From: Acidobacteriota bacterium
GTDB lineage: Bacteria; Acidobacteriota; Blastocatellia; Pyrinomonadales; Pyrinomonadaceae
Assembly (NCBI GenBank): GCA_025463135.1
Contig: JAOAPY010000048.1
Span: 186,001 to 250,000, forward strand
Direction of reading: 5' to 3'
DNA: 64,000 bases
Shown here: positions 1 through 64,000 of the stretch, one piece after another
Layout of the letters: each line of letters opens with the position of its first letter
How positions within the stretch are numbered: the stretch's first letter is position 1
The notes under the pieces: model-generated
Seen by the model: only the letters and a program-made list of their open reading frames with translations
What the model was told of the DNA's origin: nothing
Database searches by the model: none
Position numbers and translations under genes: made by a program

Positions 1-636
1 GCGGCGCGCTTTCAGCTTGGAGATGGTCAACTCGTCCTGCTGGCGGCTAGTACTCACGAACCGGAAGAGCGGATTGTCCTGGAAGTTTTCAATTGTTTGC
101 GTTCGAGCATGGACCTGGCGACACTTCGCCTGATTATTGCTCCTCGTCATCCCGAACGTTTTGCCATAGTGGCCGGCCTCCTGGACGGATCCAATCTTTC
201 CTGGTGTCTCCGTTCGGCGGCGCCCGCTCCTGCGGATAATGAAGTGGATGTGATCCTGCTCGACTCAATCGGTGAGTTGAAATCGCTTTTCCCTCTGGCT
301 TCGTTGGTTTTTGTAGGCGGCAGCATTGCCCCGATTGGAGGTCATAACGTTCTGGAGCCGGCGGCGGCCGGTGCCGCCATCGTGACCGGACCATACACCC
401 AGAATTTTGATGAGATCGTCAGAACGTTTACCGCCAAAGGCGCCCTCATTCAGATCACACCGGCAAATGATAATGAGATGGTCTCCCTGTTGTCCGATGT
501 TTGTGCGAAACTGTTGCGCGATCCGGAACGAAGACGGGAACTGGCAGTGCGCGCCGCTATCTTGGTCGAAGAGAATCGAGGAGCAACGGCACGGACCATG
601 CAAATTCTCAAGACCATGCTGAAAATTGGGTCGTAG
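1..636 (+). CDS. waaA: 3-deoxy-D-manno-octulosonic acid (KDO) transferase, C-terminal part
   Basis: The reading frame is open from base 1, so the gene starts outside the window; about 211 codons are present. Near its beginning it reads ASTHEPEE, the family's ASTHEGEE-type motif of the second glycosyltransferase B lobe. Near bases 325-385 it reads GGSIAPIGGHNVLEPAAAG, the nucleotide-sugar binding segment of KdtA/WaaA. The family transfers KDO from CMP-KDO to lipid A precursors at the inner face of the cytoplasmic membrane. lpxK follows 65 bases downstream on the same strand, which fits a lipid A/LPS core operon and implies an outer membrane. An internal ATG at 97 is not the real start. Confidence 0.92.
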   Translation, partial: AARFQLGDGQLVLLAASTHEPEERIVLEVFNCLRSSMDLATLRLIIAPRHPERFAIVAGLLDGSNLSWCLRSAAPAPADNEVDVILLDSIGELKSLFPLASLVFVGGSIAPIGGHNVLEPAAAGAAIVTGPYTQNFDEIVRTFTAKGALIQITPANDNEMVSLLSDVCAKLLRDPERRRELAVRAAILVEENRGATARTMQILKTMLKIGS

Positions 637-701
637 GTTCCCGCCGGCACTGCCACAATGCACAGCTCTGACAGTCACCAATTGCGACAAGTGAACCTCA
701 G

Positions 702-1760
702 ATGACGAGGGAGTCTTCAATCATTCTGGCCCCCATGGCGGCGCTCTATGGAGCTATCACTGAGACGCGTCTGGCCCTCTATCGCCGCGGCATCCTGAAG
801 ACCGCCGAGCTTAAAGCGCCCGTCATAAGTGTTGGGAATATCACGACTGGAGGTACCGGCAAGACTCCCCTGGTTGAATTCATCGCGCGCACCGCCGCGG
901 CAGACGGGCACAACGTGTGCATCCTGACGCGTGGATACGGACGAGAAAATCCTGAGCAACGAGTGCTCGTTTCCGATGGACACACCGTAATGGCAAATGC
1001 GAGGTCGGCCGGAGACGAGCCCCGACTGCTGTCGGAGAACCTGCTGGGCATTGCTGCTGTGATCAGCGACGCCAATCGTTTCGCAGCCGGCCAGTGGGCA
1101 ATTGCCGAGCTTGGTTCAGAAGTCTTCATTCTTGATGACGGTTTCCAGCATCTCCAGTTGGCGCGAAATCTCAATGTGGCCACAATCGACGCGACAAATC
1201 CGTGGGGCGCCGGACATTTGCTTCCACGCGGGCGCCTGCGCGAAAGTCGTCGGGGGTTGTCACGGGCTGACTGCATAGTGATTACCCGCGCCGACCAGGT
1301 TGAGGATCTCGATTCAATAATATTGGAAATACGGAAGGTCACTGGGGACCGTCCCCTTTTCATTTCAAGTATGCGGGTGAGGGCGCTAAGTCAACTCGAC
1401 AAGAACTCTATCCAACCTGGCGGACTGGCAGTCGGCACGCAAGTCGCGACCTTCTCGGCCATTGGCAACCAACGATCCTTCAAAACGCTTTTGCAAAAGC
1501 AGGGTTACGATGTGGTGGCTGTTTCGGAGTTTCCCGATCATCATCGATATGCCCAACGCGATGTCAAAAATATTATTCAAGAGGCGAAAGCCGCGGGAGC
1601 CAAGGCATTGATCACGACCGCAAAAGATGCCGTAAAACTGCGCGAGCTTTCTTTTGAGCTACCCTGCTATGTACTGGAGATCGAGCTGTGCCTGGAAGAG
1701 GATGCAGCCTTCGTCGCAATGATACGTGCTGCTATTGCCTTATTCCGAACTCCCGTTTAG
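702..1760 (+). CDS. lpxK: Tetraacyldisaccharide 4'-kinase
   Basis: LpxK phosphorylates the 4' position of the lipid A disaccharide at the cytoplasmic membrane. The 352-residue length is normal. The P-loop GNITTGGTGKTP is at residues 45-56 and the family motif DDGFQH at 145-150, with GDEP near 104-107. The N-terminus has the hydrophobic amphipathic stretch typical of this membrane-bound kinase. It follows the KDO transferase gene, as in many diderm bacteria, and probably shares its transcript. The start codon is supported by family length; no strong ribosome binding site is visible (GTGAACCTCAG precedes the ATG). Confidence 0.97.
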   Translation: MTRESSIILAPMAALYGAITETRLALYRRGILKTAELKAPVISVGNITTGGTGKTPLVEFIARTAAADGHNVCILTRGYGRENPEQRVLVSDGHTVMANARSAGDEPRLLSENLLGIAAVISDANRFAAGQWAIAELGSEVFILDDGFQHLQLARNLNVATIDATNPWGAGHLLPRGRLRESRRGLSRADCIVITRADQVEDLDSIILEIRKVTGDRPLFISSMRVRALSQLDKNSIQPGGLAVGTQVATFSAIGNQRSFKTLLQKQGYDVVAVSEFPDHHRYAQRDVKNIIQEAKAAGAKALITTAKDAVKLRELSFELPCYVLEIELCLEEDAAFVAMIRAAIALFRTPV

Positions 1761-1851
1761 GAGAGCAATCAGAAAGCCAATTCAAAAGAATTGAGAGTCG
1801 GATCCGATCGCTACCGAGACCGTGTGGAAACTCCGACTACCGTGTCATGAA

Positions 1852-1966
1852 GTCAGTACCTAGCGGGTGGGTAAGTGATGGAGCAGCTATGACGCCGAGA
1901 CGATCTGGTTGTGCCCAGCGATCTTGTTGGGAGCAGACCCACCCGCTACCGCGTGGTGGTACTGAC
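1852..1966. repeat. Imperfect inverted-repeat element in the lpxK-kinase gap
   Basis: GTCAGTACC (1852-1860) followed by TAGCGGGTGGGT (1861-1872) is answered by ACCCACCCGCTA (1938-1949) and GGTACTGAC (1958-1966). The two arms are exact complements apart from eight extra bases in the right one. A second partial set of the same words (GGTGCTGACCTCAT, GAGGTCAGTACC) follows to about 2060. It carries no reading frame and looks like a non-autonomous dispersed repeat. The rest of the gap 1761-2204 between the convergent genes shows no gene. Confidence 0.7.
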
Positions 1967-2058
1967 CTCATACTGCCGATCCGACGGACCTCACGACCCG
2001 CATGGTGGTGCTGACCTCATTGCCTTCGAAGAGGTGCGAGTTGAGGGATGAGGTCAGT

Positions 2059-2082
2059 ACCGGGAGCGGTATCGCTCCCGGT
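2059..2082. repeat. REP-like 10-bp perfect hairpin
   Basis: ACCGGGAGCG and CGCTCCCGGT flank a 4-base loop GTAT. The same words plus the flank GTTCTGTAA recur at 46234-46258, so this is one member of a dispersed repeat family. Lying between two convergent genes it could stop transcription from either side, but there is no run of T, so repeat rather than intrinsic terminator is the safer call. Confidence 0.65.
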
Positions 2083-2204
2083 TCTGTAACAAGCGCTTCC
2101 TTGACTAAACGCTGTTCCGAGTACCATTGATCGCAAGCTTAACCAGTTGCCAACTGACGAGCGGGCGGACAAGTCCGGTTTCTAAACGAGGCGGTTTAAG
2201 AATT

Positions 2205-3830
2205 TCAATTAGTGCCAGCCGGCGGTACTGGTGGCAGAGTGCTTGTTGGTTTTGGAGTTACCGGCGGCAAAGTTGGTGATGGTACCAGCGGATTGACCGA
2301 TTGCGGACTCGGTTCAGGCGTGTGTTTGGGTGAGGGCAATTCCGCCGGCCGATTGCTGTTGCCGTTTACAGCTTTGTTATCGTTAGCGGTGTTTGCATTA
2401 GCGGTCTCGCTTCCCGACGGCGACGGAGAAACAGCGGTGTTGGCATTCGCGTTGTTGTTCGCATTCGTGTTGGCATTCGAGGCGGGATTCACGGCGCCAC
2501 CGAGGGGAATTCCCTGCTCGTTCTGACCTGTCGGAGGCGCTGTGGGTTGCACGGCCTGGCTGTTTGGATCAGCAGACAGTCCAGGAACCTGACCCTGTTG
2601 ATTGGAATTCGCCGGCTGCGCATTGCGAGTGAAAGCCCAAATCACCGCGAATACCACGACTAAGCCGGCTACTGCCGGAATGATGATCTGCAAAGGCTTG
2701 AATCCGGAAGCCGGTGGCGGCGGTTGTGTCCGCAGAACTGATGGAGGTTGATCCGGGGGCACATACGCAGGCGTACGTGGTCGCACCAGAGTCTGCTCGT
2801 CGTCTTCGACGGGAACGTCGCCGGTAGGCTCGTGTGTCGGAACAACGATTCGATTGATATTCCGATCGCCAAGCTCCGGCTGCACCAGTCCGTTGCCCTC
2901 GGCAATTACTAAATCTTCAACCAGCGCTCCGGCGGTCTGGTAACGATCATCTCTCCGTTTGGCTAGGGCCCTCTTGACTACGGTTTCCACTCCAACCGGC
3001 AGGTCTTTTCTTTCATCGAGCACCGAAGGAGGCACCTCTTGAAGGTGCTTGAGCATTACGGAAGTGGGCGAGTCACCAACAAATGGAACATGGCCCACCA
3101 GCATTTCAAACAAGATCACGCCTAATGAATAAATGTCGGAACGCGAATCAATTTGTTCGGACTGTGAACACTGCTCGGGCGACATGTACTGCGGCGTGCC
3201 GATAATCAAATCCGGCGAAGTCAAACCCGGATCCAGTTCTCCCGTGCCTTCCTTGATTTTTGCAATGCCAAAGTCCAGGACCTTTGCATAGTCGGCGCCG
3301 GTCGTGGTGAGCAACATGATGTTGTCGCTCTTGAGATCGCGGTGGACCACACCTTCAGCATGAGCGGCATCGAGGGCGCTGCCTATCTGCCTCATGATCT
3401 CAACCGCACGCGTGAGCGGCAGCGGTCCATCCTGACGGATCACTTCTTTGAGCGTCCGCCCGTTCAGAAATTCCATGATCAGAAAAACTACGCCGCCTTC
3501 GTCTTCGCCGAAATCCGTTACACTCAAGGCGTGCGGATGCGAAATTCTCGAGGCCGCCCGGGCCTCGCGCGAAAAGCGCGCGACAATTTTTTCGTCCGCG
3601 GCAAGCGAAGGGCGCAGCACCTTAATCGCGACCTTCTTGTCCATCAGGATGTGCGTGCCTCGATAGACCGTGCCCATGCCGCCGACGCTCAGACGCTCTT
3701 CGACGCGATACTTTCCCGCCAGTGTTTCACCGACTAACGGATCCCCGGTTGTTTCCAGTCCAGATCCGTCGGCAGGACAAAGCGTGGTCGTATCGGAATA
3801 TTCTGCACCGCAGCGCGGACATTTTTTCAT
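2205..3830 (-). CDS. Ser/Thr protein kinase with N-terminal zinc-ribbon-like motif, one membrane segment and Asn/Ala/Pro-rich tail
   Basis: The protein begins with CPRCG and CPADG (residues 4-21), a zinc-ribbon-like lead common before kinases of this type. The kinase domain follows (about 40-310): SVGGMG loop, VAIKVL lysine, HRDLKSDN catalytic loop, DFGIAK and SPEQ. A single membrane segment lies near 379-402. The last ~135 residues are rich in Asn, Ala, Thr and Pro, with many NAN-type repeats, and are probably outside the cytoplasm. It lacks PASTA domains. The open frame extends 47 codons further upstream (to 3971); the ATG at 3830 is chosen because the CPRCG motif starts three residues later and the upstream part overlaps a repeat element. 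The substrate is unknown. Confidence 0.9.
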   Translation of the reverse strand: MKKCPRCGAEYSDTTTLCPADGSGLETTGDPLVGETLAGKYRVEERLSVGGMGTVYRGTHILMDKKVAIKVLRPSLAADEKIVARFSREARAASRISHPHALSVTDFGEDEGGVVFLIMEFLNGRTLKEVIRQDGPLPLTRAVEIMRQIGSALDAAHAEGVVHRDLKSDNIMLLTTTGADYAKVLDFGIAKIKEGTGELDPGLTSPDLIIGTPQYMSPEQCSQSEQIDSRSDIYSLGVILFEMLVGHVPFVGDSPTSVMLKHLQEVPPSVLDERKDLPVGVETVVKRALAKRRDDRYQTAGALVEDLVIAEGNGLVQPELGDRNINRIVVPTHEPTGDVPVEDDEQTLVRPRTPAYVPPDQPPSVLRTQPPPPASGFKPLQIIIPAVAGLVVVFAVIWAFTRNAQPANSNQQGQVPGLSADPNSQAVQPTAPPTGQNEQGIPLGGAVNPASNANTNANNNANANTAVSPSPSGSETANANTANDNKAVNGNSNRPAELPSPKHTPEPSPQSVNPLVPSPTLPPVTPKPTSTLPPVPPAGTN

Positions 3831-3946
3831 CGGCGGGTTGTGCCTCTTTCTTGTGGCTCGGGAGAACGCGAGCGTATCACACTGCTTTGAGGAGAGGCAA
3901 AGCAGCGCTAAAAACCAGACACCACACAAAATCGATGGCGTCCTAG

Positions 3947-4062
3947 TTTCTAACGCAAACTGTAAGGCCACCCCATCAGGGCTGTCCCGCCGGGGACGCG
4001 GGGTTTGCCTCGTTGATAGGGCATTCAGCGTGGGCGCAAGCTAAACAGCATGCGTTAGAAAA
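3947..4062. repeat. Inverted-repeat element, family A (TAACGCAAACTGT ends)
   Basis: The left end TTTCTAACGCAAACTGT (3947-3963) matches the complement of the right end (4045-4061) at 15 of 17 positions. The interior AAGGCCACCCC...GGGGTTTGC is GC-rich and hairpin-forming. A second full copy of similar length is at 40508-40620 with clearly related interior, and end fragments occur at 47965-47985 and 50666-50690. It has no coding capacity and behaves like a miniature inverted-repeat element. Confidence 0.75.
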
Positions 4063-4081
4063 AAAGCAACCGTAAACCAGT

Positions 4082-4124
4082 CTAAAAAGAAGATGCGAGC
4101 GAAGCAGTGAGCCTCGCTCGCATC
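4082..4124 (-). terminator. Rho-independent terminator after atpE
   Basis: On the minus strand GATGCGAGCGA (complement of 4114-4124) pairs perfectly with TCGCTCGCATC (complement of 4092-4102), an 11-bp stem with an 11-base loop, followed by TTCTTTTTAG. It starts 25 bases after the atpE stop codon and so ends the ATP synthase membrane-sector transcript here, before the kinase gene. Confidence 0.9.
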
Positions 4125-4148
4125 ATGCTGATTGCGTTTACCTGGGGG

Positions 4149-4466
4149 CTAGTTGATCTTGGCGAATACAACCAGGAGCGCAAATAGGACCAGCGACTCG
4201 ATCAGCGCCAGACCCAGAATCATCATGGTCTGAATACGACCGGCAGCACCCGGATTACGCGCCGCACCCTCAACCGCCGCCGCACCGATGCGGGACTGGC
4301 CCAGTGCTCCGCCTACCACCGCGATGGCGAAGCCAACGCCAGCGGCGATCGCTTTCAAGCCGGGATTATTGTCAGCTACCGCGGTCGCCGGACCCTCCGC
4401 GAAAGCCGGAACCGCGGTGAGCAGTACGGCCACCAGGGCAAAAAACAAAACATTAAGTCTTCTCAT
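4149..4466 (-). CDS. atpE: F-type ATP synthase subunit c with an N-terminal signal-like extension
   Basis: This is the rotor-ring proteolipid. Two hydrophobic helices lie at about 38-60 and 80-103, joined by the polar loop AVEGAARNP (64-72). The ion-binding carboxylate is E90, followed by S91; Q57 in GGALGQ lines up with the Gln used in Na+-binding c-rings, but the further Thr and Tyr of the classic Na+ site are Leu and Phe here. The first 23 residues (MRRLNVLFFA... ending AFA) look like a cleavable signal peptide, making the protein 105 residues instead of about 75-85. AAGGAG stands 6 bases before the ATG. atpB lies 265 bases upstream; that gap has no gene. Confidence 0.96.
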   Translation of the reverse strand: MRRLNVLFFALVAVLLTAVPAFAEGPATAVADNNPGLKAIAAGVGFAIAVVGGALGQSRIGAAAVEGAARNPGAAGRIQTMMILGLALIESLVLFALLVVFAKIN

Positions 4467-4731
4467 CTTTTTCTCCTTCTCGGCACCCCGAGAACCAGTG
4501 GTTGAACAACGAAACTACAGTTGACGGCTGGTTATGATATCGCCTGCATCCGGTATCCACCGCCCCTCGAACAACGGTGCTCCTGCGCTACAGACACTGT
4601 TCTGCTTCAAAACTCGAAGCTATGAATTCGCCGACCTGCTCGGACCTGCCAACCAAATTTTAGTTTTGCGCCGCAACGTGCGTGGGCGTGCTTGCCCGCG
4701 TCGCTCGAGGTGCGTTCGGATAAAGCCATAA

Positions 4732-5664
4732 TCAAGTCAATATTGGAACCATGAATTCTTCGCTCTGGTCATCGTGCTCGTGATGCTCGGCGTGGGAATC
4801 GTGGGGTGCATGCGACACCTCGCTCAAGTACAACTGTGATAAGAGAACGAACACAAAGGTTTGGATGAATGCGACAAACAAACTCAGGGGCATCAGTAAC
4901 ACCGGCACCACAAAAGAACTCCAGGGCGGAGCCAGATGCGCGATGGTGTCCAACACTTTCTCATCCGCAAACAAGTTACCGAACAGTCGAATACCCAGCG
5001 AGAACGGCCGAATAAAATTGCTGACCAGCTCAATCGGAAAAATCAGCGGAGCGATCCACCAGATCGGCCCGGCAAAGTGTTTCAAGTGGCCAAATAATCC
5101 GTTCTCCCTGATACCAACTGAGTTGTAATAAAGAAACGACGAAAGACCGAGGGCAAAAGTTACGCTGGTCGCGGCTGTAGGCGACATGAACAAGGGGAAC
5201 AGCCCCATCAAATTGGAAACAAGAATAAGCACGGCAAATGTCATGACCATGGGGAAGTACTTGAGCCCGTGTGGGCCAATAATGTCTCCCAGCATGTCGC
5301 GAATCGCCAGTACGCCCACTTCCAATGTTTGCTGTCCATGACTGGGATCGTCAGCCGAGAGCTTTCGACGAAAGAGCAGAATTATCGCCAGGCTCAGAAT
5401 ACAGGCGATTACAAACATTACGGTGTACCAGGGAATCGCATTCTCAGGTGTGTACGGACCAAACGCCGCTTCCGGAGTGCTGCCGAATTTCCCGAGAATC
5501 TTTACCCAAATCGGGTGGGTGTACTTCATCTCGAAATCGTAGGCCCACGGTCCGAAGTATTGATTGACGTACTTAACAATGATCGGGACGTGCTCGGCAT
5601 GTTCCTGCGCTTTATCGGCATGTTCAGTTGCCGCCTCAGCGATCTTTTCCTGTAACCAAAACAT
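4732..5664 (-). CDS. atpB: F-type ATP synthase subunit a
   Basis: Subunit a forms the ion half-channels next to the c-ring. The 310-residue protein has the diagnostic segment NFIRPFSLGIRLFGNLFA (216-233) with the essential arginine at R226, and several membrane helices from residue 79 on. The N-terminal ~75 residues are longer than in E. coli and precede the first helix; the C-terminal tail is rich in His, Asp and Glu. Its ATG overlaps the TAA of the upstream atpI-like gene by one base (TAATG), so the two are translationally coupled. No F1 or subunit b genes follow, so the enzyme's other genes must be elsewhere. Confidence 0.96.
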   Translation of the reverse strand: MFWLQEKIAEAATEHADKAQEHAEHVPIIVKYVNQYFGPWAYDFEMKYTHPIWVKILGKFGSTPEAAFGPYTPENAIPWYTVMFVIACILSLAIILLFRRKLSADDPSHGQQTLEVGVLAIRDMLGDIIGPHGLKYFPMVMTFAVLILVSNLMGLFPLFMSPTAATSVTFALGLSSFLYYNSVGIRENGLFGHLKHFAGPIWWIAPLIFPIELVSNFIRPFSLGIRLFGNLFADEKVLDTIAHLAPPWSSFVVPVLLMPLSLFVAFIQTFVFVLLSQLYLSEVSHAPHDSHAEHHEHDDQSEEFMVPILT

Positions 5665-6098
5665 TAATTGATTCCCTCTCGGTGAATAACTATGAAATAA
5701 AACTCTCTCAAGGCTTCAGCAAACAAGGCAATGACAAAACTACACAAGCCAAAAATTGTCGCCGGCAGCGATACGAGGTTGAGCTTGTAGGCGCCGATGA
5801 CTGCCGCCGCGACGACGAAATATCTAATGATGTATCGCGAGCCGTTTGCAGAGGCTGCTTTACCCGAGACTCGAGCTGCAATCAGCGCCGCGATCGACGT
5901 GCTCATCCAGCGATAATTCAGCAGCGAAAGCAGACCGCCCAACAAGAACCCGGTGGTTACGCGCCACGGACCAACCAGCGCAGCTACGCCAACGGCCAGG
6001 ATCACGGAAACGATCATGACGCGGAAAATACGTCTTTCCAGGGCATCATCCGCGGTCAAGACTGGGTTGTCAGACAAACTGTTTTCGATTTCCTTCAT
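5664..6098 (-). CDS. atpI: ATP synthase subunit I-like membrane protein
   Basis: A 144-residue protein with four predicted membrane segments (RIFRVMIVSVILAVG, TTGFLLGGLLSLLNY, YFVVAAAVIGAY, LPATIFGLCSFVIALF). The arrangement GGLLSLLNYRWM resembles the ATP synthase I family, whose members help assemble the c-ring or carry Mg2+. The position immediately before atpB supports this. The frame is open to an ATG at 6158, but the start at 6098 (MKEIENSL) gives the usual family N-terminus; no clear ribosome binding site decides between them. Confidence 0.8.
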   Translation of the reverse strand: MKEIENSLSDNPVLTADDALERRIFRVMIVSVILAVGVAALVGPWRVTTGFLLGGLLSLLNYRWMSTSIAALIAARVSGKAASANGSRYIIRYFVVAAAVIGAYKLNLVSLPATIFGLCSFVIALFAEALREFYFIVIHREGIN

Positions 6099-6156
6099 TG
6101 GCAAAGCCAGCGATTTTACACGCCAAAGACGGCAATTGTCGAACCGGAGCCGTGGC

Positions 6157-6174
6157 ATGGGCGTTCCGCCCGTG
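6157..6174. repeat. Short palindrome (CACGGGCG-type)
   Basis: CATGGGCG and CGCCCGTG, three bases apart, in the short gap between the two small ATP synthase genes. A near-identical palindrome with CACGGGCG arms is at 26289-26307, so this is a dispersed hairpin repeat. Confidence 0.5.
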
Positions 6175-6194
6175 TATTGCCCGCAATAGTCGAG

Positions 6195-6407
6195 TTACAG
6201 CTTTGAAGTCAGTCGAATAAACTGGTAGAAACCGACAATTGCGCCCAGCACAATACCCACGACCATTAGCCAGGGCTTCGTTCCCAGCCAGCGATCGAGC
6301 GCCCAGCCCACACCGCAGAGCGAGACAACGGAAAAGAAAAGCGAAAGCGCGGCCGCATATGCGACTCCGCTTTTGCGATTTGTCTCTTGATCATCGCGGT
6401 CTGACAT
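6195..6407 (-). CDS. AtpZ/AtpI-family small membrane protein
   Basis: The 70-residue protein has two membrane segments (about 18-38 and 45-65) separated by WLGTKPW. This is the pattern of the AtpZ/AtpI family found at the head of ATP synthase operons, where it may take part in c-ring assembly or cation uptake. Its ATG overlaps the last base of the Uma2 gene upstream (6407), and it is 96 bases before the atpI-like start. Assignment rests on size, topology and position. Confidence 0.82.
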   Translation of the reverse strand: MSDRDDQETNRKSGVAYAAALSLFFSVVSLCGVGWALDRWLGTKPWLMVVGIVLGAIVGFYQFIRLTSKL

Positions 6408-7015
6408 TATCGGGGTTCGATTCTCGCTGAGGGATCAAAGGTAACCTTGTCGTAAATGTCATTCAGGTTGAGTGAGCAGCCGATTGACTTAAGCTCGACG
6501 ACATCATCGAGAGAGCGATAGTCAAACAGCATCCACTGGCTATCGGCCTGCTTTACATATTGCTCGACGCGAGGTCGATCCTGGGAAACGAGTAAATGCT
6601 CAGCGAGGGAATCGAGCGTGCGATAGTAAGATGACTTTGCGATACGATCGTAGCGCTCGATTGATTGCGAGAGTATCTCCACCAACAAAGTGGGGTTAAG
6701 CAGTGTATCGAAGTGTTCATCCTCAAGCTTGGGTTCACCGCAAATAACAACTATGTCGGGATACGTATACAAGCCGGTGGCGTTCACTTTGACTCGCATT
6801 TCGCTCGCATAGATCTCGCAAGGCTTCCCGCGCAATTGCTGGCCTAACGAAACTACGAGATTGGTCGAGATGAGGTTGTGCTTACGACTAGCACCGGTCA
6901 TTGCGAATACCTCACCATTTAGGTATTCACTCCGGTGCTCGGACTTTCGTTCAAGCGCCAGGTATTCCGCCGGCGTTATGAAGGGCTTGATTTGGCTCGA
7001 GATCATTGACTCCAA
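6407..7015 (-). CDS. Uma2 family protein (DUF820, PD-(D/E)XK nuclease fold)
   Basis: 202 residues with the Uma2 signature: YPDIVV (about 105-110), then PTLLVEILSQSIERYDR with K a few residues later. These carry the Asp, Glu and Lys of the restriction-endonuclease-like core. The biological role of Uma2 proteins is not settled. It lies 6 bases after the radical SAM gene and overlaps the atpZ-like start, so it seems co-transcribed with both. There is a second, diverged Uma2 gene in this window at 31422-32069. Confidence 0.85.
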   Translation of the reverse strand: MESMISSQIKPFITPAEYLALERKSEHRSEYLNGEVFAMTGASRKHNLISTNLVVSLGQQLRGKPCEIYASEMRVKVNATGLYTYPDIVVICGEPKLEDEHFDTLLNPTLLVEILSQSIERYDRIAKSSYYRTLDSLAEHLLVSQDRPRVEQYVKQADSQWMLFDYRSLDDVVELKSIGCSLNLNDIYDKVTFDPSARIEPR

Positions 7016-7021
7016 AATACT

Positions 7022-8143
7022 TTACCACGCCTCACGCTTCAAATAGTTCTTCGGCACCTCGTAAAGCATGGCGCGCGTTGAATGACGCATCGAATCGTGA
7101 ATGAAACAAACATGCGTACACCAGCAGGCCTTGCCACCGTCGATTGCCTGCAGCTCATCCTGCCGCTCCCGCGCAGCCCACAATGCTCCAAAGTTGTAGT
7201 CATAAGCGGACAGCGTTGCAAAGCTTTCCCGCAATTCACACGCCCTTACGTCGCCGTTGTAATCAATCACCGCTGTCGTTTCTCCTGCCGTGCAGGGAAA
7301 CGGCCAGGGATTGGATTGCTGAAAGTTGTCATGCTGCGTGCGGTAATGGGTCGTGATCGCGCCCACGTAAGCGACGTTTTTTACAAAGCGACGACTGGCA
7401 TCGTCCTCCGCAAACATTCGATCGCCGTAGCGCTTCGTCAGCTTTGAAACCTGCGCGTACATCCCCGGCAGAACTTCCGGCGGTACCTGTTTGATCGCCT
7501 CGCCGACCAGCGTTTCACCGCGAATAATATTGAAATATTGCCCGTCAAGCGTGAAGTTTTTCCATAAGTACTCCGCCAGCATCTCGATCTCGGTATAGTT
7601 GTCGGCACACACCACAGTATTGACGTTCAGGCGAAAGCGGTCCGCGAACTTTTCTTTCAGCGGATAAAGCGACTGGATGCAGTCGAGTGTCTTGCCCCAG
7701 TTGCCGGGTACGCCGCGGATGCGATCATGTGTCTCGCCATAGCCATCCAGGGCAATATTCAAGTACAGATCCAACTCTGGATTATGGCTCAAGGCGTGAT
7801 CGACCACGTCGAAGACGCGAGCTTTGATGAGACCATTAGTGGGGATGATCACGCGGTTGACAGCGTTCCCTTTAACAAACATGTCTATGATTTCCGACAC
7901 ATCGCGCCGCAGGGTGGGCTCGCCCCCGGAAAGCCAAAGGTCGGTGATCGGCGGCATGGTGCGCGAGATCTTTTCGATCTGATCGAAAGTCATGTCACCC
8001 GGCTGATTGAGCTCAGCGTGATAAAAGCACGTCTTGCAGAACGCATTGCAGCGGGAGGTGACAAACAGAATCACCGTGCCCAGACGTTTTTCGCGCTTTG
8101 TCGTTCGCAGCAGCTGAATAAGTTGTACGGCTTTGTTTGGCAT
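7022..8143 (-). CDS. Radical SAM protein with SPASM-like C-terminus
   Basis: The radical SAM cluster motif is C32-x3-C36-x2-C39 (CNAFCKTC), followed by SGGEPTLR, the SAM-binding GGE segment. The C-terminal third has further cysteines (CTAGE, ACEL, CWCTHVC), as in SPASM/twitch proteins that hold extra Fe-S clusters. The length of 373 is usual. The substrate cannot be read from sequence. It begins one base after the stop codon of the glycosyltransferase gene, so the two are probably a functional pair, perhaps modifying a lipid, glycan or peptide. Confidence 0.88.
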   Translation of the reverse strand: MPNKAVQLIQLLRTTKREKRLGTVILFVTSRCNAFCKTCFYHAELNQPGDMTFDQIEKISRTMPPITDLWLSGGEPTLRRDVSEIIDMFVKGNAVNRVIIPTNGLIKARVFDVVDHALSHNPELDLYLNIALDGYGETHDRIRGVPGNWGKTLDCIQSLYPLKEKFADRFRLNVNTVVCADNYTEIEMLAEYLWKNFTLDGQYFNIIRGETLVGEAIKQVPPEVLPGMYAQVSKLTKRYGDRMFAEDDASRRFVKNVAYVGAITTHYRTQHDNFQQSNPWPFPCTAGETTAVIDYNGDVRACELRESFATLSAYDYNFGALWAARERQDELQAIDGGKACWCTHVCFIHDSMRHSTRAMLYEVPKNYLKREAW

Positions 8144-8144
8144 T

Positions 8145-9464
8145 TCAATCGCATTCGCGCCCGATGATGACAGCTTCAGTCGGCGATTTCAATTCATAGG
8201 TGGTACCGCGCCAGTCGATGCGTCGGGAAGCCGCAGCCGCGAGGGCATTGCAAAGAAACAGCGCTGAGGCAAACGGCCACAATACCAGGTGCGCTAAGGT
8301 GCTTTGCTGAATCGGCAAGTCGTAGTTGCCTAAAGCCGTGCTCACCGCGCGCAAACGGATCCACGACTTGGCCGCGCCCAGCGCGAAGATGATTGACAAC
8401 ATGACGACTGCGACCCAGACCGGACGTCCCAGCATCAGTCGCGCGCTTACCAGCACCAGGCCGCCAAAGAACACCAGCACAAACTGCGAACTTCCTGCCA
8501 ATATCGCTTTCCACAGGTGAGGAGCATAGACGCGCGTAATTTTCAATTGCCGGTTCGTGAATTCCAGCAACTCTCTAAAACCACAGTCGTCACTCGAAAC
8601 AATCAAACAAGCCGGCACAAAGTGTATCGGTAAACCTGCCTGCTGCAGCACGCGGGTCAGTGTGAAATCGTCGGACACTGTGCCGCGCCAGCGCTCAGCC
8701 ACCTCGAGCCTCTCAAATGTCGTGCGACGAATGGCCGTCGAACCGCCCCAGCAGAAATTCTTGTCCGCCCGCGATCCCAATGCTGAGGCAATCGACGCGT
8801 TCCAAACAGCGCGCAAGTGCGCGGCGAAGGTTCCTCGGTTGGGAATGAACCAACGATAGCCAGTCGCGGCTCCAATGCCTTGATCGCTGAGCGGGGCCAC
8901 CAGGGAGCGCAACCAATTGGCGTGGGACCCCACATCACTGTCCACAAAGACGAGTACCTCGGTCCTTTGATCGAGTGCTTTGACAGCGGTGCGAAGGTTG
9001 TGGACCTTCTGGCCTGAGTCGGTAGCCTCGCCGGCAATGATGACGCGAGAGGTGACCTGATGTCCCTCAAGCTTCAGCTTGTCGTTTGCGCTCGCGGCGA
9101 TTCGCCCCGGCGCGTCGTCTGGTTCCGGCAAAGATTCAAGCCTCTGATAGTCTTCGACAAACTGAAGTTTGTCGGACGCTGCCGCTCGCACTTTCTCAAC
9201 CATCGCCAGGCCCGGATCGTCTGGCCGACCAGTCACAAAAATAATCTCGTAAGCAGGATATTGTTGTTCGAAGAGCGCGCGGACATTCTCTTCCAAATCC
9301 TGATCGATGCCGCGGAACGGCGCAATGACAGAAACGAAAGGCAGGTAATTTGAAAGTGGTTGGGCGCCTTCGTGCTGAATGTAAGTCCTGAAGCGACGAC
9401 CGCCACGAAGGGAAACAACTCCGAACCAGATGGACCACGCGGCTAAGAAATAAAAGACCAGCAT
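8145..9464 (-). CDS. Family 2 glycosyltransferase, ceramide-glucosyltransferase/HpnI-like
   Basis: An N-terminal membrane anchor (2-17) is followed by a GT-A domain: VSVIAPFRG (44-52), the metal site FVDSDV, WGGSTAIRR, the DDF motif, then NRQLKITR, a diverged form of the QxxRW region. Three or four membrane segments form the C-terminus. This is the layout of processive or lipid-directed GT2 enzymes such as HpnI. Residues about 97-134 (SDKLQFVED... to NDKLKLEG) are extra compared with the usual spacing between the second strand and KVHNL; they are encoded by a REP-like insertion (see the repeat at 9066-9177). The acceptor is unknown. Confidence 0.85.
   Translation of the reverse strand: MLVFYFLAAWSIWFGVVSLRGGRRFRTYIQHEGAQPLSNYLPFVSVIAPFRGIDQDLEENVRALFEQQYPAYEIIFVTGRPDDPGLAMVEKVRAAASDKLQFVEDYQRLESLPEPDDAPGRIAASANDKLKLEGHQVTSRVIIAGEATDSGQKVHNLRTAVKALDQRTEVLVFVDSDVGSHANWLRSLVAPLSDQGIGAATGYRWFIPNRGTFAAHLRAVWNASIASALGSRADKNFCWGGSTAIRRTTFERLEVAERWRGTVSDDFTLTRVLQQAGLPIHFVPACLIVSSDDCGFRELLEFTNRQLKITRVYAPHLWKAILAGSSQFVLVFFGGLVLVSARLMLGRPVWVAVVMLSIIFALGAAKSWIRLRAVSTALGNYDLPIQQSTLAHLVLWPFASALFLCNALAAAASRRIDWRGTTYELKSPTEAVIIGRECD
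9066..9177. repeat. REP-like pair inserted in frame in the glycosyltransferase gene
   Basis: Bases 9153-9177 hold the palindrome GACAAACTGAAGTTTGTC with flanks TTC and GGAC. Bases 9066-9083 hold a diverged copy (15 of 18 matches on the opposite strand). The same palindrome with identical flanks is in the gap before prfA (23258-23282) and again at 49413-49430, so it is a mobile or recurrent repeat rather than coding signal. Here it is translated as SDKLQFVED. Confidence 0.75.
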
Positions 9465-9475
9465 CTATTCCCTAT

Positions 9476-9510
9476 AAATAAATCAGGCGATGCTTCGTCG
9501 AAACATCGCC
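9476..9510 (-). terminator. Probable terminator of the nuo operon
   Basis: On the minus strand, 41 bases after the nuoN stop, GGCGATG and CATCGCC form a 7-bp stem over an 11-base loop, followed by TGATTTATTTATAG. The T-rich tail fits an intrinsic terminator, though it is not a pure T run. It would separate the nuo genes from the glycosyltransferase gene, whose ATG is at 9464. Confidence 0.65.
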
Positions 9511-9550
9511 CTTGTATACTTCAACTGTTGGCTTAATACGCCCGTAAGAA

Positions 9551-11116
9551 TCAATGCATCCATTGCCTAATCAAATCCTGGGCGAAGCTGATGATCGGCT
9601 GTGGATAGACGCCGATGATAATTATCCCCAGGACGGAAACCGCCAGCGCCGTGCGCAGCGCCGGAGAAAGAGAGAGTGGTTTGTCATCAGCAATGCGGTC
9701 GCCGAGATACATCACTTTGATAAAGCGGAGATAGTAATAAAATGAGATGACGATATTGATAATAGCCCAGCCGGCGAGCCAGTAATACCAGGTTTTGCCT
9801 GACGCCTTTCCTTCGACTTGCCCACGCTGCCACAGACCCAAAAGGAGGTAATACTTTCCCATAAAGCCGCCGGTCAGCGGCAGCCCACCCAGCGAAAGCA
9901 TAAAAATGGCCATCATCGCCGCCATCCCCGGTGCTTTGTGCGCGAGCCCGGCCATGTCATCGACATTGTCGCCGATGATGCCGCGCCGGCGCAGGCTGAT
10001 CACGATGCCGAACGCGCCCATGTTCATCAGCGTGTACACGAGCAGATAGATGAAGATGCCGACATAGCCATACAGATTTCCGGCCACCAGTCCCAGCAGC
10101 AAGTAGCCCGCATTGGAGATCGACGAGTAAGCCAGCAGTCGTTTGGAATTCTCCTGCGTGACCGCGCCCCAGTTGCCGACAAAGATGGTGATGGCCGCCA
10201 CCAACCCCAGCAGCGGCGCCCAGTCAGCCCGCATGTCGCCCAGTGCCGAAATAAAGATACGCGCATAGAGCGCAAAGCTCGCAGCCTTTGAACCAGTCGA
10301 AAGAAACGCCGTCACCGACGTCGGCGCTCCCTCATAAGCGTCGGGCGCCCACATGTGAAAAGGCACGGCAGAGATCTTGAAGAACAATCCGGCCGCCAGT
10401 GCGATCATGCCCAGCAACAGCATCGGTCGCAGTCCCTTGATGGCGTCGCCTGCCTCCGCCGTCTTTACCGAACCAACTATGGCGGCTACGCTTTGACCAA
10501 TCTCGCCCACGTTCGTCGATCCGGCAATGCCATAAAGCAGCGACATGCCGTAAAGCAGAATGCCTGACGAGAAGGCACCCAGCAGGAAATACTTCATCGC
10601 CGCTTCATTCGAACGCTTCTCGCGCTTGGTAAATGCCACCAGCACATAGAACGTCAGGGCCATCAACTCCAGACTGATGTACAGCAGGATCAAATCGTAA
10701 CCGCTGCCCAGGAACATCATCCCCACGGTAGCGAACAGGACCAGCGCATAGTATTCGCCGTGCTGCTCGCCTTCGATATCCAGAAAGCGCGTGGCGATGC
10801 CAATGGCCAGCGCTGCCGCGACCAGGAAGATGAACTTGAAGAGGAGGGCAAATCCGTCGATGCGCACCATCCCATAGAAACCGCTAAGCGGCAAAGAATC
10901 ACGGTTGCCCGACCAGAGCATTACCAGCGAGAATGCCGCGAGCGCAATACCGGTCAGAGCAAAATATGCGGTCCACTTGCTTTTCTTGTAGGGCAGGATC
11001 ACTTCCATCACGAGCGCGATGCAGCCGCACATTGTCAGGATCAATTCGGGCGCGATCAGCCGCAGGTCGTTCACGCTGAAAAGTGAAAAGGTATTGGCTT
11101 GTAGTAACAGTGTCAT
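9551..11116 (-). CDS. nuoN: NADH-quinone oxidoreductase subunit N
   Basis: NuoN is one of the three antiporter-like proton-pumping subunits of complex I. The 521-residue protein has about 14 membrane segments and the conserved pumping residues region AVPFHMWAPDAYEGAPTSVT, with the helix-breaking motifs of the family. It is the last gene of the nuoC-N transcript; nuoM ends 13 bases upstream. Confidence 0.97.
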   Translation of the reverse strand: MTLLLQANTFSLFSVNDLRLIAPELILTMCGCIALVMEVILPYKKSKWTAYFALTGIALAAFSLVMLWSGNRDSLPLSGFYGMVRIDGFALLFKFIFLVAAALAIGIATRFLDIEGEQHGEYYALVLFATVGMMFLGSGYDLILLYISLELMALTFYVLVAFTKREKRSNEAAMKYFLLGAFSSGILLYGMSLLYGIAGSTNVGEIGQSVAAIVGSVKTAEAGDAIKGLRPMLLLGMIALAAGLFFKISAVPFHMWAPDAYEGAPTSVTAFLSTGSKAASFALYARIFISALGDMRADWAPLLGLVAAITIFVGNWGAVTQENSKRLLAYSSISNAGYLLLGLVAGNLYGYVGIFIYLLVYTLMNMGAFGIVISLRRRGIIGDNVDDMAGLAHKAPGMAAMMAIFMLSLGGLPLTGGFMGKYYLLLGLWQRGQVEGKASGKTWYYWLAGWAIINIVISFYYYLRFIKVMYLGDRIADDKPLSLSPALRTALAVSVLGIIIIGVYPQPIISFAQDLIRQWMH

Positions 11117-11129
11117 ATGATAGCGGCGC

Positions 11130-12875
11130 TTAGTGCGGCTGAATGGTAAACCCCTGCGGCAATTGACCAGGGCTGAGGGGCTGCCCCGTGGTCCGCGAGT
11201 CGATTGGCAAAGATGGAGTCGTCATGCCAGGGATCGGGTACGCTGGCCGCACTTGTTTCACCACCGCGTTCACGGGTTTGCTGATGTAATTCATGAAAAC
11301 TTTTGGATAGCAGCCGATCCAAAGGGACAGGATCAACAGCGGCGTCATGTACACCCACTCGCGCCAGTTCAGATCGGAAAGTTTTTGATTCTTCGGATTG
11401 TCCACCGTGCCAAAGAACATTCGTTGATAGAGCCAGAGAAAATAACCGGCGTTGAGAATGATTCCCAGCGTGCCCCAGCCTGCCCAAAAAGGATTAGCCT
11501 CAAACGCGCCTCGCAAGGCCAGAAATTCTGAGATGAATACAGCCAGCAGGGGCAAGCCAATGGCCGTCATGACCATGGCCAGAAACACCGCGGCATATCC
11601 CGGCATGACGTGCGACAGCCCGCCGAACTCCGCCACATTGCGCGTGTGGCGCCGCTCGTAGATGATGCCCACCAACAGAAACAGCGCCGCGGAATAGATA
11701 CCGTGATTGATCATCTGCATCACAGCGCCGTTGAGACCATTGGGATTCAACGCAAATAGCCCCAGCATCACTACGCCCATCGACGACACCGAAGAGTAGG
11801 CCACCAACTTTTTGACGTCGCCGTCCTTCTTTACCACAAAGTACATCGCCGCCAGCGCGCCATAGATGATGCTGATGATGGCCAAAAAGATCATCACACT
11901 GCGCACACCAAAGCTGCCAAAGTATTTCTCGTCAATCGAGGCCGCCGGAAACATTGGAATATTGAAACGATAGAAACCGTAGGTTCCCAGTTTGAGCAGA
12001 ATGCCGGCAAGGATTACAGAACCGGCAGTTGGCGCTTCGACGTGAGCATCGGGCAGCCAGGTATGAAAGGGAAACATCGGCACCTTGATCGCAAAGCCCA
12101 ACGCGAAGGCAAAGAACAGCAACACCTGGACGACGTCCATTGGCAGTACCGAGCCCATGGCTTGCAGATAGATAATATTGAAGGTGCCACCATGCGCGGC
12201 TGCTGTGACAGTGTTGTTGACAATGGCAGCCGCGGCAGGATTTCCTGCGAGCAAATTGATTGTCGCCGGTGTGATTTTTGAATAGACGTCCGGATCCTGA
12301 GTCAGGAAATACATCTTCAGGATTCCCAGCAGCATGACTACCGAACCAACCAGCGTGTATAAAAAGAATTTGATGGCCGCATAGAGGCGATTCTCGCCGC
12401 CCCAGATGCCAACCAGAAAGTACATCGGCACCAGCGAGACTTCGAAGAACAAGTAGAACAGAAACATATCCATCGAACTGAAAACGCCCAGTACCGCCGC
12501 CTGTAAAAACAGGAGCAGCGCATAGTATTCCTTCTCGCGTTTCTGGATGTATTCCCAGGATGAAAGTGCAGCAATAACTCCCAAAAGTGTAGTCAAGAGG
12601 ATCAGCAAAACCGACACACCATCGGCTCCCATCTGATAGCGCGCGCCGATTACCGGAATCCATTGATGGTCTTCCAGGAACTGCATGCCGCCGAGACCGC
12701 TGTCATACCTGAACCAGAGATAAAGCGAAGCGACAAAATCAAGACCCAGCCAGACAGTTGCGAAACGCTTGATCAGCGTGGCCTTGTCTTTCTTGAAGAG
12801 CGCGATAATGATTATCCCGCCCAACACCGGCAGCCAGGTAACAATGGAGAGAATGTGAATGTTAAATTTCAGCAC
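11130..12875 (-). CDS. nuoM: NADH-quinone oxidoreductase subunit M
   Basis: A 581-residue antiporter-like subunit. It has VPMFPFHTWLPDAHVEAPTAGSV, the NuoM-type discontinuous helix, and EVSLVPMYFLVGIWGG earlier with the family's key glutamate. The C-terminus carries about 40 extra, Pro/Gly-rich residues after the last helix. It lies between nuoL and nuoN, the standard order. Confidence 0.97.
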   Translation of the reverse strand: MLKFNIHILSIVTWLPVLGGIIIIALFKKDKATLIKRFATVWLGLDFVASLYLWFRYDSGLGGMQFLEDHQWIPVIGARYQMGADGVSVLLILLTTLLGVIAALSSWEYIQKREKEYYALLLFLQAAVLGVFSSMDMFLFYLFFEVSLVPMYFLVGIWGGENRLYAAIKFFLYTLVGSVVMLLGILKMYFLTQDPDVYSKITPATINLLAGNPAAAAIVNNTVTAAAHGGTFNIIYLQAMGSVLPMDVVQVLLFFAFALGFAIKVPMFPFHTWLPDAHVEAPTAGSVILAGILLKLGTYGFYRFNIPMFPAASIDEKYFGSFGVRSVMIFLAIISIIYGALAAMYFVVKKDGDVKKLVAYSSVSSMGVVMLGLFALNPNGLNGAVMQMINHGIYSAALFLLVGIIYERRHTRNVAEFGGLSHVMPGYAAVFLAMVMTAIGLPLLAVFISEFLALRGAFEANPFWAGWGTLGIILNAGYFLWLYQRMFFGTVDNPKNQKLSDLNWREWVYMTPLLILSLWIGCYPKVFMNYISKPVNAVVKQVRPAYPIPGMTTPSLPIDSRTTGQPLSPGQLPQGFTIQPH

Positions 12876-12947
12876 TTCTGATCCTCGCGGTCTTTCTGCC
12901 TCACAAACTCAGGCCAGAGATTTTGAATAGGTGGTGCGCCTTCAGTG

Positions 12948-15422
12948 TCAACGTCCCATTACGGCGCCAACAATGTCCGTATAAAAGAAGACGGCGACTG
13001 CAACCAGCAGTCCGATAACCATCATCAGCGCATAGTTCTGGGCCAATCCCGTTTGCGCCGCGCGAACGAGCGGCGACATCAGCCGAATGACGAAAGCCGC
13101 AATTGCATTGACCAAACCGTCAACAAAGTATTTGTCGATGCCACCGGTGATGCGGCTGGAGAGTCGCGTCAACCAGGCCGTGCCGTTTACAGCGCCATCA
13201 ACCACCCTGGAATCAAACGCGAAAACGCCCCGGGCGATGTCCATCGTGCGCCGGGTAATCGCCCAGCCATAGAATTCATCGACCCAATATTTGTTGTAGC
13301 TAGCGTTGTAAAGTGGTCGCAGTCGGTTGGCCCAGATGCCCGGTAGCCGCGTGTCTTTCAGATAGAAAAGATAACCAAGGCCCATGCCGGCGCCGGCCGC
13401 CAGCAGCGAGATGATGATAAATAACCATTCGGTAGCGCCATGGCCAATGCGTTGGGCAATGGTATGGGCGAGATTAAACCCCGTGTCACCGTAAGGCTCG
13501 GCGGCCTCGCCTTCTGTCGCTTCTGCCGGGTGCGGCACTTCAGCCGCACGAGACGCCGGAACCTGGCCGGCGTTCGTGGCGGTCCCGCTCGTCGCAGTCT
13601 CGGCATGACTTGCATTTCCAAAAGAATGCGTCCCTGGATTCCAGATAATTGGATTCAGCCAGTTGACGATGTTCAGGCGGCTGCCAAAGTGTTCGCTGCC
13701 GGTGATGGATTTGAAAGCCGGCCCGATACCCACCAGACCACCGACGGTCGCGAGGACGGCAAGCACTGCGAGCGGCACCCACATGTTTGCCGGCGACTCA
13801 TGGGGCACGTGAACGTCGTGCTTGCCTTTGCCGTGCGTTTGACCCACGTGTTCGCCGGGCTCGTGTCGCGGGCGATCGCCGGCCGAAAACTTCCGGGCGT
13901 CGTGTGACGTCAAGCCCTTATCAAAGGCAGACGCGTGCGCTTCATCCGCTTCACCACCGGCGGGGGGCTCGAGAAACTTTTCCTTGCCCCAAAACGTCAT
14001 GGCCATCAACCGCGTCATATAAAAGGCCGTGCAGGTGGCGGCGATGGTGGCGATCAACCAGAATACCCAGCCATAAGGAATGTAATTGGTCGCCGCGGCG
14101 TTCCACAAAATTTCATCTTTGGACCAAAAGCCGCTGAACGGAATAATGCCGCAGATCGCCAGCCAGCCCGCAAAGAAGGTCCAGTAGGTATAGGGCATGT
14201 ACTTTTTGAGCCCGCCCATACGGCGCATATCCTGCTCGTGATGCATGCCATGGATCACGCTGCCGGCGCCGAGGAACATCAGCGCCTTAAAGAACGCATG
14301 CGTCATCACGTGAAAAATGCCGAAGACAAAAGAGCCGACGCCGCAAGCGAGAAACATGAAGCCCAGCTGCGAAACAGTTGAGTAAGCCAGCACCTTCTTG
14401 ATGTCGTTTTGCGTGATCCCAATTGTAGCGGCGAAGATCGCGGTCAACGCGCCAATAATGGCAACCACAAACATCATGGTTTGTGAATGCTGGAAAATGA
14501 CATTGGTGCGCGTGAGCATATACAGGCCCGCAGTCACCATCGTCGCCGCATGAATCAAAGCCGAGACGGGCGTGGGACCGGCCATCGCATCCGGCAGCCA
14601 GACATGCAGCGGCAGCTGCGCGGATTTGCCGCAAGCGCCGATAAAGAGGCCGAGCGCAATCCACGACATGATGCCCCAGTGGCCCAACAGCTCAATGGGA
14701 TAACCCGAGGCCTGCGAAATTACGTCGGTGTATTGGCTGGTGCCAAACGTGCCGATCACCGCAAAGACAGCGAGGGCAAACCCAAAGTCTCCGACACGGT
14801 TGGTAAGGAAAGCTTTGCGGGACGCGTTCGCCGCTTCCTGCCGATCAAAGTAATATCCAATCAAAAGATACGAACACAGACCAACCCCTTCCCAGCCTAC
14901 GAACATCATCAGGAAGTTGGAGCCCATCACCAGCACCAGCATCATGAACATGAACAGGCCCATGTAGGCAAAGAAGCGATAGAAGCCCGCGTCGCCATGC
15001 ATGTATCCGGTTGCGAAAACAAAGATGCAGAGACCCACTCCGGTGATCACCAGCATGAAAATCGCTGAAAGCGGATCCAGTTGATAGCTCCACTCGACAT
15101 CGAGTGCCGAGTTGTGGGGCGTCTGCGGGGCCATCGTCTCGCGTTCTTTTGCGCCCTGGGTCAGACGGACTGCGCCGCCGGGTATCCAGTTGTAAACAAA
15201 GGCACCCCCTTCACTGGTGACGTAAGGGTTGGGCCAGCGAGACTCTCCGCCAAAACCATAGGAATACACGGCCGCAAGAGCCAGCAAAAACGCCAGCGCT
15301 ACTGAGCCAACCGCGAGGCCCGCCACGGTCCGCTCAGAAAAGCGGAAAGCACGGCCCAGCAGCCCGTTAAGGGCCGCGCCGATAAGCGGCAGGAGTGGGA
15401 CAAGCCAGATGAATTTATACAT
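12948..15422 (-). CDS. nuoL: NADH-quinone oxidoreductase subunit L, with enlarged hydrophilic loops
   Basis: At 824 residues it is longer than the usual ~610-660. The antiporter core is clear: GWEGVGLCSYLLIGYY, AQLPLHVWLPDAMAGPTPVSALIHAATMV and the long amphipathic C-terminal region. Extra length comes from two hydrophilic parts: an N-terminal loop after the second helix, and a His/Glu/Ala/Gly-rich stretch at about 475-545 and 605-645. The gene begins 130 bases after nuoK, the gap being filled by an inverted repeat. Confidence 0.96.
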   Translation of the reverse strand: MYKFIWLVPLLPLIGAALNGLLGRAFRFSERTVAGLAVGSVALAFLLALAAVYSYGFGGESRWPNPYVTSEGGAFVYNWIPGGAVRLTQGAKERETMAPQTPHNSALDVEWSYQLDPLSAIFMLVITGVGLCIFVFATGYMHGDAGFYRFFAYMGLFMFMMLVLVMGSNFLMMFVGWEGVGLCSYLLIGYYFDRQEAANASRKAFLTNRVGDFGFALAVFAVIGTFGTSQYTDVISQASGYPIELLGHWGIMSWIALGLFIGACGKSAQLPLHVWLPDAMAGPTPVSALIHAATMVTAGLYMLTRTNVIFQHSQTMMFVVAIIGALTAIFAATIGITQNDIKKVLAYSTVSQLGFMFLACGVGSFVFGIFHVMTHAFFKALMFLGAGSVIHGMHHEQDMRRMGGLKKYMPYTYWTFFAGWLAICGIIPFSGFWSKDEILWNAAATNYIPYGWVFWLIATIAATCTAFYMTRLMAMTFWGKEKFLEPPAGGEADEAHASAFDKGLTSHDARKFSAGDRPRHEPGEHVGQTHGKGKHDVHVPHESPANMWVPLAVLAVLATVGGLVGIGPAFKSITGSEHFGSRLNIVNWLNPIIWNPGTHSFGNASHAETATSGTATNAGQVPASRAAEVPHPAEATEGEAAEPYGDTGFNLAHTIAQRIGHGATEWLFIIISLLAAGAGMGLGYLFYLKDTRLPGIWANRLRPLYNASYNKYWVDEFYGWAITRRTMDIARGVFAFDSRVVDGAVNGTAWLTRLSSRITGGIDKYFVDGLVNAIAAFVIRLMSPLVRAAQTGLAQNYALMMVIGLLVAVAVFFYTDIVGAVMGR

Positions 15423-15431
15423 TGAGCGTTA

Positions 15432-15546
15432 GGTCTTTGGCTTTTGGTCTTTGGTCTTTGTTTTTTACCATCGTGGCTTTGCAGCCTAAATCACAGCTTC
15501 CAACCATTCATGACGGCCAAAAACCCAAGACCAAAAACCAAAGACC
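15432..15546. repeat. Long inverted repeat with GGTCTTT-repeat arms between nuoK and nuoL
   Basis: The left arm (15432-15462) is made of GGTCTTTGG/CTTTTGGTC units; the right arm (15517-15546) is their complement (CCAAGACCAAAAACCAAAGACC). The 54-base loop carries no ORF. The element occupies nearly all of the gap between the nuoK stop (15553) and the nuoL start (15422). The same arms occur at 20224-20345. In RNA it would make a hairpin of about 28 bp within the nuo message. Confidence 0.8.
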
Positions 15547-15552
15547 ACTCTT

Positions 15553-15957
15553 TCACCATTTCAACAGATCAATCTGATCCAGCAATATCGTTTCCTTGTT
15601 CCGATACAGAGCAATGACAATGCCGAGCCCAATCGCGGCTTCGGCCGCGGCCACCACGATGACGAAGACTGTGAATATCTGCCCCGCCAGCGCATTGGGA
15701 TTGCCTGTTTCCTGCAGGTACCGCGCGAAGGCGATGAAGTTCAAATTCGCGGCGTTCAAAATCAACTCAATCGACATGAATATGACGATGATATTCCGGC
15801 GCGTGAGCACGCCCGCTACGCCGATTATGAAAAGCAGCGCGGCGATGACTAAAAATTTGGACAGGTCAGGGTGCTGAACGCGGTCCCAGATAACTGATGA
15901 CGTTCGTGCGCCTTCAGTCTGCAAGAGCGTGAATATTGGCGAGAGCATGCTAAGCAT
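15553..15957 (-). CDS. nuoK: NADH-quinone oxidoreductase subunit K
   Basis: Three membrane helices and the two buried glutamates of NuoK are seen: [13 protein letters not shown] and [17 protein letters not shown]. Candidate ATG codons at 15957 and 15948 both overlap or abut the nuoJ stop (15950) and give 134 or 131 residues, about 30 more than E. coli NuoK at the N-terminus. The frame is open to 16053 inside nuoJ, but that would overlap nuoJ by over 100 bases and is unlikely. Confidence 0.93.
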
Positions 15958-16660
15958 TGACTTCCGAGACCGGTTCCCCAGCTGAACGTTCAAAGTTCGA
16001 GAGTTCGGTTTCGCGCTTGATCTCTTCGTGCAAAACTTCGGGAGCGACATCATCCACAGCCGCTTCCTGTTTTATGGTGCGCGCCAGCATGACGGAACCT
16101 ATTATCGCCACCAGCAGCAAGACGCTGGCGACTTCAAACGGAAGCGAGCCATAGCGATAAAGGGCGGCGCCCACTTGCTCGCTGGACCTGGTGATCTTCG
16201 AAGTTCCGGTGGCGGCAGTGTCTAAATTCTGATCCTGCCTGGCCCTCGCTTCAACCGGGTCTTCCGCCTTGCTGTGATCGCGTGCTTGCAATCCCTGGAC
16301 TCCGGTATTAACCGCGAATAACAATCCGAACACCAACAGCAGGCAAAAGATCAGGCTGGCAGTGACCTGCGTAGTGTGATTAAAGATCGGAGCAGCGCCG
16401 CGTTCTTCCAGTCCCACATTCACCAGCATGATGACGAAAAGGAACAGAACCATCACGCCGCCTACATAGACCAGGATTTGCACCCCGGCGATGAATTCCG
16501 CACCCAGTAAGATGAACAATGCCGCGACAGAGATGAGCGATGAGATCAGAAAGAGCGCACTGTGGACGGTGTTGCGCGCCATCACGGTCAACAGACCCGC
16601 GAAGATAGCGGCGATTGCGAAAATCCAGAAAAAAACTGCTTCCCAGCCGGAAAGAATCAT
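15950..16660 (-). CDS. nuoJ: NADH-quinone oxidoreductase subunit J
   Basis: The 236-residue protein has the NuoJ fold: [17 protein letters not shown], then [48 protein letters not shown] with the pi-bulge helix 3. A hydrophilic segment of about 55 residues separates the last two helices, and a charged tail of 35 residues ends the protein. It overlaps nuoK slightly and follows nuoI after a 153-base inverted-repeat gap. Confidence 0.95.
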
Positions 16661-16664
16661 AAAG

Positions 16665-16814
16665 AATTTCGGATTGCGAATTGCGAATTGCGAATTTCGT
16701 TTTGCAGTCGGTTCATAACAAATCCAGGTGAATTTGGCTTGCGAGTGGCTGCGGAATCAAGATTGCGCCTCGAAATTGAAAATTCGCAATTCGAAATCCG
16801 CAATCCGCAATTCT
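16665..16814. repeat. Long inverted repeat with GGATTGCGAATT-type arms between nuoI and nuoJ
   Basis: The left arm (16665-16700) consists of GGATTGCGAATTGCGAATT words; the right arm (16771-16814) of their complements (AATTCGAAATCCGCAATCC). The element runs from the last base of the nuoI stop codon (16814) to just before the nuoJ start (16660). The loop (about 70 bases) has no gene. A second element with the same arms and a different loop lies between nuoA and nuoB (29939-30057). Confidence 0.8.
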
Positions 16815-17347
16815 CAGCTTGTGTACTTAACCGTCTCCCTACCTTGTTCCAGCATCTCGCGGTTCCAGACAAAGCCGGCGCGCGAGTAGGTCGCCAACTC
16901 AAAATCCTGAGTCAACTCCAGGCACGAGGTCGGGCAGGCTTCCTGGCACAACGCGCAAAACATGCAGCGGGAAGTATCGAAGATAAATTCATCCAGGACT
17001 TTTTTCCGTCGCGGTTTGCCGGCGACCACAACCTCAACATCCATCGCCAGTACATCGATACAATCTTCCGGACAAGCCAACGCACACAAATTGCACGCGA
17101 TACACAAAGTGTCGTGGGTCTCCGGGTCCATGTTCAGCCGGGGCGCCCCGTGAAAACGCGGCGCGACATCCGGGCGAACCTTGGGATACTGCTCCGTGTA
17201 AATCCCCTTACCCGCAACCGAGTCCTTATCGGTCGCCGCTCCGATGTTGTACTTCAGCGTAAGGCCCAGGCCCTTGAGCAGATCGAACAGGAAAAATCGC
17301 TTGAGCTTCTGGATGAAATCGGGTTTCTGAACCTTAACCAATGACAT
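16814..17347 (-). CDS. nuoI: NADH-quinone oxidoreductase subunit I
   Basis: The 177-residue peripheral-arm subunit carries two [4Fe-4S] motifs: C82-x2-C85-x2-C88-x3-C92P and C128-x2-C131-x2-C134-x3-C138P, the N6a and N6b clusters that pass electrons towards quinone. The N-terminal amphipathic helix lies on the membrane. It follows nuoH by 11 bases. Confidence 0.97.
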   Translation of the reverse strand: MSLVKVQKPDFIQKLKRFFLFDLLKGLGLTLKYNIGAATDKDSVAGKGIYTEQYPKVRPDVAPRFHGAPRLNMDPETHDTLCIACNLCALACPEDCIDVLAMDVEVVVAGKPRRKKVLDEFIFDTSRCMFCALCQEACPTSCLELTQDFELATYSRAGFVWNREMLEQGRETVKYTS

Positions 17348-17358
17348 ACTGCTACCTC

Positions 17359-18696
17359 TTAACTCTCAGTTGCGGCCGCCGCCGGCCTGGTTGACGCAAC
17401 CGCGGAAGTGCCACTCGGCACGCTTACCAAACGAATATTTCTTCGCTGGCTTTTTAGATGGAAATCACGCGAACGCCAGTTGATCAACGACAACAGACCG
17501 CCCGTGAGCAAAAGCCCAACCAGGCCCAACCCAATCATTATCACCTTGCCGGTCGCTGTTAAATTCAGTCCCTGCGTCATCGATTCAATCGTCCGCAGGC
17601 CATGCCAGCCATCCAGGGCCTGGACCAGAAAAACGCTGAACGCCGTAAAGACAATATTGATCAGCGCCGAGGGAATCAACCACTTCCACCCGATGTCCAT
17701 CAATTGATCGTAGCGAAAACGCGGCAGGGTCCAGCGCAGCCAGAAATACAGGTACAGGATCAGCGACAGTTTAATGATGAAGACAAGAAAGCTGACGATA
17801 ACGTATGCGTTGTGCCAACCACTGACTTCCAACTTGTAGACGAAGGGAAAATACCAGCCGCCCAGATACACTGTCGTGGCCACCGCTGAAACAACAACCA
17901 TCGCGGCATACTCAGCCATGAAAAACAGCGACCAGCGAAACCCTGAATACTCAGTGTGAAATCCGGCCACCAGTTCCGATTCGGCTTCGGGCAGATCGAA
18001 AGGCGCGCGATTATTCTCGGCGATGCCGCTCACCAGGAAAATCAAAAACCCGGCGGGCTGATAAACGATGAACCAGATGGAATCAAAAGCCTGGGCCGCG
18101 ACAATACCGGATAAAGATAATGTGCGGGCAAACATGATTCCGCCGATCAGTGCCAGACCCATCCCCACTTCATACGAAACCATTTGGGCACTCGAGCGCA
18201 GCCCACCCAGCAAAGAGTACTTTGAATTTGAAGCCCAGCCCGCCAAAATCAACGCGAGCACGCCCACGCTGGATACCGCGATCACGAACAACAAACCAAT
18301 GTTGACGTCCGTAATTACCGCCCAATCAGGGCCGAAAGGAATAACTGAGAAAACTACGAACGCTGCGACCACTGCGATGTAAGGAGCAAAGAAAAAGATC
18401 CAGCGGTCGGCTTTCTCGGGTATGAAGTCTTCTTTAGTCAAGAGCTTCAATCCATCGGCAATCGGCTGCAACAATCCCCATGGTCCAACCCGCATCGGAC
18501 CCAGCCTGGCCTGCATAAACGCAGAAATTTTTCGTTCCAGATACGTACCGTATGCCACCCAGGTCGCCACTACGGTAACTACGACGCCGATTTGAATCAC
18601 GGGCCAGACGACGTTGTTGATCGTCTCAGGCGCGAAAAAACGGCTGAGCAAATCGTTGATAAAATTTACCGGCGCGAATAGCGCGAGCATGATCAT
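17359..18696 (-). CDS. nuoH: NADH-quinone oxidoreductase subunit H
   Basis: NuoH holds the quinone channel entrance. The protein has ERKISAFMQARLGPMRVGPWGLLQPIADGLKLLTKED, the diagnostic loop, and the acidic E-rich loop LPEAESELVAGFHTEYSG. At 445 residues it is longer than E. coli NuoH (325), with an extra helix near the C-terminus and a Ser/Arg/Ala-rich tail. The nuoD stop is 116 bases upstream; that gap has no gene. Confidence 0.97.
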   Translation of the reverse strand: MIMLALFAPVNFINDLLSRFFAPETINNVVWPVIQIGVVVTVVATWVAYGTYLERKISAFMQARLGPMRVGPWGLLQPIADGLKLLTKEDFIPEKADRWIFFFAPYIAVVAAFVVFSVIPFGPDWAVITDVNIGLLFVIAVSSVGVLALILAGWASNSKYSLLGGLRSSAQMVSYEVGMGLALIGGIMFARTLSLSGIVAAQAFDSIWFIVYQPAGFLIFLVSGIAENNRAPFDLPEAESELVAGFHTEYSGFRWSLFFMAEYAAMVVVSAVATTVYLGGWYFPFVYKLEVSGWHNAYVIVSFLVFIIKLSLILYLYFWLRWTLPRFRYDQLMDIGWKWLIPSALINIVFTAFSVFLVQALDGWHGLRTIESMTQGLNLTATGKVIMIGLGLVGLLLTGGLLSLINWRSRDFHLKSQRRNIRLVSVPSGTSAVASTRPAAAATES

Positions 18697-18812
18697 CTTT
18701 TAAACGTCAGGATCAAAGTCAAACAAATGATTCCCGTTCCTGGTTCTTACGCTCAACCGTGTACTCTGGAGCAAACACCAGGCACTAAGAAATAAGTACA
18801 AAGCCCAAAGTC

Positions 18813-19970
18813 CTACCTATCAATCTCGCCAAGTACGATATCCAGCGTCCCGATGATGGCCACGACATCAGCCACCAGGTGGCCAATACACATTTGCCGC
18901 AGGGCCTGTAAGTTGATCAATGACGGCGGCCGCACCCGCACGCGGTATGGCTGGGCTGAGCCATCCGAAACCAGATAACAACCGATCTCACCCTTTGGCC
19001 CTTCGATCGAATGATAGTAATCGCCTGCCGGTGGCTTGATCACCTTCGGCAATTTGGCACTGACCGGACCGTCGGGCAACTTGTCGATTGCCTGTTGAAT
19101 GATGCGGCGCGATTGGCGCATCTCTTCCAGACGCACCAGGTAGCGATCGAACGTATCGCCGTTCTCGCCGAGCGGAATATCAAAAACCATATCCGCATAG
19201 GCGGCGTACGGCCGCGACTTGCGAATGTCCCAGGCGACTCCCGACCCACGCAATGATGGACCTGACAAACCAATCGCTACCGCTTCATCTGCTGAAATAA
19301 TGCCAATGCCCACCGTGCGACTAAGCCAGATGCGATTCTCCGAAAGGACCGTTTCATATTCGTCTAGGCGTTTCGGAAAGTTGTTGACAAAGCGACGGAC
19401 GTCCGAATCAAAGCCTTCATAAGCGTCGTTGGGCAAACCGCCGATGCGCCAGGCATGACAGGTTAATCTGGCGCCGAACTGACGTTCAAATATTTTTAGA
19501 ATTTCTTCGCGCTCCCTGAGTGCCCACAACAGCACCGTCACGGCGCCGATGTCCAGAGCATGAGTCGCCAACCAAAGCAGGTGCGAGGCAATGCGATTTA
19601 ACTCGGTCAAGATCGTGCGCAGGTAATGCGCGCGCGCCGGCACATCGAGTCCCATGACCTGCTCGACCGTCTCAACCCAAACCAGGCCATTGGATACCGC
19701 GGCAATATAATCGAGCCGATCCCAATAGGGCGCGATCATCGGGTACTGTCGGTTTTCAGCGATCTTCTCCATGCCTCGATGCAGGAAACCGATATCGCAA
19801 TCGAGGTCCATGACGGTCTCGCCATCGAGTTTCAAAATCACTCGCAACACGCCGTGGGTCGACGGATGCTGCGGCCCCATGTTCAGCACCATCTCGGGGT
19901 TATCGAGAAGCGCTTCCTGAGTGGTGGCGATTTCTAACTGGTGCATATGACTCTCAAGCTGCGGGAGCAT
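18813..19970 (-). CDS. nuoD: NADH-quinone oxidoreductase subunit D
   Basis: The 49-kDa quinone-site subunit. [12 protein letters not shown] (32-43) contains the quinone-binding His, and [12 protein letters not shown] the conserved motif after it; the C-terminal DxVxGEIDR-type end (DIVLGEIDR) is intact. The 385-residue length is normal. ATGs at 19970 and 19946 are both possible starts; the former overlaps the upstream small ORF by 17 bases. NuoC and NuoD are separate proteins here, not fused. Confidence 0.97.
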
Positions 19971-20214
19971 TGACCTCGGCAGGTTTATAACAACCGGTTA
20001 CACTCCATGGCTCAACTATCAGACCGATCTCTTCGGCCTCTCCGCGCGTCTTCTTTGGTATCAATTTCAAAACCAGGGCGCTCGCCGCGCTCGCTTTATT
20101 CCAGACGTTGCGTGGCCTCATCGTTTCAGTGAGCACAAAACCCGCCACTCGCGCCGCGTCAGGCGAATCAAAAACCTTTGCTTCATACTGGGCGGCGATT
20201 TCTTTTGGGGTCAT
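19954..20214 (-). CDS. Small unknown protein encoded between nuoC and nuoD
   Basis: An 86-residue, mildly acidic/basic mixed soluble protein with no membrane segment and one Cys (GCYKP near the end). I do not recognise a family. It overlaps nuoD by 17 bases and is preceded by an inverted-repeat gap after nuoC, so it is in the nuo transcript. Coding is supported by the tight packing and absence of a longer competing frame. It could be a lineage-specific accessory or assembly factor of complex I, but this is only inferred from position. Confidence 0.65.
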
Positions 20215-20223
20215 GTATCAGTC

Positions 20224-20345
20224 GTCTTTGGTCTTTGGTCTTTGGTCTTTGGTCTTTGGCTTTTGGTCTTATACCTGTCCACAACTTCTGTCACAATCAG
20301 TTGGCGTGGAATGAAACAAAGATCAAAGACCAAAAACCAAAGACC
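20224..20345. repeat. Long inverted repeat with GGTCTTT-repeat arms between nuoC and the small ORF
   Basis: The left arm (20224-20270) has five to six GGTCTTT(GG) units; the right arm (20313-20345) is complementary (GATCAAAGACCAAAAACC). The 42-base loop is unrelated to the loop of the element at 15432-15546. It fills the gap between the nuoC stop (20350) and the next ATG (20214). Confidence 0.8.
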
Positions 20346-20349
20346 GTTT

Positions 20350-21237
20350 TCACTTATCCTTCGGCATCACTTCTTTCTCACCCTGGAATATATCGCGCAT
20401 CAACCGCTCCTGAGGTACTGAGAGAAATTCAAGACCATAGTTGCGTCTTTGTTCCAGCTGTTCGCGCTCCACGTCGCTCATCACCGGAAGATGCTGGGCG
20501 GTCCATTCATTTTCGACAAACTCCAGAGCGTAGTCTTTTCTGAGCGGATGACCCTCCCAATCCGGCGGCAACAACAAGCGGCGCAGATCAGGATGGTTTA
20601 GAAACTTGACGCCGAAGAGATCATAGACTTCACGTTCCATCCAGTTTGCTGCCGGCCAGACACCCGTGACGCTCTCGATGCTTTCGTCGCTGCCCAGCGC
20701 CACTTTCAGGCGCACTCTTTGATTGGCGGGGATCGAATAGAGATTGTAGATAACGTCGAACGGGCCCTCGAGGCGAACGGGAAAGTGCACACAGGTGAGG
20801 TCGCTAAGATAGTTGAACGGGATAGTGGAATCCTGTCTAAGAAAATCACAAACCCGCACAATACTCGCGCCCGACACGCGGACGGAAAGTTGACCCAGGA
20901 ACTCAAACGCTTCCAGCACCACGCCATCGAATTCGGCTTTCATCTTTTTTACGAGAGCGTGGCCGGACGCATCGACGGGTTTCGGACCTTCCTCTTTCTT
21001 TTTTACCGGAGGCTTTGGCGCAGCGGGCGCACCCGCAGGGGGTGAAGTGGCGGCGGCCTTCTCACTGAGAGCTTCTTTGGCGGCAACAACCCGCGCCTTG
21101 GCGTCTTCGACCTTGGAACTCTTTTCCGTGTCAGCGGTGGGAGTGGGCGCCGGCTGGCTTTCAGCAACGGCGGATTCATCTGACACCTCGGCCGGCTTAG
21201 ACGCATCCGTATTTGGCTGCCTGGTGTCTTCGGCCAT
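20350..21237 (-). CDS. nuoC: NADH-quinone oxidoreductase subunit C with long disordered N-terminus
   Basis: The C-terminal ~190 residues are a normal 30-kDa subunit: WMEREVYDLFGVKFLNHPDLRRLLLPPDWEGHPLRKDY is diagnostic. The first ~100 residues are rich in Ala, Pro, Glu, Lys and Ser (for example PAAPKPPVKKKEEGPKP) and look disordered; typical NuoC has no such region. It is the first gene of the second nuo block, divergent from rpmE. Confidence 0.95.
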   Translation of the reverse strand: MAEDTRQPNTDASKPAEVSDESAVAESQPAPTPTADTEKSSKVEDAKARVVAAKEALSEKAAATSPPAGAPAAPKPPVKKKEEGPKPVDASGHALVKKMKAEFDGVVLEAFEFLGQLSVRVSGASIVRVCDFLRQDSTIPFNYLSDLTCVHFPVRLEGPFDVIYNLYSIPANQRVRLKVALGSDESIESVTGVWPAANWMEREVYDLFGVKFLNHPDLRRLLLPPDWEGHPLRKDYALEFVENEWTAQHLPVMSDVEREQLEQRRNYGLEFLSVPQERLMRDIFQGEKEVMPKDK

Positions 21238-21403
21238 GCTGTTCGCTTAGTTGAACCCGCACCGGAATCTCTCGAGCTCTTGCGTTCTTCCCAGAGACCC
21301 GCGCCTCGGTGTTTATGCTAAATAATAAGAAGGGCAGGTGGATTTAAGCATGCGGATTAGTCGCTGTCAACCAGCTTGTTTTGTGCCCAAGTCCCCGTCC
21401 AAC

Positions 21404-21433
21404 TTGACGATACAAGGACTCGGCTCATATCAT
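21404..21433 (+). promoter_or_regulatory. Candidate sigma-70-type promoter for rpmE
   Basis: TTGACG (21404-21409) and TATCAT (21428-21433) are 18 bases apart and lie 57 bases before the rpmE ATG. The match is good for a housekeeping promoter but not experimentally supported. Confidence 0.5.
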
Positions 21434-21489
21434 GTATCGTTTGCTAAGGACGGCCGGAATGGCCCTAAACAAGTAAGGAAGTAAGAAGA

Positions 21490-21723
21490 ATGAAACCAGG
21501 AATTCACCCCGAATATCACGAAATAACCGTCACCTGTGCCTGCGGCGATAGCTTCGCCACTCGCTCCACGCGCAAAGATGACTTGCATATCGAGATCTGC
21601 TCGGCTTGTCACCCGTTTTTTACCGGTAAGCAAAAGCTGATCGATACGGCGGGACGCGTCGACCGATTTAACAAGCGCTACGGTAAAAAGATTGAGCCAG
21701 AGACAACCGCGACCGCCCAGTGA
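21490..21723 (+). CDS. rpmE: 50S ribosomal protein L31
   Basis: A 77-residue L31 with the zinc ligands C16, C18, C37 and C40 (CACG ... CSAC), so it is the zinc-containing (C+) form. [17 protein letters not shown] and HPFFTGKQK(L)ID are the family motifs. AAGGAAG lies about 12 bases before the ATG. It precedes the YqhQ-like and prfA genes on the same strand; rpmE-prfA neighbourhood is common in bacteria. Confidence 0.97.
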
Positions 21724-21747
21724 ACTAACGGCTCGCGTCAAATGATG

Positions 21748-21868
21748 ATTAGAAACCAACACTAGCAGGAAATTAGTATAATAAACGCCGGCGTGTTTAG
21801 CGTCGGTCGCGGGTGCCTGTATGTCTGCATCCTCGACCGAAGTAAACGTCGGCGTTATTGTTTCTAAT
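21748..21868. other. 121-bp nearly self-complementary element between rpmE and the YqhQ gene
   Basis: ATTAGAAAC (21748-21756) is the exact complement of GTTTCTAAT (21860-21868). Inside, AATAAACGCCGGCG pairs with CGTCGGCGTTATT with one bulge, and further in TCGGTCG pairs with CGACCGA and GGGTGC with GCATCC. The whole reads as one long branched hairpin. It could be a structured RNA (leader of the YqhQ-prfA message or trailer of rpmE) or a mobile inverted-repeat element. No known riboswitch motif was recognised. Confidence 0.6.
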
Positions 21869-21960
21869 AGAACCCATGATTTTGCTGTCCAGGCATAGAT
21901 CACGGAATATTCTGAATTAACGGCAGCGAGACGGCATGCTGGAAGCGTGCGGTCCCAGGG

Positions 21961-23181
21961 ATGAGGAAAACGGTGAGCACCAACGAACGAGATTTGATTG
22001 TAGGCGGCCAGGCCGTAATTGAAGGCGTCATGATGCGTACGCCGAGCGCCTATGCCATCGCCGTCCGCCGGGCCGACGGCAGCATCGCCAATACCGCCGC
22101 ACGCCTGCCCAAGTGGAGCGATAAATATCCGTTGCTTAAGTTACCGATTCTTCGTGGCAGTGCTGTCCTGATGCAGTCGATGGGACTGGGCATCAAGGCC
22201 CTGAATTTTTCAGCCAACGTCGCTTTTGGGGACACTCAGGCGAGCGCGGAAACAGTTCAGGTAACTTCGTTGCGGCCCGCCGTGATCGAAGGAGAGGGTG
22301 ATTTTGCGGGACTAACCGGCGCCGTTCCCGGCCTGTTTCCCGTGCCTACGCAAAGCCGAGCCAGGGATGAGATGAAGCAGGGAGGGACATTTGCCGCCGC
22401 CGGCTCGATCGTTTTTGCGTTGCTGTTCAATGTCATGCTTTTTGTAGCCGCGCCATTGCTGCTGACGAATGCGCTTTTCGTCGCGACCGGTTGGGCGCCG
22501 GCGCCGATTACGCAGCAGTCAACCACAGCGCCAGACAGCGTGGCGGCCAGAAATTCAGGCACAGCGGCGAACTCGACGACGGTCGGTTCTCAGAATGATG
22601 CCTGGTATACACGAACCTGGCAAAACGTTCGCGGTTATCTGCGACCTGTGCGTCCATCGATCACTTTCAACCTGATTGATGGAATGATTCGCATGAGCTT
22701 CTTTCTGATCATGATCTTCAGTTTCTCGCTGTTGAAAGACATTAAGCGCGTCTTCCAATATCACGGCGCCGAACATAAAACGGTGTTCACCTGGGAAGCT
22801 GGATTACCACTCACCGTTGAGAACGCTCGCCCGCAGCCAAGACAGCATCCGCGTTGCGGCACCAGCTTTCTGATGATCGTGATGTTGGTATCGATACTGT
22901 TGTTTTCGGTCATCAAATTTGATTCGTTGGTTTACAACTTTCTCGTGCGCCTGGCCCTGGTCCCAATTGTTGCCGGAATCTCGTATGAGATCATTCGCGT
23001 TTCGGCAAAGAAGGAGAGTGGCGCGCTGTTCAAATTGATGACGCGTCCCGGCGTCTGGCTACAGAACATCACGACGCAGGAGCCGGACGATTCGCAACTG
23101 GAAGTTGCATTGGAAGCGTTGAAGGAGTCGTTGAAACTTGAACCGCAACAAGGCGAGGCCGAGCCGGCACTTTTGTCGTAG
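21961..23181 (+). CDS. DUF1385 (YqhQ-like) membrane protein
   Basis: 406 residues. GGQAVIEGVMMRTP (15-28) is the diagnostic N-terminal motif, and FQYHGAEHKTVFTWE with later HPRCGTSFL are the conserved His/Glu/Cys segments of DUF1385. Four or five membrane segments lie between about 140 and 345. The function is unknown in general; the gene is usually found just before prfA, as here. A GTG at 21973 with GAGGAAAAC before it is an alternative start. The central ~55-residue Thr/Ser/Ala-rich part is longer than usual. Confidence 0.88.
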   Translation: MRKTVSTNERDLIVGGQAVIEGVMMRTPSAYAIAVRRADGSIANTAARLPKWSDKYPLLKLPILRGSAVLMQSMGLGIKALNFSANVAFGDTQASAETVQVTSLRPAVIEGEGDFAGLTGAVPGLFPVPTQSRARDEMKQGGTFAAAGSIVFALLFNVMLFVAAPLLLTNALFVATGWAPAPITQQSTTAPDSVAARNSGTAANSTTVGSQNDAWYTRTWQNVRGYLRPVRPSITFNLIDGMIRMSFFLIMIFSFSLLKDIKRVFQYHGAEHKTVFTWEAGLPLTVENARPQPRQHPRCGTSFLMIVMLVSILLFSVIKFDSLVYNFLVRLALVPIVAGISYEIIRVSAKKESGALFKLMTRPGVWLQNITTQEPDDSQLEVALEALKESLKLEPQQGEAEPALLS

Positions 23182-23257
23182 GCGTCCGGCAAAGTAGCAC
23201 AGGCTTCAGTCTGTGTGCCGCGGAATGAGTCACAGACTTGATCTGTACTACAAAGAT

Positions 23258-23282
23258 TTCGACAAACTGAAGTTTGTCGGAC
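23258..23282. repeat. REP-like palindrome before prfA
   Basis: TTCGACAAACTGAAGTTTGT continues with CGGAC and is identical over 25 bases to 9153-9177. It lies in the 112-base gap before prfA together with other short inverted pairs (GCACAG/CTGTGT). The frame of prfA runs open through it, which explains the misleading longer ORF starting at 23213. Confidence 0.7.
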
Positions 23283-23293
23283 AAAAAAAAGCA

Positions 23294-24370
23294 ATGCTGG
23301 AAAAACTGGAACACATCGAAGCGCGCTATGAAGAGCTCACCAACGAGCTTTCTGCGCCTGAACTGATCGCGAACCCGTCGGCGTACGCCAAAGCTGCAAA
23401 GCAACTGCGCACACTCGGCGAGATCGTCGACAAGTATCGCCAATGGAAAACCCTGAAACAGGAACTGGCGGGTGCTCGCGAACTTATCGACGGTTCGGAT
23501 GATGACGAGATGCGTGAAATGGCCAGGGCCGAGGCCGGCACACTTGAAGAAAAGATCAGGACCACCGAAAACCAACTGAGACTGCTCTTGGTACCCGCGG
23601 ATCCGAACGACGAGAAGAATGTCATCATGGAGGTTCGCGCCGGCACCGGTGGTGACGAAGCTTCCTTGTTCGCTAACGAAATGCTGCGCATGTACGGGCG
23701 TTTTGCCGAGAAGCAGGGCTGGCGCTTTGAAGTTCTCGATTCGTCGCCGTCAGGGATTGGCGGCATCAAGGAAGCGGTTGCCCTCATCGAAGGCGAGAAG
23801 GTCTACTCAAAACTCAAGTATGAATCGGGAGTGCATCGCGTTCAGCGCGTGCCGCAAACAGAAGCGAGTGGCCGCATCCACACTTCGGCAATCACAGTAG
23901 CGATCCTTCCCGAAGCTGAAGAGGTTGATGTAAAGATCGACGCCAAGGATTTGCGCATTGACACCTTCTGCTCATCCGGGCCCGGCGGCCAATCCGTCAA
24001 CACGACTTATTCTGCGGTGCGCATCACGCACTTGCCCACCAACGTCGTCGTCTCAATGCAGGACGAAAAGTCGCAGATTAAGAACCGCGAGAAAGCCATG
24101 CGCGTGTTGCGCGCGCGGTTGCAGGAACTCGAGGAGCAGAAGCAGCACGAGGCGCAGGCCAGCGAGCGCCGTTCAATGGTGGGCTCCGGCGATCGCTCGG
24201 AAAAGATTCGCACCTACAATTTCAAAGAGAACCGCGTCACCGACCACCGCATCGGCCTCACGATTCATCAACTCGACCTGGTGATGGAAGGCAATATTGA
24301 AGAAATTATCCAGGCGCTCTCGACTCACTACGAATCGGAAAAATTAAAACGCGAAGCGGTCGCTGCGTAG
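23294..24370 (+). CDS. prfA: Peptide chain release factor 1
   Basis: RF1 ends translation at UAA and UAG. The GGQ motif ([11 protein letters not shown], about residues 230-240) that triggers peptide release is intact, and [13 protein letters not shown] precedes it. The start at 23294 ([15 protein letters not shown]) gives 358 residues, the family norm; the 27 extra codons of the open frame upstream are a repeat element. Confidence 0.97.
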
Positions 24371-24420
24371 AAGGACTTCCAGGGCTCGCAATAAGTGGCC
24401 AGTTTGAATGGTTTCTCGAA

Positions 24421-24446
24421 TTCTCACGCGGGTTTCAACCGTGTGA
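24421..24446. repeat. REP-like palindrome, CGGGTTTCAACCG family
   Basis: TTCTCACGCGGGTTTCAACC continuing GTGTGA folds on itself (TCAC...GTGA). A cluster of three related copies is at 42349-42506. It is in the prfA - unknown gene gap (24371-24543), which has no other feature. Confidence 0.6.
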
Positions 24447-24543
24447 TGAAGAAGTGATCCGGGTTCCTCGTTTTACGCGAGAGGCGTTCGCTAATTAGCT
24501 CGGGATTGAACGGCGAATTAGGGGAGTGTTAAATGGTGCCAAC

Positions 24544-24987
24544 CTAGTTCTTGATCTCGACCGCCTCTACGACCGCTCTCACAGTTTGCCGCGTTTCGTC
24601 GGTATAGAGAATGTTCTTGAGGAAGTCGTGAAGCGACGGGTCATACCAAGCCTCTGAGCTTCTAGCGAACAATACCACCACGGTTCTGCCCAATATCTCT
24701 TTTCTCGGTGAATCGGGGAAGGAGTCCAAACTGTCTTCGCGGGGCGTTACCTTCCCATTAGAAGTTCTCAGCTTGCCGTTAGCGAAAATTTGTGTTTCTG
24801 ACCACTCTCCTTGTCTGTTGAAGATCCTGACGATCTTCGACGAGTCAGAAATCTTTCCGTCCTCATTGTATTCCGTAAGGGTGTAGTTAATGGTGATAGC
24901 CCCGCTCTGGCGATACTTCCTGATCGCCAAGCCGCCGCTAAACGACCCCACGATGACCAAAGTCACGATCAGGATTCCCTTTTTCAC
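24544..24987 (-). CDS. Membrane-anchored small protein of unknown function
   Basis: 147 residues: one N-terminal hydrophobic segment (about 4-22) then a soluble domain with several beta-prone stretches (ITINYTLTEYNEDGK, KIVRIFNRQGEWSETQIFANGK). No family is recognised. GAGGAG stands 8 bases before the GTG at 24987, so this start is preferred over the ATG at 25005. Isolated, with a gap of 600 bases upstream. Confidence 0.7.
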   Translation of the reverse strand: MKKGILIVTLVIVGSFSGGLAIRKYRQSGAITINYTLTEYNEDGKISDSSKIVRIFNRQGEWSETQIFANGKLRTSNGKVTPREDSLDSFPDSPRKEILGRTVVVLFARSSEAWYDPSLHDFLKNILYTDETRQTVRAVVEAVEIKN

Positions 24988-25020
24988 GATCGTTTCTCCT
25001 CTCATTTCAAAAACGGCTCG

Positions 25021-25318
25021 TTACGGGTTGCAGCTGTTGCCGCAGACCGAAGTCGAAGTAAGGAATCCAGTAGAGTTGCAGTTCTCCCACAAGCAGCAAC
25101 CTGCCTGATCGGGGATTCCCACACTGGCCGGCAGGGCATGTGCCCCCTACCACATGGCAGTTATATATTTGAAAGGAGCTTCGGTGAAAGCGGTTTAGAA
25201 TGTGTGCCGCAAAAACTCGCTCCCAAGTCGTTTTTCTATCTATCCAGAACCCGAATGTAATCCTCGTCAATCCTAAAGTCAACAAAGTGTCTTCTCTGCC
25301 CTCAAACAACCATCCCAA
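25021..25318 (-). other. Gap with a possible decayed Cys-rich small-peptide gene
   Basis: The stretch 24988-25598 has no convincing gene. One minus-strand frame (25318 to 25007) reads NCHVVGGTCPAGQCG near 25150-25105. The neighbouring frame, open from a TAG at 25147-25149 to a TAA at 25021, ends in a short segment with five Cys and many Ser/Thr (QAGCCLWENCN, then SVCGNSCNP). A GG followed by a Cys/Ser/Thr-rich tail recalls peptide natural-product precursors, but the two parts are in different frames and no modifying enzyme is adjacent. The remainder of the gap shows nothing. Confidence 0.25.
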
Positions 25319-25598
25319 CCCGACTCGTTCGAACAGATCAAGCAGTAAACAAGAACTCCTATTTAGCCGTGGGATCCTTTAATCCAACCACAAACAACCA
25401 ACTCAAACCAACATCGCGATCCGGTAGTTGATGCGAATTTCGCGGCCGGATCGAAGCATGCTGAAACGACTTTTGGGGAGAAAGCTACTTTTAAGGCAAG
25501 ACTGATTTTTAAGGCAAAGCCACTGACAAGATGAATTTTGGACCCACTTCTTTAGATGGATTCGTCCCCTCGTGAAGTAAGGCCATTAAGTAGCACTG

Positions 25599-26069
25599 CT
25601 ACTTCGCGCTAAGCCGCGCGCGCTCGGCCGCGGTCCAGGCGCAGAGCGTCTTCACTTCTACGGCCGAAGGCTTTGAACCTGGATGCAGAGGCGTGTAGGT
25701 ACTGAGCGGCATCGCGCCATCCGTCACCTCGTCGCACATCTGCTGCAGTTTCCTACTCTGTCGATCCTTATCATAGCCGCCCCATTCGGAAAGGTTCAGA
25801 TTCCGCCGCCCCTCATCAACGTGACCAGTAATAAACCACGAAAGGGGCGAGACATTTGTATACCAGGGCCAAACGGTTTTGTTTGAATGACAATCCCGGC
25901 AGGAACGCTCGACTATGGCCGCGACCTGGGGCGTCATCTGCGTCTGCGCGAAAATCGTCTGGGCCTCGTCGACCGGAGGATTCGTCCGTGCGGGCCGCTT
26001 GAACTGAACCACAACAAAGAGAATAGCTACTCCCAGGACCAGCCACTTTAGTATTTTCAATACCCTCAT
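25599..26069 (-). CDS. Membrane-anchored haem-binding domain protein (single CxxCH)
   Basis: 156 residues: an N-terminal membrane anchor (7-22), then C57-x2-C60-H61 (SCRDCHSN), the covalent haem c site. WPWYTNVSPLSWFITGHVDEGRRNLNLSEW is characteristic of the Haem_bd family (PF14376). It would sit on the outer face of the cytoplasmic membrane. The partner redox system is not evident nearby. Confidence 0.88.
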   Translation of the reverse strand: MRVLKILKWLVLGVAILFVVVQFKRPARTNPPVDEAQTIFAQTQMTPQVAAIVERSCRDCHSNKTVWPWYTNVSPLSWFITGHVDEGRRNLNLSEWGGYDKDRQSRKLQQMCDEVTDGAMPLSTYTPLHPGSKPSAVEVKTLCAWTAAERARLSAK

Positions 26070-26288
26070 TCCTGCCCCCTTCGCGTACCGCGGCGTCTCA
26101 AATCAAAACCTTCACGACTAAGCCCACAAGCGCAAGCTGATAATACCGCATCGGCCCTCGGACGTTGCCGAAAATCATCGCGAGCGCTTGCTTGTACGAC
26201 AGGCTGCCAGTCTGTCGCCGCTGCAAGAGCTATCAGCTGACCCTCGAGGAAGCTTGTGGCTCAGTCTGATTGTGGCACACGCATCTTA

Positions 26289-26307
26289 CACGGGCGGGAC
26301 GCCCGTG
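26289..26307. repeat. Palindrome CACGGGCG / CGCCCGTG
   Basis: An 8-bp perfect stem with a 3-base loop in the gap 26070-26434. It matches the palindrome at 6156-6174. The same gap holds GACAG...CTGTC near 26201-26217 but no reading frame. Confidence 0.5.
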
Positions 26308-26434
26308 CCGCTTCTCTCGAGTAATCTTCAATTGACAGGCCGTCCCGACACGCACTAACCTGAGGCCTCTCGCCTCTTCAGGCCAGGCGAATCACCTCGA
26401 CAGATGAACTGTCCGGACTGAAAGGAATTCACTC

Positions 26435-28366
26435 ATGTACAGCAGGTTCTTCATCTCCCTCTTGCTGGTGCTGCTTTTTTCTTTTGGCGTTCTGGCCCAG
26501 CAGAACCAGCGCAACCAAGAGAAAGAGCAATTGATCTGGGATGAGCTGGCGGCGACCTCTCCCGGCGCCGTCGAAGATTTCAAAGCGGCAACCATCGCCA
26601 TGGATGCCGGAAATTACGCGGAGGCCGTGCGCCTCTATGAAATCGTTTATAAGAAGGCCCCCGAGTTCGATCACGGGCTCCGCCGGCTGGGAACGTCGCT
26701 GGCGTTACAGGGCAATCTCGAATCCGGCCTGGGCTTTTTGGAACAGGCAGTGGATAAGAGACGATCAGCTGAAAATCTATTTAGTCTCGCTCAGTTTCTC
26801 TCGTTCCCCGCCGACGGTAAGAGTGGCACGAGAGAGCAGAAATGGCGCGCTTACTCGCTCTTGCTGGAGGCAGAGCCGCTTTCCAAAATGAACGATCAGG
26901 GCGAGTACGATGCCATGCTGGCAGAGCTGGCGATCGAACTCGATCAGACCGACATTTTCCGCCGGGCGACCGAAAAGCTAAAGGCAAATCATCCTGAACT
27001 TATGCAGACGCATTATTACAGCGCCGTCCTCGCGGCCTTCGACGAGAAATGGGTGACCGCGGAAAACGAGATCAAAAAAGCCGAGAGCATGGGATTACCC
27101 CACGCGGCCGCACAGGAATTCCTGGACTCGGGCGTACAGACCCGGGCACGTGTGTGGCGCTATTCGGGATACGGTCTGATCCTGGTCGCGATTTGGATCC
27201 TGGGTTTGGTCGTTCTTTTCCTGCTCGGGAAACTGATGTCCCGGAAAACTTTGCGATCGATTGAGGACGCCGATCCAAACGCAGTAACTTCCAACTCCGA
27301 TTTGTCGCTGCGCAAATGGTACCGGATGCTGATTAATATTGGCGGCGTCTACTACTACCTCTCGATTCCCTTTGTAATTTTTCTCGTAGTCGGGTTTGCC
27401 GCCTGCGTAACCTATGCAGCCTTCGCCGCCGGCCACGTGCCCATCAAGCTGGTAATAATCCTTTGTGTCGGGGCGGTTGTCACTGTGTACAAAATGATCC
27501 GCTCGCTCTTTATCAAGATCGATCAGGAAGATCCGGGCCGCAGCCTGAGCTATGAAGAAGCACAGGGCCTGTGGGACCTGGCGAGAAAAATTGCAGAAAC
27601 GGTAGACACGCGCCCGGTTGATGAAATCCGCGTCACCCCGGGAACGGATTTAGCGGTTTATGAAAGCGGCAGTCGCAGAGAAAAAGCAAAGGACGAGGCG
27701 CGGCGAATTCTGATTTTGGGTATAGGCGTGCTAAACGACTTTCAAGTGAGCGGCTTTCGCGCGGTGCTCGCTCATGAATACGGACACTTCTCTCATCGCG
27801 ACACTGCCGGCGGTGATGTTGCCCTGCGCGTAAACTCAGACATGATGAAGTTTGCGCACGCAATGATTCTGAGCCGACAAAACGTTTGGTGGAACATTGC
27901 CTTTCAGTTCCTGCGGATCTATCACTTCATTTTTCGCCGGATTAGTCATGGAGCGACGCGCTTGCAAGAGGTGCTGGCGGACCGCGTGGCCGCGGCGAAA
28001 TTTGGCGCTCAGGCCTTTGAGGAGGGACTCAGGCATGTCATCCGCAAGAGCGCCGAGTTCAAGTTCGTCGCCAGTCGTGAGATCAACGAATCAGCTAATG
28101 CCAAGCGCGCTTTGCAGAATCTTTACGAGTTGTCGGTAACAGCAAACCCCGACCTCGAGGAAGCGGCGGAACAAATCTTGAATCGCAAAACCACTGAGGA
28201 CGATACCCATCCCAGCCCGAATGATCGTTTTCGCTTCACCCGGAAAATCGTCTCACAAAGCGAGCCGCCCATATCAGGAATGGTCTGGGACCTATTCAAT
28301 GACAGGGCGGCCCTTACTCTCGAGATGACCTCGACGATTCAGTCACGAGTCAGCGGAGCTGCTTAG
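26435..28366 (+). CDS. M48-type membrane zinc metalloprotease with N-terminal TPR region
   Basis: 643 residues: signal peptide (1-21), a TPR-like region (about 45-230) with GNYAEAVRLYEIVY, two or three membrane segments (about 245-265 and 305-350), then the protease domain. The zinc motif HEYGH is at 447-451 and the third-ligand region EVLADR at about 512. The M48 family (HtpX/Oma1 type) degrades damaged membrane proteins; the TPR fusion suggests substrate recognition outside the membrane. It converges with the next gene, overlapping by 4 bases. Confidence 0.85.
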   Translation: MYSRFFISLLLVLLFSFGVLAQQNQRNQEKEQLIWDELAATSPGAVEDFKAATIAMDAGNYAEAVRLYEIVYKKAPEFDHGLRRLGTSLALQGNLESGLGFLEQAVDKRRSAENLFSLAQFLSFPADGKSGTREQKWRAYSLLLEAEPLSKMNDQGEYDAMLAELAIELDQTDIFRRATEKLKANHPELMQTHYYSAVLAAFDEKWVTAENEIKKAESMGLPHAAAQEFLDSGVQTRARVWRYSGYGLILVAIWILGLVVLFLLGKLMSRKTLRSIEDADPNAVTSNSDLSLRKWYRMLINIGGVYYYLSIPFVIFLVVGFAACVTYAAFAAGHVPIKLVIILCVGAVVTVYKMIRSLFIKIDQEDPGRSLSYEEAQGLWDLARKIAETVDTRPVDEIRVTPGTDLAVYESGSRREKAKDEARRILILGIGVLNDFQVSGFRAVLAHEYGHFSHRDTAGGDVALRVNSDMMKFAHAMILSRQNVWWNIAFQFLRIYHFIFRRISHGATRLQEVLADRVAAAKFGAQAFEEGLRHVIRKSAEFKFVASREINESANAKRALQNLYELSVTANPDLEEAAEQILNRKTTEDDTHPSPNDRFRFTRKIVSQSEPPISGMVWDLFNDRAALTLEMTSTIQSRVSGAA

Positions 28367-29088
28367 CGCGTTACTTTGATTAACAACTCGGTGCCGTTTT
28401 CAAGTTTCAGTTCTTTACTGCCTTGCACTGCAAGAGAGCCGGCCCCGCCGGCGCCCCCGATTAGCAATCCTATGGCTGCACCTTTGCCGCCTCCCGCGAT
28501 ACCGCCGATGATCGCGCCGGCGGCCGCGCCGATGCCACCGCGCTTGACTGCCTGCTTGGTGCGGCTGCCTGACTCAACACCGCCCTCATTGTCGGCCCGG
28601 CCGGCGTCCTGTCCATAAACGCGCGCGACGTATCCGTGGAGTGTCCCAGTTCGACTGTCGGGCATGGTGATTCGATCGAAGTCGAGATTCATGCTGGTCC
28701 GACCGCTGACTTTGCCTGACTTGTTAATCGAGCTGACATGACCATTAATGGTCGCCTCGTTGTATTTGACGGGATCGAGCACGGTGACTGTAAACCTGTC
28801 GCCGACCCGCGATTCTTTGCTTGACAGGGATTCATTCAGCCGCACTTTCAGACTGGTACCAACGGGCACGCTGATGTAGGTTGACGTCGGCGTTGGAGTT
28901 TGCGTGGTGGTAGTCCGTCGCACGCGTCGCACGGGACGGCGACGGCGCGTAGTACGCTTGGTTTGTGTCTTTGTGGTGCCGCCACCGAGTGGTATTGTCT
29001 CCTGCGCTTCGACAGCCAGTGACATTGACAGCAGGGCGCTCAATACGAAAAGCGCAAGCACTAACTTTCTTGAAAAAATTGATCTCAT
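28363..29088 (-). CDS. Secreted protein with glycine-zipper C-terminus
   Basis: 241 residues. A signal peptide (to about A28) is followed by an Arg/Thr-rich basic stretch (TKRTTRRRRPVRRVRR), a beta-rich domain (about 75-160), and Gly/Ala repeats (GGIGAAAGAIIGGIAGGGKG) that form a glycine zipper likely inserted in or lying on a membrane. Function unknown; similar proteins are common in acidobacteria. Confidence 0.75.
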   Translation of the reverse strand: MRSIFSRKLVLALFVLSALLSMSLAVEAQETIPLGGGTTKTQTKRTTRRRRPVRRVRRTTTTQTPTPTSTYISVPVGTSLKVRLNESLSSKESRVGDRFTVTVLDPVKYNEATINGHVSSINKSGKVSGRTSMNLDFDRITMPDSRTGTLHGYVARVYGQDAGRADNEGGVESGSRTKQAVKRGGIGAAAGAIIGGIAGGGKGAAIGLLIGGAGGAGSLAVQGSKELKLENGTELLIKVTR

Positions 29089-29297
29089 CGGTTCTCCTCC
29101 TCAAAGCACGCCGCTTTATGGCGCATCACTTTTCAGTCTTCCGTTATGGCCCATCATTATCTCCGACTTTGACGGGCCGGGTAAAGACGACAAAAGCCGC
29201 TTCCACTTTGGGAGAGCGGCTTATCCTGGGACCGCACACATCCTGCGTGCTGGTGACGGCGGCGGCTAATACCTGCAAAGGTAATCCACCACGATTG

Positions 29298-29933
29298 TTA
29301 TACAACCAGCGCCGACGCCTCCTCGCTCTCAACCAGTTTCTTCGCCGGCTCGTCCTCCCCTTCGAATGATCGATGGCGATGCACGGTGCCATCTGACTCG
29401 AAGATATAAGACGACGGTGATTCGCGCATGATGATGTCCTGCAAACGCATCAGCCCATAGAGCAGGGCTTCGGGCCGTGGCGGGCAGCCGGGAATGTAGA
29501 CATCAACCGGGATACAGCGATCTACGCCCTGCATCGTGGAGTAGGAATCGAATGGCCCACCCGTCGAGGCGCAGGCGCCCATCGCAATAGCCCATTTGGG
29601 TTCGGGCATCTGATCATAAACGCGACGCACAACCGGACCCATCTTTAGGGTTACGGTGCCGGCGATAATAATTAAATCGCTTTGTCGCGGGCTGGGGCGA
29701 AATACGCCGGCGCCAAACCGATCGATGTCAAAGCGTCCGGCGCCAGTGGCGATCATTTCGATGGCGCAACAAGCCAGACCAAAAGTCATCGGCCAAAGCG
29801 CCGATTTGCGCGCCCAGTTGATGCCGAACTGGCCCAGCTTGGAATCCACTACGGGCGCCACGACCTTGCGCCGAATCGAATTCATGATCGAATCGACCGT
29901 GGTCAGTACAAAACCTTCTTCGTGCTCAGACAT
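29298..29933 (-). CDS. nuoB: NADH-quinone oxidoreductase subunit B
   Basis: NuoB binds cluster N2, the last Fe-S centre before quinone. The ligands C55, C56 (GLACCAIEM), C121 (GACAST) and C150 (PGCPPRPE) are all present. 211 residues; the C-terminal ~45 residues are an extension. It follows nuoA after a gap filled by an inverted repeat. It is 8 kb away from nuoC. Confidence 0.97.
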
Positions 29934-29938
29934 AATAA

Positions 29939-30057
29939 AATTTCGGATTGCGGATTTCGAATTGCGGATTGGTCTTTTGCAAAGCTTGAATTTGGAGGAC
30001 GACGGCTCCGTGGTTGAGCCTCAAATCCGCAATCCGCAATTCGAAATCCGCAATTCT
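29939..30057. repeat. Long inverted repeat with GGATTGCGGATTTCG-type arms between nuoA and nuoB
   Basis: Left arm 29939-29972, right arm 30021-30057; the words TTTCGGATTGCGGATTTCGA and their complement alternate. It runs from one base after the nuoA stop to just before the nuoB start. The arms match those at 16665-16814, but the loop is unrelated. Confidence 0.8.
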
Positions 30058-30058
30058 C

Positions 30059-30484
30059 CTACGCCCATTCCAGTGCGCCTTTGCGCCAGGCGTAATAGTA
30101 ACCGACGACCAGGATGCCGATGAAAACAAACATTTCCAGCAGCGCGAATTTGGTAAACGAGAAATCGTCGCCCATAAAGATAATGGCCCAGGGCAACAGG
30201 AAAATCGTCTCGACATCGAAGATCAAAAACAGCATTGCGACAATGTAATAGCGCACTGTGAAGCGATCGTGCGCTTCCGTGGTCGGATCGATGCCGCACT
30301 CATAAGGGCGCATCTTTCCCTTTTCATACTTTGCCGGCCTCAGAAACCGGCCCAGAATTATCGGCAGAATCGGAAAGCCGATGGCGACAACGAAAAAGAT
30401 CATCACCGGCCAGTAAGCCGTGATTGGTCCACCCACAGTGTGCGCGGTCGCAGTTGCCTGAAGCAGCATGGTGCTCAAAAACAA
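30059..30484 (-). CDS. nuoA: NADH-quinone oxidoreductase subunit A
   Basis: 141 residues with three membrane helices and the NuoA loop KMRPYECGIDPTTEAHDRF carrying the Cys that faces the quinone cavity. First gene of the nuoAB transcript; a good promoter lies 41 bases upstream. Confidence 0.97.
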   Translation of the reverse strand: MFLSTMLLQATATAHTVGGPITAYWPVMIFFVVAIGFPILPIILGRFLRPAKYEKGKMRPYECGIDPTTEAHDRFTVRYYIVAMLFLIFDVETIFLLPWAIIFMGDDFSFTKFALLEMFVFIGILVVGYYYAWRKGALEWA

Positions 30485-30524
30485 TGGTAGCGAGTTCTCT
30501 GCTTGAAATTTCGCGAGCGCTAAA

Positions 30525-30554
30525 ATATTAAGCGCCGCACAAGAGCATTGTCAA
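30525..30554 (-). promoter_or_regulatory. Sigma-70-type promoter for nuoAB
   Basis: On the minus strand TTGACA (complement of 30549-30554) is followed after 18 bases by TAATAT (complement of 30525-30530). The predicted start near 30518 gives a 5' leader of about 35 bases before nuoA. Confidence 0.7.
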
Positions 30555-30923
30555 CGAAGAGTTTCGAAAACGCAGCCGGACCGAAGAGTTGGAAAGCGTT
30601 ATGTGGCCAATGAACCACCGTTAGATTCTCGAATCCCTTGCTCCGTAGGACCCAATGTTTATAGATCAGGTGATTCCAAATTGGTCCGTCGCTCCTCAGA
30701 GGCGCGAAAGGTCTACTTCCCCTGGTTGAGCTCTGTCTCAATGACTCTGACAGCTAATCGAAACCTTCCGCTCCTACGAGCTTTGAAGATCTACCAGTAG
30801 CGCAGATGGTCCATAAACATTGTGCCCTAACGGGACTCAAACCAAAACGAAATGATGCTACGTTCGTCGGCCCTGGCAAAGGGTAAGCAATCACTTCGCG
30901 CGTTGTTTTCAGTCGGGCACAGC
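30555..30923. other. Gap between nuoA promoter and moaB: no feature seen
   Basis: Only short frames on either strand without homology-like content or binding sites; base composition is ordinary. I see no RNA gene or repeat here. Confidence 0.6.
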
Positions 30924-31418
30924 TTAATGCCGGCTGCCTTCAGGATCATCGCCCAGCAAAGCAATAGCATGATTCAAGACCGGCTGGATTACTGCGAAGC
31001 TCTCGCGCACGCCTTTGGGAGAACCAGGAAGATTGACGATTAGAGTTCCTGAGCGAATACCGCAGACGCCGCGCGAGATCATGGCCATGGGTGTTTGTTT
31101 CAGAGTCTCCATGCGCATCGCTTCGCTGAGGCCCGGGGCGTCGCGTTCGATAACGGCACGGGTTGCTTCGGGTGTGTTATCGCGCGGTGAGAAGCCGGTG
31201 CCGCCAGTGGTGATGACCAGATTCACATCAGCCTGATCGGCAAGGGCACGCAGCAAGTCAGACAAAGGATCGAGATCGTCGGGAACAATTTTTGTAGCGA
31301 CTATTTCAGCGCCGATATCTCTTAAAAGTTGTACGAGTGCTTCGCCTGATTTGTCCTCTCGCATGCCGCGTGAGCAAGCGTCACTGACAGTTATCACAAC
31401 CGCGTGGACATGGGCCAT
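30924..31418 (-). CDS. MoaB/MogA-family molybdopterin biosynthesis protein
   Basis: 164 residues with the substrate-binding TTGGTG motif (TTGGTGFSPRDNTPEA) and NLPGSPKGVRE near the C-terminus. These proteins adenylylate molybdopterin (MogA) or are the related MoaB. Which of the two it is cannot be said from sequence alone. It starts 3 bases after the Uma2 stop, so the two are co-translated. No other moa genes are near. Confidence 0.9.
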   Translation of the reverse strand: MAHVHAVVITVSDACSRGMREDKSGEALVQLLRDIGAEIVATKIVPDDLDPLSDLLRALADQADVNLVITTGGTGFSPRDNTPEATRAVIERDAPGLSEAMRMETLKQTPMAMISRGVCGIRSGTLIVNLPGSPKGVRESFAVIQPVLNHAIALLGDDPEGSRH

Positions 31419-31421
31419 TAC

Positions 31422-32069
31422 TTATTGCGGTCCCTTCTGTGCGCGCGCCCAATCTCTCACTCTCTTCATCCATTCGGGACGGTCCAGCGTGAGGCTGTCA
31501 TTGACGAGCTTCGTCAAGGCTTCAGCCGTAAAGACCGGCAGGACAATACTCGCCTGGGACCTGATGTAAGATCCGCCGGTGAGTGTCAGAATTTCGATGC
31601 TTGCACCGTCGTAGCGCCACACTTCCGGGATGCCAAACTGCGCAAAGACCGCTCGTTTCTTTACAGACAAACTGGTGATATCTATTTCGACTACGATGTC
31701 GGGCACAGGATCTACCGATAGGTCTATCCGTTCCTTTCCGCGAATTAGAGCTTCGTTCCGCACATAGAAACAGGAGTCGGGTTCGAAACCGCGATTAATG
31801 TCTTCCCGCGCAAACGTCGTCGAACCTAATCCCCGCAAGATTGGACCAATCTCCATGGAGATGAGATTTACCAATAGTTTTATGGACTCGTTGACATCCT
31901 CATGTTTGGCGCCAGGGCTCATGATTTCGAGTTCTCCCCGATCGTAAGTCAGTCGAGGCGTACTACAGTCGCCGCGTTCCTCCAGCAATCGCTGGTAGGT
32001 ATGCCAACTTATGTTGTGCAAGACGACTCTGCCTTCGACAGTTTTCGGCGGGTTGAGCACTGTGACCAT
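31422..32069 (-). CDS. Uma2 family protein (second copy)
   Basis: 215 residues with the core VPDIVVEIDITSLS then K, and PGAKHEDVNESIKLLVN upstream: Uma2/DUF820 fold with Asp, Glu and Lys. GGAGGAAACGTG lies just before the ATG at 32069, so this start is chosen over the in-frame codon at 32117. It lies between the CoA-binding protein and MoaB genes, all on the minus strand. It is only distantly similar to the copy at 6407-7015. Confidence 0.87.
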   Translation of the reverse strand: MVTVLNPPKTVEGRVVLHNISWHTYQRLLEERGDCSTPRLTYDRGELEIMSPGAKHEDVNESIKLLVNLISMEIGPILRGLGSTTFAREDINRGFEPDSCFYVRNEALIRGKERIDLSVDPVPDIVVEIDITSLSVKKRAVFAQFGIPEVWRYDGASIEILTLTGGSYIRSQASIVLPVFTAEALTKLVNDSLTLDRPEWMKRVRDWARAQKGPQ

Positions 32070-32086
32070 CACGTTTCCTCCAGATG

Positions 32087-32491
32087 TTATCTTCGCACGT
32101 GTTCTTTCAGCCAGCAACGATCCATCACAACCAAAAGGCCGGCGTCGAGCGCGCGCCGCGCAGCATCGTGATCGATAACACCTTCCTGCAGCCAGACGGC
32201 CTTTGCGCCGACTGCGATGCCTTCGTCAACAGCCTTGCCGGCCTCTTCCGATCGGCGAAAAATATCGACCAGATCGATCTTTTCGGGAACATCAGCGAGT
32301 GAAGGATAGGCCTTCACGCCAAGTACTTCAGTCTCATTGGGATTGACCGGAATTATTCGATAGCCGTGGCGTTTCATGTACGAAGCGACACCGTGCGAGG
32401 CGCGCATTGAACTGGAAGAAAGACCGACAACCGCGATTGTGTGGCAGTCGTCAAGAATTGCTTTGATTGTTTCGGCGCTATTAATTTCCAA
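32087..32491 (-). CDS. CoA-binding domain protein (YccU-like)
   Basis: 134 residues: a Rossmann-type CoA-binding fold with AVVGLSSSS (20-28), IIPVNPNETEVLG, and VWLQEGVIDHDAARRALDAG. A free-standing CoA-binding protein of the succinyl-CoA ligase alpha family; exact role unknown. It follows carB by 97 bases. Confidence 0.9.
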   Translation of the reverse strand: MEINSAETIKAILDDCHTIAVVGLSSSSMRASHGVASYMKRHGYRIIPVNPNETEVLGVKAYPSLADVPEKIDLVDIFRRSEEAGKAVDEGIAVGAKAVWLQEGVIDHDAARRALDAGLLVVMDRCWLKEHVRR

Positions 32492-32570
32492 AGCATTCCC
32501 CGGATCGAATCACCTGCGGCTCCGATTTCGAAACGTTCAGGATTAATTCCCAAAATGAAATAACAACCAC

Positions 32571-32585
32571 CCGACTGAAGTCGGA
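32571..32585. repeat. Short CCGACTGAAGTCGG palindrome
   Basis: Perfect 14-base palindrome in the gap between carB and the CoA-binding gene. Related words (GGCTGAAGTCGGTTACTC) occur at 35908-35925 and 46108-46124, so it is a dispersed short repeat. Confidence 0.4.
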
Positions 32586-32588
32586 ACT

Positions 32589-35500
32589 CTAAGCGCCTGT
32601 ACCGACCGCATGCAGTTCCTGTAGTGAACGCACATTCGGAATGCGGTTATTGGCAGCGCCAATCGCCTCGATGATGGCCTGGGCGCCGGTCATGGTGGTC
32701 ACACACGGCACGTTGTACTGCAATGCCGCGTGCCGAATCGCCTGCTCGTCAAAGTGTGACGCGCGACCGAGCGGCGTGTTTATGATCAAAGCGATCCCGC
32801 CGCGCTTGATGTGGTCCACTATGTTGGGCCGGCCTTCGTTGACCTTGAAAATATTTTCAACTTCCAAACCCACTTCGCGCAGCCGCGCCGCTGTACCCAA
32901 GGTGGCCATCAGTTCGAACCCCAGGCGTGCCAGGCGCCGCGCCAGCAAGACCGCCTGGCCCTTATCAGGTTCATTCACACTAATAAAAGCCATGCCGCTT
33001 CGCGGCAACGTCAACCCCGCCCCCGTCATCGCCTTTCCGTATGCCTCACCAAAGGTATCGCCAATACCCATGACTTCGCCGGTCGAATGCATCTCAGGAC
33101 CAAGTATTGGATCGACGCCGGGAAACTTCGCGAACGGAAAGACGGGCGACTTGATGAAAAAGCGATTGACGGTTAACTCTGCCGGCAGAGCAAATTCCTT
33201 CAGACTCTGTCCAGCCATTACCAGCGCCGCAATGCGCGCGATGGGCACTCCTGTAGCTTTGGAAACGAATGGTACTGTGCGCGACGCCCGTGGATTTACT
33301 TCCAACACGTAAACGCGATCATCCTTAATCGCAAACTGGACGTTCATCAGGCCGCGCACGTTCAACGCCTGGGCCATCTTGCGCGTGTAATGACGCATCG
33401 TTTCGATATGTTCAGGATCGATGCGCAGCGGCGGCAGCACGCAGGACGAATCACCGGAGTGGATGCCCGCTTCTTCGATGTGTTCCTGAATTCCGGCAAT
33501 CACACACGCTGTGTCGTCTGCCAAAGCATCTACATCAAATTCCGCGGCCTGCTCCAGAAACTTGTCGATCAGGACGGGACGATCGGGAGTAAAGCCCACT
33601 GCCGTGCGAACATACTGATCCAAACTTTCTTCATCATAGACAATGGCCATCGCTCGGCCGCCCAGCACATAGCTCGGTCGCACCAGCACCGGATAGCCAA
33701 TTCGCCCGGCCACCTCTTTTGCTTCCTCGCTGGTCGCCGCCATTCCATTGGCGGGCTGTGGAATCCCGAGGTCCACCAACAGCGCTCCGAAGCGTTTGCG
33801 ATCTTCCGCCAGATCGATCGAATCAGGTGCTGTGCCGATGATTGGCACGCCGGCCTGATGCAGACGCATGGCGAGGTTGAGCGGCGTTTGCCCGCCAAAC
33901 TGCACGATGACGCCTTCGGGCTTTTCAATATCGACAATATTCATCACGTCTTCGAAGGTCAGCGGTTCAAAGTAGAGCCGATCCGACGTGTCGTAATCAG
34001 TGGAAACGGTTTCCGGATTACAGTTGACCATGATCGTTTCAAAACCCGCTTCGCGCAAAGCAAAAGCGGCATGGCAACAACAGTAATCGAACTCAATTCC
34101 CTGCCCGATGCGGTTCGGTCCCGAACCGAGGATCATGATTTTGCGCGCGTCGGTGGGGTCCGCCTCATCTTCTGATTCATAAGTCGAATAAAGATAGGGC
34201 GTGAAAGATTCGAACTCCGCGCCGCAAGTGTCCACGCGTTTATAGACCGGCACGACGCCAACCTTCTTGCGATAGGCGCGCACTTCATCCTCCGTGCGCT
34301 CAGTCAGGTAAGCAAGGCGCCGATCAGACAATCCCACTTCCTTGAATGAGCGCAGCAAGGCCGCGGGAATTTCTTCCAGCTTACGGCCTTCAACCTCACG
34401 TTGAACCTCCATCACGTCCTGAAGTTGTTCAAGGAACCACGGATCGATGCGCGATAGTCGGTAGATTTCCGAGATGGGCACGCCGTTCTGCAAGGCATAA
34501 GTAACATATGAAAAGCGCTGTGAATTGGGCCGCGCCAGTTTTCGCTGCAGTTCATCGGGCGACACGTCTTCCAAACGCAGCGGCTTAACTGCTTCCAGCG
34601 AACGCAGTCCTTTGAAGAGTGCTTCCTTGAAAGTACGCCCAATCGCCATCACTTCGCCGACGGATTTCATCTGCGTCCCCAGCACGTCGTCCGCGCCGCG
34701 AAACTTTTCAAAGTCCCATTTGGGAATCTTTGCCACCACATAGTCGATCGTAGGTTCGAAAGACGCGGGGGTCTTTTTTGTGATGTCGTTTGGAATTTCG
34801 TCCAGCGTGTAGCCCACCGCAAGTTTCGCGGCAATCTTCGCGATCGGAAATCCCGTGGCTTTCGAGGCCAGGGCCGACGAACGCGATACGCGCGGATTCA
34901 TCTCGATGATGCGTATATCGCCATTCTCCGGGTTCACGGCAAACTGAATATTGGATCCGCCGGTTTCCACGCCGACTTTGCGGATGATGGTGATGGCCAT
35001 GTCCCGCATCTCCTGATATTCGACGTCGGTGAGTGTTTGCGCGGGAGCGACAGTAATCGAATCTCCGGTGTGCACGCCCATCGGATCGAAGTTTTCGATC
35101 GAGCAAATGATGACGACGTTGTCGGCCAGATCGCGCATCACTTCGAGCTCAAATTCCTTCCAGCCGAGGATCGATTCTTCGATCAGCACTTCATGGATGG
35201 GCGAGGCCGCCAAACCGCCGCGCACGATTTCTTCAAACTCTTCGGGGTTATAAGCGATGCCGCCGCCGGTGCCGCCCAGTGTGAATGACGGTCGAATGAT
35301 TGCCGGATAGGCTGTCTGCTTAACTAATTCTTCGGCCTCGTCCCATGATTTGGCAAAACCGCCGCGCGGCATCAGCAGGCCGGCTTCGTCCATAGCCTGC
35401 TTGAACAGCATGCGATCCTCGGCCACTTTGATTGCTTCTCGCTTGGCGCCAATCATTTCGACGCCGCATTCCTCGAGCACGCCTGAGTCAGCGAGCGCGA

Positions 35501-35798
35501 TGGCGAGATTTAGCGCCGTTTGTCCGCCTACCGTGGGCAAGAGCGCGTCCGGACGCTCGCGCCGGATGATCGCAGAGACTGATTCAACCGTGAGCGGTTC
35601 GATGTAAGTGACGTCCGAGGTTTCGGGATCCGTCATGATTGTCGCCGGGTTGGAATTCACCAGGACTGTGGTGTAGCCTTCCTGCCGCAGCGCTTTGCAG
35701 GCTTGCGTTCCGGAGTAATCAAACTCGCAAGCCTGGCCGATGACAATAGGGCCGGAGCCGATGATTAGAATTTTACGAAGGTCAGTGCGTTTGGGCAT
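32589..35798 (-). CDS. carB: Carbamoyl-phosphate synthase large subunit
   Basis: 1069 residues, full length: two ATP-grasp halves with [21 protein letters not shown] at the start and the mirrored [21 protein letters not shown] in the second half; [10 protein letters not shown] and [16 protein letters not shown] are present. The C-terminal MGS-like regulatory domain ends with [12 protein letters not shown]. It makes carbamoyl phosphate from glutamine-derived ammonia for arginine and pyrimidines; carA is not in the window. Confidence 0.98.
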
Positions 35799-35947
35799 TC
35801 GAAGCCAGCTTACAGTTTTCTGCTTCCACTTGCATAACGGCCAGGCATTTTACATAACTGGAGGCATTTAGAGTAACGACCTCATTCAGCGATTAGACAT
35901 CGCCGGAAAGCGGCTGAAGTCGGTTACTCTGAGCGTCCTGCTAACCA

Positions 35948-36898
35948 ATGAAGATATTGATCTCGATAATGATCGTTTCTCTGGGCCTCAGTCTGGCGCA
36001 GGCACAGACACCGCGCACCCCGGAGCAATACAACGATCGTGGTCTGGAAAAGCAAGGCAATGGAGACATTGACGGCGCTATCGAAGACTTCACGAAAGCA
36101 ATTTCGCTTAGGGGCCTGCCAATGGTGATGTCCGCAGCCTACTACAATCGGGCGAATGCTTTGGTAAGCAAGAACGATCTAGCCGGCGCAATTGCCGACT
36201 ACGGCAAAGCAATCGAATTCCATCCAACCGATTTTACGAACTATTACGCCCGCGGTCTGGCGCTCATGGCAAAGAATGACATTGATGCCGCCATTGCGGA
36301 CTTTTCTAAAGCTCTGCAACTGCAGCCCGGAATCGCAGTGGTATTGAATAATCGGGGGAACGCCCGAAAACTGAAGGGCGATGTCGCGGGCGCGCTCAAC
36401 GACTATAGCGAAGCCATTGCAGGAAACCGGACGTATGCTGAAGCCTTTTACAATCGCGGGGCGCTGTTACAAGAGCAGAACAATCTCGATGGAGCCATTA
36501 AGGACTATTCTTCTGCGATAAACGTCTCACCAAAACTTGTCGATGCATATGTGAATCGTGGCGGCGCGCGCCAGGCAAAGGGTGACCTCGACGGCGCTCT
36601 CGCCGACTACAACCAGGCGCTTGAGTTGAAGGCCGACGATGCGGGCACTTATTACGCTCGCGCCACGGCTCGGCAGGCAAAGCATGACTGGAAGGGCGCC
36701 CTGGCTGACTACACAAAAACCGTTCAGCTCGATCCAAGTTCAGCGAACGCTTACGCCAATCGAGCGGTCATCGAAGCCGAGCTGGGAAAGAATGTCGAGG
36801 CCTTTAACGATTTCGACAGAGCATTCAAACTCGATCCTTCTCTGCGCGCCATCCATAGGGATTACATTGAAAAAAAACTGCACCGCAAGGCGCCTTAA
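35948..36898 (+). CDS. Secreted TPR-repeat protein
   Basis: 316 residues: signal peptide (1-20, AQAQ end), then about eight TPR motifs of 34 residues with the recurring ADYxKAI / YYNRANAL pattern. It is a periplasmic or outer-membrane scaffold for protein interactions; partner not known. The next gene is a kinase with TPRs on the opposite strand. Confidence 0.85.
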   Translation: MKILISIMIVSLGLSLAQAQTPRTPEQYNDRGLEKQGNGDIDGAIEDFTKAISLRGLPMVMSAAYYNRANALVSKNDLAGAIADYGKAIEFHPTDFTNYYARGLALMAKNDIDAAIADFSKALQLQPGIAVVLNNRGNARKLKGDVAGALNDYSEAIAGNRTYAEAFYNRGALLQEQNNLDGAIKDYSSAINVSPKLVDAYVNRGGARQAKGDLDGALADYNQALELKADDAGTYYARATARQAKHDWKGALADYTKTVQLDPSSANAYANRAVIEAELGKNVEAFNDFDRAFKLDPSLRAIHRDYIEKKLHRKAP

Positions 36899-37011
36899 AA
36901 ATACGGTCCGTTTAGGAAACGGACTCGCCCGCCTGCTGAATACTCCCAGCGCACTGGGTATTTTTCAGAGAGGAATCATATCCTTTCGTCGTAGGTTGAA
37001 CCCGAACGATC

Positions 37012-37029
37012 CCCCTGCTCACGCAGGGG
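37012..37029. terminator. Hairpin between convergent genes (possible two-way terminator)
   Basis: CCCCTGC and GCAGGGG flank a 4-base loop TCAC, 113 bases after the TPR gene and 44 bases beyond the kinase stop. No T run follows on either side, so the call is weak. Confidence 0.35.
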
Positions 37030-37072
37030 AATTGGAACGATGCGAACGGTGACCCCTACAACTAGTTGAAAA

Positions 37073-39715
37073 TTACACAAACCCCACTCGCCGCAACAGT
37101 TCCTCATAGCGAGGATCAGAACGAAGACTGTCGGCCATAGCTTCAACCTTGAGGCAAGCCAGACCCAGGTCATGTTCTTCGCAGCCCTTTTGAAGCCAGG
37201 TGAAGGCCTGGTCGTTCTCCCTGAGACCAATACAAACCAGGGCCACACGGTAGGGAGCAACATAACGTTGCTCGGATTGTGCCATTAACTCCGCCAAAAG
37301 TTTTCGCGCTTCTGTCATATTGCCTGAAACTCCGTAAGCGTATCCAAGCGCGGCCAGCGCACCTGGATCGCGTCCCAGCATGGCTACCACCTTCTGCAAC
37401 TCGTCGATGGCGTCGCTAAACATTTCCTTTTGCACGTAAGCCAAGCCAAGACAAAAACGCGCGTGAACAAAATTCGGATCTAACTCGAGCGTCCGGTACA
37501 ACTGCTTGATCGCGTCGTCATATCTCCGTCCCAGATAGTAAATCCAGCCCAATGCCACGTTAATAATCAACGACAGGGGATCGAGCTCATGCGCACGCTC
37601 GAGTTCCGCAGCTGCTTCCGCGGACCGGCCCATGAAGGCCAAATACTCTCCATACCAATGGTGCGCGGTGGCATAGTTTCTGTTCAACTTAATGGCGCGC
37701 TTATATTCCTTTTCCGCTCCCAGCCAGTCCCAGTCATAAGCTCCTTTCGCATAGGCGAGGGAGATGCGTGCTTCAGCAAGGGTGTCGTCAATTCTCAGCG
37801 CCATTTTCGCGGCCGCCTTGACCCGAGGCATTACTTCTTTGGGAGCGAGCAAGCCATAGAACCCCAGAATGATGTACGAATCAGCCAGGCCCGCGTGAGC
37901 CAGCGCATAGTTGGGATCGAGACGAATAGCCTCCTCGAAAAACTGGATGCCTTTCTTCATGCCTGCTTCGCTGCGCTTGTTCCAGTGATAGCGTCCCTGC
38001 AAATACAACTGATAGGCCTGAGTATTGTCCGTGTAGCGTTTGCCCAGTCGCTTTTTTTCTTCGCCGCTCAACTGCATTTGCAGCTTTTCGGAAATTTGTT
38101 TAGCGATCTCTTCCTGCACAGCAAAGATGTCGCCAGGCTTCTGGTTGAAATGCTGACCCCACAGTTGTGAGCCGTCGGATACGCGCACAAGTTCCGTCCC
38201 AATCCGAAGGGAATCGCCGAGTTGCAGGACCCGTCCAGTCAAAACCGCATGCACATTCAATTCGCGCCCGACCTCGAGCGGATCGATGTCTCGGCCTTTG
38301 TAGCGAAATACAGTGCTCCTGGCCATGACGCGTAATCGGGGCAGCTGCGAGAGGTTGTTGATGATACTTTCGGTTATGCCGTCCGACAGATACTCAGCAT
38401 TTGGATCGGCGCTGTCATTGAGCAAAGGCAAGATGGCTACCGAGTTTATTGCCTTGCGCGAACGGCCTTTGTCTGAAGACAGCCGGTTGGATTCCAAAAG
38501 AACTTTCGGGCTTTTGGTTCGAAGCTGAGTTTCCGTTTGAGTTCCTTCTCCGTGCCTTGTCGGCGTGGGTTCACTGCTATGGCTGGCGGCATTTGCGTCG
38601 AGACCACCGGGTTTGAGCCCGGCCGTTTCCCAATGGTCCGCGGCTGGAAGCTCCCGCCTTAGTCGCTTCAGATCATTGAAAAACTCTCTTGCGAGCACGT
38701 ACCGCTCCTCACGATCTTTCGCCAGCGCTTTCTTTAGGGTCCACTCCAGCTCGGCCGGTATCTCTGGAGTCCTCCAGGTGAACGAGGGTTTGTTTTGCAG
38801 GATGGAAGCGATCATGTCGCTCCTGGTTGTTCCCATGAATGGGGCTTCGCCTGCCAATAACTCATAGAGAACGACGCCGAAACTCCAGATGTCGGTGCGC
38901 TCATCAACGTCCAGGCCGCGCACTTGCTCGGGTGACATATAGCGAACGGTACCGATGATGATTCCCGGAGCCGTATCCACGAGCGTCGAATCCCCTCTGC
39001 GGCGGTCCTCCGGATCAATGAGTTTAGCGAGACCGAAATCCAGCACTTTTACGTAACCATCGCGTCTGAGCATTATGTTCTCGGGCTTGATGTCGCGATG
39101 GACGATCCCCGCGGCGTGTGACGCGACCAGGGCTGAAGCAATCTGCGCGGCCATATCGAGCGCCTGCGTCAGGGTGATTGGTTTGCGCGTCATCAATGCA
39201 CGCAGTGTTTCGCCATCGACAAATTCAGTAGCGATGAAGTGCCTACCGTCGTCGGTTTCTCCAATCTCATGGATCGTTAGGATGTTGTGATGATTGAGAG
39301 CCGACGCGGCCCGGGCTTCCTGTCGGAACCGTTGCACCTTGCCCGCATCGCTCACCAGATCTGTGTGCAGGAATTTGAGCGCGACCTGGCGATGCAGATC
39401 TTTGTCGAATGCCAGGTACACCGTCCCCATACCCCCGCGATCCAGCATCTTTTGTACTACATAAGAACCGACCGACTTGCCGACGAGTGACTCCCCAGGA
39501 TCATCTTCAGCCAAAGTTTCGGCAGCGACTTCGTAAGCCGGTTGCTCGATAAAGCTGCCGGCCGCAAGGTGATGGGAAATCATCGATTGCAGTTCCTGAT
39601 GTAGGACGTCGTCCCCCCGGCAAGCCTCGGCAACGAAGTTATCGCGCTCGCCGGAAGCACATTCCAGAGCGGAATGAAAAAGATGGTCCAACTTTTGCCA
39701 GCGCTCAGGCTTCAT
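37073..39715 (-). CDS. Ser/Thr protein kinase fused to a TolB-N/FlgO-like domain and TPR repeats
   Basis: 880 residues. Residues about 1-75 form the helical lead seen in acidobacterial kinases; the kinase domain is about 85-350 (DRGGMGTVY, HRDIKPENIM, DFGLAK, SPEQ). A linker is followed by SVAILPLLNDSADPNAEYLSDGITESI, a domain shared with CadC-like and adenylate-cyclase-linked regulators, and then by about eight TPRs. No membrane segment is evident, unlike many relatives. The ATG at 39715 gives the usual MKPERWQ start; the frame reaches 39730. Confidence 0.9.
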   Translation of the reverse strand: MKPERWQKLDHLFHSALECASGERDNFVAEACRGDDVLHQELQSMISHHLAAGSFIEQPAYEVAAETLAEDDPGESLVGKSVGSYVVQKMLDRGGMGTVYLAFDKDLHRQVALKFLHTDLVSDAGKVQRFRQEARAASALNHHNILTIHEIGETDDGRHFIATEFVDGETLRALMTRKPITLTQALDMAAQIASALVASHAAGIVHRDIKPENIMLRRDGYVKVLDFGLAKLIDPEDRRRGDSTLVDTAPGIIIGTVRYMSPEQVRGLDVDERTDIWSFGVVLYELLAGEAPFMGTTRSDMIASILQNKPSFTWRTPEIPAELEWTLKKALAKDREERYVLAREFFNDLKRLRRELPAADHWETAGLKPGGLDANAASHSSEPTPTRHGEGTQTETQLRTKSPKVLLESNRLSSDKGRSRKAINSVAILPLLNDSADPNAEYLSDGITESIINNLSQLPRLRVMARSTVFRYKGRDIDPLEVGRELNVHAVLTGRVLQLGDSLRIGTELVRVSDGSQLWGQHFNQKPGDIFAVQEEIAKQISEKLQMQLSGEEKKRLGKRYTDNTQAYQLYLQGRYHWNKRSEAGMKKGIQFFEEAIRLDPNYALAHAGLADSYIILGFYGLLAPKEVMPRVKAAAKMALRIDDTLAEARISLAYAKGAYDWDWLGAEKEYKRAIKLNRNYATAHHWYGEYLAFMGRSAEAAAELERAHELDPLSLIINVALGWIYYLGRRYDDAIKQLYRTLELDPNFVHARFCLGLAYVQKEMFSDAIDELQKVVAMLGRDPGALAALGYAYGVSGNMTEARKLLAELMAQSEQRYVAPYRVALVCIGLRENDQAFTWLQKGCEEHDLGLACLKVEAMADSLRSDPRYEELLRRVGFV

Positions 39716-39756
39716 GTTTTGGAGGTACACGACTCAGACCGACAAGGATCCTTCGC

Positions 39757-39822
39757 TGCTTTGCGTCTTTGTGGGAGTTTTTTTTCAAGCGCGAGAAAGA
39801 TTTTCCTGCAAAGACGCAAAGC
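39757..39822. repeat. CTTTGCGTCTTTG inverted repeat
   Basis: CTTTGCGTCTTTG (39759-39771) is answered by CAAAGACGCAAAG (39809-39821). It stands in the gap 39716-40106 before the small secreted protein gene; the remainder of the gap shows only a GGAGGAG ribosome binding site at its end. Confidence 0.6.
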
Positions 39823-40106
39823 ACGCAAAGATCGTTCGGTTCAAAACTTGACTCATTTCCATAAGGTTGTGCACTGCAAAGATTCTAGAGTCGTTCGAGA
39901 TTAAATCGAGCCTTGGTGGTCGCGGATTGTATCGCTTAGGCCGGAATCCCTCAACTATTTCAGCTATTCGTGGCGGCCCACAGCCCACCGCTTGTTTAGG
40001 AAAACGCACCTGGCGCCACTTTTTTTATTGGTCGATGATAGCTGAGGCTCAGAAATGACGCGTCATTAAGTAGAGCACCAATCAATCACCACAGTAGGAG
40101 GAGAAT

Positions 40107-40490
40107 ATGGTGAAGAGAATCGCATCTCTGGCGTTGACAATCGCACTTGTGTTCACGATTGCAGGGACTTCTGTTCTTGCCAACACTCCGACAAACGGCG
40201 TTGCCCACGTAGAGACTCTGCCTGAAGCGGCGACCTCGGCCAAAAGCGAGGGCCAACCCAGGGAAAAACTGCGGGCGGCGGTAACCAAACTTCTCGCGGA
40301 TACCAAAGCCGGCAAGCGCGCACTGCCGGCACAACCTCAAATCCAACCGGCAAGAAGCAACGGTCTATCCAAAGGGAAGAAGATTGCCCTTGGAGTGGGC
40401 ATTGCCGTCGTCGTGGTTGCGGTCATCGTAATCATTCACGAGGCTCGCTCGCTTGGCAATTTCGACTTCCATGGAATTTCAATCCATTGA
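40107..40490 (+). CDS. Small secreted/membrane protein of unknown function
   Basis: 127 residues: signal peptide (1-25, SVLA-NT), a hydrophilic Ala/Lys/Gln-rich middle with KLRAAVTKLLADTKAGKRALP, and a second hydrophobic helix (about 93-111, IALGVGIAVVVVAVIVII). GTAGGAGGAGAAT precedes the ATG at good distance. A second protein of the same overall layout begins at 63624, near the right edge. Confidence 0.7.
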   Translation: MVKRIASLALTIALVFTIAGTSVLANTPTNGVAHVETLPEAATSAKSEGQPREKLRAAVTKLLADTKAGKRALPAQPQIQPARSNGLSKGKKIALGVGIAVVVVAVIVIIHEARSLGNFDFHGISIH

Positions 40491-40507
40491 CCGCCGCCTA
40501 GCTAAGT

Positions 40508-40620
40508 TGGTAACGCAGACGGTAAGGCCACCCCAGCGGGGCTGCCCCGTCGGGGACCCCAGGTTTGCGACCGCGTTGAATGCCATCCATTCCTCGCAAA
40601 ACTAACAGTTTGCGTTACAA
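40508..40620. repeat. Inverted-repeat element, family A, second copy
   Basis: Starts TTGGTAACGCAGACGGT and ends AACAGTTTGCGTTACAA; the interior AAGGCCACCCCAGCGGGGCT matches the copy at 3947-4062 closely. It sits between the two small secreted protein genes, 16 bases after the stop of the first. Confidence 0.75.
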
Positions 40621-40678
40621 AAGCTCCATGGAGCCTTGCTGCCGTGACGAATGCTGCGCGTTTTGGTAAAAGACTTCC

Positions 40679-41212
40679 ATGAACTTTTACCTTCGTCGGG
40701 CCTTTCTGTTGCTGTTCTTTGTGGTCATCTTGCTGCTGCCTCCCACAGCTTGCGCTCAAGCCTCTGCTACAGGCGACGAGAACGATCTGCTGCCTACGCC
40801 TTCAGCCCCGAAAGATCTTTATCCAGCAGATGCGGACGCCAACAAGGAAATCAAAGCCGCTCTGAAGCGTGCCGGCGTGGTTCATAAACGGGTGTTGCTG
40901 GTTTTCGGGGGCAACTGGTGCTATGACTGCCACGTGCTGGATCGGGGCCTTCACGAGGGCGCGGCCGGTAAGATTTTGAAAGAGAGCTTTGAGCTGGTGC
41001 ATGTAGATATCGGTGAGGCTGACAAGAACCTGGACCTCACAAAGAAATACAGCATCCCACTGGAAAAAGGCGTGCCGGCAGTGGCCGTGCTCAGCAGCGA
41101 CGGGAAATTGATTTACAGCAGTGGTAGCGGTGAGTTTGAAGCGGCCCGTAGCATGAAGCGGAAAGATTTGGTCGCGTTCTTAGCACGGTGGCAGGAAGGG
41201 AAGACCCCCTGA
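40679..41212 (+). CDS. Secreted thioredoxin-like protein
   Basis: 177 residues: signal peptide (1-27) and a thioredoxin fold with NWCYDCH (C81-x2-C84) in the place of the usual WCGPC, followed by FELVHVDIGE and GVPAVAVLSSDGK with the cis-Pro. It would act as a periplasmic disulphide or thiol oxidoreductase; similar to the thioredoxin_7 type. No adjacent partner is evident. Confidence 0.87.
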   Translation: MNFYLRRAFLLLFFVVILLLPPTACAQASATGDENDLLPTPSAPKDLYPADADANKEIKAALKRAGVVHKRVLLVFGGNWCYDCHVLDRGLHEGAAGKILKESFELVHVDIGEADKNLDLTKKYSIPLEKGVPAVAVLSSDGKLIYSSGSGEFEAARSMKRKDLVAFLARWQEGKTP

Positions 41213-41336
41213 GTAATCGCCGCTCCGTATGAGTCGCTGACCCTATCGTCATCGGCCTTCATCTATAAACATTTCGTCCCTGCGGGACTGAGGCATTGTC
41301 GCACCCCCATCGCGCGCAGTTCGAGCTCTCTCAGAA

Positions 41337-42209
41337 TTACGGCTTCTCGAACCGCTTGCGGTAATCTTCACCCGCCATCTCTACCTTATTACACATTTCA
41401 TAAAGCCGGCTGCGTAGCGGTACACCAATGCGCTCTTCGAGCGTGGGGGTGGTAATCATTCTTGGCCGGCGGTCAAAGCCGGCCTTGCCACCGGCGCGCC
41501 GCGGCGTCTCCACCTCGTCCGCAGTCTCCGCGCTTGGACCATTCGGTCGCTCGTCCAGGAAGTTGGTCGTGAAGATTGTCAACTTCTTGTCGTTATATCG
41601 TGTGTTGATGATTTGATAGAGCGTATCTCGTACCCAGTCAGTCGGGATGGTTGCTCCCAGCTCGTCCAATACCAGAACCTCAGCTTCGTAAACGGGAGAG
41701 AGCACTCCAGTCTCGGAAGCCTTGGAAATGGGGTTGTAAGAATCCTGGATGCGCTTAAGCAGCGATCCCGATTCATAGAAAAGGCACGGCACACCTTTGT
41801 TGAGCAGCCCGCGCAGGATAGCTACCGCCAGGTGCGTCTTGCCCACTCCGGCCGGTCCCATCAAAAGCAACCCCCGATCGATGTACGGGTAGTCAGCTAC
41901 CAGAAAGCGCGCGTATTGAAGAGCATTGTGCTGCGCAGAGTTTGGTTCGCTCTTGAAATTATCCAGGGAGCAGTTCGCATACCGCCTGGGAATGCGTGCT
42001 GCATCCAGAAAGAGTCGGCGAGAGTCCTGCCCGCGACACGTGCAAGGTCGCGCCCCCTTACCCGCCACGACTTCTACTCCAGTGCCAAAACAAAGCGGGC
42101 ACACTGTGAGTACGGCGGGCTCGTTCTTGACAACCGCTGACGCTGTCTGGGAAGAACCATCTCCCTCAACGATGCGCAACGTTGGTTTTTGCGGAGTTTC
42201 GGATGACAT
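41337..42209 (-). CDS. DnaC/DnaI-like AAA+ ATPase (helicase-loader type)
   Basis: 290 residues. The N-terminal [24 protein letters not shown] holds zinc-type cysteines. The ATPase has GPAGVGKTH (Walker A) and VLVLDELG (Walker B), then LTIFTTNF and the arginine-finger region [12 protein letters not shown]. It resembles the loaders DnaC/DnaI and IstB; no transposase accompanies it, so a host role in replication is more likely. The frame extends to 42317, but MSSETPQ at 42209 is the probable start. Confidence 0.85.
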
Positions 42210-42348
42210 GCTGATAGTAGTCAGAAAATTCGAACCAGGCACAATTCGATGGTGATTATAGCACCGGTCGCCCTGAACCAAAGTTACGGGGCCATCGGCT
42301 TCCGAGAGTTCATCCAAACCGCAGCTGCCGAGAGCGCATGAATGTCAT

Positions 42349-42506
42349 CTCATTTCACACTCGGGTTTCAACCGGGTGATAGCCGCCTACTCCGATTTCA
42401 CGAAACCCGTTTCAACGGTTTATGCGCCAGCCAATCAGAAACCCTAGAAACGGTTCGAACATCAAAAGGCAACCTACTCACCCGGTTGAAACCGTGTGAG
42501 AATGAG
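42349..42506. repeat. Cluster of CGGGTTTCAACCGGGTGA palindromes
   Basis: The left unit (42349-42379) and right unit (42477-42506) are near-complements (CTCATTTCACACTCGGGTTT against its reverse partner), with a third related unit (AAACCCGTTTCAACGGTTT) near 42403-42421. The gap 42210-42663 otherwise contains no gene. Confidence 0.65.
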
Positions 42507-42663
42507 AAGCTCAGAGGTCTTGATCCAAAGTGAATGACATGTTCAACCTGAACCACTGACAAGAGGTGCTTTGTCAGTGGTAAGTGTTTTCGTTAAGCTA
42601 CCGGTGGTTATTAACTCAGGGGCAGCACGCAGGATGCGCGCGGTCCCGGGATCACGGAGGGTC

Positions 42664-43131
42664 ATGTTTCCGGGTATGAGTTTAGTTCGTTCATTGTTGA
42701 GCAAGCTGGGCCTTAACAACATTTCGGTCGAGCGTCATCCCATTCGCGTTTTCCTTTTGGAAGACGATAAGCGACGCCATCAATGGTTTCTAAAGCGCTT
42801 TGCCGGCGACCAGATCGACATTGCCGATAATGTCCAAAGCGCGCAGGAGTTGCTCAACACTAACGCTTATGACGCACTGTTCCTGGATCACGATCTGCAC
42901 CCGGAGCACTACAATTCTCCCACTACTGATGACGAGCGGACCGGCTATGCAATCGCCACCTGGCTGGCAGTCAATCCTGAGTTACAAAGGGCTTCGACAA
43001 TTTTCGTTCACACGCGGAACGCTGAGGGCGCCATGCGCATGGTCGAAAAGCTAAGGAACGCAGGCAGGGCCGCGGAGTTCGTTCCCTTTCCCCTGCTGGG
43101 CGAGCGAATCAAGCATTACTGGAAACGCTGA
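42664..43131 (+). CDS. Stand-alone receiver-like protein (cyclic-phosphate processing receiver type)
   Basis: 155 residues. The body PIRVFLLEDDKRRHQWF ... DALFLDHDLHPEHY ... STIFVHTRNAEGAMRMVEKLRNAG has the layout of a CheY-like fold, but the phosphoacceptor region reads LDHDLHPEHY, a His-rich form found in the cyclic-phosphate processing receiver family. GGAGGG lies just before the ATG at 42664 and suits either that start or the ATG at 42676; the frame reaches 42571. There is no kinase or output domain next to it. Confidence 0.75.
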   Translation: MFPGMSLVRSLLSKLGLNNISVERHPIRVFLLEDDKRRHQWFLKRFAGDQIDIADNVQSAQELLNTNAYDALFLDHDLHPEHYNSPTTDDERTGYAIATWLAVNPELQRASTIFVHTRNAEGAMRMVEKLRNAGRAAEFVPFPLLGERIKHYWKR

Positions 43132-43270
43132 AGTCCAACTCTTGACACTATATTCCTTGAGGAGTAAAGTGCCGCCGCTCGCTAGTAAGTGAGGGCCTCA
43201 CACTTAACTCGTTTTGTCTCGCGCCCCACCTAGCTTCCCATTTCTCTTACGACAGGAGGTTCACAAACCC

Positions 43271-44266
43271 ATGAAAAGAATTCTTTTTCAATATGAGTCA
43301 CCAATGGCCTTACTGTTTCTAATCTTGATGCTCAGTTTACCCCTCGCGACTCATGGCCAGTCGACTCAGGCTCAAACTTCGCCTAAGCCCCCAACCCAAA
43401 CCACCACCGAGATCAAGAATCAGTCGACGACTGAAACAAAGAATCAGTCCACCACTGAAACAAAAACTCAGGCACCCGAGGCCAAGAAATCATCAACACC
43501 TGAAATTAAGGATCAAGCCATCCCTGCGCCTGAAAAGGAAGCAACTAGCAAGACCAACACTGAAACCACTAGTAGAACCGCAACGGAGAGCGCTACTAAG
43601 ACTACAACGGAAACAATTAATTCTTGTCCTGACGGTAGGCTCTTGGCTATTAGGATTCAAAATCCTTATAAGATTAAAGCGGCCGGTACAGTTACAAGTT
43701 CAACTGCGCGGCCTGATGATTACGTAGAGTTCACCACCATGGAAGATATTTATTCGATAGCCGAAGACGGATGCAAAGCACAAGTGTTGATACCGAAGGG
43801 GACGTCACTCTTCGGATTCGTTGAGCTACGAAAGCACCGACACTTTCCACTTGTAGACGGAAAATTGACAGTCAGATTGCGCCCGTACAAGGCTTGGGAT
43901 GGTGAAACTGTTGACCTCAGCATTTCGCGCAAGAATCCACGTAGAAATGACTGCGTACCAGGAACAAGAAAGGGGAAGAATCTCGCCACTCCGCCAGAAA
44001 ACTGCATTGCGGGGCGTGCTAACGCAAACGTCGCCGCTCTTGTTCCCGCCGCAGCAGCGATGGGAACAGCCATCCTTGCAGCTGTCGCAAAGACCACAGC
44101 CGGCAAAATACTGGCGGCTACTGCTCTTTTTACCATAGTCGCCCAACAGAATGTCGGCGACTTACTAAATGGGACTGATGCCCAAATAAATAAGGATGAG
44201 GTGTTCGATGTGGAGATAGTTAAGCCCGTGAAGATCCCGGCACCGTTAGGATCCTCAAAACCGTAG
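43271..44266 (+). CDS. Secreted protein with Thr/Glu/Lys/Gln-rich N-terminal repeats
   Basis: 331 residues: signal peptide (1-28, ATHGQS), then about 90 residues of short repeats such as TTTEIKNQS/TTETKNQS, then a beta-rich domain with SFRIQNPYKIKAAG-like and KGTSLFGFVELRKHR-type strands, and a hydrophobic segment (about 260-290) before the tail. GACAGGAGGTTCAC lies before the ATG. No family is recognised. Confidence 0.7.
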   Translation: MKRILFQYESPMALLFLILMLSLPLATHGQSTQAQTSPKPPTQTTTEIKNQSTTETKNQSTTETKTQAPEAKKSSTPEIKDQAIPAPEKEATSKTNTETTSRTATESATKTTTETINSCPDGRLLAIRIQNPYKIKAAGTVTSSTARPDDYVEFTTMEDIYSIAEDGCKAQVLIPKGTSLFGFVELRKHRHFPLVDGKLTVRLRPYKAWDGETVDLSISRKNPRRNDCVPGTRKGKNLATPPENCIAGRANANVAALVPAAAAMGTAILAAVAKTTAGKILAATALFTIVAQQNVGDLLNGTDAQINKDEVFDVEIVKPVKIPAPLGSSKP

Positions 44267-44309
44267 GCTAGACGCTTTGACTATCGTTTGCGTGTGTGGG
44301 AAAAAAGTG

Positions 44310-44382
44310 TGGCCAGGGACGGAATCGAACCGCCGACGCCGGCCTTTTCAGGGCCGCGCTCTACCGACTGAGCTACCTGGCC
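44310..44382 (-). tRNA. tRNA-Phe (GAA)
   Basis: The 73-nt minus-strand gene folds as a tRNA: acceptor GGCCAGG/CCTGGCC, discriminator A, D-arm GCTC/GAGC, anticodon stem CGGCC/GGCCG around the loop CTGAAAA (anticodon GAA), T-arm GGCGG TTCGATT CCGTC. The 3' CCA is not encoded. Confidence 0.97.
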
Positions 44383-44404
44383 ATATCCGTGGGCAAGACC
44401 GCGT

Positions 44405-44433
44405 AGTGTAGTAGTCAGCGAATGACCTGTCAA
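44405..44433 (-). promoter_or_regulatory. Promoter of tRNA-Phe
   Basis: TTGACA (complement of 44428-44433) and TACACT (complement of 44405-44410) 17 bases apart, 23 bases before the tRNA 5' end. This is a near-consensus stable-RNA promoter. Confidence 0.75.
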
Positions 44434-44480
44434 CTTACGAAGGCGCGCTTCATTTTTGTCGAATTAGTCACAAAAAGTCG

Positions 44481-44508
44481 TTGACGAATTCGTGATGAGG
44501 TGTATAAT
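44481..44508 (+). promoter_or_regulatory. Strong plus-strand promoter with no obvious gene downstream
   Basis: TTGACG (44481-44486) and TATAAT (44503-44508), 16-base spacer. It is divergent from the tRNA-Phe promoter and leads into the structured stretch 44515-44658. Confidence 0.75.
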
Positions 44509-44514
44509 CCGACT

Positions 44515-44658
44515 CGTTGAGGGTGGGGTTGACGCCCAAACGTCAGCTAAGTCGCAAGACGCCATCTGATGCTTGAAAAGACAGTGCCCGCCAGTGCCAG
44601 CTCGGCCGCCGATCGCGCCCCCCGCAGTCGCTACCTTCGAGCTGGCACAGCCATTTTT
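44515..44658 (+). ncRNA. Candidate small structured RNA
   Basis: From the predicted start the RNA contains GTTGACG/CGTCAGC around CCCAAA (7-bp hairpin), GTC-GCAA-GAC (GNRA-capped hairpin), and GTGCCAGCTCG (44594-44604) pairing perfectly with CGAGCTGGCAC (44638-44648), followed by AGCCATTTTTA. The last is terminator-like. A 42-codon ORF (ATG 44569 to TAG 44697) overlaps it, so a tiny protein with a structured 5' leader is a competing reading; it has no ribosome binding site. No known RNA family was recognised. Confidence 0.5.
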
Positions 44659-44700
44659 ACCCCTGAAAATCTCTTAAAAGACGAAGTTCACCATTAGAAA

Positions 44701-44762
44701 GCACAAGTGCGCCGGATGCGCAAATGACTTCCAATATGCCCGTTTAGAGAGCGCACTTGTGC
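44701..44762. repeat. GCACAAGTGCGC inverted repeat after the amidohydrolase gene
   Basis: GCACAAGTGCGC (44701-44712) pairs with GCGCACTTGTGC (44751-44762), and each half is also nearly self-complementary. It lies just beyond the stop codon of the minus-strand amidohydrolase gene (44785) and could stop its transcript. Confidence 0.6.
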
Positions 44763-44784
44763 GCCTAACGCCCTGTTAGGAGCG

Positions 44785-46107
44785 TCAAATATTGGAGCGA
44801 TCTCGCAACAACGCGGCCTCACGATTCGCGTCGGCGGAGACCTCAGCCTCGTCCATCGTCAGCAGGTTTCTGCCTTGCATCACCAGACTGCCATCGATGA
44901 TCACCGTCTGCACATCGGATGGCTGGGCTGAGTAGACCAGCGCGGAAACGATGTCCGCAGGCTGCGGCAGCGAATGCATTTCTGCCAGACTAACGATAAT
45001 CACATCGGCGCGCTTGCCTGTTTCCAGGCTGCCGATTTCCTCGGCCAGTCCCATCGCTCCAGCTCCCTCGATAGTAGCCATGCGCAGCACGCGCGCCGCG
45101 GGCAGCACCTCTGGTCCGTGCAATACCTTCTGCAACAAGGCCGCAGTTCGCATCTCTGTAAACATGTCCAGCCGGTTGTTGCAGGCCGCACCATCAGCAC
45201 CCAGCGAAACTGAGATCCCTTCTGCGAGCATTTTCTTGATCGGGGCGATCCCGGACCCCAGTTTCAAATTCGAAGAGGGACAGTGAGCGACGTTAGTGCC
45301 GGTGCGCCGCAACGTTTCCAACTCGTGCTCATCGAGATGCACGCAATGCGCGAGTGCGACATGCGATCCCGTCAGGCCCAGCGAATCGAGATAGGTAATG
45401 TTACGCATACCGCTCTCGCTTTGCACCAGTTCGCATTCCTTCGTATTCTCGGAAGCGTGCGTATGGACCATGACTCCATGCTCGCGGGCCAGCAGAGCAA
45501 CCCTGGACAACAATTCACGGGTACAACTGACGGCGAACCGGGGTGCGAAACAATAGCGAATGCGACCATCGTTCTTTCCATGCCATTTCTCGAGTAAGGC
45601 CAGCGACTCAGCTACTGACGCTTCGAGTTGCTCGTGCAGCTCGGGAGGCACCTCGTCGCCCTTGTCCATCATGCACTTGCCCACGGTGGCGCGGAATCCG
45701 GTCTCGTCAACAGCGCGGAAAACTTCTTCGGTGTGATTGACGGTTTCCATCGTCAGCGCGCAGGTTGTACCGCCTTTAATCAGTTCGGCAATTCCCAAAC
45801 GCGCAGAGGCACGCACTGAAGCGGCATTGTGCGCCGCCTCCATCGGCCAGACGCGTTTCTTCAACCAGTCGATTAGGGCCAGGTCGTCGGCCGCGCCGCG
45901 AAACAATGTCTGGCACAGGTGTAGATGTGTTTGTACAAACCCAGGCAGCACAGCGCAATTGCGCGCATCAATGACGATGTCCGCATCGCTCACATTAGCG
46001 CCAATACTGGTAACGCGACCGTCCTGGATGAAGAGATCGCCATTCACGATGGAATTGTTCGCATCCATCGTGACGACGGTTCCGTTCCTGATAAGTATCG
46101 ATTGCAT
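44785..46107 (-). CDS. Amidohydrolase (MtaD/SAH-deaminase or related purine/pyrimidine deaminase)
   Basis: 440 residues. Metal-site motifs: [13 protein letters not shown] (H61, H63), [21 protein letters not shown], and [11 protein letters not shown] (the catalytic Asp). The overall layout is that of 5-methylthioadenosine/S-adenosylhomocysteine deaminases and the related 8-oxoguanine or atrazine-type hydrolases; substrate cannot be fixed from sequence. It follows recA in the same direction. Confidence 0.87.
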
Positions 46108-46148
46108 AGGCTGAAGTTGGTAACTCTATCCTAAGCGCCGCACAATAG

Positions 46149-46253
46149 AGAACCGAGAGCGGTAGCGCCAGGATCCTTGACTCAACTGACTCAAAAGCAT
46201 ATCGCCTTCGTTTATTGAGTGCCGGCATCCGGTCGCTAACCGCTCCCGGTTCT
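46149..46253. repeat. REP pair with AGAACCGAGAGCGGTAGCG arms
   Basis: AGAACCGAGAGCGGTAGCG (46149-46167) is complementary to CGCTAACCGCTCCCGGTTCT (46234-46253) with few mismatches. The right arm matches the hairpin at 2059-2090. It fills most of the gap between recA and the amidohydrolase together with the palindrome at 46342. Confidence 0.65.
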
Positions 46254-46341
46254 GTAATTATCGTGGCCGACGTTGCCGGAACGTAGAATCACGGCACGGC
46301 AGAGAGCTGCCCGCCCAAGGTGGCACGGGCCCTCTCAACCA

Positions 46342-46360
46342 CATCGGCAAGATGCCGATG
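46342..46360. repeat. CATCGGCA/TGCCGATG palindrome after recA
   Basis: Perfect 8-bp stem with a 3-base loop, eight bases beyond the recA stop. It may help to end the recA message, but no T run follows. Confidence 0.45.
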
Positions 46361-46367
46361 CCACCGA

Positions 46368-47429
46368 CTATTTCTTGTCCGCGCCGGCAGCCTTGGCGCC
46401 ATTAGCGCCTTCAGCTTTCTCTTCCACGCGCACGCGCATTCCCAGCTTGACCTTGACTTCGTTCTCAATCCGCAAAAGCATCTGTGGATTATCCTTCAAC
46501 AATGTTTTGGAGTTTTCGCGGCCCTGCCCTAAACGTTCGCCCTTGTAAGAAAACCAGGCGCCGCTTTTTTCGACCACGCGTTGCACCACCGCGAGATCCA
46601 GCAAATCGCCTTCGCGAGAAATGCCTTCACCGTACATGATGTCGAACTCGGCTTCGCGAAACGGCGGCGCCACTTTGTTCTTCGCGACTTTTACCCTGGT
46701 GCGATTGCCGACTACGCGATCGCCATCCTTGATGGCGCCGATGCGGCGGATATCAAGTCGCAACGAAGCGTAGAACTTCAAGGCCCGGCCGCCGGTCGTG
46801 GTCTCGGGACTGCCGAACATCACGCCAATCTTTTCGCGAATCTGATTGATAAAGATAAAACAGGTATTCGACTGGGCCACGATGGCGGTCAACTTTCTCA
46901 GCGCCTGTGACATCAGCCGCGCTTGCAGCCCGGGCAATGAATCGCCCATCTCTCCATCCAACTCAGCGCGCGGCACGAGGGCCGCAACTGAATCGATGAC
47001 GATGACATCGACACCATTGGAGCGCACGAGCGCTTCGGCAATTTCCAGGGCCTGCTCACCGGAATCAGGTTGCGAGATCAGGAGCTGATCGATATCCACG
47101 CCGAGCTTTCCGGCGTACTCGGCATCCATTGCGTGTTCGGCGTCAATATAGGCAGCCACGCCGCCGGCCTTTTGCGCTTCGGCCACGATATGCAATGCGA
47201 GTGTGGTTTTGCCGGAACTTTCCGGTCCGTAAATCTCGATGACGCGCCCACGCGGCACGCCGCCGACGCCAATCGCCGCATCCAGCGAGAGGGAAGTTGT
47301 GGAAATCGCCGGAATATCGGATACCTCACGCTCACCCAGGCGCATGATCGAGCCCTTACCGAACTTCTTCTCGATATTCATCAGCGCTGCTTCGATAGCT
47401 TTGCTTCGTTCATCAGTCATGGCTAGCAT
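46368..47429 (-). CDS. recA: Recombinase A
   Basis: 353 residues: GPESSGKTT (Walker A), [15 protein letters not shown] (Walker B), and [20 protein letters not shown] with the DNA-binding loop 2; an Ala/Gly/Lys-rich tail. Strand exchange and SOS co-protease. Starts at ATG 47429 or 47420 are both possible. I could not find a convincing LexA site upstream. Confidence 0.98.
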
Positions 47430-47648
47430 CTCTTTCTTCCGCTCCTCTTCTCACCGTCAATGTGTAAAATGCGACTGAGCATAGCACATGTAACGCGAGA
47501 ATGGAACAGTGTTTCATTCTTGCAACAGCAGTTAATCCCGGAGGGTTTTGGAGGCAGACGATTGTGCGCCATGGCAGCCCTCTCTGCATCTGCCTGGGTG
47601 GTAAGGCGACGCACAAACATCTCTGAAACATGACCGGCGAAATCACCG

Positions 47649-47960
47649 TTAGCGGCCGAACAATGCTGTCACGCTCTGACCCGTCCGTTTCTCGACCTGT
47701 TCGCACAGCGACGGGATCGCGCCCGATGATTCGTCTCGGTTGATTCGCTCAATGCGCCAGGTGGGAAAGAACAGATCGATCAAGCCAATGAACGGCTCGT
47801 CGTGCACAATTGAGCGTAACCAGTCATCAAAGGAATTAAGGTCGAGACCGCGCAAGAATACTCCAGCCGTGCTGATTTCGTCGAGTATTCCCCAGCATTT
47901 TTCTCGTGGAGTGTGCAGGACAATAACTACCGGGTCACCGGGCTCGATTTTCTTCGTCAT
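47649..47960 (-). CDS. Small unknown protein upstream of recA
   Basis: 103 residues, soluble, with GDPVVIVLHTPREKCWGILDEI, RGLDLNSFDDWLRSI and PFIGLIDLFFPTWRIERINRDE. The sequence has the look of a compact, RNA-binding- or Sm-like small beta domain, but no family name can be given. It lies between trpA and recA, all on the minus strand. Confidence 0.75.
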   Translation of the reverse strand: MTKKIEPGDPVVIVLHTPREKCWGILDEISTAGVFLRGLDLNSFDDWLRSIVHDEPFIGLIDLFFPTWRIERINRDESSGAIPSLCEQVEKRTGQSVTALFGR

Positions 47961-47964
47961 GTTA

Positions 47965-47985
47965 GGTAACGCAAACTGTTAGTCT
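47965..47985. repeat. Family A repeat end
   Basis: GGTAACGCAAACTGTTAG is the end word of the element family at 3947 and 40508; only this end is found here, just before the small gene at 47960. Confidence 0.55.
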
Positions 47986-48026
47986 GCGAGCCTTGCCGGA
48001 CATTCAACCTCGAAAAATTCCTGGCG

Positions 48027-48821
48027 CTACACTACTGAGTTAGTCAATGCTTTGGCAAACTCACCGATGTGTCGTACAAGGTCTGGTGCGCCATTGCTCC
48101 GTTCGATTTCCGCAACGATAGCCGACCCGACAACGGCGGCATCAGCATACCGGCAAACCTCTGCAACCTGTTCCGCGGTTGAGATGCCAAAGCCGACGGC
48201 TACAGGCAAGTTTGAAAATCTTTTCACGCGACGAACCAGCTTCTCCGCTTCGTTACTAATACTCGCCCTCGTTCCAGTCACTCCGGCGCGCGAAACCGCA
48301 TAGATAAAGCCGCTTGCTCGTGCGGCAACCATTTCCAGACGGGCATCAGTCGAAGTCGGCGCCACGAGGAAAATCATATCCAGGCCCTCCGCTCGCAAAG
48401 ATGAGGCAAACTCACCTGCTTCTTCCGGAATCAGATCCGTCACGAGCACGCCATCGATCCCTGCCCGGCCGGCAGCCTCTGCAACTCGCCTGGTGCCGAA
48501 TTGTAAAAGCGGATTGAAGTAGCTGAACAGCACGATGGGCGTGTCCATGAGCGCTCGCGCCTCGCTGGTCATTGCCAGGATTTCTTCAAGGCCAAACCTA
48601 TGGCGCAGCGCACGTTCAGAAGCTCTTTGAATGACGGGACCGTCGGCCATTGGATCGCTGAAGGGAACGCCCAGCTCAATTATGGTCGCGCCTGCTCGCG
48701 ATAGTTCGATAAGTAACTCTCTGGTCGTGTCAAGATCCGGATCGCCCGCGGTTATGAAAGGGATGAAGCCTTTCTTCCCTGTCCTTTTTAATTGCGAAAA
48801 GGATTCTGCTATGCGACTCAA
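48027..48821 (-). CDS. trpA: Tryptophan synthase alpha chain
   Basis: 264 residues of the alpha TIM barrel. FIPFITAGDPDL (20-31), IELGVPFSDPMADGPVIQ (48-65, with the catalytic Glu and Asp), and GFGIS (phosphate-binding) are all present. Releases indole from indole-3-glycerol phosphate. trpB is not in the window. Confidence 0.98.
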   Translation of the reverse strand: MSRIAESFSQLKRTGKKGFIPFITAGDPDLDTTRELLIELSRAGATIIELGVPFSDPMADGPVIQRASERALRHRFGLEEILAMTSEARALMDTPIVLFSYFNPLLQFGTRRVAEAAGRAGIDGVLVTDLIPEEAGEFASSLRAEGLDMIFLVAPTSTDARLEMVAARASGFIYAVSRAGVTGTRASISNEAEKLVRRVKRFSNLPVAVGFGISTAEQVAEVCRYADAAVVGSAIVAEIERSNGAPDLVRHIGEFAKALTNSVV

Positions 48822-48901
48822 GGTGGTACTCCATTGTTGTCTGATTAATCCGTCTCAATGCCTGGAGATCGTAAACTCTCACTGAACCAGAACCAAACGA
48901 G

Positions 48902-48922
48902 CTACAGGCTGGCAGCCTGTAG
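48902..48922. repeat. CTACAGGCT palindrome
   Basis: CTACAGGCT and AGCCTGTAG with a 3-base loop, just beyond the yjbQ stop. Related words (CTACAGGCTACC) recur at 49392-49403. Confidence 0.5.
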
Positions 48923-48926
48923 TATT

Positions 48927-49349
48927 TTACTCGCCGATGATCTTTAACAAGACTCGCTTGTTGCGGCGGCCGTCGAACTCGCCATAAAAGATTTGTTCCC
49001 AGGGACCGAAATCGAGTTTGCCGTTGGTAACCGCCACGACGACTTCGCGTCCCATTATTTGTCGTTTGTGATGCGCGTCGCCGTTATCTTCGCCGGTGCG
49101 ATTATGATGATAGCGCTCTGGACTGGGATCGAACGGGGCCAGCCACTCCAACCAGCGCTGATAATCTTCATGAAGACCGGGCTCGTCATCGTTGATAAAG
49201 ACACTGGCAGTAATGTGCATCGCATTTATCAAACAGAGGCCTTCCCTGATGCCGCTGTTCGTGAGTTCACCTGCTACCTGTTTGGTAATGTTAATGAAGC
49301 CCATGCGGGTGGGAACATTAAAGGTCAGCTGCTTTGTGTGTGATTTCAT
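48927..49349 (-). CDS. YjbQ family protein (UPF0047)
   Basis: 140 residues with the family motifs [53 protein letters not shown] and [15 protein letters not shown]. His and Asp residues form the proposed active site; some members have weak thiamine-phosphate synthase activity, but the true role is open. Confidence 0.93.
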
Positions 49350-49412
49350 CGCGATCCTTTTTTTGACAAACTTAGTTTGGCGTGACCTGTACTACAGGCT
49401 ACCTCGCAGGAC

Positions 49413-49430
49413 GACAAACTGAAGTTTGTC
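49413..49430. repeat. REP-like palindrome GACAAACTGAAGTTTGTC
   Basis: Third copy of the palindrome at 9153 and 23258, in the gap between yjbQ and the channel gene. Confidence 0.65.
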
Positions 49431-49517
49431 GAACTATTATTCTGTGCAAAATTGAAATTGAACGTTACCATCTCTGCACGATCCTGACAGGTATAATCGA
49501 ACTGACCCTGATAAACA

Positions 49518-50618
49518 ATGCGCCTGCTAGCCGTCATTCCCGGTCTCGTCCTGATCCTGATCATTCTCTGGGAAGCCTTTGAGACAATGATTCTGCCACG
49601 TCGCGTCACCCGACGTGTGCGTTTGACGCGCCAGTTTTATCGAAGGAGCTGGGCGCCCTGGGTGTTTCTGGCCAGACGGCTCCGCAAGCCCAAGACACGT
49701 GAAGAATACCTAAGCCTCTATGGCCCGTTGTCCCTGCTGGGGCTGTTGATGCTGTGGGCGGCAGGAATCATTGGGGGATATGCAATCGTACAGTGGGGAC
49801 TGCATTCGCCGTTGAATGTCCCGGACAGAAGCTTAAGCTTCGGCACCTATCTCTATCTGAGTGGCACTACCTTCTTTACCCTGGGCTATGGGGATGTCAC
49901 TCCCCTGTCGCCATTGGGCCGGGCCATCGAAGTGATCGAAGCGGGCACGGGTTTTGGCTTGCTGGCGATTGTAATTGGATATCTGCCGGTACTCTATCAA
50001 TCGTTCTCGCGGCGCGAAGCCAACATTTCGTTATTGGATGCCCGAGCAGGCTCTCCTTCCAGCGCGGCTGAACTGCTGCGTCGCCACAAAGCGGCCGGCA
50101 ACCTCGACGATCTAACTCCCTTGCTGCATGAGTGGGAACGCTGGTCCGCGGAACTGCTCGAGAGTCATTTGTCTTATCCTGTGCTCTGTTACTTCCGCTC
50201 GTTGCACGATAACCAGTCGTGGCTCGCGGCCTTAACTACCGTCCTCGACACATGCGCTTTGGTTATGGTTGGTCTCGACGGCGCTTCAGAGTGGCAGGCA
50301 CGACTGACATTTGCGATGGCCCGTCATGCCATGGTCGATATCGCGCAAGTATTTAGCACCGCGCCGAGAACAGTGGACTGTTGCTCGGTGCGCCTGCCGC
50401 CGGAAGACCTGCGGCGTCTGCGAGAGATATTCGTGGCGAACGGCGTGAATCTACGGGAGGGCGCCGAGGCCGAGCAACACCTGCTGAAGCTGCGCACCAT
50501 GTATGAGCCGTATGTTGTGGCCCTCTCAGAGTACTTGCTGATGCCGCTGCCTCCGTGGATTCTGCCACCCGCGGCCGTCGACAATTGGAAGACGAGCGCC
50601 TGGGGAAGAATACAGTGA
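49518..50618 (+). CDS. Two-transmembrane potassium-channel-like protein
   Basis: 366 residues. Membrane segments near 3-20, 72-95 and 135-155 frame the pore loop SGTTFFTLGYGDVTP; TLGYGD (121-126) is the K+ selectivity filter. The cytosolic C-terminal half is helical, without a recognised RCK or cNMP domain. A neighbouring tiny membrane protein and an HTH protein follow on the same strand. Confidence 0.87.
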   Translation: MRLLAVIPGLVLILIILWEAFETMILPRRVTRRVRLTRQFYRRSWAPWVFLARRLRKPKTREEYLSLYGPLSLLGLLMLWAAGIIGGYAIVQWGLHSPLNVPDRSLSFGTYLYLSGTTFFTLGYGDVTPLSPLGRAIEVIEAGTGFGLLAIVIGYLPVLYQSFSRREANISLLDARAGSPSSAAELLRRHKAAGNLDDLTPLLHEWERWSAELLESHLSYPVLCYFRSLHDNQSWLAALTTVLDTCALVMVGLDGASEWQARLTFAMARHAMVDIAQVFSTAPRTVDCCSVRLPPEDLRRLREIFVANGVNLREGAEAEQHLLKLRTMYEPYVVALSEYLLMPLPPWILPPAAVDNWKTSAWGRIQ

Positions 50619-50665
50619 AGGAGCCAGGCTAAGAGTCATTGACAAAGTTGAGCGGGTGGCAAGCT

Positions 50666-50690
50666 GACGCAACTAACTGTTTGCGTTACA
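50666..50690. repeat. Family A repeat end, inverted pair
   Basis: CTGACGCAACTAACTGTTTG continues with CGTTAC; compact inverted version of the family A ends (GTAACGCAAAC and its partner), after the channel gene. Confidence 0.5.
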
Positions 50691-50725
50691 TCGAGCCTGA
50701 GATCAGCCCGGCTGCGGAATTACTT

Positions 50726-50839
50726 ATGAGACTAAAAACATGGGCCACGAGAATGGGATTCTGGGGGCTTTTATTCTTCCTGGTCAAGGGATTCTTGTGG
50801 CTGACCATACCGGCCTTAATTGCTCTCTTCGCTGAGTAA
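50726..50839 (+). CDS. Tiny single-span membrane protein
   Basis: 37 residues: basic N-terminus (MRLKTWATRMG) then FWGLLFFLVKGFLWLTIPALIAL, one membrane helix. Proteins of this form, GxLxFLxKGLLWL, recur in diverse bacteria and are often wrongly called alanyl-tRNA synthetase. The frame extends upstream to a TTG at 50639 across a repeat; the ATG at 50726 is preferred. Role unknown. Confidence 0.6.
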   Translation: MRLKTWATRMGFWGLLFFLVKGFLWLTIPALIALFAE

Positions 50840-50981
50840 GCACCTTCCAGCACGTAAAAATCGGCCCGCGTGTTTCAGTTTTATTGTGGTCCAATTCTGA
50901 ATGGACCACCCTGTTGACACCGCCTGACCCACTGCATAGAATCGGGGCCAAGAAAATCAAAAGCCAGGAGGGAATCAGCAC

Positions 50982-51260
50982 GTGAAGACCAATATCCGTG
51001 TCAGCAGAAAGAAGCCGGAATCTCTCACCAGTCAAATCAAAGACCAGCTCAGTACGTTGATTGAGTCGGGAGCCCTGGCGGCGGGCAGTTTCCTGCCCAG
51101 TGAACGCGAGCTTGCCGAGTCTTTGAAAGTCGCCCGCAATGTTGTGCGCGGCGCCTATGAACAATTGATGAGCGTGGGCACTATTCAAAGTGAGGGACGG
51201 AAAGGCAGACGCGTTCGCTCGGCCAGTACCAAAAAGAAAGCAGCAAGCAAGAAAAAGTAG
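50982..51260 (+). CDS. Short GntR-type winged-helix DNA-binding protein
   Basis: 92 residues. The winged helix is complete (SLTSQIKDQLSTLIESGALAAGSFLPSERELAESLKVARNVVRGAYEQL...GTIQSEGRKG), but there is no effector-binding domain; the tail is Lys-rich (KKKAASKKK). The start is a GTG with AGGAGGG 10 bases before it. It probably binds DNA constitutively or senses nothing itself; target unknown, perhaps the channel gene upstream. Confidence 0.82.
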   Translation: MKTNIRVSRKKPESLTSQIKDQLSTLIESGALAAGSFLPSERELAESLKVARNVVRGAYEQLMSVGTIQSEGRKGRRVRSASTKKKAASKKK

Positions 51261-51327
51261 AGAGCGTTGGGCGCACCCGACCGCTCAGGCCCTTGGATCC
51301 TCGCTCGTAAATCAAACACTCTTTAAG

Positions 51328-52674
51328 TCAACGCACCGGCAGCGCCGCTGCATCGCCGAGTGCCAGAATCTCTGCCTTGATGGCCCTGCGTTCGGCCATC
51401 AGGCGCACGAAAAATCTGCGCCGCATCAGAAAAAATGTTAGCGCCCGCAAACCAGCGATGGAGGCGTCCCACTCCTCGATGAATCGCATGGCCACGTAAC
51501 CGGTCAACGGCAACAGGGGCAGAGTCAGGAGCACGCCCCACCACCCGGCAAACTCAAACACCGCTATGGCAACAATCAGCCAGGTAAGGGGAAAGAACAG
51601 CATGGCGGAAATTATTTTTATCGTGGAGACGACGTCTTCGGTACTCCGAAACAGACTGGAAGAAAGCACACCGCCGAGTCGATAAGCAGGAAAGTGAATT
51701 ACGATTCCCAGCGCGGCCGGGACCAGCATCAGGAGAAACGCAAGCAATCGTTTCAGCACCCGCGTCAAGAGAGAGGTGGCGGACTTCGGCGGCGCCAGGT
51801 TGGCCGGATCCACCCCCGCCTGCTGGAGCTTTTGTTCAAAGCGAGTGATGCGTGTTTCCAGCTTTCTCAGTCGCTCCGGCGCCTGCTCCAACAGCAGGGT
51901 ATAGCCCTTGACGAATTGTTGTCGCAATTGCAGCTCGCGGGCCAAACTCGAGGTTGATTGTTCCTCAGGGCCCTCTGAAGAAAAGATCTCTTCCGCGCGA
52001 CTGATGGCATGCAGTGCTTCTTCATGTTGGGCGTCGAGCATCACCTCGCGCAAAGCCTTCTCGATCGTTTGAGAGAGCTCGCGTACGGCGGCGCGTGGCA
52101 GAACACCATCGGCTTCCAGGGGTTGGGGCGTGACTGTCAGGGGCCGGCCAAAGTAAAGCAGTGCTTCGCTGCGAAACGACGTCTTCGAGGTGTAGTAGAG
52201 ACCTGCCGGGATGATCTTCAGATCGCGAACTTCACCCGCTGATACGGCCCCCAAAGCGATGCGCGCGGCGCCGGTTTTTATGGGTTGCAGGCCCGGCTGA
52301 TCATGCGAGATTCCTTCCGGGCAAATGCCGATCGTTCCTCCCTTAGCCAGCCATTTAGCGGCGGCGGCGAAGGTTTCCTGGTTCTTAGTGACGTCCTCAC
52401 CCTGATCCTGATGGCGATAAACCGGCAACGAGTCGAGAGCGCGAACGAAATAACTGATTACCGGCATTCTGAATAATGGGGCCTTGGCGAGGAAAGAGAC
52501 TTTGCGCGGAGCGAGACACAAGAGGAAGGCCGGATCGACCAGCGCGTTGGGATGGTTGAGAACAAAAATGACTGGCGCTTCGAGGGGAACATGTTCCAGT
52601 CCTGCGACTTCGACTCGGCGAAAATAAATGCGGAGAGTAAACCGCAGCAGCGCCACAATGATTCGCCTGGTCAC
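51328..52674 (-). CDS. PlsC-type acyltransferase (1-acylglycerol-3-phosphate acyltransferase family)
   Basis: 448 residues. NHPNALVDPAF (40-50) with H41 and D47 and GICPEGISHDQP are the acyltransferase motifs in the HPN-type variant. About residues 285-400 contain two or three membrane segments, and a charged helical stretch lies between 225 and 290. Transfers acyl chains to lysophospholipid or related acceptors. It starts before the giant surface-protein genes; no clear operon partner. Confidence 0.85.
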   Translation of the reverse strand: MTRRIIVALLRFTLRIYFRRVEVAGLEHVPLEAPVIFVLNHPNALVDPAFLLCLAPRKVSFLAKAPLFRMPVISYFVRALDSLPVYRHQDQGEDVTKNQETFAAAAKWLAKGGTIGICPEGISHDQPGLQPIKTGAARIALGAVSAGEVRDLKIIPAGLYYTSKTSFRSEALLYFGRPLTVTPQPLEADGVLPRAAVRELSQTIEKALREVMLDAQHEEALHAISRAEEIFSSEGPEEQSTSSLARELQLRQQFVKGYTLLLEQAPERLRKLETRITRFEQKLQQAGVDPANLAPPKSATSLLTRVLKRLLAFLLMLVPAALGIVIHFPAYRLGGVLSSSLFRSTEDVVSTIKIISAMLFFPLTWLIVAIAVFEFAGWWGVLLTLPLLPLTGYVAMRFIEEWDASIAGLRALTFFLMRRRFFVRLMAERRAIKAEILALGDAAALPVR

Positions 52675-52730
52675 CTGATCCTCCTGAGTTCATCGGGTGA
52701 GATCTCAGCGGGATTATACCTAAAATCAAT

Positions 52731-52847
52731 TAGCCACAGATGGACACGAATAACACAGACTCCAAAGAAGAGCGGCAACTTAATTCTCGCTTGATGCTGG
52801 CGCGCTCTGCGTTTCGTTCCGTGTCTATCCGTGCCAATCTGTGGCTA
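52731..52847. repeat. TAGCCACAGAT inverted-repeat element (copy 1)
   Basis: TAGCCACAGATGGACACGAA (52731-52750) is complementary, with few mismatches, to the right end (52820-52847: GTGTCTATCCGTGCCAATCT then GTGGCTA). 117 bp, no ORF. It lies directly behind the first giant protein gene (stop at 52882). A copy in the same position behind the second gene is at 58524-58641. Confidence 0.8.
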
Positions 52848-52881
52848 GTCTTCTTGTCTGCCCTGCCTTCTGCCTATTCTT

Positions 52882-55800
52882 TTACTGCCCGCACTCGTTG
52901 TTGCCGTGGAGTACCACCGAGCTGAAGCGCTGTTGGTATTCCGCTGAAGTCAGGAACGAACAGACCATGCCGCGATAGTTCCCCGGGTCGCGGTGGTTCA
53001 GCACCTCTACCCAGAAGTTGTATCCAGCCGTATCCGGTCCGCGCTGCAGATAACCAAAGTATTCCGTCAGCACAAACGACGCGTTGTAGACCGCGCCCTT
53101 GAAGGCTGTGCTTTCGGCTACTGCTCTCAGCACCGCGCTGCGACTCTGATTCATATCAGCGCCTGTGTTGTAAGTTTGAATCAGTGACTCGCGCTGGCTC
53201 GTCAACTCCAGGCCCGCGTCCTGCTGCACTGTCTGCAGCAGCGCGTCCACGAACACTTCTCCAGAGTTAATGTTCTGATACTTCTGCACAAACTCCGGTC
53301 GCGCCACAAAGCCGTCCGCGAAGGCTATGCGGCTGGCGTCCAGCCCTGGTCCGCCAACTACCTGTTGCCGATCCTCTGAGAATTCCGCAAAAGTCAGTCG
53401 CCGGCCCAGTGCCGCTCGGTACAGCCGGTAGACGTAGTTGCCGCCCAGCTGGAATTCGTCGGACTGGAAGAACGCGGCGCTGATATCGATGCGTTTGTGC
53501 CTAATGCAGGTCGCATCCAGACCGCATTGATTGAGTTGCTCGCTCCAGAACAGCCAGCCTTGCTGGTCTGGTTCACGACCAAGGAAGTCCAGGTACTGCT
53601 GCCGCACAAAGAAGTCGGCAGAGTTCAGCGGGTTCTCAGTCTGTGTGCCATTGGCCGACGCCGTAAACCCGGCATCGGTCCGGTTGCCGACGAGCGCGAA
53701 CGAGCGGCTCGACGGACTAAACGAGTAGTTCGCCAATCCCGGGGTCAACGTGTAGAAACCATCCGCCGCTACATTGCTGAAGCGGTATTCACCATGGCTA
53801 TTGGTGATGGTGCGCGCAGCCTGGTTGCCACTCAGGCTTACCGACACACCGCCGAGCGGCGCGCCGCTGGTGCTCGTCACTCGTCCACTGATCGCAAGCG
53901 GCGTAGCTGCGTTGATTGCGGTGAACGTCGCATCGGTCGTGTTGCTCAGCAAAGAGAAAGAGCGGGTTGCAGGACTGAATGAAAATCTGTCGAGTAACGG
54001 CGTTATTGAATAGAAGCCGTTAATCGTCAAATTATCAAACCGGTAGTCGCCATTGGCGTCAGTGACAGTGTGGTCTTGCCTGCTCCCACCCAGGTTAATC
54101 GTGACTCCCTCAAGTGGCCCACCCTGGGTGGTAATCACTCGTCCACTTATGAATCCCGGATTTGCCGTAGGACCTCCGCCTGGTTCATAAGCTCCCATTG
54201 AAGGCGGATTGGCGCGGCCGCGCCCGAGAATATCGAACGTGATGCCGGCAATGGTTTGTCCGGCAGCGATGGCGGGAGAGCCGCCCTGAAGATCGAGATT
54301 GGTCGGAGAAATGAATAACGGATCCGCGCTGATCGAATTCACATCGTTCTGCGTTGAGGCGCGCCAGGCGGGCAGGGTCGTATGGTCCACGCCGTAGAAG
54401 TTCAGGAAGCCGCTCACGCTGGCCGTGCCGGTGGAGTAGTAATCGTTGTAGTTGATCGTGCCGAAGGCCAGGTTGGCCGAGGTGCCAAAGGCCGTTGCCG
54501 TGGTGACAAAGGCCCCGTAGGCCTTGCTGCCCACCGGACCGGTCGTGCTGTTTACAAAAACGTTGTCGCGCAGATCGAGACCCTGGTCGGTAGTCGAGTC
54601 GGCCACGAAGGCACTATTCAAACTGGCCGTGACCATCGCGCCTGACATATTGACGCTGTTGAAGTAGACCTTGTGGCCCGCGCCGCCGAGCAGGCGGATG
54701 CCGGCCGGGTCGAAGGTGAAAGAAGCGGTGCTGAAGCCCCGCCCAAACACTCCGTAGATGGAATTGTTGATGAACGAGTTGTTGAACTCGTTGGTGCTGG
54801 TGGAGATCTCGATACCGAAGGCGCCGGACCCCACCGCCTCGTTATTCACAATATCGTGGATCAGGTTGCGGGTGACCGACGCGTAGTACACCGTCGATCC
54901 CAGTTCAATGCCGGAGATGTGGCTGGTGATTATCGTCGTGTTCACGCCGAAGATTTCATTCTTGTTCACCAGCGGATAGCCGGCGCCAATGATCTCGATG
55001 CCGCGGAAGACGATAAAGTTAGCCGCAGTGGCGCTACCGATCAGGTTGTTATTTATGTTCAGCCCATCATTCTCGCCGTCGAGAACGGTGGCGACGCGCA
55101 CAGCGATACCCTCGTAGGCCGTGTCCACGGCGTTGTTTTGAATCCTCAGGAAGTCGTTGTCATTGCCGTTGGTGCCCACGGTAGTGCCACCGGCAAAGAT
55201 ACCGAAGATGTTGGTGGTGGCGGTGGCGGCCGGTTCTCCCGCCGAGCAGATAGCGTTCTTAATCGTGGCGAAGGTCGCCCCGGCGTTGGTGCCCTGGCTG
55301 GCAACCCAGACGGCGGCCGTGGTGGTGGCGGCGTTGGTGTTCTTGATGGTCAGGTCGCGGGTCGTGCCCCCGGCCGCATTCGAGCCATCAATTGTCACGT
55401 AGTCCGCGCCGAGCAACTCAATAATGGCGCTGGCGGACGAGCCGCTAATAGTGATAGTCGCGCCGCCGGCTGGCTTGATGGTGATCGTGTTGGTCGCATT
55501 CTCGCCGCCGTTGGCCGGAACGACGATGGGAAATGTCTCTCCCGCGGAGCTGTAGGTGCTGAGCAAGCTGTAGACAATCGGTCCATTAATTATTTTGCCG
55601 GTGAGATCCGCCATTGCCGCGGTGAGAGTGGCGTAACTTCCCGCGGGTCCGATCGTATAAGTACTCCCGGGGAAAGTAGTTGTACCTGTCAGGCGACCGA
55701 CGGCGAAGAAACCTAGTGATGTAACCGCGGTTGAAAGTACGGCTGGGGCCGTAAGGGTGCCGCCGACTGAGGCGTAGGCGCCGTTCTGAGTCGCCGATTG

Positions 55801-58317
55801 ACCCAGCGCATTCCCAGTCGAGTTCAGCTCAGTCACGCGCACCGTGGTGTTCGTAAAGTTGGCGGCGCCCGCCGTGATCTGGGCATTCCAATAGCGGTTG
55901 TTATTAATGGCGTCGAGGCCGGCGCCCGCCGTTCCTCCTGAATCCGCGTCAAACACTTCGGCTTGCACAGTGACAGTGCCTCCGGCATTGGTCGTCGGAT
56001 TGACCAACTCGACCTGCTTGTACAGGGACTTGCCAATCGGGAAGACGTAAGTGCTGCCGGACACGAGACTAGCCGGCAGAGTACGGGCCATTGGCCCGTT
56101 GACGTATGCCATGCCCGAGCCGCCCAGCACGGTGCCAGCCGCCGTCCCAGCGATGGTAATCAGATTCGCCGCGCTGGTATTTAGTGGACCGCCGGCGACC
56201 CCGGCGCTCGTGCCGCCCAGTAAGAGACCAATGGTATCGGGCGCCGCACCCGCATTACCAGTGATGGTCAGTGGACCACCAGCCAGGGTTACGCCGTTGG
56301 TATTGAACTCTTGTACGCTATCCACCGTGCGACTGGCAGGGATCTCGACGCCGGTGGTCGCAGCGGTATTCGCCTGGGAATAGACCAGGATTAGGAAAGT
56401 CGGAACCGGAATGGTCGGCGCCACATCAGCGCTACCGGGTGGCAAGTAAGCTACGCCGCCACGTTGGATGACCATAACATTCGCCGCGTTCTGAATCAGG
56501 TTTATCTTATTCGTATTTATCAGCGAGCCGGAAAATAGAAGCAACCTCGCAACGTTGATGCCGTTTGCAGCCGGATCAATCGTCACGCCCGGGCCGCGGT
56601 TAATGAGGGCGAAGCCGAAGAGTGGATTTGCAGCAGTGCAGACGGTACCGGTGCCGGTGTAGCTCTGGGCCACGCTGCCCGCGAACTGCAAACGGCTCGT
56701 GGCACTCGTGGAAAGACACCCTGTTATGGTGCCATTGTTAGTGAAAGTGCTGCCAAACATGTCAAGGATGAGGGCGTTCGGATTGAAAGTCGCGCCCGTC
56801 GGGATTGTGAAGTTGCCATAGACGTAGCCAGTGTTGCTTAAATTCAGGGTCTTGTTGTTAGTGGTGGTGTCGATCGCCACGTTCGGCATATTTCCCTGGG
56901 CGCGAAAGACAAAATTGGCCGCCGTGGCAGCAGTACCCGCGTTGAGCGTGCCGCCGGTGAAGTTAATAGTTCCCTGCTGGTTGTAATCCAATGGAGCTGC
57001 GTTGGTGTTGGCCTGAACGAGGTTGATCGTGCCGCCCGAAATGTTCATCACGTTCGTAGGCAAGGTCGAAGAGAAACCGAATGAAGGTGTGGTAGCTGCA
57101 TTACCGACCGTACAGACGTTGACTGTGCCTGCCGACTGCGTATAGGTCACGGCACTTGTCGAGTTGAGACGGCCGGACACATTCATCGTGCCGCCCTCGA
57201 TGATAAACTGAGCCCCGGTACCTGCACCCATTGAGTTCCCGGAGACCGTTCCGATGTTGTAAGTCCCACTCGAGATTCTGAGCAGACCGTTGTTGGTAGG
57301 TGAACTTCCCTGGGCGGCTACGGTAACGCTCGGATTGTTGAGCCAGAAACCTCCGGTCGCAGGTATTGTGTAACCCGTGGTGGTGAAAAATTTGCCGGTC
57401 AAGGTAAACGCACCCGACACTTTCAGCGTCCCGTTTGTCAGGGTCAGGAACGCCATCGGTGCGCCATCTGTGTTCGTGCCTTGAACCGTGAAGTTGGTCG
57501 TGGTGACGTCCAGAGTGTTGGCCGACGACGTACCTTTATTGATGTTCAGAGTTCGGATGTCAGTAGTGGCGCCTGAGCCGCTAAAACTATTATTGCCGGC
57601 TCCGGTGAAAGTAATGTCGGCGCCCGCGGCGTTGGTGTTGGTGCTGAAATCAAGAGTGCCGTTATTTACGAGATTGGTTCCCACGGTGAGCGTATGCGTG
57701 ATGACCGTTCCCGCCGGGTCGGTTTGGAATGTGCCGCCTGAATCAATGGTACCCGATTGTCCAGCATTCAAAGTTCCGGTGGCATTATCGAATTGCAGAA
57801 GGCCGCCACTCTGCACCGTGAAGTCAAGAGCCACGGCGGCCGTATCGATGATGATAGTGCAACCACTTGTGATGGTTACGCTATCCGCGGCCGTCGGTAC
57901 TCCTCCGGTCCAGCTCCCTGCCGAACTCCAGTTCCCACCCGCGCCGTTGCACGTGATAGCTGCCTGCGGACGACGGGGAGCTGCCGGCATCTCCCTTGCT
58001 GAATTCCGTGGCGCCCTCTCAACAGACAAAGGCTCATTCGATGCTACCGGCAGTTTGGCTGACGCGTTCGTTTGGTCTACCGGTAGATCGAGTTCCGGAT
58101 ATGACAGCGCGACCCCGGGCCCTAGTGGTGTTCTGATGGTCGGCGGCTCGGCTCGTGTATCTTTCGACTGGGTCTCGTCCCCAGTTCGTTCTTGCATGAG
58201 AGCTGTGACGCTCGCGACCGTTGCGGTGAGTGTCAATGCCAGCGCAAAGATAAACAGGATGGCAAATGAACCTGGCTTCAATATGGTTGTAGCACGGGGG
58301 CGTAGTGCTCTCTTCAT
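52882..58317 (-). CDS. Giant secreted beta-helix protein with two CarboxypepD_reg domains and C-terminal DUF4214
   Basis: 1811 residues. A signal anchor is near 16-38; a Thr/Asn/Gly-rich repetitive beta-helix region follows (about 130-930), with GGNWSSAGSWTGGVPTAADSVTI at its start; a second beta-helix with parallel-repeat character (about 930-1380, DYVTIDGSNAAGGTTRDLTIKN) comes next. Two carboxypeptidase-regulatory-like beta domains (about 1385-1470 and 1475-1555, ISGRVTSTSGAPLGGVSVSL) precede a DUF4214 module (about 1560-1811). GGAGG lies 5 bases before the ATG. Probably a cell-surface or outer-membrane adhesin or polymer-binding protein; the function of DUF4214 is unknown. Confidence 0.85.
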   Translation of the reverse strand: MKRALRPRATTILKPGSFAILFIFALALTLTATVASVTALMQERTGDETQSKDTRAEPPTIRTPLGPGVALSYPELDLPVDQTNASAKLPVASNEPLSVERAPRNSAREMPAAPRRPQAAITCNGAGGNWSSAGSWTGGVPTAADSVTITSGCTIIIDTAAVALDFTVQSGGLLQFDNATGTLNAGQSGTIDSGGTFQTDPAGTVITHTLTVGTNLVNNGTLDFSTNTNAAGADITFTGAGNNSFSGSGATTDIRTLNINKGTSSANTLDVTTTNFTVQGTNTDGAPMAFLTLTNGTLKVSGAFTLTGKFFTTTGYTIPATGGFWLNNPSVTVAAQGSSPTNNGLLRISSGTYNIGTVSGNSMGAGTGAQFIIEGGTMNVSGRLNSTSAVTYTQSAGTVNVCTVGNAATTPSFGFSSTLPTNVMNISGGTINLVQANTNAAPLDYNQQGTINFTGGTLNAGTAATAANFVFRAQGNMPNVAIDTTTNNKTLNLSNTGYVYGNFTIPTGATFNPNALILDMFGSTFTNNGTITGCLSTSATSRLQFAGSVAQSYTGTGTVCTAANPLFGFALINRGPGVTIDPAANGINVARLLLFSGSLINTNKINLIQNAANVMVIQRGGVAYLPPGSADVAPTIPVPTFLILVYSQANTAATTGVEIPASRTVDSVQEFNTNGVTLAGGPLTITGNAGAAPDTIGLLLGGTSAGVAGGPLNTSAANLITIAGTAAGTVLGGSGMAYVNGPMARTLPASLVSGSTYVFPIGKSLYKQVELVNPTTNAGGTVTVQAEVFDADSGGTAGAGLDAINNNRYWNAQITAGAANFTNTTVRVTELNSTGNALGQSATQNGAYASVGGTLTAPAVLSTAVTSLGFFAVGRLTGTTTFPGSTYTIGPAGSYATLTAAMADLTGKIINGPIVYSLLSTYSSAGETFPIVVPANGGENATNTITIKPAGGATITISGSSASAIIELLGADYVTIDGSNAAGGTTRDLTIKNTNAATTTAAVWVASQGTNAGATFATIKNAICSAGEPAATATTNIFGIFAGGTTVGTNGNDNDFLRIQNNAVDTAYEGIAVRVATVLDGENDGLNINNNLIGSATAANFIVFRGIEIIGAGYPLVNKNEIFGVNTTIITSHISGIELGSTVYYASVTRNLIHDIVNNEAVGSGAFGIEISTSTNEFNNSFINNSIYGVFGRGFSTASFTFDPAGIRLLGGAGHKVYFNSVNMSGAMVTASLNSAFVADSTTDQGLDLRDNVFVNSTTGPVGSKAYGAFVTTATAFGTSANLAFGTINYNDYYSTGTASVSGFLNFYGVDHTTLPAWRASTQNDVNSISADPLFISPTNLDLQGGSPAIAAGQTIAGITFDILGRGRANPPSMGAYEPGGGPTANPGFISGRVITTQGGPLEGVTINLGGSRQDHTVTDANGDYRFDNLTINGFYSITPLLDRFSFSPATRSFSLLSNTTDATFTAINAATPLAISGRVTSTSGAPLGGVSVSLSGNQAARTITNSHGEYRFSNVAADGFYTLTPGLANYSFSPSSRSFALVGNRTDAGFTASANGTQTENPLNSADFFVRQQYLDFLGREPDQQGWLFWSEQLNQCGLDATCIRHKRIDISAAFFQSDEFQLGGNYVYRLYRAALGRRLTFAEFSEDRQQVVGGPGLDASRIAFADGFVARPEFVQKYQNINSGEVFVDALLQTVQQDAGLELTSQRESLIQTYNTGADMNQSRSAVLRAVAESTAFKGAVYNASFVLTEYFGYLQRGPDTAGYNFWVEVLNHRDPGNYRGMVCSFLTSAEYQQRFSSVVLHGNNECGQ

Positions 58318-58523
58318 AAGTTCCTCCGGATTAGTTTTTTGAACAGTATCTGATAGATGGTAATGACTTAGCGATGAGACGAACAGGAAGGACTGGAGTA
58401 TCGGTCACCCCTTTGGAACTATCTCACGCTGCGCGAAGACCCACGTTTGGAGGCTCCACGTTAATCGCACTCGCGACACAAGTCAATGTTTTTGACGGCG
58501 AGTCGTTTGCCTCCAAACAAAAT

Positions 58524-58641
58524 TAGCCACAGATAAGCACGAATGACCCGGATTCCAAAACAAGAGCGGCAGCTTGATTCTCGCTTAATGCTTGCGCGCT
58601 CTACGTTTCGATCCGTGTCTATCCGTGCCAATCTGTGGCTA
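58524..58641. repeat. TAGCCACAGAT inverted-repeat element (copy 2)
   Basis: Same ends as the copy at 52731-52847 and about 85% identical throughout (AGATTGG/CCAATCT ends, CGTTTCG/CGTTTCC near the right arm). It lies between the two giant genes, 35 bases after the second one's stop. The rest of the gap 58318-58675 has only the ribosome binding site of the upstream gene. Confidence 0.8.
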
Positions 58642-58675
58642 GTCTTCTTGTCTTCACTGCCTTCTGCCTACTCTC

Positions 58676-61600
58676 TTACTGCCCGCACTCGTTGTTGCCG
58701 TGGATCACCACCGGGCTGAAGCGCCGTTGATACTCCGCCGAAGTCAGGAACGAACAGACCATGCCGCGATAGTTCCCTGGATCGCGGTGGTTCAACACCT
58801 CTACCCAGAAGTTGTATCCAGCCGTATCCGGTGCGCGCTGTAAATATCCAAAGTATTCCATCAACACAAATGAGTTGTTGTAGACCGCGTTCTTGAAGGC
58901 GCTGCTTTCAGCAACTGTTCGCAGCACTGCACTGCGACTGTGATTCAAATCGGCGCCCGTGTTGTACGTTTGAATCAGCGCTTCACGCTGGCTCGACAAC
59001 TCCAGTCCGGCATCCTGCACCACCGTCTGCAACAGCGCATCCACGAACACCTCTCCAGAGCTGACGTTCTGATACTTCTGCATAAACTCCGGTCGCTCAA
59101 CAAAGCTGTTGGCAAACGCTGTGCGGCTCGCATCCAGCCCCGGGCCGCCAACCACTTGTTGCCGATCCGCTGAGAACTCCGCATAGGTCAAACGCCGGCC
59201 CAGTGCCGCTCGGTACAGGCGATAGACGTAGTTGCCGCCCAGTTGGAATTCATCCGACTGGAAGAACGCCGCGCTGATATCGATGCGCTTCTGCCGTATG
59301 CAGTTCGCATCCAATCCGCACTGATTGAGTTGCTCTGTCCAGAACCTCCAGCCTTGCTGGTCCGGTTCACGACCAAGGAAGTCCAGGTACTGTTGCCGCA
59401 CAAAGAAGTCGCCCGTATTGAGCGGGTTCTCTGTCGCGGTGCTGTTGGCCGTCGCCGTGAACGTTGCGTCAGTACGGTTGCCGAGCAAAGCAAACGAGCG
59501 GCTCGACGGACTGAACGAGTAGTTCGACAATCCGGGTGTGACTGTGTAGAAACCGTCTGTCTCTACATTACCGAACCGATACTCGCCGCGGCTGTTGCTG
59601 ATGGTGCGTGCCGACTGAGTGCCACTCAGATTCACACTTACACCTCCCAGAGGCTGGCCTTCAGGGGTGCTGATCACGCCACTGATCGAACCATTAGCCG
59701 CGGAGGGCGCGTTTGGCTGGGCCAAGGTCCAATCAGAGAAGGAACTAACCCCTGTTATGGTTGCCGAGTTGGTAGCCGGTGTGACCGTGCCTCCCGGCGT
59801 GGTAAAGGCCCCGTTGTACTTGAAAATCACAAACGCATTTTCATTCGCGGTCCCCGGAATATCCGTCGGATCGAGATAGTTGAATGTAAGATCCGCCGTG
59901 ACTCCGGTTCCCGTCAACGTCCAATACCTCTGCAATGCATACTGTGGCGAGGCAAAGTTCGGTTGTGGCCCTTGCACCGCCTTGACCGTGAAGTCCGCCG
60001 GGAAAGTTCCCGCCGTCATGTTAACCGTCACCGGAGAAAATCCATTTGCCGTGCCCACTTCAAATGACTTGGAAGCGGCGGCTGAATAGTTCTTCCGGAA
60101 ATTGCCGTCGACGTAGCCAGTAGTGCGCACAACGACCGAGGCAGCATTTGGCAAGATCAGAGTGTTCGCATTGGTGATGAGTCGACCGGACGTGAGCGTC
60201 AGGGCGTTGTTCGGCGATGCTGCCACGCTGGTACTAGATAGATCGCCTCCCGCGATAGATACGTTGTTGGTGTTGGTTACTGACAGGAAATTAAGGATGC
60301 GCGTGGGATTGATCTCGACACCAGTGGTGCGGAGGACGGACTCCTGCGCATAGATCATGAACTGGCCGCCGGTTCCCTGGTTGTGAACCGGACTCACGTC
60401 AAACGCGCCGCCCGGAGTCAGCAAGCCGGCTGAGCCGATCTGGACGGCAGAAGTCGAAGCGCCGCCGTTGCCCAGCGTGATCTGATTACTATTGACGAAG
60501 CCTCCCGTAAAGAGGTTGACGCGCGTCGTAACGAGGGGCGAACTTAACGTGACAAGGAAAAGGCTGTTGGTGCTAATGCCAACGCCGCCGAACGGCGCCG
60601 CCAGCGTCCCAAACGTGCCACTACCGGAGTAGTTCATCGCTGCCCCGGCGTTGGCAAAGTCGAACCGGGCACTGGTGCCGGTCGAGGTAATTGCGCCGTT
60701 ATTGGTAACGGTCGTGCCGCGGAAGAACACCGTAACGTTATTGATGTTCCAGGTCATCGTCGGATTGACCACAACATTCGGAGCAAAGGAGGTCCCGAAG
60801 GGAGTGCCATAAGTCGAAGCCGCTGGGGCGCCCGGCCCGCCGAAAACGATTTGACCGCCCGTGATATTTTGGACTTGGCCGGTCATCGCAAAATCATCCT
60901 TCGTAGCGCCGGTACTGGGGTTGATTAGATTAATGGTGCCGCCGCTCATGTTGAACGTCGCAGCGGTGCTGAATATTTCAAATGAGCCAAAGGCACTCCG
61001 ATTGTTGCCGACGACGGCAACATTAACCGTGCCAGCCGTTTGTGTGTATGTGCAGGCACCCTGTGGGTCGAACCGGCCGTTCGCATTAAGCGTGCCGCCC
61101 TCGATAATGTAAGACGTAGTTGCCGAAGCGGTTTCAAATCCATCGGCGATTGCCAACCCGATAGTATAGGTACCCTGCGTGAGACGGAATAAACCGTTAT
61201 TACCGGACGTTGTGCTCGTATTCGTACCGGCTACGGTGAAATTCGGGTTATTCAGCCAGATGCCCCCGGTTGCGGGAATAACATAGATGGCCGTGAGAAA
61301 GACGCGATTGGTCATCGTGAAGGTGCCGGATATCTTCAGAGTGCCGTTGGTCAGCGTCAGGAAGCCGGCCACATCTGTGTTCACACCCTGCACCGTCAGG
61401 TTCGAGGTGGTGATTTCCAGGATGTTGGCATTGGACGTCCCCTTGTTGAGAGTGATGCCCCTGATGTCAGTCGTGGCTCCGGTGCCGCTAAAAGTGTTGT
61501 TGGCCGCACCGGTGAAAGTGATAGTGGCACCAGCGGTGTTGGCGTTGGTACTGAAATCCAGCGTCCCGTTGTTGGTTAGATTCGTTCCGACCGAGAGAAC

Positions 61601-63061
61601 GTGTCCGGTCTGGGTACCGCCCGGGTTGGATTGAAATGTTCCGCCGGAGTTGATAGTAACTGCCTGGCCGACGGTCAAAGTTCTTGCCGTGGTTGCTTCA
61701 AACTGAAGAATTCCGCCGCTTTGAATGGTCAGATTCAAAGCGTTACTGGAATCAATCGTCACGGTCGATCCGGTGACAATAGTGACGTTATCTGTGCTGG
61801 ATGGGACTACACCTCCAACCCAAGTACCAGCCGCGCTCCAATTACCGCCCCCTGCAGTCGAAGAGATATTGCCTGGCGCCCCGGAGCTCTGGCTACCCGA
61901 TAAGGCCGTGCTGAGCGCACCTTCGGAAACCGCATACACCTGCCAGAAATAATTCGTACTCGGGCTTAAGCCGGTGGCTGAATAGGAAGTCGCATTCTGG
62001 ATGGCAGTCCCGTCAAACGTATAATTGAGGCCATCGGTCGAACGATAGATTGCATAGATAGTTTCGTTTGGTGAGTCCACCCAGTTCAGCGTCATTCCGG
62101 TCGCCGTGATGGCAGTGAACGAAAGAGTAGTAGGCGCTGTGGGTGTCGGTGGAGTGAACGTGAAAAACCTGCGCGAGCCCTGGGCCGCGGAATTGAGCAC
62201 GGTGATCGCGCCGGCTGTATAAAGGTTAGCGACGGCCGTCGCCGAGCTGCCGTCAAAGGTTGGTGGGGGCGCCCCGGATTGCGCCGCGGTGACCGAACCT
62301 ACTGTGCCAGCGGTGTTGCTCGAAGAGAACCCGATGTTTGGATCACGAGAGTTGACATCTGCCGCACCAGCCGCGGTCATGGTCATGCTCCCGTAAACAA
62401 ACTCAATGACGCCGCTCGTTTCAATCAACCGGGCCTGATAGGTCAGATTGGCCGTGCCCCCGGCGTTGAAGTTTGACTGCATGTTCAGCCACTCAACGAC
62501 GAGCACGCGATTCGGAGCTGAGCCGATCACCTTGAAATGTACTTTTCCATCTCCCGCGTGGGTGCGCTGGTCAGCGCCGTAGGCTGTAATCAGAGAGATA
62601 CCGGCTTGCGCCAGTGGTTTGTATGGCGAGGCTCCCTGCACCGCTGTCCCACCCAGCCGAATCAACCCGTTCGAGTTGGCGGAGAACTGACTGAATCTCG
62701 CTCCCTGAAAATAAAAGTCAAAGCCAATATTGGTCACCGCCGAAGGCGTGTCGTCCTGATCGGCGGCGACCAGTTGGGTCGTGCCGGTGCTCATATCGGT
62801 GAGCGATGCGACAGTCCCGGTGTTGAAAGAGTAGTTGCTGGCGACTTCAGCAGCGCTTGGCCGCGCAATCTCCGGCTGCTCGGGGCTCGGTCGCTCGCCT
62901 TTAGTCACAGGTATCTTGGATTGTGGCGGTTCCCGATCCACTGCCTGCTGCCCCAGCGCTGGAACGCCAAATGCCGAGAGCAATCCCACTGCGGCGATCG
63001 TAACAAGGATTATTCGACCGCTAAGTGTCTTCATCAGATGATTTTTTTTTGCGCTATTCAT
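58676..63061 (-). CDS. Giant secreted protein with N-terminal beta domain, FN3, beta-helix and C-terminal CarboxypepD_reg + DUF4214
   Basis: 1461 residues from the ATG at 63061, which has GGAGG 5 bases before it; the open frame reaches 63190. Signal peptide (about 10-38), a jelly-roll-like domain with TGTVASLTDMSTGTTQLVAADQDDTPS (about 60-290), one FN3 domain (about 310-400, GMTLNWVDSPNETIYAIYRS), a Thr/Asn-rich beta-helix region (about 400-1110), one carboxypeptidase-regulatory domain, and DUF4214 (last ~250). The C-terminal part is close to that of the first giant protein (over 85% identical by eye), while the N-terminal halves differ. Confidence 0.85.
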   Translation of the reverse strand: MNSAKKNHLMKTLSGRIILVTIAAVGLLSAFGVPALGQQAVDREPPQSKIPVTKGERPSPEQPEIARPSAAEVASNYSFNTGTVASLTDMSTGTTQLVAADQDDTPSAVTNIGFDFYFQGARFSQFSANSNGLIRLGGTAVQGASPYKPLAQAGISLITAYGADQRTHAGDGKVHFKVIGSAPNRVLVVEWLNMQSNFNAGGTANLTYQARLIETSGVIEFVYGSMTMTAAGAADVNSRDPNIGFSSSNTAGTVGSVTAAQSGAPPPTFDGSSATAVANLYTAGAITVLNSAAQGSRRFFTFTPPTPTAPTTLSFTAITATGMTLNWVDSPNETIYAIYRSTDGLNYTFDGTAIQNATSYSATGLSPSTNYFWQVYAVSEGALSTALSGSQSSGAPGNISSTAGGGNWSAAGTWVGGVVPSSTDNVTIVTGSTVTIDSSNALNLTIQSGGILQFEATTARTLTVGQAVTINSGGTFQSNPGGTQTGHVLSVGTNLTNNGTLDFSTNANTAGATITFTGAANNTFSGTGATTDIRGITLNKGTSNANILEITTSNLTVQGVNTDVAGFLTLTNGTLKISGTFTMTNRVFLTAIYVIPATGGIWLNNPNFTVAGTNTSTTSGNNGLFRLTQGTYTIGLAIADGFETASATTSYIIEGGTLNANGRFDPQGACTYTQTAGTVNVAVVGNNRSAFGSFEIFSTAATFNMSGGTINLINPSTGATKDDFAMTGQVQNITGGQIVFGGPGAPAASTYGTPFGTSFAPNVVVNPTMTWNINNVTVFFRGTTVTNNGAITSTGTSARFDFANAGAAMNYSGSGTFGTLAAPFGGVGISTNSLFLVTLSSPLVTTRVNLFTGGFVNSNQITLGNGGASTSAVQIGSAGLLTPGGAFDVSPVHNQGTGGQFMIYAQESVLRTTGVEINPTRILNFLSVTNTNNVSIAGGDLSSTSVAASPNNALTLTSGRLITNANTLILPNAASVVVRTTGYVDGNFRKNYSAAASKSFEVGTANGFSPVTVNMTAGTFPADFTVKAVQGPQPNFASPQYALQRYWTLTGTGVTADLTFNYLDPTDIPGTANENAFVIFKYNGAFTTPGGTVTPATNSATITGVSSFSDWTLAQPNAPSAANGSISGVISTPEGQPLGGVSVNLSGTQSARTISNSRGEYRFGNVETDGFYTVTPGLSNYSFSPSSRSFALLGNRTDATFTATANSTATENPLNTGDFFVRQQYLDFLGREPDQQGWRFWTEQLNQCGLDANCIRQKRIDISAAFFQSDEFQLGGNYVYRLYRAALGRRLTYAEFSADRQQVVGGPGLDASRTAFANSFVERPEFMQKYQNVSSGEVFVDALLQTVVQDAGLELSSQREALIQTYNTGADLNHSRSAVLRTVAESSAFKNAVYNNSFVLMEYFGYLQRAPDTAGYNFWVEVLNHRDPGNYRGMVCSFLTSAEYQRRFSPVVIHGNNECGQ

Positions 63062-63301
63062 GGGGCCTCCGTCAGGGTCTCTAAAGTGGATTTCGGGTTC
63101 GAACGAAATTCCGAAAATGAGCTTAATCCCGAGCTTGGTTGAGAGAGAAAAGCAAACTTTCTTGTTTGTAATTAGAAAGGGTACCGGCAACTGGCCTTCG
63201 ATCCGCTGATGGGCGACACTCTATATCACAAAAACCCAAAATGAGGAACAGAAAACCCAGCTCATCAGGCTTTTTCTTTTTGTCCTTCCGAGAAAACGAA
63301 G

Positions 63302-63326
63302 GCAGGGCCGCGCCAGCCGGCCCTGC
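63302..63326. repeat. GCAGGGCCG hairpin
   Basis: A 9-bp stem GCAGGGCCG/CGGCCCTGC over a 7-base loop, in the gap 63062-63623 between the divergent genes. No T run follows. The rest of the gap has only the ribosome binding site at its right end. Confidence 0.5.
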
Positions 63327-63623
63327 TACCCGTGAAGTCTTTCGTAATTGTTCTGAGAGATTTAGTGCGCCCGGTCCGCCCCACGCGCCGGTTCACAACT
63401 AGAGATGACATTGTCACTCCGCCAACGGCAAAGCTGAACCGGGATCAGAATTCATGGCGCAGGAATAATCCGCCCATTGCATGATCCAAACAGCGACACA
63501 TCTGTATAGGGCTTCTGTCTTTTCTAACTGGCAAAGGAAAAAAGGCCGGCCCTCGCTGCTCGCCCTGGGAATGGGTATTGCACGAAAGCAAAAATGAAAT
63601 TCGATTTTAGAGGAGGCTCGATT

Positions 63624-64000
63624 TTGCTTAGAAGAACATTTGCATTAATGCTTTCCGTAGTCATGATGCTCGCCGCCCTGGGCTTGCACGTTGTGAAAGC
63701 GCAATCATCAACAGACGCAAAGGCCATCGAGAAGACGCGTGCCAAAGTGCGAAAACTGGGAGTGGGACGCGAGGCTCGCGTGGAAGGAAGACTGCGCGAC
63801 AACACCAGGTTCAAGGGCCATATCAGTGCGGCCAACCAGGATTCGTTTGCCGTCATCGACGCAAAAACAGGTGCAGAGCAAACGATCACTTATGCCGACG
63901 TCACTCAAGTCAAGAAGCGCGGCAGCGGATTTTCTACTCGCAACTGGGTGATTGTGGGAGCCGCCGTGGCGGCCACGGTAATCGTCGGGCTGACCGTTAT
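63624..64000 (+). CDS. Small secreted protein, partial (runs off the right edge)
   Basis: 125 codons visible. The TTG start at 63624 has AGGAGG seven bases before it. Signal peptide (1-30, ending VVKAQS), then a beta-rich stretch with EARVEGRLRDNTRFKGHISAANQDSFAVIDAKTG, of Sm/SH3-like appearance, and a hydrophobic helix at the edge (WVIVGAAVAATVIVGLTV). The protein at 40107-40490 has a similar plan. Function unknown. Confidence 0.75.
   Translation, partial: MLRRTFALMLSVVMMLAALGLHVVKAQSSTDAKAIEKTRAKVRKLGVGREARVEGRLRDNTRFKGHISAANQDSFAVIDAKTGAEQTITYADVTQVKKRGSGFSTRNWVIVGAAVAATVIVGLTV

Follow-up and report, generated by a model that had tools for sequence, protein, structure and literature searches.

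A novel structured small RNA with a conserved C-rich hairpin loop beside tRNA-Phe in Pyrinomonadaceae

We analyzed a window of 64,000 nucleotides (G000:C51:186001-250000) within the 6.48-Mb genome of a soil bacterium of the Acidobacteriota, and found next to tRNA-Phe a site that is almost certainly a genuine gene for a structured small RNA, present in one copy in this genome (Table 1). The RNA is a novel family of a known kind, absent from Rfam; at its conserved core, a 12-bp hairpin is capped by a C-rich loop, NCCCCC or sometimes NCCUCC. The computational evidence demonstrates the gene together with its promoter, fold and long-term conservation as RNA; the 5' end of the RNA is inferred from the promoter and the 3' end from the T run. 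A sequence-only reading of the window had proposed a possible new small RNA at this position, and the proposal is supported by negative Rfam searches, by compensatory changes and by the lack of conservation of an overlapping open reading frame. Three things were beyond the reach of that reading, namely the wider family, the central place of the C-rich apical loop in the conserved RNA, and the position of the RNA as leader of a lipoprotein gene in half of the family.

Table 1. Features of the small RNA locus, in positions of the window.
Feature	Position	Strand	Evidence or remark
tRNA-Phe(GAA), divergent neighbour	44309-44382	-	ARAGORN and Rfam
Upstream element TTTGTC-N8-TCACAAA, partial palindrome	44455-44474	+	Alignments of close homologs, 80% consensus
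Promoter TTGACG-16-TATAAT	44481-44508	+	11/12 match; at least 10/12 in 64/67 homologous loci
Small RNA gene	~44515-44658 (~145 nt)	+	Covariance models R1 and R2, compensatory changes
5' domain, three-way junction with P1 enclosing P2 and P3	44521-44567	+	Pairing in 30 close homologs
P1 closing helix	44521-44526/44562-44567	+	Not spotted in the sequence-only reading
P2	44528-44533/44542-44547	+	Loop GCCCAAAC in the window
P3, GCAA loop	44551-44553/44558-44560	+	
Linker with conserved CC(C/U)GCC motif	44568-44593	+	67 sequences
P4, 12-bp 3' hairpin with conserved internal loop, carries P5	44594-44648	+	Covariation, z = -5.47
P5 tip GCG-CCCCC-CGC, C-rich apical loop	44615-44625	+	Loop heptamer counts, 67 sequences
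T run, probable terminator	44654-44658	+	Position conserved in most homologs

When 60 relatives were searched at the DNA level, 13 other Pyrinomonadaceae genomes gave a total of 14 strong matches, and a pattern scan of genome contigs returned 26 acidobacterial records plus six chance matches. The six were located in unrelated phyla, lacked the promoter and were discarded; the named homolog records are Acidobacteriota, many of them Pyrinomonadaceae. The covariance model R1, built from 30 distinct sequences (alignment A1), detected the RNA in 71 of 119 Pyrinomonadaceae genomes and gave no matches of equal class outside this family. With the core model R2, the RNA was identified in 77 genomes of the 119-genome family set (E <= 5e-11). 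A sample of 396 genomes from the phylum added nothing convincing, and the matches outside Pyrinomonadaceae were weak (E ~0.006 and ~0.008) and were not believed. The distant half of the R1 matches was left out of the building of R1, and these matches share the site, being divergent from tRNA-Phe. Since this neighbour is invisible to R1, its presence beside the distant matches supports homology independently. In one genome (G014), the RNA occurs twice, each copy on its own contig (L013 and L022).

Taken from a single sequence, neither the promoter match nor the fold of the whole RNA amounts to more than modest evidence. The window promoter alone is not significant (2 sites found in a 2.5-kb region versus a shuffle mean of 1.2), and the entire RNA folds modestly better than shuffles (z = -1.76). 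It is the comparison of sequences that decides. In an alignment of 70 sequences, which was fitted to the model and hence is biased towards it, 93.1% of the alignment cells pair, both-side changes are present in 30 of 35 named pairs, and the covariation score is 0.390, as compared to 0.192 for shuffles and at most 0.088 for slid partners. Two alignments made independently with MAFFT, A1 and A3, are in agreement with the model-fitted structure. A check of the base pairs in relatives, suggested along with the original proposal, thus revealed abundant compensatory changes.

The 3' hairpin alone folds far better than shuffles (z = -5.47, 0 of 200 shuffles). The strands of P4, GUGCCAGCUCG(G) at 44594-44605 with 44637-44648, enclose 31 bases including an inner hairpin. 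Among 67 sequences, 99.5% of the cells are paired in P4, with 9 of its 12 pairs compensated, and 94.9% of the cells are paired in P5. The sequence-only reading had described an 11-bp stem followed by a T run; the hairpin is real and 12 bp long, but AGCCA intervenes, placing hairpin and T run, both conserved in position, five bases apart in the window. The hairpin was missing from the terminator scan because the loop limit of that scan was 8. The three hairpins noticed earlier are all present, as P2, P3 and the 3' hairpin. In the 30 close homologs, P1, P2 and P3 are paired in 85%, 94% and 85% of the cells, respectively, with compensatory changes. The P1-P2-P3 junction is confined to the half of the family that includes the window, and the distant half has a different 5' hairpin. 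The linker before the 3' hairpin is rich in A and U, and its C18, C19 and C22 are invariant and G21 nearly invariant in the 67 sequences. At three loci (L009, L032 and L125), an extra GC-rich hairpin (such as AAGCGGCTTCG...CGAAGCCGCTT) directly 3' of the RNA looks like a second terminator. At L125 (the same as L012), 4 bases are deleted from the 5' strand of P4 and the loop reads CCCUCC; this copy is possibly decaying.

The overlap with a 42-codon open reading frame (44569-44697) pointed out earlier is real, and the existence of this open frame is what speaks for a short mRNA encoding a 42-residue protein. However, of 35 close homologs only 1 has its ATG, the frame is not maintained, and the changes track base pairs rather than codons. 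The tiny-protein reading is thereby close to refuted, and we consider it extremely improbable. Elsewhere in the window, a 350-aa open reading frame (43214-44266) has a signal-like start and low-complexity TTETKNQ repeats; a Pfam search of this frame gave no family above the cut-off.

The near-consensus promoter recognized in the sequence-only reading is conserved and strong in the homologs. A perfect match (12/12) was observed in 43 loci, and the 64 of 67 loci that score at least 10/12 compare with 27 of 1,340 shuffled controls. The spacer is nearly always 16 bases in the homologous loci, and the promoter sits at the start of the conserved RNA, as in a stand-alone small RNA gene. The divergent tRNA-Phe likewise has the recognizable promoter ascribed to it (a 10/12 match at 44433-44405), and is divergent from the RNA in 50 of the 59 homologous loci having enough upstream sequence. 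Just upstream of the -35 box, the TTTGTC-N8-TCACAAA pattern was found in 25 of 34 loci of the window's half and in 0 of 33 loci of the distant half. It is possibly an operator for the RNA or for the divergent tRNA-Phe promoter.

The two halves of the family also differ in what follows the RNA. In a core tree, which rests on few columns so that its inner forks are weak, none of the 34 sequences in the window's half is accompanied by a lipoprotein gene, as compared to 26 of the 33 sequences in the other half. At these 26 loci, the gene starts approximately 10 to 30 bases after the RNA, usually with a GAGG-type ribosome-binding site. It encodes a lipoprotein of approximately 150 aa with TPTPGIPDP repeats, for which a Pfam search identified no family. 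At L089, L092, L095, L100 and other loci, this small lipoprotein is fixed beside tRNA-Phe across several genera. A lipoprotein profile identified the protein in 50 family genomes, approximately 20 of which have no RNA match. Of seven RNA-less lipoprotein loci inspected, six keep the gene divergent from tRNA-Phe; its leader is short there, and no recognizable core hairpin was found in these six by eye or with the model. A lipoprotein gene divergent from tRNA-Phe without detectable RNA was observed at L157, L162, L163, L164, L166 and L167, and L163 may keep a shrunken hairpin (GTGCCGG...CCGGC). In the genome of the window, the lipoprotein was not found (the best match had E = 0.25 and contained stops).

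Across the window's half, there is no lipoprotein gene or other conserved same-strand gene downstream of the RNA; what usually comes next is an amidohydrolase gene, encoded on the opposite strand. Selection must therefore act on the RNA itself. Three arrangements exist, namely RNA alone, RNA with lipoprotein and lipoprotein alone, which means that the two are separable and that the RNA alone is kept under structural selection.

These arrangements bear on the question of whether the RNA acts mainly in cis on the lipoprotein gene, as its leader or attenuator, with the stand-alone copies being leaders that have lost their gene. Such a role is suggested by the location of the RNA directly before the ribosome-binding site and lipoprotein gene in the 26 of 33 distant-half members, and by lipoprotein loci that leave no room for another promoter. 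By eye, pairing seems possible between ACCU in the linker and AGGU in the ribosome-binding site, and in a few lipoprotein loci GGGG faces the CCCC of the C loop, suggestive of pairing between loop and ribosome-binding site; inspection of the lipoprotein loci by eye revealed no clear co-variation between the two. Yet, the 34 members of the window's half have retained the RNA, its compensatory changes and near-perfect promoters without a lipoprotein gene, which the window's genome appears to lack altogether, and elsewhere the gene persists at the same place without detectable RNA. Since other genomes keep the gene in this manner, it does not need the RNA. We therefore regard a primarily cis-acting role as quite unlikely. 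As a tentative possibility, the ancestral unit may have consisted of promoter, RNA and lipoprotein gene, where the terminated transcript would be the free RNA and read-through would yield the lipoprotein mRNA. Different lineages would then have kept one or the other, and the free RNA would be both a trans-acting regulator and a former leader.

The conserved tip of P5 offers a candidate for the active part of the RNA. Its six C are located at 44618-44623, and the loop variants in the 67 sequences are GNCCCCC (53), GNCCUCC (10), GNCUUCC (2) and GNCAUCC (2). The core positions are thus C or U, with two A and never G, and the stem pairs under the loop switch freely between GC, CG and UA by compensation. 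The C to U changes preserve complementarity to G-rich or GGAGG-type sites. The ribosomal anti-Shine-Dalgarno sequence has CCUCC as its core. Intramolecular pairing of a 5' G run with the C loop was rejected, since the G run is unconserved while the C loop is conserved.

We consider it fairly probable that the RNA is a stand-alone, trans-acting regulator whose C loop pairs with G-rich ribosome-binding regions and lowers translation. We infer that its own strong sigma-70-type promoter would drive transcription and that the RNA would end at the hairpin and U run. The 5' domain forms a small three-way junction. The 3' hairpin would present five or six C in its loop for pairing with G-rich ribosome-binding regions, and translation would be lowered for the limited set of mRNAs bound in this way. 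Hfq, which is encoded in the window's genome, may help the pairing. In 0.8 Mb of this genome, with 526 genes called, an AGGAG-like signal was observed for 54 genes. GGGGG was present in the ribosome-binding window of 7 of the 526 genes, and control windows gave 1 to 3; this excess is weak and could stem from the normal AGGAG signal. Two genes had GGGGGG. The rarity of GGGGG in these windows implies that a CCCCC loop would address few mRNAs and not translation in general. A counterpoint to trans-action is that the RNA physically leads a protein gene in half of the family.

A protein could just as well be the partner of the conserved internal loop and linker, and the RNA could accordingly be a protein-binding or housekeeping RNA. 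On this reading, the hairpin, the internal loop and the C-rich tip would together serve as a protein platform, comparable to the way in which RNA polymerase is bound by 6S RNA, with no mRNA pairing. The linker motif, the internal loop and the tip sequence are conserved beyond the needs of a pairing seed, and a single copy with a strong promoter also fits this possibility. However, the protein platform has no known partner, the same genome encodes a separate and clear 6S RNA, and the restriction to one family and the loss in many genomes disfavour an essential housekeeping role. We thus find this explanation unlikely.

The trans-acting reading also draws on a comparison with known RNAs. The sequence-only reading had held that no known RNA family fits, and the Rfam covariance-model search agrees with this: at the gathering score and at E up to 10, the window and the diverged homologs gave only tRNA and chance matches. 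The closest parallel in design is 6C RNA (RF01066), likewise a stand-alone gene in which a C-rich hairpin loop is the most conserved feature. The mycobacterial 6C-family RNA B11 of Mycobacterium abscessus has two C-rich loops and represses eccB4 via a six-G tract, and mutating both loops abolishes the repression (PMC10470900). However, 6C RNA is found in actinobacteria and carries two C-rich loops, whereas the window RNA has one, on its 12-bp terminal hairpin, as well as another 5' domain and possible fusion to a lipoprotein gene. A second conserved C-rich loop is absent, since the P2 loop GCCCAAAC is not conserved as C-rich and only the P5 tip is. The RF01066 model gave no match in the window (E up to 10) or in 16 homologous loci (gathering score). 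Lacking both an Rfam match and a second C-rich loop, the RNA is not a member of 6C, and by analogy we suggest that it may nevertheless work like one.

6S RNA (RF00013), also bacterial and free-standing, is of similar size and has a strong promoter, but the window RNA has another fold. Identity with 6S was ruled out, since RF00013 has no match at the site and the 6S RNA of the genome is located on another contig (G000:C7:109185-109370, 60.5 bits). Acido-1 (RF01686) and Acido-Lenti-1 (RF01687) are, like the window RNA, candidate structured noncoding RNAs from Acidobacteria (PMC2864571), and neither model gave a match at the site or in the relatives tested. No earlier reports of regulatory RNAs in Pyrinomonadaceae were found in the literature searched.

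The RNA is thus well supported, family-wide and equipped with a clear candidate seed and, being missing from Rfam, is ready for direct experiment. If one ancestral unit did give rise to both free RNA and leader, the Pyrinomonadaceae would hold natural experiments of their separation at one fixed site beside tRNA-Phe. The alternation between free gene and leader at this site is in itself a case of small RNAs arising from, or becoming, leaders.
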